Positions 1 to 36,406 are shown, counted from the first letter of the stretch. The stretch is 36,406 nucleotides of DNA from Armatimonadota bacterium (GCA_013178155.1 JABLXH010000047.1:1-36406); one strand, 5' to 3'. Notes: generated from the letters alone by a model not told the origin. Program-made: numbers and translations.

Positions 1-150
1 GTTGACCGCGATAAGAGCCTCGGCGGCACCCACCACGACGGCCGATGAGGAACTCAGGCCGGAGCCAACGGGGATCGTGCCATGGGCCACGATGTTAGCT
101 CCCCGCAAGGGCACCTCCGGGAACTCCCAGAGCTGTTTCCTCTCCGAGCA
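1..150 (-). pseudogene. Internal fragment of a galactokinase-type GHMP kinase, running off the left edge
   Basis: Read on the minus strand, this frame is open from about 150 to base 1 and is clearly GHMP-kinase-like from about 132. It contains VPLRGANIVAHGTIP followed by VGSGLSSSSAVVVGAAEAL. The P-x-G-x-G-L-S-S-S-S-A stretch is the ATP-phosphate-binding loop of galactokinase and related GHMP sugar kinases. The N-terminal third of the kinase, including its substrate-recognition segment, is missing. In its place the sequence upstream is an M16 peptidase in another frame. The real gene would continue left of the window. It is either a fragment left by a deletion or one side of an assembly join. 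Family assignment rests on about 45 residues. Confidence 0.6.
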
Positions 151-571
151 AGAAGGTGGGCCAGTTCTCGGCCCCCTCGCGCTCGGAGATGATGACCGTG
201 CGCTCCGCGGCCGCCTCGTCGGGATCAAAGCGGGCGTTGGCCATGCGGTCAGCCTCGATCCGCAGGCCCAGGTCCCCGTGGGCCGATGGCACCGTCTCGA
301 AGTACACCGTGAAGTCCGTGCTCGTCATGCCGTTGTTGTAGCCGCCGACACGAGCGACTTCCTTGAAAATGTCGCCCTTGCCGAACTCGATGCCCCCCTT
401 GAAGCACATGTGCTCAACCCAGTGTGAGATCCCCGTGATGCCCGGCCGCTCGTTGCGGCTGCCGACGCGGTACCACACCCAGACGGTGGTGATGGGCGCC
501 ACGCGGTGCTCGACGGTGAGCACCTTCAGGCCGTTGTCCAGAACGGTCTCGCGTACGGGGAAATCGAGCAT
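95..571 (-). pseudogene. M16 (insulinase-type) zinc peptidase, N-terminal part only
   Basis: The 158-residue frame opens like an M16 peptidase: LDNGLKVLTVEHR, then WYRVGSRNERPGITGISHW, then the inverted zinc motif H-W-V-E-H followed by MCFKGG. Downstream, the stretch around GGYNNGMTSTDFTVYFETV and the later ISEREGAEN match the family fold. M16 proteins usually exceed 400 residues. This one loses family resemblance after about residue 140 (FLLGEE) and stops at 95-97, where another frame encodes a GHMP kinase. The start has a good Shine-Dalgarno (GAGGAG, eight bases upstream). The third zinc ligand, normally further downstream, is near the truncation, so activity is unlikely if the sequence is correct. 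It is divergent from the operon that starts at 710. Confidence 0.8.
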
Positions 572-709
572 GCCATCATCTCCTCAGAGGCGTTCCTGCG
601 CCTCGCAACTTCTCCCTCTGTCCTCATTGCTCCTGCCTGGACGCGTTGCAGGTCTGTGACGGGTTCGCAGCGTATCTTGCGGCCTGAACCACGTCACGGG
701 GTACCGTCC

Positions 710-3340
710 ATGAGATTCACCGCAGTCCCGCTGGGCTCGCTCATTACCCTGATCGGCGTCCTGGCGTGCAGCCTGGCACGAGGAGGACCGGCGATGGACC
801 GACTGACGTTCTGCTGCGAGCCTGACAATGACCTGTATCAGGTCCTCGGGGCCCCACCGACCCGATTCGGCGCGCCGCAGGAAGCCGTCGAGAGGGCGCC
901 CGAGGGGGGAGCCGTCCTGCTCCTGGCGGCCGGCTACCCGGAGCGCCCAACGCCGGTGGACCCCGGGCTGTTCCAGTTGGCCGCAGAGAAGGGTCTCCGT
1001 CTTTACCTGGAGTACCCCGCTGCTCTGCCAGGCCTGCAGGTGGGCGCTCCGCAGACGACCGGGTGGGAGCGTGGCGTGGTGGCCTCCGATTGGTTCGGTC
1101 CCGACCTGCCACCGACGCGCATCCTGGCTATCCACGGCTGCCACTATGTTCCATTGGTGTCGCCCAAGCCTCATCTTGTGGTGGCCCGCGTGGCGGGCTT
1201 TGACAGAGCAGTCTTCGGCCTGCCAGACAGCGCACAGCCGATCCTGTTTGAGCTACCCGGTGGCGAGGCCCTGGTTGCTACCACGAAGCTGAGCCAGTTC
1301 GTGACCGCCCGCTATGCTCCCACGGCCGACTGGCGCACCATCTGGAAGCGCATCCTGGGGTGGTTGACCCGGGGCCAGGCCTCGATTGATCTGGAGTGGA
1401 CCCCGACGGTGCGGCCGGCGTACGGCCCGACTGAACCTTTGCCGGACCGGGCCGAGAGCCACGCAGCCCGCCGGGGCCTGGCCTGGTTCCGTCAGTCCGG
1501 TCTGCTGGCGACGGAATCGCTGGACAGGGAGCTGGCTGCAGGTGTCACCGTTGCGCCAAGGCTGCTCGGAGATGGCTCCCATGGCATCCGCGAGGGGATG
1601 GGGTCGAGCATCCGCTGCGACGGCAGCCAGGAGATCATGGGGATCAAGCGCAGCGACTGCAACGGCGAGTCTGCCATGGCCCTGGCCTTCCAGGCCGCCC
1701 TTCAGAGCGACCCCCACAGTGGCGAGATTGCTGCCAACATCCTGGACTACTGGTACAACCACAGCATTGCTCAGCAGGGAGTCCGCGCCGACCCGAACCA
1801 CCCGTGCTTTGGCCTGGTCGCCTGGGGGATCAGCGACTGGCTCTGGGAGAAGGCCTACTACGGCGACGACAACGCCCGGCTGCTGCTGGGCACCATCGCG
1901 GTCCGGTCCCTGCTCAAGACGGACCGCTGGGATGACGCCACGCTGCGTTGCCTGCTGGCAAACCTGCGGACGACAGGCCGCAACGGCTTTCGGCCCGACC
2001 GCATTGACATCGAGAACCTGGAGGCCAACGGTTGGCGACATTACTACGAGGCGGCGACAGTGAGCTATGCGCCGCACTACCAGGCCTACCTGTGGGCCTG
2101 CTACCTTTGGGCGTATCGCGCCACCGGCTATGGGCTCTTCCTGGATCGAGCCAAGAAGGCTATCGCCATGACCATGGCGGCCTATCCCGACCGTTGGCGC
2201 TGGACGAATGGCATCGCCCAGGAGCGGGCCCGGATGCTTCTGCCGCTGGCCTGGCTGGTGCGCCTGGAGGACACACCAGAACACCGCGGCTGGCTGCGAC
2301 GCATCGCCACTGACCTGCTGGCCCTGCAGCAGCCCTGCGGGGCGATCCGGGAGCAACTGGGTAAGCCGGGCCTGGGTGCCTACGGTCCGCCGCAGTCCAA
2401 TGAGGCCTACGGCACTAATGAGGCGACCCTCATGCAGGAGGACGGCGACCCGGTGTGCGACCTGCTTTACACGACCAACTTCGCCTTCATCGGCCTGCAT
2501 GAGGCGGCCGCTGCCACCGGAGGGCCGCTTTACGCCGAGGCGGCGGACAAGCTGGCAGACTTCCTGTGTCGCATCCAGATACGATCAGAGACCCACCCTG
2601 AGCTGGATGGTGGGTGGTTTCGCGGCTTTGACTTCCGCCGCTGGGAGTACTGGGGCAGCAGTGCCGACGCCGGCTGGGGCGTGTGGTGCATCGAGAGCGG
2701 CTGGACCCAGGGCTGGATCGCCAGTGTCCTTGCCCTCCGTGAGATGGGCACATCGCTTTGGGAACTCACCTCCGACCATGATCTGAGAGCGCGGACGGAG
2801 GCCATGAAGCCACTCTTCTTTCCCGAGGGTGATGCCTTGACGACCGCCCAGTCGGTGTCCCACCTGGCTCTGGGCAAGCGGGTGACCCTGCGTGATCCCT
2901 TCAGCCCGAACTACCCCAGCACCGGCGCCGAAGCCCTGACCGATGGTCTGCGTGCCACGCCCGACTACACGGACCCGGCCTGGCTGGGCTTTGAGGGGGT
3001 GGACCTCGAGGCGACGGTGGACCTCGGGGCGGTTACGGCCGTAAAGTCGGTTCGCGCCGGGTTCCTGCAGATGATCCAGTGGGGCATCTTCCTGCCGTCA
3101 CGGGCGGAGTGCCTGGTCTCGCGTGACGGCCGGGAGTTCCAGAACGTGGCCGCGGTGGACACAACCACCCCGGCGGACAGAGACGGGGCGTTCATGGAGG
3201 AGCTGGCGCTCACTCTGCCCGAGGGCACGAAGGCCCGCTACGTGCGGCTGCGCGCCCGGTCCCTGGGCACCATCCCGTCCTGGCACCACGCCAGCGGCAA
3301 GCAGGCCTGGCTGTTCGTGGATGAGGTGGTGGTCGAGTAG
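710..3340 (+). CDS. Secreted glycosidase-like protein with C-terminal F5/8 type C (discoidin-like) domain
   Basis: About 876 residues. I chose the ATG at 710 because it opens a signal peptide (MRFTAVPLGSLITLIGVLAC, then SLARG); the frame is open further upstream but into the divergent M16 gene. Residues about 30-240 form an alpha/beta region (LLLAAGYPERPTPVDPG). Residues about 290-700 are helix-rich with many Trp/Tyr and Asp/Glu, including IKRSDCNGESAMALAF and GFDFRRWEYWGSSADAGWG, which suggests an alpha/alpha-barrel glycosidase. Residues about 720-876 look like a carbohydrate-binding F5/8 type C domain (YPSTGAEALTDGLRA; ARYVRLRARSLG; WLFVDEVVV). I cannot name a GH family or catalytic residues. 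It sits one base before the solute-binding protein gene, so its products are probably the imported substrate. Confidence 0.75.
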   Translation: MRFTAVPLGSLITLIGVLACSLARGGPAMDRLTFCCEPDNDLYQVLGAPPTRFGAPQEAVERAPEGGAVLLLAAGYPERPTPVDPGLFQLAAEKGLRLYLEYPAALPGLQVGAPQTTGWERGVVASDWFGPDLPPTRILAIHGCHYVPLVSPKPHLVVARVAGFDRAVFGLPDSAQPILFELPGGEALVATTKLSQFVTARYAPTADWRTIWKRILGWLTRGQASIDLEWTPTVRPAYGPTEPLPDRAESHAARRGLAWFRQSGLLATESLDRELAAGVTVAPRLLGDGSHGIREGMGSSIRCDGSQEIMGIKRSDCNGESAMALAFQAALQSDPHSGEIAANILDYWYNHSIAQQGVRADPNHPCFGLVAWGISDWLWEKAYYGDDNARLLLGTIAVRSLLKTDRWDDATLRCLLANLRTTGRNGFRPDRIDIENLEANGWRHYYEAATVSYAPHYQAYLWACYLWAYRATGYGLFLDRAKKAIAMTMAAYPDRWRWTNGIAQERARMLLPLAWLVRLEDTPEHRGWLRRIATDLLALQQPCGAIREQLGKPGLGAYGPPQSNEAYGTNEATLMQEDGDPVCDLLYTTNFAFIGLHEAAAATGGPLYAEAADKLADFLCRIQIRSETHPELDGGWFRGFDFRRWEYWGSSADAGWGVWCIESGWTQGWIASVLALREMGTSLWELTSDHDLRARTEAMKPLFFPEGDALTTAQSVSHLALGKRVTLRDPFSPNYPSTGAEALTDGLRATPDYTDPAWLGFEGVDLEATVDLGAVTAVKSVRAGFLQMIQWGIFLPSRAECLVSRDGREFQNVAAVDTTTPADRDGAFMEELALTLPEGTKARYVRLRARSLGTIPSWHHASGKQAWLFVDEVVVE

Positions 3341-3341
3341 C

Positions 3342-4709
3342 ATGACCACACAGGTTCCAGCCGTCTCGCCGTGGAACTCCCAGTCCATGCGTGCCCTGGG
3401 ATCCCTGCTTGTGGCGCTGGTGCTGACTCTCACCGGCTGTGCCCGCGAGGTGACCGAGGTCGGCGGGCGTAAGGTCGTGCGGGTCTGGCACGTGTGGGGT
3501 GGGACTATGGCCGAGGGCTTCACCAAGATCTGTGAGGCCTATCAGCGCGCCCACCCCGAGATCCTCCTCAAGCCCGTCTTCGCGGCCAATGACCTGGCGA
3601 CGAACCAGAAGTTCTTCACTGCCGTGGCCGCCAACAAGCCGCCGGAGGTCATCTTTGTGGATGGTCCCCAGGTGGCCTCCTGGGCTGAGTGGGGCGCACT
3701 GCAGCCCCTGACTGAGCTCTGCCAGGAAGCAGGCATCACTGAACACGACTACTTCCGGCCCTGCTGGGTGCAGAACGAGTACAAGGGCGACGTGTGGGCC
3801 ATGACCTTCTGCGCCGACCCGAACTTCGGCTTTGTCTGGAACAAACAGGCCTTCCGGGAGGTGGGGCTGGACCCCGAGCAGCCCCCGCGTACCATCGCTG
3901 ACTTGGACCGCTGCGCCCGGGCGCTCACCAGGCGTCAGGGCGACGAACTGGTCCGCATCGGGCTCATCCCCTGGTCGCAGTACGGGGCGGCCAACTCCAT
4001 CTTCACGTGGGGCTGGGCCTTCGGCGGCGACTTCTTCGACCCAGCCACCCAGCGCATCACGGCTGATGACCCAAGGGTGGTGAAAGCCCTGGAGTGGATG
4101 GTCAGTTACGCCAGGGAATACGACGTCACGCGTATCGCCAGTCTGGAACGCGGCTTTGGGGCCGCCGAGCAGAACCCGTTCATCACCGGCAAGGTGGCCA
4201 TGATGTGCCTGCACATCGGCGGGATTGCTGACCTGGCCCGCTACGCGCCGGACCTGGACTACGGCGTCACCTTCATCCCGGCCCCGCCCGATGGCGAACA
4301 GCGCTCGTCGTGGGTTGGGGGGTGGTGCGTGGCTCTGCCCCGGGGCGCCGCCAACCGTCGTGAGGCCTGGGAGTTCGTGCGCTGGGTCTGCGCCACACCC
4401 GAGGGGACGGAGTTGGTAGGCCGCGCCACCGGACTGTTTCCGGGCTGGAAGGCCTCGCCGTACCTGCAGCGGGTGCGGACCCGGCGTCACTATGACAAGT
4501 TCCTGCAGATCCTGCAGGAGTGTCGCCACCAGCGCCCGGTCATGCCGGTCCAGGCCCGCTACATGCGGGAGCTGTCGCGAGCCGTGGACGCGGCGGTCTA
4601 TGGCAAGTTGACGCCTGCGGCGGCCCTGAGACGGGCGCGAGAGACCACCCAGCGCGAGCTTGACCTGATCACCCAGAGCGACCGCCGCGCCGGGGAGGGA
4701 GGACCATGA
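3342..4709 (+). CDS. ABC transporter extracellular solute-binding lipoprotein (carbohydrate type, family 1)
   Basis: The 455-residue product has a lipoprotein signal ending in L-T-L-T-G-C, so Cys is the likely lipidated residue. A second in-frame ATG at 3387 starts right at the hydrophobic segment (MRALGSLLVALVLTLTGC) and may be the true start. The mature part opens with VVRVWHVWGGTMAEGFTKI and continues through AANKPPEVIFVDGPQVASWA, NKQAFREVGLDPEQPPRT and GWAFGGDFFDP. This is the usual layout of UgpB/MalE-like sugar-binding proteins. The stop overlaps the start of the first permease (ATGA), which indicates translational coupling. The ligand cannot be read from sequence; the neighbouring glycosidase-like gene suggests an oligosaccharide. 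Confidence 0.9.
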   Translation: MTTQVPAVSPWNSQSMRALGSLLVALVLTLTGCAREVTEVGGRKVVRVWHVWGGTMAEGFTKICEAYQRAHPEILLKPVFAANDLATNQKFFTAVAANKPPEVIFVDGPQVASWAEWGALQPLTELCQEAGITEHDYFRPCWVQNEYKGDVWAMTFCADPNFGFVWNKQAFREVGLDPEQPPRTIADLDRCARALTRRQGDELVRIGLIPWSQYGAANSIFTWGWAFGGDFFDPATQRITADDPRVVKALEWMVSYAREYDVTRIASLERGFGAAEQNPFITGKVAMMCLHIGGIADLARYAPDLDYGVTFIPAPPDGEQRSSWVGGWCVALPRGAANRREAWEFVRWVCATPEGTELVGRATGLFPGWKASPYLQRVRTRRHYDKFLQILQECRHQRPVMPVQARYMRELSRAVDAAVYGKLTPAAALRRARETTQRELDLITQSDRRAGEGGP

Positions 4710-5629
4710 GGCCACGACCCGCCAGCGCCAATGAACGTCGGCAGCTATGGGCCGGACTGGCCTTCTGCAGCCCGGTGCTCGTGGGCCTGGTGGCCTTCAC
4801 CGCCTATCCCATCCTGGCCTCGTTGTACTATAGCTTCACGCGCTACAGCGTCATGAAGCCGCCAGTGTGGATCGGCACGGCAAACTATGCCCACTTGGCC
4901 CACGATGAGCTGTTCTGGAAGTCATTGGCTAATACGGCGTACTATGCGGTCATCGCGGTGCCGGTGGGGATCGTGGTCGCCCTGGCATTGGCGCTGCTGC
5001 TGAACCTGAAGGTGCGGGGGCAGGCGCTGTACCGCACCTTCTTCTTCGTGCCCTCAATCGTTCCGCTGGTTGCCAGTTCGGTGCTGTGGATCTGGCTCTT
5101 CAACCCTCAGAACGGGGCCATCAACGCTCTCCTGCGGCCGCTGATGGGCAGCCTGGGCCTGGGAGAGCCTCCCGGGTGGTTCGCCGACCCGGTGTGGTCC
5201 AAGCCGGCGATCATCCTGTGGAGCCTCTGGGGTGTCGGTGGGTCCATGGTGATCTTCCTGGCGGCCCTGCAGGATGTCCCCCGTGAGCTGCACGAGGCAG
5301 CCCAGGTGGACGGCGCGCGGTCCTGGCATCGCCTGCGGCACATCACTTTGCCCTTCATTAGCCCGCAGATACTCTTCGTCGCCATCATGGGCCTCATTGG
5401 CGCCTTCCAGTTCTTCACGCCCGCCTATGTCATGACCCAGGGGACTGGCGGGCCGGTGGACTCGACACTCTTCTATTCGCTGTATCTGTTCAACGTCGCC
5501 TTCGCTGACTTCAAGATGGGCTATGCCTGCGCCCTGGCCTGGATCCTGTTTCTGCTCATCCTGGCCTGTACGGCGCTGCTGTTCCGCTCGTCCGCGCGCC
5601 TGGTCTACTACGCCGGGGAGGGGAGGTGA
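4706..5629 (+). CDS. Sugar ABC transporter permease, MalF/UgpA type
   Basis: The 307-residue membrane protein has an N-terminal hydrophobic segment (GLAFCSPVLVGLVAFTAYPI) and about six membrane spans. The cytoplasmic EAA loop that contacts the ATPase reads ELHEAAQVDGARSWHRLRHI followed by TLP. This matches binding-protein-dependent sugar permeases of the MalF/UgpA branch. Its ATG overlaps the stop of the solute-binding protein and its own stop overlaps the GTG of the second permease, so the three are co-translated. No MalK/UgpC-type ATPase is encoded in the window. A shared ATPase encoded elsewhere is the usual solution in such systems. Confidence 0.93.
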   Translation: MRPRPASANERRQLWAGLAFCSPVLVGLVAFTAYPILASLYYSFTRYSVMKPPVWIGTANYAHLAHDELFWKSLANTAYYAVIAVPVGIVVALALALLLNLKVRGQALYRTFFFVPSIVPLVASSVLWIWLFNPQNGAINALLRPLMGSLGLGEPPGWFADPVWSKPAIILWSLWGVGGSMVIFLAALQDVPRELHEAAQVDGARSWHRLRHITLPFISPQILFVAIMGLIGAFQFFTPAYVMTQGTGGPVDSTLFYSLYLFNVAFADFKMGYACALAWILFLLILACTALLFRSSARLVYYAGEGR

Positions 5630-6489
5630 GCGCGATGGCCGAGCCCGACGACAGCGGGGGCCGGGGCATGAGCCGTATGGCTACTATCGCCGCGCACACG
5701 GCGCTCATCCTCCTGAGCCTGGTGTTCCTGGTACCGCTGCTGTGGCTCATCACGTCGTCGCTGAAGACCGACGCGCAGATACTGCGCTTCCCCCCGGAGT
5801 GGATTCCGTCGCCGGTGACGCTGAAGAACTACCCCGGTGGGCTCACTTTCATCCCGTTCTGGCGGCAGTTGGGCAACACCCTGCTGATTAGCAGTCTGAC
5901 CGTCCTGGGCACCCTGCTGTCCTGCTCGCTGGTGGCCTATGGCCTGGCGCGGGTGCGCTGGCGCGGCCGCAACGCCCTGTTTGGCATCCTGCTGGGCACC
6001 ATGATGCTGCCGTTCCAGGTGACCATGGTGCCGGTGTTTGTCATGTTCGCGCGGATCGGCTGGGTGGACACCTTCTGGCCGCTCATCGTGCCGCATTTCC
6101 TGGGCAGCGCCTTTTACATCTTCCTGATGCGCCAGTTCTTCCTGACCATCCCCCTGGAGCTGACCGAGGCGGCGCGGATAGACGGTTGCAGCGAATGGGA
6201 CATCTACCGCCGCATCGTGCTGCCCCTGAGCAAGCCGGTGCTGGCCACGGTGGGCCTGTTCGCCTTCATGGCTTCCTGGAACGACTACCTGGGTCCACTC
6301 ATCTACCTGGCCGATGAGAGCCGGTACACGCTCTCGCTGGGTCTGGCGAGCTTCTCCAGCCAGTACGGCTCGTACCCGGGGATGCTGATGGCGGTGACGG
6401 TGGTCATCACGGTCCCTATCATCGTCATCTTCTTCTTTGCGCAGCGGACGTTCATCCAGGGAATCACGCTGACCGGCATCAAGGGCTGA
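5626..6489 (+). CDS. Sugar ABC transporter permease, MalG/UgpE type
   Basis: 287 residues if started at the GTG at 5626, which overlaps the preceding stop. An ATG at 5635 (MAEPDD) is an equally possible start, since the first dozen residues are not conserved. The membrane core begins at IAAHTALILLSLVFLVPLLW. The EAA loop reads ELTEAARIDGCSEWDIYRRI followed by VLPLSKP, and the C-terminal span ends near FFFAQRTFIQGITLTGIKG, the characteristic ending of MalG-type permeases. It pairs with the upstream permease to form the translocation pore. The next gene begins two bases after its stop. Confidence 0.93.
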   Translation: MSAMAEPDDSGGRGMSRMATIAAHTALILLSLVFLVPLLWLITSSLKTDAQILRFPPEWIPSPVTLKNYPGGLTFIPFWRQLGNTLLISSLTVLGTLLSCSLVAYGLARVRWRGRNALFGILLGTMMLPFQVTMVPVFVMFARIGWVDTFWPLIVPHFLGSAFYIFLMRQFFLTIPLELTEAARIDGCSEWDIYRRIVLPLSKPVLATVGLFAFMASWNDYLGPLIYLADESRYTLSLGLASFSSQYGSYPGMLMAVTVVITVPIIVIFFFAQRTFIQGITLTGIKG

Positions 6490-6491
6490 TC

Positions 6492-7520
6492 ATGGCGGAG
6501 CCGACGCCGCGCGAATTGGCCTTGAGCGCTTTGCGCCACGAGGAGACCGACCGGATCCCGTGCAACTTCATGCTGTCGCCGCCGGCCCTGGCCAAGCTCC
6601 AGGGACACCTGGGCCGGGACGAGGTGGACGAGTTCCTGGGCAACTGCCTGTATCTGTATGGTTGCAGCGACAAGCCGCTTTACGCCAACCCGGATAAGTA
6701 CGGCCCAACGATCGCTGACCAGTACGGGGTGGTGTGGGCGACCTCCCACGCGGACCGCGGCTACCCCCTGGAACACCCCCTCCGCAGCCCCAGCCTGCAG
6801 GACTACCAGTTCCCGGACCCGTTGGAACCGCGCCGTTGGGAGCGGGTGCCGCAGGCGGCGACCCTCCACCCGGAGTGCCTGCGACTGGCGGTGGTGGGTG
6901 ACCTCTGGGAGCGTGCCAACTTCCTGCGCGGGCTGCAGCCCCTGCTGCTGGACTTGCGTGAACACCCCCGGTTCGTCCACGAGCTTCTGGACCATATCGC
7001 AGCCTACAACCTGGCCACGCTCGAGGGCATGGTGGCCTATGCTCCGGACGGTATCTTCATCAGCGATGACTATGGCCTGCAGGCGGGGCTGATGATGAGC
7101 CCGATGGACTGGCGCGAGTTCGTCAAGCCCCGGCTGGAGCTGCTGCTGCGAGCGGCGCAGAGCCACGGGCTGCGGACGATGCTGCATAGCTGCGGCTGCG
7201 TCCGCGAGATCATCCCGGACCTGATCGAGCTGGGCCTGGACATCCTGCACCCTATTCAGCCCGAGGCCATGGACATACGGGCGCTGAAGCGCGAGTATGG
7301 TCGGGACCTGACGTTCTGCGGCGGGGTCGGCACGCAACAGCTCCTGCCTGCGGCGACCCCGGATGAAGTCCGAGCGGAAGTGTGGCGCACCGCCGAGGAC
7401 ATGGGACGGGGGGGAGGTTACATCCTGGAACCGGGAATCACCATCCAGGGCGATGTCCCGCTGGGAAACCTCCTGGCCCTGGTCGAGACCGCCCATGCTT
7501 ACCGTCGGAGACGGCCATGA
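6492..7520 (+). CDS. URO-D-family protein (MtaA/CmuA-like), with an H-x-C and downstream Cys
   Basis: The 342-residue protein has the uroporphyrinogen decarboxylase fold signature: an N-terminal RELALSALRHEETDRIPCNF, a central ISDDYGLQAGLMMSP, then LHSCGCVREIIPDLIELGLD and ILHPIQPEA, and a C-terminal GGGYILEPG. True heme-pathway HemE lacks the HSCG element. His232 and Cys234 followed by Cys276 (TFCGGVGTQ) resemble the zinc-binding H-x-C-x(n)-C of cobamide- or thiol-dependent methyltransferases such as MtaA. It starts two bases after the permease gene and overlaps the next gene, so it belongs to the sugar-uptake operon. Methyl transfer from a methylated sugar, or another modification of an imported compound, is inference only. 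Confidence 0.85.
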   Translation: MAEPTPRELALSALRHEETDRIPCNFMLSPPALAKLQGHLGRDEVDEFLGNCLYLYGCSDKPLYANPDKYGPTIADQYGVVWATSHADRGYPLEHPLRSPSLQDYQFPDPLEPRRWERVPQAATLHPECLRLAVVGDLWERANFLRGLQPLLLDLREHPRFVHELLDHIAAYNLATLEGMVAYAPDGIFISDDYGLQAGLMMSPMDWREFVKPRLELLLRAAQSHGLRTMLHSCGCVREIIPDLIELGLDILHPIQPEAMDIRALKREYGRDLTFCGGVGTQQLLPAATPDEVRAEVWRTAEDMGRGGGYILEPGITIQGDVPLGNLLALVETAHAYRRRRP

Positions 7521-7837
7521 CCGCCGTTCGGCGCTTCGTCGGGGAGCCTATAACGGAGGTCGAGCCCCTCGACGCCAGTGTCATGGCCTCGGGGCAGCCC
7601 TCGGCGCCAGGGAGCTTCCTGTGGCGCGGGGAGACCTATGTCGTGAAGCACGTGCTTTCGGTGTGGAAGGATATCTCCGACGGGAGCAAGGGGGATGAGC
7701 CGGGGTACGTGCGGAAGCACTGGTTCCGGCTCCAGTTGACAGACGGTGGCATCGCCGAGGTCTACTTCCTGCGCCAGCCCCAGGGCCCGGGGAAGCCGCG
7801 CTGGATTCTCTATACGCTCACGTCGCGCACCCCATAG
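7517..7837 (+). CDS. Small protein resembling DUF6504
   Basis: The 106-residue protein starts at an ATG overlapping the stop of the URO-D gene (ATGA), so it is the last gene of the operon. The body reads SFLWRGETYVVKHVLSVWKD, then YVRKHWFRLQL and IAEVYFLRQ, ending WILYTL. Alternating aromatic and basic residues in a short beta-rich domain (F-x-W-R-G-x-x-Y, W, then W-x-L) resemble the DUF6504 group as I remember it. That assignment is tentative and no function is known to me. It has no signal peptide, membrane segment or metal-binding motif. Its end is 12 bases from the convergent transglutaminase gene. Confidence 0.6.
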   Translation: MTAVRRFVGEPITEVEPLDASVMASGQPSAPGSFLWRGETYVVKHVLSVWKDISDGSKGDEPGYVRKHWFRLQLTDGGIAEVYFLRQPQGPGKPRWILYTLTSRTP

Positions 7838-7849
7838 GGCCAACACCCG

Positions 7850-8834
7850 TCAGCGCCCTGGCCGGCGCAGCAGCACCTTCCGCAGGGCCCGCAGGTCCTG
7901 TCGCAGCCTGTGTACCTGACCCTCATCCACGCTCTGCCCGTACCGTTGGGCATAGAAGCTCTCGTTCAGGCGCTGGAGTGCCTCCCGATCGGCTGGCTCC
8001 GTCAGTTCGGTCGCCAGCAGGGATGTCGCTTCCTGGGGCGTCAGGACGGAGCCGTGAGCGATCCCGCGGCGTCGCAGGGCCCGGCCGTAGAGGTCCTGGT
8101 AGTCCCGGGCCAGTTCGGCCAGCGCGCTACGGCGCGGGGACCGGCGGAAGCGCTGGAGCAGCGTCGCCGGGTCGAGAACCGCACTGAGAGCCAGTGTCAG
8201 CAGGATCAGTGCCACGGCGCTCCAGCCTGCCACCCGTGCCGCCTCCCGTGCCGCGATGTCCCAGTGGGCCGTCAACAGCAGTTCCAGCCACGAAAGCTCG
8301 CCTTCCTGGCCCGCAGGCTCCGGGTTGAACGGTACCCAGCCGATACCCGGGAAGAAGACCTCGGCCCAGGCGTGGGCATCCTTTGCCCGCACTGTGTAGG
8401 TGCCGTCCGCCTCCTGCTCCTCCCTGCCGGTCGCGTAACCCGTGGCCACGCGCGCAGGAATGTCCGCCAGGCGGCACATGATCACCAGGGCACTGGCAAA
8501 CTGGTCGCAGGCTCCCCGGCGGCTGCGCAGGACGAAATGGGCTACGACATCCTGACCGTAAGGCACGGCCGGGGCGCGCAGCGAGTAGATGCAGTGCGCC
8601 TCCAGGTAGCTCTCCAGCGCCTCCACCTTGTCATACAGAGTGGTCTGCTCCCGCGTCAGGTCGGCGACCAGCCCGCGGAGTGCCAGGGCCGTGGCGGCCG
8701 GAACGGCGAGATAGCCGGTGTCTCGCAACCACTGCGGGTACTCGGGGCTCGCCTGGCGGAGCGTCTCCGGGTCCTGCGGGGGCTCGCGGGAAATGACGTC
8801 ATAGCTGAACTCACTGCTGGCGACGCCCCCCCCC
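7850..8834 (-). pseudogene. Transglutaminase-like protein, C-terminal half (catalytic domain plus membrane segment)
   Basis: This frame carries the transglutaminase core of a TgpA-type protein. The nucleophile region is RRGACDQFASALVIMCRLAD followed by IPARVATGY, and the histidine lies in KDAHAWAEVFFPG. The third position reads GWVPFNPEP, where Asp or Glu is usual and Asn is found here. A membrane span follows (GWSAVALILLTLALSAVL), and then a cytoplasmic DUF4129-like tail (LYGRALRRRGIAHGSVLTPQ). The frame stays open up to 9064, but the family sequence begins only after the nine-C tract at 8826-8834; upstream the protein continues in another frame. Adding one base or removing two there joins the halves into a protein of about 700 residues. 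A sequencing or assembly error, real decay and slippage all remain possible. Confidence 0.8.
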
Positions 8835-9960
8835 AGGAGATACAGCCATACCCGTCCACCTGTGGCCCGGCATACCCCCGGCGGAAACCGAAAGGCATGG
8901 TCGGCACGCTGGGCATTCGCGGCACGGTGATCTGTTCGGGGTGGGCGGCGGCGAGCAGTTGACCCGTGAAGGCCAGCAGCTCGTAATGCTGGCGCAGGGC
9001 ACGGCCGGTCCGGCCGTATGGGAAGACGGTCTCGGGCACCCGGTAGCGCTGACCCTCCCGCCACAGAGGACGTTGGTCGCGCAGGACCCGCGACCAGCCA
9101 CGCCCGTCATAGTAGTCGTAGACCGCCCCCCGCCAGAGAACGGGGCGGTCAGCCGTGACGGTCATCACCGGCGCGTCAGAGAGCTCCAGTGGGCCGGTGC
9201 CGATGCGGAATTCCTCCGTGAAGCTGCTGTACGTCCAGTTGAGCCGCCGCGCGAAGTCCCAGCCGTAGACCTGCTCGGCCATCTGGCTGTACAGATTGGG
9301 CGTCAGTTGGAAGAAGCCCGTGCCGATGGCCCGGCCCAGGCCCAGGGTCAAGACGGCCAGCAAGGCAGCCACGGCCAGGTGCCCGCGAAGCATCTCGGAC
9401 CACTGCGGATAACGGGGCTGGCCCCGGCCAGCCAGCCTGTCGTCCACGTCCAGGAACTGCTCATAGCCCCAGGTGAAGGCCACGCACAGCAGGTACAGGC
9501 TGAAGTAGATCCAGGTCTGCAGGTTGAGGTTGATGGTCCCCACCAGCCCGAACAACGCCAGACCACAGACCACACAGAAGATGAGGTTGGGGCGACTGCC
9601 TTGCCAGTACGAGAATCCTACCAGAAACCAGCCTACCAGCCCTGCCAGAGCCAGGTCGTTCTGGGCCAGGATTTCCGGCGGGTACATCAGCAGAACCGCC
9701 GGCGCAGGGATGTGGCGGAGCCCGTAAGCGGTGAACCCCGCCACCAGGAAGAAGACTCCAGGGATCAGGTAGAGCCGCCGGGCCAGCGCGCCGCGGTAGC
9801 TCAGGACGCAGCCCGCCAGGTAGGCCAGGTGGATCAGCCAGCCGTACGTCGGGGCGTTGACGGATGAAGTCAGAGCCAGGAGAGCGCTGGCGCCAAGGCC
9901 GTATAGGCCGACATACAGCGGCAGGTAGCGCCGTTGGACGTCAGGCGTAGCGGTCGGCAA
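8656..9960 (-). pseudogene. Transglutaminase-like protein, N-terminal half (multispanning membrane domain and start of the extracytoplasmic domain)
   Basis: I place the start at TTG 9960-9958, preceded at good distance by a strong GGGGGAGGGG Shine-Dalgarno; the ORF is open back to 10065 but that part overlaps the DUF58 gene. The first about 220 residues have at least six hydrophobic spans (for example LYGLGASALLALTSS, LIFCVVCGLALFGLVGTI, AVAALLAVLTLGLG). They are followed by the extracytoplasmic region with APVMTVTADRPVLWRGAVYD and YYDGRGW, a hallmark of TgpA/DUF3488-transglutaminase proteins. After the nine-G tract (coding strand) around residue 380 the sequence turns into Ser/Arg/Pro-rich out-of-frame residues and stops at 8656. 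It is the third gene of the MoxR operon. Confidence 0.78.
8826..8834 (-). repeat. Nine-base C/G homopolymer at the transglutaminase frameshift
   Basis: Nine consecutive C on the plus strand (nine G on the coding strand) lie exactly where homology switches frame, between YGCISWGG of the N-terminal half and VASSEFSYDVIS of the C-terminal half. Ten or seven G would restore one reading frame. Runs of this length are prone to sequencing error and to replication slippage. Confidence 0.85.
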
Positions 9961-11163
9961 GGTGCGCTCCCCTCCCCCAGTTGGCGTTGAGCGGACGGTC
10001 GCCGCGGATGAGATGCACGCGACAACGAACAGCTCCCAGCTCGGCCTGCAAGGGCCCATAGTCAACTCGACGCCGGGTGGGAGGAAACGTTGCGGCGTCG
10101 AGGATGAACCAGGTCACCGGGTGCCCCAGGCCCCGCAGGTAGGCGGCGACTTCGCCTCCCGTGGCCGCTGGCGACAGCACCACCACGGTGCCATGCCGGG
10201 GCAAGAGATCGGTGTGGTCGGCCACGACGTCGGCCAGTGGCAGCTCACCGTCGGGCTGCACGCGGGCCAGCGCATTGAGCAGCCGCAGTCGCTGCTCCGG
10301 CTCAGCAACGACCGGCAGGCTGAAGTCCTCGCGCCCGGCGGCGATAAGGCCCACCGCGCTGCCGCGCTCCTGGGCCTGGTCGGCCAGAGTCGCGGCCAGA
10401 ACAACGGCATACTCCAGGGTGTGCTCACTGCCCACGCCAACGTGTACCCGGTGCTCGAGGTCCAAGACAATGAGGCCGTGGAGGGACTCGGGCTGCTCCC
10501 TCTCCGCGATGACCAGCCTGCCGCGCCGGGCGGTGGTCGGCCAACTGATGCGCCGGGGATCGTCTCCGGGCACATAGTCGCGCACGCCATAGAAGTCCTC
10601 CCCGGTGCCGCGCAGCCGCCGCCGGGGCCGAAGCGCGCGGGGGCCCTGGCTGGAGACTGGCCAAAGGTAAGGCAGGCGCAGCACCGGCGGGTAGACGACG
10701 GTCTCGCCAGGGGCAGGCACGGAGCGGGTGAAGCGCCGGAGGCCCAGCGGGTCGGCTGTGGCCAACTCAACCTCGCCGGGAACATACAGTCCGCGGCGAC
10801 GGGGCTCGATGGACTGCTGCAGGGTCACAGACTGGCCGGGTCCGAGGATGGCCACCGGCTGCTCCGAGGACTCCGTGGGGCCGAGGCCCTCGGGCAGCAG
10901 GTCGCGGACGGTGAAGAAGACCTTGCGGGTGCGGGCGCGGTTGGTAACAGTCAGGGACGCAGTGCCCCGTTCCCCCACCGTGAGCGTGGGCGGGAGACTG
11001 CGCTGGACTTCCAGGCCCCGCAGTTTGCGCCTGCCCAGCCCCAGAGAGACCACGCGCAGGCAGACGAGAGCTGCGCTCATGGCGAAAAGCTGCTGCACGT
11101 GCAGCACCAGTCCTACCACGAACAGGAAAAGCGCGCCCCAGAAAAGGGCCTGGCGTTTGAGGC

Positions 11164-11167
<4 letters not shown>
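9941..11167 (-). CDS. DUF58 domain protein (membrane-anchored, MoxR-associated)
   Basis: The 408-residue protein begins with two hydrophobic segments (QALFWGALFLFVVGLVL; LFAMSAALVCLRVVSLG). A beta-sandwich region follows (TVGERGTASLTVTNRA; RGLYVPGEVELATADPLGLR). The C-terminal DUF58 domain holds the family signature DYVPGDDPRRISWPTTAR followed by RGRLVIAERE, and has a von Willebrand-A-like fold (LIVLDLEHRVHVG). Such proteins are encoded with MoxR ATPases and transglutaminases, and probably serve in assembly or maturation at the cell envelope. Its ATG overlaps the stop of the MoxR gene (ATGA) and its end overlaps the transglutaminase start by about 20 bases, so the operon is translationally coupled. 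Confidence 0.92.
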
Positions 11168-12126
<959 letters not shown>

Positions 12127-12212
12127 ATCGGTTGCCTTTCCTGCCCTGCCGGTGCTACACTGCGGCTGCATTGTTACCAAGCTGCCACGAACCAGCCATA
12201 CTTTACACAACT

Positions 12213-13127
12213 ATGGACCCAGCAGCCAAGGTCGGAGTTCCGCTGAACCGGGATGAAACCAGGGGGCAACCGGAGACCACAGACACTTTGGCGTCGCAGA
12301 GGCCTTCTCTCGTGGTCACCACCTCAAGACGGCCTTCGCCGGCGCTGGTCGCACGGGCGGAGCAGCTGGCAGAATGGCTGCGGGCTCGCGTCGTGCCACG
12401 TGAGGGTTCACTCACGCAGGTCTGCGCCGCGCATGGAGTGGGGGGTGTGGTGGTGGTGGGCCCCGAAAGGGTCACTTACCATGAACCGGCGCGTGATCTG
12501 CATTACTTCTACCATCCCGGTATGGCCAAGGTGCGCCTGCACAGTCACCGCCGTGGTGACCCCGATCCGATGATTCAGGCCATGGACGCGCAGCCAGGCG
12601 ATGAGGTTCTCGATTGTACCCTCGGTCGAGCCTCCGATGCGCTCCTGGTCTCCTGGGTAGTGGGAGAGACGGGGCGCGTGGTGGGCCTGGAAGCGTCGGC
12701 GGTATTGGCGGCGCTGGTACGCGATGGAATCGCCCGGTACGCGGACCCCAGCGCCGCGTTGACCGCGGCTTTGCGGCGTATCCGCTGCCAGTGGGCCGAC
12801 TACCGGGAGTATCTGCCGGAGTGCCCTGACGGCGCCTTCGACGTTGTCTATTTCGACCCGCTGTTTGACGAGCCGCTGGAGACCTCGCCGGCCATGGCCC
12901 CGTTACGCCTGCTGGCGGAGAGAGCGCCGCTGACGGCCGAGACGGTGGCCGAGGCCGCCCGTGTCGCCCGCCGGCGCGTTGTTATCAAGCAGCGACGGGG
13001 CAGCGGTCTGTGGCACCGCATTCCCGTGGACCGCGTGGTCCATGGGCGGAGTGCGCGGGTGGAATACGGAGTGAGACTGGCTCGTCCACACACCGGGGCC
13101 GCAGGCCCCAGCAGGGAGTGTTGTTGA
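12213..13127 (+). CDS. Class I SAM-dependent methyltransferase, RsmJ/YpiP-like
   Basis: About 304 residues from ATG 12213; a GTG at 12312, directly before VTTSRRPSPALVARAEQLAE, is an alternative because the conserved region begins there. The motifs are HYFYHPGMAKVRLHSHRRGD, PMIQAMDAQPGDEVLDCTLG (SAM-binding motif I with Asp/Cys) and VVGETGRVVGLEAS (motif II). Near the end comes DGAFDVVYFDPLFDEP, a D-P-L/P-type motif IV as in RsmJ and the Firmicute YpiP group. RsmJ methylates a guanosine in 16S rRNA; whether this relative does so is unknown. Its stop overlaps the start of the PilB-like gene by one base (TGATG), so the pair is co-translated. It is divergent from the MoxR operon. Confidence 0.82.
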   Translation: MDPAAKVGVPLNRDETRGQPETTDTLASQRPSLVVTTSRRPSPALVARAEQLAEWLRARVVPREGSLTQVCAAHGVGGVVVVGPERVTYHEPARDLHYFYHPGMAKVRLHSHRRGDPDPMIQAMDAQPGDEVLDCTLGRASDALLVSWVVGETGRVVGLEASAVLAALVRDGIARYADPSAALTAALRRIRCQWADYREYLPECPDGAFDVVYFDPLFDEPLETSPAMAPLRLLAERAPLTAETVAEAARVARRRVVIKQRRGSGLWHRIPVDRVVHGRSARVEYGVRLARPHTGAAGPSRECC

Positions 13128-14950
13128 TGGCTTCAGCGGATGAGGAACGCCTCGTCACCGGCCTGATGAAACTGGGAATCCTGACGGCCGATCAGGTCAA
13201 CGAGGCCCGGCAGCAGGCGGAGGCCTCGGGGATCAATCTTACCCAGACGCTGCTCAGGCTGAGACTCGTCACCGCGGCTGACATTGCGCGCGCCGTGGCC
13301 GAGATGCCGACAGGACCGGCGGAGATCGCGGAGCCGGCGGATCTGGAGCAGACCCCCGCACCGGCAGCGGCGACGCCGCCCCCGCGCTCGGCCGCTCCGC
13401 CGCCGCGCAAACGCGTTAGCGGTCAGCAGTCGCTGAGTGCCTACACGGTGGATCCGGACGCCCTCCGCGATGTGCCGCGGTCGGTGGCCGAGCGGTACCT
13501 GGTGCTGCCCATCGAGGTCCGCGAAGACAGCATCCTGGTAGCAATGGCCGATGCCTCCAATGTCTTTGCCATTGACGAGGTGCGCTCCCGCACCGGGCGG
13601 CGGGTCGAGGCCATCGAGGTGCCGGAGAGTGAGCTGCGAGCCGCCATCGAGCAGTACTACGCCAACTTCGCGCGCTCGCACGTCAATCTCAGCGCCACGA
13701 CCAAGGACCTGGGTGAGAGCATCAGCAGCGGCGACTATGCCAACGCGGTGGACAAGGCCTTTGCCGAGTTGCTGGACCAGGCGCCGGTGGTCCGGATCGT
13801 AGAGGGTATCCTGCGCGAGGCGGTGCGCATGCGCGCCTCTGACATCCATATCGAGCCCAGGGCGGAGAACGTTGCGGTACGGTTCCGCATTGACGGTAAG
13901 CTACAGACCCACGCGCTGCTGCCCGCAGACATGCACCGCTATGCGCTGTCGCGGATCAAGATCCTGGCTGACGAGGACATCGCCGAGACGCGGATCCCCC
14001 AGGACGGGCGTTTCGCCACGATCATTGATGGCCGCCCGATTGATCTTCGCGTCTCCACCCTTCCGACGTTTTGGGGCGAGAAGGCAGTGCTGCGCATCCT
14101 CGACAAGAGCCGTACCCTGGTGTCACTCTCGCAGCTGGGCTTCCTGCCGGACATGCGGAAGCAGTACGAGGAACTGATCAACATGACGCAGGGGATCCTG
14201 CTGGTGACCGGACCGACCGGCAGCGGCAAGACGACGACCCTCTATGCGTCGCTGCATACCCTCAACGACGAGAGCACCAATATCACCACCATCGAGGATC
14301 CCATCGAGTACGAGATCAGCGGCCTCAATCAGGTCCAGGTACACCCCCAGATCAATCTTACCTTCGCGTCGGCACTGCGGTCCATCCTGCGACAGGACCC
14401 GGACATCATCCTGGTGGGCGAGATCCGCGATCTGGAGACAGCCGAGATGGCCTTTCGGGCGGCCCTGACCGGTCACCTCGTGCTGTCCACCCTGCACACC
14501 AATGACGCTCCGGGGGCGGCTACCCGCCTGGTGGACATGGGCATCGCACCCTATCTCATCTCCTCCACAGTCATCGGCGTGCTGGCCCAGCGGCTGGTGC
14601 GAAGGCTGTGCAGCCATTGCCGTGAGGGCTGTGACCCCAGCCCGGAGGAACTGGAACGGCTGCAGTTGACACCGGAACAGCAAGCCAAGGTGCAGTTCCA
14701 CCGCGCACGCGGGTGTGCGCATTGCCGCAACACGGGCTACCAGGGCCGCATCGCCCTGTATGAGCTCATGCCGATGAACAACGAGATTCGGGAAGGCATC
14801 CAGGCCGGGATGAATGCCGCGCAACTGCGGCAGGTGGCGCTGAAGGCGGGGATGCGCAGCCTGAAGTTCGACGGTCTGGCGAAGGTTCACCAGGGCCTGA
14901 CCAGCGCCGCTGAGGTTGTCCGGGTCATGTTCGCGTCGGATGTGCTGTAG
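13127..14950 (+). CDS. PilB/GspE-family type IV pilus or type II secretion assembly ATPase
   Basis: 607 residues from ATG 13127. Residues about 5-70 form the N-terminal MshEN/T2SSE-N type domain (LVTGLMKLGILTADQVNEAR). A Pro/Ala-rich linker follows (about 75-100), then a second N-terminal module. The ATPase core has Walker A at about residue 362 (TGPTGSGKTTTLYASL), an Asp box (TTIEDPIEYEISGLNQ), Walker B with His box (RQDPDIILVGEIRDLETAEM, then LVLSTLHTNDAPGAA), and a tetracysteine zinc motif (C-S-H-C near 495, C-A-H-C near 530). These are complete, so it is probably an active extension ATPase. No pilin, PilC, PilT or secretin gene is nearby, so the rest of the machine lies elsewhere. Confidence 0.95.
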   Translation: MASADEERLVTGLMKLGILTADQVNEARQQAEASGINLTQTLLRLRLVTAADIARAVAEMPTGPAEIAEPADLEQTPAPAAATPPPRSAAPPPRKRVSGQQSLSAYTVDPDALRDVPRSVAERYLVLPIEVREDSILVAMADASNVFAIDEVRSRTGRRVEAIEVPESELRAAIEQYYANFARSHVNLSATTKDLGESISSGDYANAVDKAFAELLDQAPVVRIVEGILREAVRMRASDIHIEPRAENVAVRFRIDGKLQTHALLPADMHRYALSRIKILADEDIAETRIPQDGRFATIIDGRPIDLRVSTLPTFWGEKAVLRILDKSRTLVSLSQLGFLPDMRKQYEELINMTQGILLVTGPTGSGKTTTLYASLHTLNDESTNITTIEDPIEYEISGLNQVQVHPQINLTFASALRSILRQDPDIILVGEIRDLETAEMAFRAALTGHLVLSTLHTNDAPGAATRLVDMGIAPYLISSTVIGVLAQRLVRRLCSHCREGCDPSPEELERLQLTPEQQAKVQFHRARGCAHCRNTGYQGRIALYELMPMNNEIREGIQAGMNAAQLRQVALKAGMRSLKFDGLAKVHQGLTSAAEVVRVMFASDVL

Positions 14951-14986
14951 GGCCCAGACTTCCGTCGGAGGGCGGCGCTTCGGGGG

Positions 14987-16102
14987 CTAGAGGCCGCAGG
15001 TGTCGCGGGCCGCGGCAATCACGAGGTCCACGGTTGCCGGATCCACGTTGCTGGGCAGGGGGCTCCCAAAACAGAGCACGAAGGGGTTCCCCTCGCCAGA
15101 CTGGCTAATCTGCTCGCGGACGGCGTGTTGGATGGCCGTCCTGCTGCCCCGCAGCAACAGCTCCTCAGAGTCCAGATTCCCAAAGAGGCAGCGTTGCGGC
15201 CCGAAGACCTCCCGCACTTGAGCCACGCTGAGGGAGAAGCCCTTGCGCGGCTGCTCGAAGGCGAAGGCGTCGAAGGGGATGGCTGCCTCCTGGGGCAGTA
15301 TGGGACCCAGGTCGCCCTCGTTCCACATGATCACCCGCAGCCCGGCGGCATGGGCTGCGGCGGTGATGGAGGCCTGGTAGGGCAGAGCGAAACGCTCGAT
15401 CATGGCCGGCGAAAGGATGTCCGCCGAGGCCCAGCTATCGGCGATGAAGACCGCCTCTGCCCCCGCCTGGGCCAGTTCCCGCATATGCAGTTCGTCGCCG
15501 GCGGCGTAGCGGTCGCAGGCGTAGGTGAACAGATCAGGCTCGTAGAGCATGGCCATCATGGCGGCCTCGAACCCAAAGGCGTAGCAGGCCTTGATATAGC
15601 CCGGGGAGTCATGCGGCAGCACCAGGCAGCGGTCACCGAGCTCGGAGATCAGGCGTGTCAGGCCGCCCAGATAGCTGTCGCCCCAGCTTGCCGGGTCGGG
15701 GATGAGACGCCTTGCATCCTCGCGGCTCTGGATGGGCCCGAGCGGATCGCAGACCTTGGCGCCGCTGTCACGCCCGCGCAGCGCCAGGCTCTGTTTGTCC
15801 ATCTCGTACTCATGGCCGGTGTTGCCGTCGCGGATGACCCAGCGGTCGCGTTCGTCGGCGAGAAGCTCGGCCTCGTTGGGTCCGCTGCCGGCGCCCTCGT
15901 AGAAAAGCAAGTCCGGCCGGTGTCGGAGATGGAGTGCCAGATAGGCCTGATGCCAGGTCTCCTGACTGCCCAGCGCCAGTTGCCAGGGAGCCAGACCAGC
16001 CACCTGCCAGGTGTAGTCAAAGCCCCAAGTGAACAGGGCGACCGGAGGTTGGGACGTGGCCTGACCGGCCAGGGCTTCCAGAGCGAGAGGGCGTCCGTGC
16101 AT
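14987..16102 (-). CDS. URO-D-like protein without the H-x-C motif
   Basis: 371 residues from ATG 16102, which has a GGAGG eight bases upstream; the open frame further upstream is not coding-like. The fold pattern follows the URO-D family: PVALFTWGFDYTWQVAGL, a long helical N-terminal part, AEAVFIADSWASADILSPAM followed by IERFALPYQ, and a C-terminal NPFVLCFGSPLPSNVDPATV. Where the paralogue at 6492 has LHSCG, this protein reads VIMWNEGDLGPILPQE. Thus the putative zinc ligands are absent and the chemistry may differ. It is transcribed away from the dehydrogenase/isomerase pair, sharing a 152-base intergenic region with it. The substrate is unknown. Confidence 0.75.
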   Translation of the reverse strand: MHGRPLALEALAGQATSQPPVALFTWGFDYTWQVAGLAPWQLALGSQETWHQAYLALHLRHRPDLLFYEGAGSGPNEAELLADERDRWVIRDGNTGHEYEMDKQSLALRGRDSGAKVCDPLGPIQSREDARRLIPDPASWGDSYLGGLTRLISELGDRCLVLPHDSPGYIKACYAFGFEAAMMAMLYEPDLFTYACDRYAAGDELHMRELAQAGAEAVFIADSWASADILSPAMIERFALPYQASITAAAHAAGLRVIMWNEGDLGPILPQEAAIPFDAFAFEQPRKGFSLSVAQVREVFGPQRCLFGNLDSEELLLRGSRTAIQHAVREQISQSGEGNPFVLCFGSPLPSNVDPATVDLVIAAARDTCGL

Positions 16103-16254
16103 GGGATTGCCTCCGGTTGAGGTGGCGTGTTTGCTTTGGCTTCGCGAACATCGGCGCGGAAGAAGGATTGGGGCATTGCGCCGTCCAAATGTATCAGAGC
16201 GCTGACCACGAACACAAGCTGGATGTCTTGACTTGTTCGAGGAGGGATAGGCCG
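16103..16254. promoter_or_regulatory. Divergent intergenic region between URO-D-like and dehydrogenase genes
   Basis: The 152 bases must hold promoters for both directions. Each gene has a clear Shine-Dalgarno (GGAGG for the minus gene; GAGGAGGGAT for the plus gene). A weak sigma-70-like pair for the plus strand could be TTGGGG and TATCAG near 16165-16200 with an 18-base spacer; this is speculative. I saw no strong inverted repeat. Confidence 0.35.
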
Positions 16255-17442
16255 ATGGCCAAGCAGTTGCGTGTTGCACTTGTGGGGTACAACTTCATGG
16301 GCCGGGCGCATTCCAACGCCTGGCGGCAGGTCAAGTTCTACTTCCCGGAGCTGAAGCTGGAGCCCGTGATGGTGGCGATCTGCGGCCGCAACAAGGCCAA
16401 GGTGGAGGCCGTGCGCGAGCGCTTCGGATGGGCGGAGGCGGTGACCAGCTACGACGAACTGCTGAAACGCGACGACATTGACCTGGTGGACATCACCTCG
16501 CCCAACAATCAGCACGCGGAAATGATTGCGAAGGCAGCCGCGGCCGGCAAGCACGTGTTTTGCGAGAAACCGCTGGCTACCTGTCTGGCCGACGCCAAGG
16601 CCGCGCTGGCAGCAGTCAAGAAGGCCGGCGTGTGCCACATGATCTGTCACAACTACCGCCGCGCCCCGGCCATCGCCCTGGCCAAGGAGATGATTGCTGC
16701 GGGAGAGCTGGGCGAAATCTACCACTGGCGTGGCTTCTACCTGCAGGACTGGCTGATGAGCCCCGACGTCCCGATGATGTGGCGGGTGCAAAAGAAGATT
16801 GCGGGGAGTGGGTCGCTGGGTGACCTGATGGCTCACAGCATTGATCTGGCGCACTGGCTGGTCGGCGACATTGACAGTGTCGCCTGCACCATGAAGACCT
16901 TCATCAAGAAGCGCCCGATGCTGGCGGACGTAGATGCGGGTCTGGGCGGCAAGGCTGCCGAGGGTGCCAAGATGGGCACGGTGGACGTGGATGACGGCGT
17001 CATCACTCTGGCGCGGTTCAAGAACGGCGCCCTGGGCACCTTCGAGGCCACCCGCTTTGCCGCCGGACGCAAGAACTACAACGCCTTCGAGATCAACGGC
17101 TCCAAGGGGACCCTGGTCTTCAACCTCGAGCGCATGAACGAACTGGAGTACTACAACTGCAGCGATCCAGACAAGGCACTGGGCTTCCGCACCATCCAGG
17201 CTACGGCGGACTGCCATCCCTTCATGGGACTGCCGGGGGGCGGCGGCCCTCGCTACTGGCCGGTGGCCCACATCATCGGTTACGAGCATACCTTTATCAA
17301 CACGGTCTTTGATCTCATCGAGGGAGTGGCGAAGAAACAGAGCCCGGCGCCCAACTTTGAGGATGCGGTCAAGACGCAGGCGGTCCTGGAGGCTTGCGAG
17401 ACCGCTCACAAGCAGGACGCGTGGGTGAAGGTGCCGAAGTAG
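16255..17442 (+). CDS. Gfo/Idh/MocA-family NAD(P)-dependent sugar oxidoreductase
   Basis: 395 residues from ATG 16255, with a GAGGAGGGAT ribosome site. The N-terminal Rossmann fold begins RVALVGYNFMGRAHSNAW (a variant of the G-x-G-x-x-G loop). The conserved HVFCEKPLATCLADAKAAL contains the Lys of the EKP motif. The C-terminal domain has GSLGDLMAHSIDLAHWLVGD, carrying the D-x-x-x-H catalytic pair, and substrate-loop residues at RFAAGRKNYNAFEINGSKG. This family oxidises hydroxyls of inositols, aldoses and amino sugars. It is followed by a TIM-barrel isomerase gene, a pairing typical of inositol or keto-sugar catabolism. The actual substrate cannot be read from sequence. Confidence 0.92.
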   Translation: MAKQLRVALVGYNFMGRAHSNAWRQVKFYFPELKLEPVMVAICGRNKAKVEAVRERFGWAEAVTSYDELLKRDDIDLVDITSPNNQHAEMIAKAAAAGKHVFCEKPLATCLADAKAALAAVKKAGVCHMICHNYRRAPAIALAKEMIAAGELGEIYHWRGFYLQDWLMSPDVPMMWRVQKKIAGSGSLGDLMAHSIDLAHWLVGDIDSVACTMKTFIKKRPMLADVDAGLGGKAAEGAKMGTVDVDDGVITLARFKNGALGTFEATRFAAGRKNYNAFEINGSKGTLVFNLERMNELEYYNCSDPDKALGFRTIQATADCHPFMGLPGGGGPRYWPVAHIIGYEHTFINTVFDLIEGVAKKQSPAPNFEDAVKTQAVLEACETAHKQDAWVKVPK

Positions 17443-17456
17443 CAGGCCACAAAGCG

Positions 17457-17473
17457 CTTCGCAGCCCGCGAAG
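17457..17473 (+). other. Small intercistronic hairpin
   Basis: CTTCGC and GCGAAG form a perfect 6-bp stem with a 5-base loop (AGCCC) between the dehydrogenase and isomerase genes, with no T-run after it. It may stabilise the upstream transcript or modestly attenuate transcription. It may also be chance in GC-rich DNA. Confidence 0.3.
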
Positions 17474-17499
17474 ACCCTGAGACAGGGAGGTTTCTGACC

Positions 17500-18483
17500 A
17501 TGAAGATCGGTTCACTTTCGGCCGCATGGAGTGCTCAGCCGCTGGAGGAGGTGCTTGACTTCTTTGCTGGTGCGGGGCTGCAGGCCATCGAGATCGGAGC
17601 CGGCGCCTACCCGGGCAACGCCCACTGCAACGCGGCTGAACTCAACAAGAGCAAAGCCAAGCGTGAGGCGTTCGTGAAGGCCATTGAGAGCCGGGGACTG
17701 GAGCTGTCAGCTCTGAGTGTGCATGGCAATCCTTTGCACCCAAACAAGAAGATTGCCGAGGAGCACCACAATGCTTTTCGTGAGGCGGTGAAGCTGGCGT
17801 CCAGTATCGGCGTCAAGTGCGTGAACGGCTTCTCCGGTCTGCCGGGCGGATGTGCCACTGACAAGACACCCAACTGGGTCGTGGCGCCGTGGCCGGATGA
17901 CCACCTGAAGGCCCTCAACTACCAGTGGGAAGTGGCAGCGGCCTACTGGAAGGCCGAGGCCAAGGTCCTGGAAAAGGCCGACGTGTGCATGTGCTTTGAG
18001 ATGCATCCCAACTTCCTGGTCTACAACCCCGAGACGCTGGTGAAGCTGCGCGAAGCTGCCGGTTCGGACCGCATCTGCGCCAACTTTGATCCGAGCCATC
18101 TCTTCTGGCAGGGCATCGAGCCGTCCGCGGCCATCCGCTGGTTGGCAGAGAAGAGCAAGGGGGCACGGTCCTTCATCCAGCATGTGCATGCTAAGGACTC
18201 GCTGGTCTACCAGTGGAACGCCAAGGTCAACGGTGTCCTTGACACCAAGCACTATGGCGATGAGATCAACCGTGGCTGGATCTTCCGTACCGTGGGCTAT
18301 GGAAATGACTACTCGGTATGGAAGGACATGATCAGCACGCTACGCATGGTCGGCTATGACGGTGTGCTGTCCATCGAACACGAGGACAGCCTGATGAGCA
18401 ACAACGAGGGCTTCCTGAAGGCCATTGCATTCCTGAAGGAAGTGGCTATCTTCGACCCACCGACTGCCATGAGTTGGGCCTGA
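17500..18483 (+). CDS. Sugar phosphate isomerase/epimerase (xylose-isomerase-like TIM barrel)
   Basis: 327 residues, with a GGGAGG ribosome site upstream of the ATG. The sequence is that of an AP-endonuclease-2/xylose-isomerase-like TIM barrel: LQAIEIGAGAYPGNAHCNAA at the N-terminus, LSALSVHGNPLHPNK, and VCMCFEMHPNFLVYNPETLV. The later metal- and substrate-binding strands are ICANFDPSHLFWQGIEP, FIQHVHAKDSLVY and GVLSIEHEDSLMSNNEG. The Glu, Asp-His, His-x-His and Glu residues in these strands fit a divalent-metal site. With the upstream Gfo/Idh/MocA dehydrogenase it probably forms an oxidation/isomerisation step for an inositol or keto-sugar derivative. It is the last gene before the 163-base gap that precedes the hydrogenase-linked genes. 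Confidence 0.9.
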   Translation: MKIGSLSAAWSAQPLEEVLDFFAGAGLQAIEIGAGAYPGNAHCNAAELNKSKAKREAFVKAIESRGLELSALSVHGNPLHPNKKIAEEHHNAFREAVKLASSIGVKCVNGFSGLPGGCATDKTPNWVVAPWPDDHLKALNYQWEVAAAYWKAEAKVLEKADVCMCFEMHPNFLVYNPETLVKLREAAGSDRICANFDPSHLFWQGIEPSAAIRWLAEKSKGARSFIQHVHAKDSLVYQWNAKVNGVLDTKHYGDEINRGWIFRTVGYGNDYSVWKDMISTLRMVGYDGVLSIEHEDSLMSNNEGFLKAIAFLKEVAIFDPPTAMSWA

Positions 18484-18496
18484 GTCTGGCCCAGCC

Positions 18497-18508
18497 GACA
18501 CTAGTGTC
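18497..18508. promoter_or_regulatory. Perfect 12-bp palindrome, possible operator
   Basis: GACACTAGTGTC is a perfect inverted repeat located 14 bases after the isomerase stop and about 140 bases upstream of the first signalling gene. Its A/T-containing centre and lack of a loop fit a dimeric protein-binding site better than an RNA hairpin. No known consensus is recognised. Confidence 0.4.
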
Positions 18509-18556
18509 TGCTCCAGCAGGAAGCGAGAGACGCGACTGTCTTGGCGAGAACGCCGG

Positions 18557-18583
18557 GCATGGCCCCGCCCGCCGGGGCCATGC
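18557..18583 (+). terminator. Strong GC-rich hairpin, likely terminator of the dehydrogenase/isomerase unit
   Basis: GCATGGCCCC pairs perfectly with GGGGCCATGC (10 bp) around a 7-base loop, GCCCGCC. The downstream sequence TCTGTGC is only weakly T-rich. It lies between the isomerase stop and the first signalling gene. It may terminate the upstream transcript or act in the 5' leader of the downstream one. Confidence 0.55.
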
Positions 18584-18646
18584 TCTGTGCACGGCACAGG
18601 GGTGTGGCCCAGGTGCCGTGTCATCCCATCTCTGGAGAGCCTGCCG

Positions 18647-19021
18647 ATGACCCTGGCTGAGGCGGCGGGGGTGCTCAAGGCTGAGAAACTCGTGGACGGC
18701 GCCGAGGATCAGGCGCAGCTTGAGGGCTGTTTTGCGGCTGACCTCATGAGCGACGTGCTCGCCTTCGCACGTCCGGGCTCCCTGCTGCTGACAGGCCTTA
18801 CCACCGACCAGACCATCCGCACCGCAGCCATCAAGCACCTCGCCGCGGTGGTGATCATCGAGGGGAAGGAAGCGGGGGCCGAGATGGTGGAGGCGGCTCG
18901 GGAACAGGGAGTGGCGGTCTACCGCACACCGCTGTCCAAGTACGAGGCCTGTGGTCTGCTGATGCAGGCCGGCCTGCGACCCTACCGCAAGTCGGCTCCC
19001 CAGGACTGGCAGACGAAGTGA
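18647..19021 (+). CDS. DRTGG-like small domain protein, first copy
   Basis: 124 residues from ATG 18647 (GGAGA ten bases upstream). It has an alpha/beta pattern: MTLAEAAGVLKAEKLVDGAE at the start, CFAADLMSDVLAFARPGSLL next, and then LTTDQTIRTAAIKHLAAVV. It ends TPLSKYEACGLLMQAGL. This is the small single-domain DRTGG protein encoded beside clostridial multisubunit [FeFe] hydrogenases, as I recall; the namesake D-R-T-G-G string is not preserved. The fold resembles regulatory domains found in phosphotransacetylase and HPrK N-termini, so ligand sensing is plausible. It opens a run of five closely spaced genes leading to the hydrogenase operon. Confidence 0.75.
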   Translation: MTLAEAAGVLKAEKLVDGAEDQAQLEGCFAADLMSDVLAFARPGSLLLTGLTTDQTIRTAAIKHLAAVVIIEGKEAGAEMVEAAREQGVAVYRTPLSKYEACGLLMQAGLRPYRKSAPQDWQTK

Positions 19022-19043
19022 CAGGCTCTGGCTGACCACCCTA

Positions 19044-19508
19044 GTGAAGGCGTACCCCGGCATGGGCGACGCACCCCTGGCGTATCACGAGTTCCCGATC
19101 CTGGGCCGGGCCTACTTCCTCGGCGGACGAGCCTCAACGTCTGTGAAGCGTGTGCTGGGCGAGGCCGGAGTGGATGAGGGCACCATCCAGCGGGTGGCTG
19201 TGGCGTGCTACGAGGCGGAGATGAACGTCGTCCTGCACGCCCGGTCCGGGTATGTGGCGGTGAGCGTATACGCTGACCGGGTGGAACTGGTGGTGCGTGA
19301 CCAGGGGCCCGGTATCGAAGACGTGGACCTGGCGATGACGCCGGGCTGGTCTTCGGCCTCCGAGGAAGCCCGGTCCCTGGGCTTTGGCGCAGGCATGGGC
19401 CTGCCCAACATCAAGCAACATTCCGACGCCATGCGGGTGGAGAGCACACCTGGCGCCGGAGTGTGCCTGCTGCTGACATTCCAGCGGGGAGGAACCGCCC
19501 ATGGCTGA
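19044..19508 (+). CDS. RsbW-like anti-sigma-factor-type ATPase / serine kinase
   Basis: 154 residues from GTG 19044; ATG 19062 is an alternative, and neither has a clear ribosome site. It is a stand-alone GHKL ATPase domain: N box EAEMNVVLHARSGYV, G1 box RDQGPGIEDVDL, and G2 box SLGFGAGMGLPNIKQHSDAM. It has no HisKA dimerisation domain, so it resembles anti-sigma serine kinases (RsbW/SpoIIAB/RsbT) more than histidine kinases. The gene end overlaps the next start. Linked DRTGG-like proteins could be its partners or substrates. No anti-anti-sigma STAS protein is present in the window. Confidence 0.85.
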   Translation: MKAYPGMGDAPLAYHEFPILGRAYFLGGRASTSVKRVLGEAGVDEGTIQRVAVACYEAEMNVVLHARSGYVAVSVYADRVELVVRDQGPGIEDVDLAMTPGWSSASEEARSLGFGAGMGLPNIKQHSDAMRVESTPGAGVCLLLTFQRGGTAHG

Positions 19509-19851
19509 ATCGGCACTGATCACGGTGGCCGATGTGGCCCGTGAGTTGGCGACGCAGGTCACCGGCGGTGAGGCCTTGCAGACCCCGGTGACGGGCGCAC
19601 AGGTCTGTGACCTGCTGAGCCATGTCATGGCGCGGGGACGGGAGGGTCAGGTGTGGATCACCATCCAGACCCATCCCAACATCGTGGCGGTGGCAGCGCT
19701 GGCGCGGCTCTCCGCCATCGTCCTGGCCCATGGCATGCAGCCCGAGGAAGAGACCGTGATGCGGGCGGAGGACGAAGGCATCCCGCTGCTGCTGTCGGAG
19801 GACTCGGCCTACACGCTCGCGGGCCGTCTCTATCTGCTGGGTGTCCGGTAG
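19501..19851 (+). CDS. DRTGG-like small domain protein, second copy
   Basis: 116 residues; its ATG lies inside the end of the RsbW-like gene, so the two are translationally coupled. The pattern is ALITVADVARELATQVTGGE, QVCDLLSHVMARGREGQVW and ITIQTHPNIVAVAALARLSA, ending IPLLLSEDSAYTLAGRLYLL. This parallels the first copy (LADLMSDVL-type helix, central beta-alpha unit, Ser/Tyr-containing end), so the two are paralogues despite low identity. Two diverged single-domain copies flanking one ATPase suggest a heteromeric complex or sensing of two signals; this is inference. The product has no membrane segment or metal motif. Confidence 0.72.
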   Translation: MAESALITVADVARELATQVTGGEALQTPVTGAQVCDLLSHVMARGREGQVWITIQTHPNIVAVAALARLSAIVLAHGMQPEEETVMRAEDEGIPLLLSEDSAYTLAGRLYLLGVR

Positions 19852-19857
19852 CGGGCG

Positions 19858-20622
19858 GTGCGATCAGGCTCCCTGGTGGCCATGGACCTGCACGTGCACA
19901 CGGCGCTATCCCCTTGCGCCGCGGCCGAGATGGTGCCCCCTGCGATGCTGCTGGCCGCCGAGCGGGGCGGCGTGGCGGTCCTGGGGGTCGTGGACCACTC
20001 GTCGGCCGGCAACGCGGCGGCAGTGCTGGAGGCCGCACCGGCCTTTGACGTGGCGGTGCTGGTGGGTCTGGAGGTGGAGAGCGTCGAGGGCGTGCACCTG
20101 CTGGCCTTGTTTGCCACGGCTGCGGCGGCGACAGCGTTTGGGGCGCTGGTCGCCACTCACCTCCCGCCGCTGCGCAATCGCCCGGACCTGTTCGGGGAGC
20201 AGATGCTGGTCAACGAGTGGGGTGAGGTCGTGGCCGAGGAGTCGCGGCTGCTGGCCGTGGCTACCGACCTGGGCGTCGAGGAGGTTGCCGACCTCATCCT
20301 GGCCCACGAAGGACTGTGTGTTGCCGCCCACGTAGACCGGACGGCCAACGGTCTGCTGCCAACCCTGGGCTTCGTGCCGCCCAGACTGCACCTGGATGGC
20401 CTGGAGCTATCGCGCTTCACGTCACCGGCGGCGGCACTCGCACGCTGGCCAGAGTTGCGCAGGCAGCCACTTCTGCAGAGCTCCGACGCCCACTGCCTGG
20501 CCGAGATCGGGTGTGTTCGGACGCTGGTGCCGGCCGAGCTCGGCAGTCCGGGCAATGCCTTGCAGGACTGGGGGCGAGCGCTGGCGGAGTTCCTCAAGGA
20601 AGTGACGAGCCGGCATGCGTGA
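19858..20622 (+). CDS. PHP-domain metal-dependent phosphoesterase (TrpH-like)
   Basis: 254 residues from GTG 19858; ATG 19882 (MDLHVHTALSPC) is an alternative. The PHP metal ligands are visible in order: H-V-H in DLHVHTALSPC, Asp-His in GVVDHSSAG, Glu in VGLEVESVEGVHLLALF, His in VAAHVDRTANG, and D-A-H in SSDAHCLAEIG. A trinuclear metal phosphoesterase site is therefore likely complete. Homologous PHP proteins sit in the same position next to clostridial hydrogenase genes, to my recollection. It could hydrolyse a phosphoprotein or nucleotide signal made by the neighbouring kinases; that role is inferred. It ends overlapping the next gene. Confidence 0.85.
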   Translation: MRSGSLVAMDLHVHTALSPCAAAEMVPPAMLLAAERGGVAVLGVVDHSSAGNAAAVLEAAPAFDVAVLVGLEVESVEGVHLLALFATAAAATAFGALVATHLPPLRNRPDLFGEQMLVNEWGEVVAEESRLLAVATDLGVEEVADLILAHEGLCVAAHVDRTANGLLPTLGFVPPRLHLDGLELSRFTSPAAALARWPELRRQPLLQSSDAHCLAEIGCVRTLVPAELGSPGNALQDWGRALAEFLKEVTSRHA

Positions 20623-21181
20623 ACTGGCCCTGCACTTCCTGGACCTCCTGCGCAATTCCGTGGAAGCGGGAGCCCGCATCGTGGAACTGGACGTCGCCGA
20701 GGAGACCGCCAGCGGGCTGCTTCGTTTCGAGCTGCGGGATGATGGCCGCGGCATGGACGAGACAACCCTGGCCCGGGCCACTGACCCTTTCTTCACATCA
20801 CGCACTACCCGACGGGTGGGCATGGGTCTGGCACTGATGCGGGCCTGCTGTGAGCGGTGCGGGGGCGAGCTGAGCGTCGCGTCGCAGCCGGGTCAGGGGA
20901 CAGTGGTCACGGGGCATCTGCTGGTCTCCCACCTCGACTGCCCGCCGCTGGGGGACATGGGAGCCGTCGCTCAGTCCATGGCCTGCGAAGCCGACGCAGT
21001 GGAGTTTGTGTACCGCCATCGGGTGGACAGGAAGGTATTTTCGCTGGACACACGAAGAATAAAGGCTAAACTGGGCATGCATACCCTCGGCGCTGCCGAG
21101 GTATTGTCCTGGATTAGAGAGCACGTCAACGAGGAGTTGAGGCGACTGCACCGGGGGCGGCGAACCGCTTCCGGGGGTTAG
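20615..21181 (+). CDS. Histidine-kinase-type GHKL ATPase lacking a HisKA domain
   Basis: 188 residues; the ATG lies eight bases inside the end of the PHP gene. The GHKL boxes are N box LALHFLDLLRNSVEAGA, G1 box RDDGRGMDETTLARATDPFF (which includes the F box), then TSRTTRRVGMGLALMRACCE as G2. The ATPase domain fills residues 1-110. The remaining about 75 residues form an unassigned alpha/beta tail (AVEFVYRHRVDRKVFSLDTR, then ending AEVLSWIREHVNEELRRL). There is no phospho-acceptor His domain, sensor or membrane segment, so it is a partial kinase or a protein-controlled ATPase. It closes the signalling block, 208 bases before the hydrogenase genes. Confidence 0.82.
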   Translation: MRELALHFLDLLRNSVEAGARIVELDVAEETASGLLRFELRDDGRGMDETTLARATDPFFTSRTTRRVGMGLALMRACCERCGGELSVASQPGQGTVVTGHLLVSHLDCPPLGDMGAVAQSMACEADAVEFVYRHRVDRKVFSLDTRRIKAKLGMHTLGAAEVLSWIREHVNEELRRLHRGRRTASGG

Positions 21182-21286
21182 CAATGGCGACGGCCGCGTC
21201 GCGACAACCGTAGCCACAGCCACGGCGCGGGAGTGCGTTGTGGAGATGGGCTGGAGAGCCTGGTCCCTGTGTCTTGAGCACCAGGG

Positions 21287-21303
21287 CGTCCGCAGGGCGG
21301 ACG
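21287..21303 (+). terminator. Hairpin after the signalling block
   Basis: CGTCCGC-AGG-GCGGACG is a perfect 7-bp stem with a 3-base loop, followed by TCTTTGCTGTGTTT. This is a reasonable intrinsic terminator for the signalling genes, or an attenuator ahead of the hydrogenase genes. A second, looser stem (CCTGGT at 21259 with ACCAGG at 21280) lies just before it. Confidence 0.5.
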
Positions 21304-21335
21304 TCTTTGCTGTGTTTCAGAGCCCGGCATAAATG

Positions 21336-21360
21336 CCTCCCATCCGACCGAGATGGGGGG
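21336..21360 (+). other. Leader hairpin upstream of the hydrogenase operon
   Basis: CCTCCCATC pairs with GATGGGGGG (9 bp, one G-T wobble) around the 7-base loop CGACCGA. It ends 29 bases before the GTG of the [2Fe-2S] protein gene, upstream of the AAGGGAG ribosome site. An overlapping inverted repeat, GGCAT-AA-ATGCC at 21326-21337, shares bases with its left arm, so the two structures exclude each other. A regulatory role is inference. Confidence 0.4.
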
Positions 21361-21389
21361 GATTCCATACCGAGAAGGGAGTAGCACGC

Positions 21390-21764
21390 GTGAAGACCAG
21401 AGAGGAGCTGCAAGCCCTGCGCGAGCGGGCGAGGGCGGCGCTGGCCGTGCGCGACCAGGAGGGGGGAGCACGCGTGGTCATCGCCATGGGCACCTGTGGC
21501 ATCGGCGCCGGAGCCCGCGAGGCTATGACCGCGCTCCTGGATGAGCTGGCCCAGCGTGGCCTGTCGCACGTTACCGTGGCCCAGACCGGCTGCAAGGGCC
21601 TTTGCGACCAGGAGCCGGTTGTCGAAGTCTGCACCCCAGGCGCTCCGGCCGTCACCTACGGCCACGTCACCCCACACGTCATGCGTCGCATCGTCGCCGA
21701 ACATATTGTCAACGGCCAAGTGGTGTCGGAGTACGCCATCGGGACCGCATCGGAGGCGAACTAG
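21390..21764 (+). CDS. Thioredoxin-fold [2Fe-2S] ferredoxin protein
   Basis: 124 residues from GTG 21390, with an AAGGGAG ribosome site. The sequence KTREELQALRERARAALAVR is followed by VVIAMGTCGIGAGAREAM, then VAQTGCKGLCDQEPVVEVC. Cysteines 36, 68, 72 and 81 are positioned to bind a [2Fe-2S] cluster in the NuoE/thioredoxin-like fold. Single-domain proteins of this kind are encoded next to HydC/HydB of multisubunit hydrogenases, where they could pass electrons or mimic the N-terminal domain of HydB. It is three bases upstream of hydC and starts the four-gene hydrogenase operon. Confidence 0.87.
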   Translation: MKTREELQALRERARAALAVRDQEGGARVVIAMGTCGIGAGAREAMTALLDELAQRGLSHVTVAQTGCKGLCDQEPVVEVCTPGAPAVTYGHVTPHVMRRIVAEHIVNGQVVSEYAIGTASEAN

Positions 21765-21767
21765 CGC

Positions 21768-22244
21768 ATGGCAACCGTGGCCCTTCCCGAGGATGTCTAC
21801 ACCCGCATTGACCGAGTCATCGCTGCCAAGGGCAGTGATCGTGACTCCCTGATCGAGGTCCTCCACGGCGTCCAGGAGGAGATCGGCTACCTGCCGCAGC
21901 CGGTGCAGGAGTATGTGGCCGACCGCCTCGGCCTGCCGGTTGGCACGGTTGAGGGGGTCGTGACCTTCTACAGCTTCTTTACCACCGTCCCGCGCGGCCG
22001 TCATCTCATCAAGGTCTGCCAGGGCACGGCCTGCTATGTGCGCGGGGGCAAGCGCGTCCTGGAGGCCGTCAGCAAGGCGGCTGGGTGTGGTGTGGGCGAA
22101 ACCAGCCCGGACATGCGCTTCTCCCTGGACGTTGTGCGCTGCGTGGGCGCATGCGGCCTCTCCCCCGTCATGACGGTCAACGAGGACATCTATGAGCGCG
22201 TCAAGCCCACCAAAGTCGCCGAAATCCTGGACCGGTACCAGTAG
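21768..22244 (+). CDS. hydC: HydC, NuoE-like [2Fe-2S] subunit of the NAD-linked hydrogenase
   Basis: 158 residues. The NuoE pattern is [39 protein letters not shown] and then the cluster ligands: C84-Q-G-T-A-C89 and C125-V-G-A-C129. The helical N-terminal domain and thioredoxin-like C-terminal domain have the usual length (about 155-165). In electron-bifurcating HydABC complexes this subunit passes electrons near the HydB flavin. It sits between the [2Fe-2S] protein and hydB with short spacing, so it is co-transcribed with both. Confidence 0.94.
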
Positions 22245-22285
22245 CCCGGCGCCCTGACACTACCAGAAAGGAAGGACATCGCTTC

Positions 22286-25200
22286 ATGCCTACGTTTCGT
22301 TCCCATGTTCTGGTCTGCGCCGGGGCCAGTTGCGTCTCCTCCGGCTGCCAGGCCGTGGCCGAGGCCCTCGAGCAGACCATCAAGGAAGTGGGTCTCGGCG
22401 ACGAGGTGAAGGTTGTCCGCACCGGGTGCATGGGGTCCTGTGACCTCGGTCCGGTAGCGGTCGTATACCCTGAAGGGGTCTTCTATAAGAAGCTTACCCC
22501 GGAGGGCGCTGTCCTCATCGCCAAGGAGCATCTGCTGAAGGGACGTCCGGTTGATGAGCTCATGTACCGGCCCTCGGAAGAGGAAGCGCCGGCGCTGAGC
22601 ATGGACCAGATTCCCTTCTTTGCTCTGCAGCAGAAGATCGTCCTGCGCAATTGCGGTGAGATTGACCCCGAGCAGATTGACGAGTACATCGCCCGCGATG
22701 GCTACGAGGCCCTCGCCAAGGTGCTCACTGAGATGACACCGGAGGAGGTCATCGCCACCGTCAAAGCCTCGGGGCTGCGCGGCCGTGGTGGCGGCGGCTT
22801 CCCCACCGGCGTCAAATGGGAGCTTACGGCCAAGGCGCAGGACGACGTGAAGTATGTGGTCTGCAACGCCGATGAGGGGGATCCCGGCGCCTTCATGGAT
22901 CGCAGCGTACTGGAGGGCGACCCCCACAGCGTGCTGGAGGCCATGGCCATCGCCGGATATGCGATTGGCGCGCACAAGGGCTACATCTACGTACGCGCCG
23001 AGTACCCCCTGGCCATCGCCCGCCTTTCCATCGCTCTGGCGCAGGCTCGGGAGTATGGTCTGCTGGGCAACGACATCTTCAGCAGCGGCTTTGACTTTGA
23101 CATTGAGCTGCGCATGGGCGCCGGAGCTTTCGTCTGTGGCGAAGAGACCGCGCTTATGGCCTCAATCGAGGGGAAGCGTGGCGAGCCGCGACCGCGTCCG
23201 CCGTTCCCGGCCCAGAAGGGGCTTTTTGGTAAGCCGACGTTGCTCAACAACGTCGAGACCTTTGCCAACATTCCGCCGATCATCCTCAATGGGGCCGAGT
23301 GGTTTGCTTCGTTTGGCACCGAGACCAGTAAGGGCACCAAGGTTTTCGCCCTGGCGGGGCATGTCAACAACACGGGTCTGGTGGAAGTGCCCATGGGCAC
23401 GCCACTGGGCACGATCATCTACGAGATCGGCGGCGGCATCCGCAACAACCGCAAGTTCAAGGCGGCCCAGAGCGGGGGCCCTTCCGGGGGCTGCATCCCC
23501 AGGGAGTTCCTCAACACGCCGGTAGACTATGAGAGCCTCAAGGAACTGGGCTCGATCATGGGGTCCGGCGGCCTCATCGTCATGGATGAAAGCACCTGCA
23601 TGGTGGACCTGGCACGCTTCTTCATCGAGTTCGTCCAGGACGAGTCCTGCGGCAAGTGCCCGCCGTGTCGGATCGGTACCAAGCGGATGCTGGAGATCCT
23701 CGAGCGTATCTGCGCCGGCGAGGGCCGGGAGGGCGACGTGGAGCTGCTCCTGGACCTGGGCGAGCAGATCAAGCTAACGTCGCTGTGCGGACTAGGGCAG
23801 ACAGCCCCCAACCCGGTTCTCAGCACGATCCGTTACTTCCGCGAGGAGTACGACGAGCACATCCGCAAGAAGCACTGCCGGGCCGGCGTCTGCAGTGAGA
23901 TGATGAAGGCCCCGTGCGAGCACGCCTGTCCGGCGGGGGTAGACGTGCCGGCCTACGTCAGCCTGATTGCCGAAGGTCGTCTGGACGACGCCTACGATGT
24001 GGTGCGCGAGGCCAACCCCTTCCCCTCGGTCTGTGGACGGGTCTGCACGGCGTACTGCGAGTTGCAGTGTCGTCGCTCGCAACTGGACGGTCCAGTCTCC
24101 ATCCGGTTGCTCAAACGGGCGGCGGCCGATCACCGGAGCCGCGCCTGGCAGCCCCAACTGGCGCCGCGCAACCACCACAAGGTGGCCGTCATCGGCAGCG
24201 GCCCGGCGGGTCTGACCTGTGCCTACGACCTGCTCAAGCACGGCTATGACGTGACCGTGTTTGAGCGGGAGTCCGTGCCGGGCGGCATGATGGCCTTTGG
24301 CATTCCGGATTACCGCTTGCCCCAGGACGTTTTGCAGCGCGAGATCCAGGACCTGGTGGACCTGGGCATTGAACTGCGGACCGGGGTCGCGCTCGGCCGG
24401 GACTTCACTATCGAGAGCCTGGAAACAGAGGGCTACGAGGCGATCTTTGTCGCCGTTGGCTGCCAGGTGGGCCTGCCGCTGGAGTGCCCGGGAGCGGACG
24501 CCGAGGGCGTCGTGGACGCGGTATCCTTCCTGCGCCAGGTTAACATGCAGGCGGCGCCCAGCATCGGGCCGCGCGTGGCGGTCATTGGCGGCGGCGACAC
24601 GGCCATCGACTCGGCTCGCTCGGCACTGCGCCTGGGCGCCTCGGAGGTGCATCTGGTATACCGCCGCACGCGGGACGAGATGCCCGCGCATCCGGCCGAA
24701 ATTGACGAGGCCGAGGTGGAGGGCGTGCAGTTCCACTTCCTGGCCGCCCCCAAGGAGATCAAAGTCGTTGACGGCAAGGTCGCCGGAATTGTCTGCCAGC
24801 AGATGAAGCTGGGCGACTTTGACCGCAGCGGCCGCCGTCGCCCGGAGCCGGTGGAGGGTGCGGAGTTCACGCTGGATGTCGACACCGTGATCCCGGCCAT
24901 CGGGCAGACGATCGAGAGTGACTGCCTCTGTGTGGACACCCAGCGGGGCAAGATCTGCGTGGATGCCGAGACCTTCCGCACTTCGCGGGCGAACGTGTTC
25001 GCCGGTGGCGACGCCACGGAGGGCCCCATGACCGTCGTGGACGCGATCGCGGACGGGCACCGGGCCGCGGCGGCGATCCACAGCTTCATCTCCGGCGAGC
25101 CCATGCCGGCGCCGAAGCTGCGCCGCAAGACCCGGGTGACGCCCGAGATCATGGCTTCGCTGGAAGAGAACGCTGAGGAGGAAAGGCCGCCGGTTGACTC

Positions 25201-25333
25201 GCCGCGCATCCCGGACGCGTACCGCCGCACGGGGTTCTCGGAGGTCGAGTTGGGTTACTCGGTGCCAGTGGCCTGCCGCGAGGCGGCGCGGTGTCTGCAC
25301 TGCGACTACCTGCTGATCGAGGAGGAAGGGTAG
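22286..25333 (+). CDS. hydB: HydB (NuoF-like) fused to an NfnB/GltD-like FAD-NADPH domain
   Basis: 1015 residues (AAGGAAGG ribosome site), versus about 600 for ordinary HydB. Residues 1-110: thioredoxin-fold [2Fe-2S] domain ([21 protein letters not shown]). Residues about 150-420: NuoF core with FMN loop [24 protein letters not shown] and NADH-site [19 protein letters not shown]. About 450-520: [4Fe-4S] motif [16 protein letters not shown] and [14 protein letters not shown]. From about 540 the usual 2[4Fe-4S] HydB tail is replaced by a GltD/NfnB module: [30 protein letters not shown] loop [14 protein letters not shown] (about 633), NAD(P) loop [12 protein letters not shown] (about 764), [10 protein letters not shown], and [11 protein letters not shown]. 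All parts look intact. The fusion could link NADH and NADPH pools to ferredoxin and H2; that is inferred. Confidence 0.95.
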
Positions 25334-25399
25334 GGGCGTACCTGCTTGCGCCCTGGGCGTGCTAACCCCGCGCCTCTACCATTCAGGAGGACAGCCAAG

Positions 25400-27142
25400 A
25401 TGTCCGAGTTTGCGATAACGATAAACGACCAGCCGGTTAGTGCCCACTCCGGCATGACCGTGCTGGAGGCCGCTCAGGCGGCTGGCATCAAGATCCCGAC
25501 GCTGTGCTATCACCCGGACCTGCCGCCCCTGGGCGCTTGCCGGGTCTGCCTGGTCGAGATCGAGGGAGAGCGCAATCTACAGCCCTCGTGTTCCTTTCCG
25601 GTGCGCGAGGGCATGGTTGTCTGGACGCACTCGGCCAAGGTCCGTAAGGCTCGCCGGACGGTGGTGGAACTGCTGTTGTCCGACCACCCTTCTGACTGCA
25701 CGGCCTGCGCCCGCAACCAGAACTGCGAGCTGCAGACGTTGGCCCAGGAGCTGGGCATACGCGAGGTGCGCGTCCGCGTGGAGCCGCGGGGTTACGAGGT
25801 GGACGATACCAGCCTGGCTGTCGTCCGTGACCCCGACAAGTGCATCCTCTGCCGTCGCTGCCTGCAGACCTGTGACCTCATCCAGAGTGTCTCGGGCCTG
25901 CGCTTGAGCGGGCGCGGCTATGACACGGTCATCGGCATGCCCTTTGACACCCACATGGGTAGCGCGCTGTGCGTGAACTGCGGCCAGTGCATCAACCGCT
26001 GCCCAACGGGGGCGCTCACCGAGAAGTTCCAGATCAATGAGGTCTGGGAGATGCTGGAGGACCCCGGGACCTTCACGGTAGTGCAGACTGCTCCGGCGGT
26101 CCGCATCGCCCTCGGCGAAGCCCTGGGAATGCCGCCGGGGGAGATTGTCACCGGCAAGCTGACCAGTGCGCTGCGCTTGCTGGGCTTTGACCGCGTCTTC
26201 GACACCGACTTCACGGCCGACCTCACCATCATGGAGGAGGGCCACGAACTTATCCACCGGTTGACCGAAGGTGGGGCGCTGCCGCAGCTCACCTCCTGCA
26301 GTCCGGGCTGGATCAAGTTCATCGAGCATTTCTACCCGCAGTTACTGCCCAATGTGTCGAGCTGCAAGTCACCGCAGCAGATGTTTGGCGCTCTGGCCAA
26401 GACCTACTTCGCGGAGACCGCTGGCGTGGACCCGGCGAAGATGAAGGTCGTCTCCATCATGCCGTGCACTGCCAAGAAGTACGAAGCGGCCCGTCCGGAG
26501 ATGAACGCCTCCGGGTATCGGGACGTGGACGTGGTCCTGACCACCCGGGAGTTGGCGCAGATGATCAAGGAGAAGGGTATTGACTTTGCGACCCTTCCCG
26601 ACAGTGACTACGACGACCCACTGGGCGAGTCCACTGGCGCAGCGGTCATCTTCGGCGCCACCGGCGGAGTCATGGAGGCGGCCCTGCGGACGGCCTACGA
26701 AGTCATCACCGGCGAGAAGCTCGAAAACCTCGACATCGAGGCGGTGCGGGGCATGGAGGGCGTCCGTGAAGCGTCAGTGCAGATTGGTGACCTCACGGTG
26801 AAGGCCGCGGTTGCCCACGGCCTGAGCAACGCCGCCCAGTTGCTGGACCGGGTCGCGGCGGGTGACGCTGACTACCATTTCATCGAGATCATGTGCTGCC
26901 CGGGCGGTTGTCTGGGCGGTGGCGGCCAGCCGGTCCCGACCTCGCCGGAGATCCGCCAGCAGCGTGCCGCGGCCATCTACGAGGCTGACCGCCGCATGCC
27001 GATCCGGCGGTCCCATGAGAACCCCTCCATCCAGGCGCTCTACGAGCGGTTCCTGGGCAAGCCGCTATCCGAGAAGTCCCATCACCTTCTCCACACCGAG
27101 TACACGCCGCGCACGAAACGGGCGGTGCAGGAGGAGAACTAG
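25400..27142 (+). CDS. hydA: HydA, [FeFe]-hydrogenase catalytic subunit (group A)
   Basis: 580 residues from ATG 25400, with AGGAGG at 25385-25390. In order: plant-type [2Fe-2S] domain (C35; GACRVC), His/Cys3 [4Fe-4S] motif (DHPSDCTACARNQNC, about 95-107), two [4Fe-4S] motifs (CILCRRCLQTC, about 148-158; CVNCGQCINRCP, about 191-202), then the H-cluster domain. L1 is TSCSPGW (298-304, Cys300), L2 MPCTAKKYE (Cys356), and L3 runs EIMCCPGGCLGGGGQP (Cys500, Cys504), so all four H-cluster cysteines are present. The residue after Cys300 is Ser rather than the proton-relay Cys of CpI; as I recall this occurs in other multimeric NAD-linked hydrogenases. It follows hydB by 66 bases. It lacks the extra C-terminal [2Fe-2S] domain of Thermotoga-type HydA. 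Confidence 0.97.
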   Translation: MSEFAITINDQPVSAHSGMTVLEAAQAAGIKIPTLCYHPDLPPLGACRVCLVEIEGERNLQPSCSFPVREGMVVWTHSAKVRKARRTVVELLLSDHPSDCTACARNQNCELQTLAQELGIREVRVRVEPRGYEVDDTSLAVVRDPDKCILCRRCLQTCDLIQSVSGLRLSGRGYDTVIGMPFDTHMGSALCVNCGQCINRCPTGALTEKFQINEVWEMLEDPGTFTVVQTAPAVRIALGEALGMPPGEIVTGKLTSALRLLGFDRVFDTDFTADLTIMEEGHELIHRLTEGGALPQLTSCSPGWIKFIEHFYPQLLPNVSSCKSPQQMFGALAKTYFAETAGVDPAKMKVVSIMPCTAKKYEAARPEMNASGYRDVDVVLTTRELAQMIKEKGIDFATLPDSDYDDPLGESTGAAVIFGATGGVMEAALRTAYEVITGEKLENLDIEAVRGMEGVREASVQIGDLTVKAAVAHGLSNAAQLLDRVAAGDADYHFIEIMCCPGGCLGGGGQPVPTSPEIRQQRAAAIYEADRRMPIRRSHENPSIQALYERFLGKPLSEKSHHLLHTEYTPRTKRAVQEEN

Positions 27143-27171
27143 CCGGACGAGCGAATAGTGAGGTAGCCTTG

Positions 27172-27203
27172 GGGAGGGCCAGGCCTTCGGGGCTGGCTCT
27201 CCC
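27172..27203 (+). terminator. UUCG-loop hairpin after hydA
   Basis: GGGAGGGCCAGGCC and GGGCTGGCTCTCCC form a 14-position stem with one G-T wobble and one G-G mismatch, closed by a C(TTCG)G tetraloop. It lies 30 bases after the hydA stop and 38 bases before the HydG-like start. The following TGTCTCGG is not a good T-run, so it may attenuate or stabilise the hydrogenase mRNA rather than fully terminate it. Confidence 0.6.
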
Positions 27204-27241
27204 TGTCTCGGGTGGCGTATGGCCAAGAGGCGGGAGTCCGG

Positions 27242-28681
27242 ATGAGCCTGACGCAGGACAGTGGCCGCAACTGGCCGCGAGAGCGTGTCGAGCAGACGGC
27301 GAGGGCGATCTGCGATCCGCCGGCCATTGCCGATCTGCTGGCCGCGGCGGCCAACCCTTCGCCCGACGAGGTGCGCGACATTCTCTACGAGGCCGGCGGG
27401 GGGCGGGGGCTGACGGCGGCCCAGGCGGCCACTCTGCTGCAGGTGACCGATCCCTCCCTGCGCGAGCAGGTGAAAGACGCGGCTCGCCAGCTTCATGAGC
27501 GTCTGTTCGCCCGTCGCGTCCGCCTGTTGGCGCCCGTGTGTCCCACCAACCGCTGCATCAACGAATGTCTGTACTGCCCCCTGCGACGATCAAACTCCCG
27601 GCTGCGCCGCACCGCCTCCAGCGCCCGCGACCTGCAGCGCGAAGTCACCGCCCTGGTGGACGAAGGACACCGCCATCTGACGCTGGTATTCGGCGAGGAC
27701 CGCAGCGGCATCCACTATGTCTGCGACATGGTGAACGCGGCCTACGGAGTGCGCTCGGGCACCCGCCGCGTGCACCGCGTTGATCTGAACCTGAACTCCT
27801 CCCACCCCGAGGAACTGGCAGCGCTGGCTCAGATCGAGCGCCTTGGCACTTACCATGTCTACCAGGAGACCTATGATCCGGAGACGTATGCCCGGTTACA
27901 CGTGGACGGCCCCAAACAGGACTACGCGTGGCGCCTGACATGTCACGACCGGGCCTGCGAGGCGGGTCTGAGGGATGTGGGACTGGGAGTGCTGCTCGGC
28001 CTGCATGATCCCCGGTTTGACGTACTGGCAGTGCTGATCCATGCCCAGTACCTGCTGGAGAGGTACAACACCGCGGCGGAGGTTATCACCTACCCTCGCT
28101 TGCTCCCCGTGCCGGGGGCGCCGGTGACCAGGGACACGTCCTGGCAGGTGGATGACGAGGCTTTCGGCTTCCTCATAGCCGTGACCCGGCTGGTGGCCCC
28201 GGTTACGGAAATCGTGCTGAGCACCCCGGCAACGCCGGAGGTGCGGCGGCAACTCTACGCCTTGGGCGTCTCGCAGGTCAGCGTGGGCTCGCTGAGCTAC
28301 CCTGGTGTCTACAGTGCAGACGGCGACCCGGAGGCCGCCGGTTCCCTGCGCATCGGGCGACCCCGCAACCTGGAGACTCTTGTCTACCGCATGTGCGAGG
28401 TGGGCTTCGTGCCCAACTTCTGTGTGGAATGCTACGCGCAGATCCGCCAGAAGCTCAGCGACGACAGCCGGCAGGCGGAGCGCTACCCGGTCCATCGCGC
28501 CGCAGCCAACTCACTTCTGGCGCTCAAGGAGTACCTGCTCGACTACGCCTCCCCCGAGACGCAGAACGTGGCGGCCGGCATTATCCAGGAAGAGTTGGCA
28601 CGCCTGCCCCGCAAGGTTCGCGACGCTACCCTCGACCTGATGGAAGAGGCCGAGGCGGGCCTGCGCGGGCAGATGCTGTGA
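27242..28681 (+). CDS. HydG-like radical SAM protein with an incomplete C-terminal cluster motif
   Basis: 479 residues from ATG 27242 (GGCGGGAG upstream). Homology to the tyrosine lyases HydG and ThiH runs along the whole length: radical-SAM CX3CX2C at C105-I-N-E-C109-L-Y-C112, LTLVFGEDRSGIHYVCDMV, LGTYHVYQETYDPETYARLH, VGLGVLLGLHDPRFDVLAVL, LSTPATPEVRRQLYALGVSQ and NFCVECYAQI. HydG carries a second cluster on C-x2-C-x22-C at its end; C394 and C397 are present but the third position is Ala420 (VHRAAANSLLALKEYLLDY). HydG makes the CO and CN ligands of the H-cluster, so either this copy is altered or it is a paralogue with another role. HydE and HydF are not in the window. Confidence 0.87.
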   Translation: MSLTQDSGRNWPRERVEQTARAICDPPAIADLLAAAANPSPDEVRDILYEAGGGRGLTAAQAATLLQVTDPSLREQVKDAARQLHERLFARRVRLLAPVCPTNRCINECLYCPLRRSNSRLRRTASSARDLQREVTALVDEGHRHLTLVFGEDRSGIHYVCDMVNAAYGVRSGTRRVHRVDLNLNSSHPEELAALAQIERLGTYHVYQETYDPETYARLHVDGPKQDYAWRLTCHDRACEAGLRDVGLGVLLGLHDPRFDVLAVLIHAQYLLERYNTAAEVITYPRLLPVPGAPVTRDTSWQVDDEAFGFLIAVTRLVAPVTEIVLSTPATPEVRRQLYALGVSQVSVGSLSYPGVYSADGDPEAAGSLRIGRPRNLETLVYRMCEVGFVPNFCVECYAQIRQKLSDDSRQAERYPVHRAAANSLLALKEYLLDYASPETQNVAAGIIQEELARLPRKVRDATLDLMEEAEAGLRGQML

Positions 28682-28697
28682 GCACAAGCCGCCCGGT

Positions 28698-31193
28698 CTA
28701 GTCTCTCAGGTCCACCCCCGCCTCGCTGATCGCCTCAGCCATGGCCCGCCGCCAGCGGTACACGTCGGCGGGATCTTTGCTGAACTCCGTCATGCTCCGC
28801 ACTAGCCCTTCTGGCACCTCCAGCGCCTCGCGGGCGCGGCGGAGCCATTCCCCACGGCCCGCGGCCTGAGGGGAAGCCTCTATCTCCTTGATCAGGCGCT
28901 CCAGGATCAGGGCATAGGCGTAGTCTTCCACGCCGTCCCGGAAGTTCTCCAGGCGAACCGTCGCCAGCGGCGTCCCATCCGGGCCGGGGCACGTCCAGGA
29001 GCCATCGCCATGGTAGGTGGTCCAGCTCCGTGGGTCGTACGACGTAAATGGGCCACTGGTGATGGGCTCCCCGTTCCAGATGCTGATTTCGTAGTACAGG
29101 AAGCCGTCGGGCCGGTATTTCGCGGTCTGTGCCCCCATCAACACGCGCCCATCAATGGCCGGATACTCGATGAACATGTTGGCATACGGGTGGTGCGGTC
29201 CGCAGCAGATGTACCACCATACCTGCTTACCGGTGGCGCGCACCCGGTCCGCCAGTTCGCGCTTGTAGGAGGGGGTCAGGGGGCAGAAGCCGTCCATGGA
29301 CTGCAGTACAGAGTTGGTGCCGAAGCTGTGGTCGTAAGTGGTGGTCAGGATCAGCGCTCCCGGGAAGTGTTCCTTCAGATAGGCCGCGGCACGTTCCACG
29401 CCGGGGAACATGGCCTCCGGATGCTCATCACAGCCGTAGATGTAGGCATGATTCAGGATCCCAAGCTGCTTTGCCTTCTGGTACCCAGCGCCAATGCGCT
29501 GGTCAATGTCGGCCTTCCACGCCGCTGCCCCCTCCGGGTCCTCAGGCATCACGGTGTAGTACCCCAGGTTGAACATACCCAGCCGCCTCTGTTGGTGCAG
29601 GCGCTGCAAGACCGGAAACTCGGGCTGGCCGCGGTGGTACAGGCTGTCGTAGTTCAGGTAGTAGTCGGCCAGGAAGTCGCCCCACTGGGGCTTGTGTTTC
29701 TGCCAGGAGGTGTTCCGGTACGCGCCCTCGCGCCAACCGCCCTGGCCATCAGGCTCATAGAACATAGGCGCGAAAGTCACCGCCATCGGCAGTGGCGAGC
29801 GCTTGGGGACGGCGAACGGGTAGACTTCCAGGCTGAGGTCGAAGCTGTAAAGCCTCTTTCCCCCCTCCATGACCGCGAGTTCACCCCGATACCGACCGGG
29901 GGGCTGGTCCTGCGGGGCAGTGACGCGCACCCAGAACGACTGCGCATCGCCCGCAGCGACATCGGCGCTGGACATGAAATCCAGGATCGGATCCGGCCAC
30001 CAGCCAACGTGTGGTGAACCATACGGGGGTACTGCCTTGGTCTCCACATAGCCCACTGGGGCGGCCTTGATGTTGCTGGCCGCGAAAACCGTTCCGTCGG
30101 GGGCCGTGAGGTCTCCGGCCTTCACCTGAACTTGCGCCGCCTCTTTCTCGCAAGGCAGAACAATGACCTGGAAGGCCTCCTTCTCGTACCGGGCGAGGGA
30201 AAGAGAGGCGCGCCTTGACACTCGCAGAGGCGGAGTAACGCCACGCGGCAGGACCTTCTCCATAGAGCTCGCAAAACCGACGACGATGTCGGTGCGGCGC
30301 GTGGGTTCGACGGCGACGGCCTGACGCACGCGCTCGAAGTCGGCGCGCAGGGCGCTCAGAGCCTCCAGTTGCTCAATGGATGACTGCACGCGCATATTGA
30401 GATCATTGCCCTTCAGGATTTCGGGGGATCCATCCGTCACCGCCCGCGCGAAGACATCCACTTGCTGGCTGAGTTCAGACAGACGTCCCTGCGCCCAGTC
30501 CAGCGCTGTCGGAGCCATTTCAGCCAGACGCAGCACGCGTTGCTCGGCCGCACTGAGGGCCTGGCGCATGGCCGCCACATGGTCCGCCTGCAAGGCCGCG
30601 TATTCCTTCAGGAAACTGCTCGGCACGGGCGGCGGCTCTTCTCCCTCACGCAGGAGGATGAGGCGGTCAACGTAGACCTCCATATCGCCGGCGGGGCGCT
30701 CCGTAAACCAGTGCATGACGCGGATCTTGTCCACTGCACAGCCCCTGGCGGCCAGGTCAGCCAGCGGCACCACGACTGCCTGGTAACCGAAGGGGGCCAG
30801 ATCGCAGCGCACCAGCAGCCCATCGCGCGTCGCTCGGCCCTCGTCGGCGATGTACACGAAAAGACGTTGCGGAAACGCGGTCGGGTTGGTGACATCAAAG
30901 ACGAGCCGGTCGAAGCCGCTCCAGTCGCTGATGACTGGCTTACCCTCGCAGGCAGGCCATTCCGGCATGCCCGGTCGCCAGGCAGGGCTGCGGAAGCACA
31001 TGGCATACTGCCCAGAGGTCGCGTAGCGCGGCTCGCGCGTGGTCGGGAAGCTCAGCCGCTGGGACGGCCGGACTTCGTCGTGCCAACTGAGCACCTCTTC
31101 GTCGGTCTCGAAGTCATAGAGCGTGGTGCCAGCCCAGACTGGCCACGCCATCAGGCTGCTGAGGCCTATGAGCACCAGGTTGCGCAGGTGCAT
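28698..31193 (-). CDS. Secreted DUF4091 (glycoside-hydrolase-like) protein
   Basis: 831 residues from ATG 31193, with GGAGG upstream and a signal peptide (MHLRNLVLIGLSSLMAWPV, then WAG). The N-terminal about 170 residues look like a carbohydrate-binding beta-sandwich (TLYDFETDEEVLSWHDEVRP; GFDRLVFDVTNPTAFPQRL). About residues 175-290 are helical and Gln/Glu-rich, likely a coiled spacer. The rest is a glycosidase-like barrel (EKEAFQVIVLPCEKEAAQV; GILNHAYIYGCDEHPEAMFP) ending in the DUF4091 hallmark LLYYEISIWNG-like stretch (FLYYEISIWNGEP; LENFRDGVEDYAYALILERL). Acidic residues around DEHPE are candidate catalytic positions. The substrate is unknown. It is convergent with the HydG-like gene and divergent from the hybrid kinase gene. 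Confidence 0.85.
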   Translation of the reverse strand: MHLRNLVLIGLSSLMAWPVWAGTTLYDFETDEEVLSWHDEVRPSQRLSFPTTREPRYATSGQYAMCFRSPAWRPGMPEWPACEGKPVISDWSGFDRLVFDVTNPTAFPQRLFVYIADEGRATRDGLLVRCDLAPFGYQAVVVPLADLAARGCAVDKIRVMHWFTERPAGDMEVYVDRLILLREGEEPPPVPSSFLKEYAALQADHVAAMRQALSAAEQRVLRLAEMAPTALDWAQGRLSELSQQVDVFARAVTDGSPEILKGNDLNMRVQSSIEQLEALSALRADFERVRQAVAVEPTRRTDIVVGFASSMEKVLPRGVTPPLRVSRRASLSLARYEKEAFQVIVLPCEKEAAQVQVKAGDLTAPDGTVFAASNIKAAPVGYVETKAVPPYGSPHVGWWPDPILDFMSSADVAAGDAQSFWVRVTAPQDQPPGRYRGELAVMEGGKRLYSFDLSLEVYPFAVPKRSPLPMAVTFAPMFYEPDGQGGWREGAYRNTSWQKHKPQWGDFLADYYLNYDSLYHRGQPEFPVLQRLHQQRRLGMFNLGYYTVMPEDPEGAAAWKADIDQRIGAGYQKAKQLGILNHAYIYGCDEHPEAMFPGVERAAAYLKEHFPGALILTTTYDHSFGTNSVLQSMDGFCPLTPSYKRELADRVRATGKQVWWYICCGPHHPYANMFIEYPAIDGRVLMGAQTAKYRPDGFLYYEISIWNGEPITSGPFTSYDPRSWTTYHGDGSWTCPGPDGTPLATVRLENFRDGVEDYAYALILERLIKEIEASPQAAGRGEWLRRAREALEVPEGLVRSMTEFSKDPADVYRWRRAMAEAISEAGVDLRD

Positions 31194-31629
31194 GGTCTAT
31201 GCCTCCAATGCCCAGGAATGATGCTGCCCGTTGCCAGGCCCGCGGTTGCCGTCTCGCTAGCGCCGGTGCGGCTGACTACGGCCCATCGCGGCCGGGAGCC
31301 TGGGCCGAAGTGCCAGTTCGCTGCCAGGGCTCTGCGGACCTCTTCGGCAGCCCACCTGCGCCCACCGGCGCGAGGGGTGGAGGGCGCAGCCCACGGAGCT
31401 TGAGCCTACCTTGAGACGCGTCTGCGCGAAATTCACGTGTTCTTGAGTAACAATGATGGCGTGCTCGGACTGTCGAGCGAGCTAACCCGAGGCACATCCG
31501 TGACGGTCGGCAAGCCGAAGCAGCGACAGAGGCGAGCATTCAGCTCCTGATCAACACTGGCTGGGCGAGCCTGGGATCGCCGAGCGCAGTACCGACGGCC
31601 AGCCGGTGGTAGGGGACGCGGGCACAATC
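31194..31629. other. 436-base divergent intergenic region
   Basis: No credible small ORF, tRNA or mobile-element end is visible between the DUF4091 gene and the hybrid kinase gene. The region must hold promoters for both. The only motif I noted is the 10-bp palindrome AGACGCGTCT near 31414, which may be chance. I could not identify convincing promoter boxes. Confidence 0.5.
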
Positions 31630-33630
31630 ATGAGCAGCGTACGCAGTTGCTTCGTGGAAACGGAAGATGCCGTGCAGACGCTGGTCCCGGGGGTCGTCGA
31701 AGCCACCGGGTGTGAGGTCGTCGGGGTTCATCTGGGCGACGTCAGCCGCCATGGTGCAGCACTGCAACTGGCTGCTCACACCGGCCTCTCTCCCCAGGAG
31801 TGCGAGGCGTGTGCTCTCCTGCAGCCGGGGGAGGGCCTGGCTGGTTACGCCCTCAGCACCATGCGTCCGCTGGCCCTGGGCGAGGGGGATCGCGTGCCAA
31901 GGGGGGTGCGGCTTGCAGCGTGGGAGCGTGGGTTTGCCACCTTCGCGTGCGCACCCTTCCAGGTGGGTGCGGACCACCCGGGCCTGATCTGGGCGCTGTC
32001 CCGGTCGCGCGCCCTGGACACTGAGCGCCTGCTGCCCACCTTGCAGTTGGCCGCTGAGGCGGTGCGCCAGTCCGTCGCCAGTCAACTGGCGGTGGAGAGC
32101 TTCGCTCTGGAGCGAGACCGTTACCAGCAGTTGGCCGCCAATGTCGGTGACTGCTTCTGGACCATGTACATCGAGCCGCAGTTGCGGATCGCGCTGATGA
32201 GCGACGGTGTCCAGGAGCTTACCGGCTACAGCCGCGACAGGTTCATTGCCGAACCCAGTCTATGGCACGAGATTGTCCATGCTGACGACCGGTGGGCACT
32301 GTCGCGCATGCTGGCGCGAGTGCGCGAGGGGGCGACCAAGGACGTCCACTACCGCCTCCGCATCGTGCGCCAGGACGGAGAGCTGCGTTGGGCGCACACT
32401 CGTGGCCGGGCTGTGCGCGACGAGATGGGTCTGCGCATTGACGCCATCACTAGCGACGTGACGGCCCACGTGCGGCTGGAGGAGAAGGTCCGGCGGGCCG
32501 ACCGACTCTCCGCCGTGGGAATGTTGGCCGGGGGCATTGCCCACGAGTACAACAACCTTCATTTCGCCATCCTGGGCACCCTCGATCTCCTCCTGATGCG
32601 GGACGACCTCGACGACGCTATCCGCCAGCACATCAACCGGGTGCGCGATGCTGCCCAACGCGCCTCCGAGATCACCAACAATCTGGTGGCCTTTGCCCGC
32701 GGGGGGAGCGGAATCCGGTCGGTCCTCGACCTTTCGGAGCTGGTCGAGAGCACCCTCAATGTAGTGCGCAAAGAGTTCACCACGTCGGGAATCGAGGTTG
32801 AGACAGAGTTCGCGGACAGACCGACACCGGTCATGGCCAACCGGGCCGAGTTGGGTCAGGTGTTCATCAACCTGATCGTCAACTCACGCCAGGCCCTCGA
32901 CGACGCTCCGGAGAAGCGCCTGGAGGTGACGACTGGCATCGCCGACGATCGCGTCTTCGCTCGCTTCGCTGACACCGGCCACGGCATCTCACCGGAGAAC
33001 CTGCCCCGCCTGTTTGACCCCTTCTTCACCACCAAGGGCGCTGCGGGCTCCTGGCTGGAGGATCGCACCCAGTCCGACGCCTACCTTCCCGGCCGGGGCC
33101 TGGGCCTCAGCGTGGCGCAGACCATCGTGTCCGAACATGGAGGCGAGATCGAGGTCGAGAGCGCGCCCGGTGAGGGAGCGGTGTTCACCGTGTATCTTCC
33201 GCTCTACGAGCCGGAGGGCGGCGTCATCGCGACTGACCCGATGGCTGCCAACCTGCGCAAGGGGCGCATCCTGGTGGCCGATGACGAGCCCTCGGTACGG
33301 GCTGTCTGTCGCGAGCTACTCAACCGCATGTCCTATGACGTCACCGAGGCCTCCGGGGGACAGGAAGCGGTCGAGTTGCTGACGCGCGAGCGCTATGCCC
33401 TGGTGCTGGTGGACCTGCAGATGCCGGACATGGACGGTCTGGAACTGATCCGGCGCATCAACGAAATGCCCCAGCGGCGCCGGCCCGCCAAGCTGGTGAT
33501 CACGGGCGTGGCGGACGAGGTCGCGCCGGAAGTCTGCGAGGAACTGGGCATTGCCAGCACGGTGATGAAGCCCGCCAGCCTGGCCGAGCTTACGGAGAAG
33601 GTCCGACTGGCGCTGTCCCGTGGGGGCTGA
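31630..33630 (+). CDS. Hybrid histidine kinase: GAF-PAS-HisKA-HATPase-REC, cytoplasmic
   Basis: 666 residues from ATG 31630; a GTG at 31606 would add eight, and neither start has a strong ribosome site. Residues about 1-145 look like a GAF-type domain (EECEACALLQPGEGLAGYAL-like, read here as QECEACALLQPGEGLAGY). About 160-275 is a PAS domain with PAC (LTGYSRDRFIAEPSLWHEIV; LRWAHTRGRAV). HisKA follows with phospho-acceptor His305 in AGGIAHEYNNLHFAILG. HATPase has N box INLIVNSRQALDD, G1 DTGHGISPENLPRLFDPFFT and G2 GRGLGLSVAQTIVSEHGG. The C-terminal receiver has acidic pocket ADDE and Asp595 in LVDLQMPDMDGL. There are no membrane spans, so it senses a cytoplasmic signal. It stops 16 bases before the convergent LamG gene. 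No partner DNA-binding regulator is adjacent. Confidence 0.93.
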   Translation: MSSVRSCFVETEDAVQTLVPGVVEATGCEVVGVHLGDVSRHGAALQLAAHTGLSPQECEACALLQPGEGLAGYALSTMRPLALGEGDRVPRGVRLAAWERGFATFACAPFQVGADHPGLIWALSRSRALDTERLLPTLQLAAEAVRQSVASQLAVESFALERDRYQQLAANVGDCFWTMYIEPQLRIALMSDGVQELTGYSRDRFIAEPSLWHEIVHADDRWALSRMLARVREGATKDVHYRLRIVRQDGELRWAHTRGRAVRDEMGLRIDAITSDVTAHVRLEEKVRRADRLSAVGMLAGGIAHEYNNLHFAILGTLDLLLMRDDLDDAIRQHINRVRDAAQRASEITNNLVAFARGGSGIRSVLDLSELVESTLNVVRKEFTTSGIEVETEFADRPTPVMANRAELGQVFINLIVNSRQALDDAPEKRLEVTTGIADDRVFARFADTGHGISPENLPRLFDPFFTTKGAAGSWLEDRTQSDAYLPGRGLGLSVAQTIVSEHGGEIEVESAPGEGAVFTVYLPLYEPEGGVIATDPMAANLRKGRILVADDEPSVRAVCRELLNRMSYDVTEASGGQEAVELLTRERYALVLVDLQMPDMDGLELIRRINEMPQRRRPAKLVITGVADEVAPEVCEELGIASTVMKPASLAELTEKVRLALSRGG

Positions 33631-33646
33631 GCGCGACTCCGCGCGG

Positions 33647-36313
33647 TCAGCGCTGCGCCAGGGCCGCGATCTCAGAGGGACCCAGCACCGTGTCATAGAA
33701 GCGGACCTCGTCTATGGCACCTCGCATGCCGTGCAAGCTCCCGTAGTTGCCCAACCGCAGGTCATGGTCACCGGAATGGAGGTCCTCCGGTCGTTGCACC
33801 TGGCCCACCGGCTGCCCGTCGCGGTAGTGCGTCACGGTACACACGCCATTGGCGCTCTCCACGGTCACAGCCACGTGGTACCACCGCCCGATCTCCCACG
33901 TCAACGCCGATGAACTGAAGGGCACACCCCACTGGTGGCTCTCGTTGCCCAGCTCGATGCTCAGCGCGTAGCTCGGAGGATACCCAACCCACCACCAGAA
34001 GTGTTGCACGGGCGCCTCCGGTCCCTTGTTGATGATGGTGCGACCATCGCCGGGCTCCGGGAGCCTGTCCAGCTTGATCCAGGCGGCGAGACTGAAGCGC
34101 CGCAGGCCATGGTATGGGTCTCCCGCCGGAATGAACACATCGTCGCTGCTGCGAGTGAACGTCAGGGCGGTGCCCTGAACCCCCTGGGACCAGGTCGGAC
34201 CACGCACCGTTCCGCTGAAGGGCGGTGCGGGACTGCTGTCGGCTGCCCGCTGCCCACGGCCCTCGTCAAGACGCCACCAGCCGATGAGGCCGGGGGGCTT
34301 GGATGTGACCCCCGGTAAGACCTCCGGGGCGGAAGCGACAACCGGACTCAAACCCCGCCAGTTCAGCATCACCTCGATACCTGTTGGCGTGCCTTCATCA
34401 CCGATAGACAGGCGCCAGATGCCAGGCTTGGGCTCGGGGACCGCGAGGCTCGTCTCGTCCTGGTCAGTGGCGGTGGCTCGGGCCATCTCACGTCCGTCCG
34501 GTCCGTGCACCGCGAGCACCGCGGCAGCTCCAGGCGTGCGCACCCGGGCGTGTATGGTCACTTCAGGTCGCCGCTCCGGGACGCGGAAATAGAGCGTCGC
34601 GGGTGCGGGCACGTGGACCGCGTAGGCGGGTATACTGACGCGCTGAGCCACCGCCGGATCGAGTTTGGCCAGACCCTCATCCGACGAAAGCATCCCTCGC
34701 CAGGGCACCGGGGCCCAGTTGTCAAGACCGCTACGGTAGGCCCGATTGGCCAGCCAGCGGTCCGCCTCCCGGTGTGCCCAGGCGGCTGCCGGCCAGAAGT
34801 CCTCGGCATAGGCGATCTGGCCGCCGAAGCTCCATTGGGCGCCCCAGTCGCGATACAGGTCGTCACCGGGCCAATACCACCAGCCCTGGCCCTTCGTCAG
34901 CAGGTTGTACGCGTGGGCGGCGAAGTACCGCGGCTCGGTCGCCGGGAAGTACAGGTCCCACAGCGCGCTGCCCTGCACCACCTCGGCTCCCCAGGAGCGG
35001 AAGGAGCGAATGATCCGGGTGAGCCAGTCCGGGTCGTAGCCGACACCGTAGTAGGTGTGCTCGGCGAAGTTGACGGTCGGGCACCCCGGCTCGCCGAATC
35101 CCCGGGCGATACCCCGGCAGAACCAGTTGCCGATCTCCGTTACGAACATGTCGGTGAGCAGGTCGGGGTTGATGGCATGCAACTCATCGCGGCACCAGGC
35201 GGCGATGGCCGCCATCTCGTCCTCCAGGTACTTGTCGTAAGCCTCATACAGGCCCTGCTCGCGCAGCCAGTCGTATCGCGCCTTGCCCGTCACATGCTCA
35301 CGAAGTACTCCCGCATCGCGTGACTTGCTGTTCAGGAAACCGCCCACACAGTGGTCGCAGAAGCACGTTCCGGTCAGCATGTAGTGGCCGTACTTCCAGG
35401 CCTGATACATCTCCGGATCAAGCCCATAGCCCACGATGTAGGGGTTGGTCAGCGACATGCGCGCCACGGCCCGGCCGCGAACCAGGTAGAGCTTCTCCCA
35501 GTAGACCCTATCGAGGGGGCACGGGGCGAGGGGCAGCTTCTCGTCCGGCTCGATGTAGAGGCCCGGCCGGCATCCCTCCCACGCCCGGACCTCGGCCGGG
35601 GTTCCGCCCAGGTTCACGGCGGGCATGACGCGCAGACCGACACGGCGCGCATAGTCAGTCCAGTCCCGCACCTGCCGCGTCCATGACAGCATCCCCATCT
35701 CGGTGAGGAAGTCGTCATCGAGGCGTTCGAAGTCCACCATCGCCAGGTTGAACCCGCCGTCTTTGAGGTCGCGCAGGAAGTGCAGCTTGACCGGTGTCTG
35801 GTCATAGAAGCGGTGCGGACCGGCGTCGAGACACCACGTCCGGGTCCGTGGCCTGACCCGGGCGGTGTTGCGCGACCCCGGGCCGGAGTTCACCAGGAGC
35901 GTGTATACGCCGTCGCCGCCCGGCACGGCCACACGCGCGGTCTTGCCCGGAGCCACCCGACCGAAGGCAACCTCCCGGCCCCTGGGGTCGAAGAGGGCAT
36001 AGAACGTATCGGGACACGCATCGTGTCCGGTGACCGCCGACACGTCGGCGGCGACCACCTCGCCCTCGTCGGGCAGCAGCAGTAAGTAGGACTCACCGAT
36101 GACGGTAAGCGGGCGGGCGACGGAGGCCGCAGCGGTTGTGCTCCGCTCCAGGTGCCGCGGGGGCATGGGCTGATACATCGGTTCGTGGAAGAGCGTGCCG
36201 CGCAACCGCTCCGTCTCCAGCCAGCGTACCGCAGGGCGCAACTGCGGCCAGGACGCGGCCAGCGCCGGCGCGCCGGCCAGCAGGACAACAGCCAGCGGCA
36301 ACAGTCTGTGCAT
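33647..36313 (-). CDS. Secreted TIM-barrel glycosidase-like protein with C-terminal LamG domain
   Basis: 888 residues from ATG 36313, with AAGGGAG upstream; an in-frame ATG at 36331 would add six. A signal peptide opens it (MHRLLPLAVVLLAGAPALAA). About residues 60-160: beta-sandwich. About 160-520: TIM-barrel-like region (GFNLAMVDFERLDDDFLTEM; RVGLRVMPAVNLGG; IVGYGLDPEMYQAWKYGHYM; CFCDHCVGGFL; LLTDMFVTEIGNWFCRG). The pattern resembles GH-A-like barrels, but I cannot assign a family or catalytic pair. About 590-660: beta domain. About 690-888: LamG/ConA-like jelly roll (LIGWWRLDEGRGQRAADSSP; FSLAAWIKLDRLPEPGDG; GAIDEVRFYDTVLGPSEIAA), a common carbohydrate-binding module. It probably acts outside the cell, with the DUF4091 protein, on a polysaccharide. 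Confidence 0.82.
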   Translation of the reverse strand: MHRLLPLAVVLLAGAPALAASWPQLRPAVRWLETERLRGTLFHEPMYQPMPPRHLERSTTAAASVARPLTVIGESYLLLLPDEGEVVAADVSAVTGHDACPDTFYALFDPRGREVAFGRVAPGKTARVAVPGGDGVYTLLVNSGPGSRNTARVRPRTRTWCLDAGPHRFYDQTPVKLHFLRDLKDGGFNLAMVDFERLDDDFLTEMGMLSWTRQVRDWTDYARRVGLRVMPAVNLGGTPAEVRAWEGCRPGLYIEPDEKLPLAPCPLDRVYWEKLYLVRGRAVARMSLTNPYIVGYGLDPEMYQAWKYGHYMLTGTCFCDHCVGGFLNSKSRDAGVLREHVTGKARYDWLREQGLYEAYDKYLEDEMAAIAAWCRDELHAINPDLLTDMFVTEIGNWFCRGIARGFGEPGCPTVNFAEHTYYGVGYDPDWLTRIIRSFRSWGAEVVQGSALWDLYFPATEPRYFAAHAYNLLTKGQGWWYWPGDDLYRDWGAQWSFGGQIAYAEDFWPAAAWAHREADRWLANRAYRSGLDNWAPVPWRGMLSSDEGLAKLDPAVAQRVSIPAYAVHVPAPATLYFRVPERRPEVTIHARVRTPGAAAVLAVHGPDGREMARATATDQDETSLAVPEPKPGIWRLSIGDEGTPTGIEVMLNWRGLSPVVASAPEVLPGVTSKPPGLIGWWRLDEGRGQRAADSSPAPPFSGTVRGPTWSQGVQGTALTFTRSSDDVFIPAGDPYHGLRRFSLAAWIKLDRLPEPGDGRTIINKGPEAPVQHFWWWVGYPPSYALSIELGNESHQWGVPFSSSALTWEIGRWYHVAVTVESANGVCTVTHYRDGQPVGQVQRPEDLHSGDHDLRLGNYGSLHGMRGAIDEVRFYDTVLGPSEIAALAQR

Positions 36314-36336
36314 GTTCACAGCTCCCTTCATCAGGC

Positions 36337-36406
36337 TCACTCGCTCACTTGCCACAGGACCAGACTGGGCAGCACCACCTCGTCGCCGGGCCCGGCCATG
36401 ACGATG
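36337..36406 (-). CDS. C-terminal end of an unidentified gene (partial)
   Basis: On the minus strand the last 70 bases read, in frame, IVMAGPGDEVVLPSLVLWQV, then Ser, Glu and stop at 36339-36337. It ends 23 bases before the LamG gene start, so both are probably in one transcript. Only 22 residues are visible and no family can be named; the hydrophobic, Pro-Gly pattern would fit the last strand of a beta-sandwich domain. The gene continues beyond the right edge. Confidence 0.6.
   Translation of the reverse strand, partial: IVMAGPGDEVVLPSLVLWQVSE

Follow-up and report, generated by a model that had tools for sequence, protein, structure and literature searches.

Conserved DRTGG, SpoIIAB-like and PHP genes beside an Armatimonadota [FeFe]-hydrogenase operon are linked in other bacteria to a putative group D sensory hydrogenase

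The SpoIIAB/RsbW-like ATPase R is encoded upstream of a group A6 [FeFe]-hydrogenase in an Armatimonadota bacterium; in Clostridia its near one-to-one genomic partner is HydS, a sensory [FeFe]-hydrogenase of group D, not the multisubunit hydrogenase HydABC. In most other bacteria, R and its neighbouring genes appear to form a conserved switch built around a putative hydrogen sensor, and the Armatimonadota lineage studied here would have lost the sensor while keeping the switch. We analysed a stretch of 36,406 nucleotides (GCA_013178155.1 JABLXH010000047.1:1-36406; hereafter the window), which comes from a 5.5 Mb draft genome. A plasmid DNA similarity search with the window matched nothing.

An initial annotation, made from the window sequence, had described five coupled genes at positions 18,647 to 21,181, and all five open reading frames were found there in one tight operon (Table 1). 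The genes are close-packed on the forward strand, where R overlaps D2 by 8 bp and P overlaps G by the same length. For R, an ATG at 19068 is probably the conserved start, as opposed to the start of the open reading frame. Other families of the order to which the window belongs include relatives with an identical gene order, D1-R-D2-P-G-TrxFd-HydC-HydB-HydA, and R shares 41–77% identity with its relatives within and between phyla; the five-gene unit is thus not a chance string of open reading frames. The unit had been placed just before hydCBA. It does lie upstream of hydC-hydB-hydA, but the TrxFd gene intervenes between G and hydC. HydA scores above the curated cut-off for its family and is accompanied by NuoE-like and NuoF-like partners, the composition of a group A6 enzyme.

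Table 1 Features of the window operon
Gene	Product	Position	Strand	Basis
D1	DRTGG-domain protein, 124 aa	18647..19021	+	ATG start; PF07085 25.2 bits
R	RsbW/SpoIIAB-like GHKL ATPase, putative Ser/Thr kinase	19044..19508	+	PF13581
D2	Second DRTGG-domain protein, 116 aa	19501..19851	+	PF07085 28.1 bits
P	PHP-fold putative metallo-phosphoesterase	19858..20622	+	PF02811 below cut-off; full metal-ligand set
G	GHKL ATPase without HisKA	20615..21181	+	PF02518 61.7 bits
TrxFd	Degenerate thioredoxin-like [2Fe-2S] protein	21390..21764	+	Weak PF01257; fdxn_Clost below cut-off
HydC	NuoE-like [2Fe-2S] subunit	21768..22244	+	PF01257 170 bits
HydB	NuoF-like, C-terminal GltD-like FAD/NAD(P) domain	22286..25333	+	PF01512, PF10589, PF14691, PF07992
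HydA	Group A6 NADH-dependent [FeFe]-hydrogenase catalytic subunit	25400..27142	+	NF040763 899.6 bits, cut-off 765
HydG-like	Radical SAM maturase	27212..28681	+	TIGR03955 282 bits, best match, below cut-off 312

The domain assignments of the initial annotation also held, starting with its RsbW-like ATPase. R scores above the cut-offs for both PF13581 (HATPase_c_2) and PF02518, and its closest solved structure is the anti-sigma F factor SpoIIAB (E 5e-11), with RsbW also among the nearest. Across 22 sequences, R conserves the N-box Glu and Asn (E49/N53 invariant), the DxGPGI motif (D78-x-G80 invariant) and the glycine-rich G2 box GFGAGMGL (G105-G111 invariant), although this ATP-lid region is unlike that of SpoIIAB. 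These features suggest that R is an ATP-binding, SpoIIAB/RsbW-type putative protein serine kinase. R thus shares its fold, N-box Glu/Asn and ATP motifs with the partner-switching kinases. Those systems employ STAS proteins, PP2C phosphatases and sigma factors, whereas the present unit comprises DRTGG proteins and a PHP protein, has no sigma gene, and has a hydrogenase or a CBS pair as its sensor. Neither STAS antagonist nor sigma-factor genes lie next to R in the window.

Both proteins previously called DRTGG-like reach the PF07085 cut-off of 25.2 bits. A confident AlphaFold model of D1 (pLDDT 92.8) has the DRTGG protein 2ioj as its top PDB match and also matches 3l2b; by structure comparison, its fold is that of the DRTGG domain of CBS-pyrophosphatase. 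Neither protein has the canonical GDRxD stretch: D1 reads TGLxxxQxxRT there, and D2 reads TxQxHxN. Each protein instead carries a family-specific, invariant DxxS: D32-x-x-S35 in D1, which stands in place of canonical DRTGG residues where a helix of the model begins, and D37-x-x-S40 in D2. A comparison of six canonical DRTGG domains did not support this Ser as a general DRTGG residue.

The PHP protein was indeed found to retain its complete set of metal ligands. H12, H14, D46, H47, E72, H80, H158, D210 and H212 are invariant or near-invariant among 26 sequences, and the AlphaFold model (pLDDT 96.6) adopts the PHP fold, with a PF02811 score (23.3 bits) below the curated cut-off of 26.4. The folds nearest to P are EndoQ, RNase AM and nucleotide phosphoesterases, including the PHP enzyme 2yb1, whose structure was determined with AMP. 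P is closer to such nucleic-acid and nucleotide phosphoesterases than to PHP protein phosphatases.

G is, as annotated, a GHKL ATPase in which HisKA is absent, and it carries a C-terminal extension of ~85 aa beyond the ATPase domain. It resembles HydE of A. woodii in domain (a GHKL ATPase in a hyd operon) and position, the order being that given in PMC3315566. That protein is a histidine-kinase-like ATPase reported outside the active enzyme, for which a role in assembly or signalling was suggested (PMC3315566). TrxFd retains three of the four expected Cys and is the positional counterpart of A. woodii HydD (PMC3315566). The A. woodii operon hydCEDBA, as described, has five genes only, unlike the longer operon of the window (PMC3315566).

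Scanning GTDB genomes with an alignment of R yielded at least 576 confirmed relatives. The best 80 of these come mostly from Clostridia, with some from Spirochaetes and Armatimonadetes, and in most of them R and D2 are separated by an additional gene, which encodes a [FeFe]-hydrogenase-like protein of ~430 aa. D1, R, D2, P and this protein, HydS, occur together at 67 loci among the best 80; the HydS gene stands between R and D2 at 66 of these, and also at one further locus that lacks P. It consists of two 4Fe-4S motifs, an H-domain and a C-terminal Cx2Cx4C, with no PAS domain. A fourth Cys follows 16 residues after the Cx2Cx4C in 62 of 73 sequences and 15–20 residues after it in the remainder. 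In alignments, HydS keeps the four H-cluster Cys, the proton-path Cys is replaced by Ala, and the Met of MPC is replaced by Ser or Thr (S/T-PC). The clostridial proteins therefore combine Cx2Cx4Cx16C, the lack of PAS, these substitutions and the H-cluster Cys, the features that mark group D (M2e) sensory [FeFe]-hydrogenases as set out in PMC8163306. Shorter matches to the HydS search (136–275 aa), some of them next to Rnf genes, were taken as Fer4/RnfB-like cross-matches and not as HydS.

The M2e protein TamHydS is described in PMC8163306; in the clostridial counterpart of our unit, the gene separating R from D2 likewise codes for an M2e HydS, which the window itself lacks. The available part of that paper does not discuss DRTGG or PHP genes at the TamHydS locus or their linkage to HydS. 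It calls the signalling route of group D sensory hydrogenases an open question (PMC8163306), and R, D1 and D2 are now named candidate partners for that route, from the near one-to-one linkage and from natural R-HydS fusions. Sensors of groups C1–C3 in HydDB (PMC5037454) likewise couple a hydrogenase-type sensor to kinase/phosphatase signalling; they partner histidine kinases, chemotaxis proteins and Ser/Thr phosphatases, whereas the present unit combines R, D1, D2 and P with a PAS-less HydS.

We profiled both proteins in 118 Clostridia genomes, a sample of related genomes that are partly metagenome-assembled. R was present in 65 genomes, at 66 loci, and its scores were bimodal: the 65 genomes scored at least 134 bits (more than 187 in nearly every case), and the best score elsewhere was 65 bits. 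Group D HydS scores were similarly split (at least 441 bits versus at most 220). HydS occurred in all 65 R-positive genomes and R in 65 of the 67 HydS-positive ones (Fisher p 1.7e-31). At 64 of the 66 loci, HydS lay immediately 3' of R in the order D1-R-HydS-D2-P, with a median gap of 33 bp. As for the two other loci, R sits at a contig end with HydS on another contig in one genome (G046), and HydS is split across contigs in the other (G150). Both genomes with HydS only are cut at a contig edge where R would be expected (G079, contig C159, from base 2; G057, contig C65, at most 45 bp from the end).

The module had been tied to HydABC, with phylogenetic profiling proposed as a check. The association stood in part, since group A6 HydA scored above the cut-off in 62 of the 65 R-positive Clostridia genomes, and the gene set does recur beside clostridial hydrogenases. 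However, HydA/HydABC lies within 12 kb of R at only 38 of the 66 loci, and 29 of the 91 A6-positive genomes lack R, so HydABC is not a tight partner. We quote this linkage from the coordinates of all 66 R loci because the 40 clostridial loci that were read closely had been selected to over-represent unlinked cases. The rnf genes adjoin six examined loci, and pyrimidine genes adjoin five.

HydS was most likely lost in the window's order. R occurs in 33 of 201 genomes of the window's phylum, and sister families within the phylum carry D1-R-HydS-D2-P. In the window, where R and D2 overlap, no HydS lies between the two genes, nor does one in the window's order or in one genome of the same class. 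The window genome, like 13 related genomes from the same order or class, contained no group D HydS at the score level seen in Clostridia, only group A and C-like hydrogenases. In the R tree, the sequences of the window's order nest inside the HydS-linked R of Armatimonadota (support 97/94), and it is this nesting that points to loss. Since the unit persists in the window and its order although HydS is missing, this sensor cannot be the sole input. Other contigs of the window genome encode HydS-histidine kinase fusions. HydS being absent from this lineage, it was invisible from the window sequence alone.

Gene fusions connect the same components. Two metagenome-assembled genomes (loci L179 and L203) encode R-HydS fusions, both retaining the H-cluster Cys, and D1 is fused to R at another locus (L176). 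A distinct form, in which R carries a fused pair of CBS domains (CBS2-R), occurs in two Armatimonadota families (f11 and f24) and at most Spirochaetia loci examined. The CBS-R forms make up one side of a branch in the R tree (support 91/83). In family f24, the CBS unit adjoins NuoE, G and NuoF genes, together with a molybdopterin enzyme at the locus scanned for it (L178), and no [FeFe]-hydrogenase was detectable in the f24 genomes with this unit. The occurrence of CBS-R without a detectable [FeFe]-hydrogenase indicates that the range of the module is NAD-linked redox complexes and not hydrogenase alone, and suggests a general control unit for such complexes. The same variant limits an earlier proposal, that the genes form a kinase-phosphatase circuit controlling the hydrogenase: the parts do resemble signalling parts, but some genomes with the unit have no detectable [FeFe]-hydrogenase.

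We infer that D1-R-D2-P acts as a signal relay in which R switches partners, and we judge the chances of this reading to be about even. The relay would be driven by ATP and pass on an H2, adenylate or redox signal. Its usual input would be HydS, with the CBS pair taking its place in other forms. R would most likely phosphorylate the invariant Ser of D1 and D2, or else bind these proteins according to the ligand they hold, and P, as a metal-dependent PHP phosphoesterase, would reset the state. The output may adjust NAD/ferredoxin-linked complexes, namely HydABC and in some cases Rnf or a molybdopterin enzyme. G, the positional counterpart of A. woodii HydE, would be an additional ATPase joined to the hydrogenase unit. 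With HydS lost, the relay in the window's order must take its input elsewhere, possibly from adenylate or redox state through D1/D2 or in trans from the HydS-histidine kinase fusions. In favour of a relay are the co-occurrence, adjacency and natural fusion of R and HydS, the catalytic Glu/Asn and ATP motifs of R, and a STAS anti-anti-sigma gene beside D1-CBS-R-D2 at one locus (L177). Against it count the nucleotide-type likeness of P, the persistence of the unit without HydS in the window's order, the CBS form without a hydrogenase, and the absence of a DNA-binding or sigma gene from the module. More tentatively, and with failure somewhat likelier than success, the unit may represent an undescribed class of H2/redox signalling, in which a catalytic-type group D HydS or a CBS pair acts on a SpoIIAB-like kinase, the kinase on two DRTGG phospho-acceptors through their DxxS motifs, with reset by the PHP protein and NAD/ferredoxin electron-transfer complexes as targets.

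Some of this evidence could also fit a nucleotide messenger, which D1 and D2 would bind as the DRTGG/CBS domains of CBS-pyrophosphatase do and P would degrade, while R read adenylate charge rather than phosphorylating a protein. The fold of D1, the fusion of paired CBS domains to R throughout a whole branch of the family and the proximity of P to EndoQ, RNase AM and the AMP-bound 2yb1 all lean this way. Yet the module has no nucleotide synthetase or cyclase, the GDRxD stretch is replaced in both DRTGG proteins and R keeps the catalytic Glu of SpoIIAB, which leaves this explanation unlikely.

Quite unlikely, in our estimate, is a role in assembly, maturation or repair, with R and G as chaperone-like ATPases and D1, D2 and P helping to assemble the clusters of HydABC and HydS or put them in place. 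One R-HydS fusion locus does read D1-(R-HydS)-D2-G next to HydE, HydG and HydF (L179), the window operon runs on into the HydG-like gene, and assembly was among the roles suggested for A. woodii HydE. But the 29 A6-positive Clostridia genomes without R count against it, as do the CBS-R units in genomes where no [FeFe]-hydrogenase was detected; four bare hydABC loci, three of them clostridial and the fourth the second hydrogenase operon of the window genome, also lack the module, G and TrxFd. A true sigma-factor switch, with R as anti-sigma factor and the DRTGG proteins as its antagonists controlling hyd transcription, is improbable despite R's nearest solved relatives and the L177 STAS gene, given that the loci examined contained no recognisable sigma gene, that a STAS-like gene adjoins the unit at only two of them, both distant CBS-R loci, and that the ATP-lid region of R departs from SpoIIAB's.

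The relay that we favour would involve genes that have been listed before. Halsa_1862-1871 of Halanaerobium hydrogeniformans (PMC4237134) is apparently the same operon, given there as hydrogenase, NADH dehydrogenase, ferredoxin-like, histidine kinase, NuoE, PHP, two Fe-S/hydrogenase-like and anti-sigma Ser/Thr kinase genes; the entry is a gene list only, with no function, DRTGG identity or sensor link. The operon is also listed in part for Thermoanaerobacter (PMC3608648) and A. woodii (PMC3315566). In the open-access literature we found no functional role for the DRTGG, RsbW-like or PHP genes and no link to HydS, and subscription papers may say more. The unit is widespread, with R in about half of the sampled Clostridia and two thirds of the sampled Spirochaetia genomes, and its neighbours are enzymes governing the H2 yield of fermenters, acetogens and gut bacteria; its CBS form extends it to genomes without a detectable [FeFe]-hydrogenase. 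Open-access full text on DRTGG together with hydrogenase places a DRTGG protein in the context of L-lactate utilisation.

The RsbW-like ATPase domain (R) is naturally fused to a protein resembling the group D sensory [FeFe]-hydrogenase HydS in two loci, L179 and L203, and both fusions retain the H-cluster cysteines. Their hosts are metagenome-assembled genomes from two phyla, and a tree places the fusions together with a single origin; the fused gene was probably moved between lineages by transfer. In some Clostridia, rnfC and rnfD directly follow the D1-R-HydS-D2-P-G unit (L128, L136 and similar loci), which ties the unit to the Rnf complex.

A STAS anti-anti-sigma gene adjoins D1-CBS-R-D2, in which R carries paired CBS domains, in L177 (called by scan) and L175 (called by eye), and is the sole pointer towards a classical partner switch. 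NuoE/G/NuoF genes adjoin the CBS-R variant in L178, L181, L182 and L183, with a molybdopterin oxidoreductase also nearby in L178; [FeFe]-hydrogenase was not detectable in the genomes that carry these loci.

In the window, HydB (1,015 aa) joins NuoF to a GltD-like FAD/NAD(P) domain, whereas clostridial HydB measures ~600 aa; the longer protein probably has a second site for pyridine nucleotides. Because the thioredoxin-like protein has only three of the four expected ligand cysteines, its sequence suggests that it does not bind a normal cluster. Directly 3' of hydA lies a HydG-like maturase scoring 282 bits, below the cut-off of 312 for the HydG equivalog. An opposite-strand GH123-like gene separates the hydrogenase operon from a downstream hybrid kinase. 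In the genome that holds the window, C152 and C146 each encode a sensory [FeFe]-hydrogenase fused to a histidine kinase. The C152 fusion has a PilS-like kinase and a REC-PAS-kinase as its neighbours, with which it may form an H2 phosphorelay.

Coordinates of the features described
Feature	Location	Strand
R-HydS fusion	L179:9434-11032	-
R-HydS fusion	L203:7114-8841	-
Rnf linkage of the unit	L128:7617-8957	
STAS gene	L177:11037-11450	-
STAS gene	L175:3-503	+
[2Fe-2S] thioredoxin-like protein	window:21390-21764	
HydB	window:22286-25333	
HydG-like maturase	window:27212-28681	
PAS hybrid histidine kinase with receiver	window:31606-33630	
Hydrogenase-kinase fusion (C152)	L026:6611-11560	
Hydrogenase-kinase fusion (C146)	L027:8473-11313
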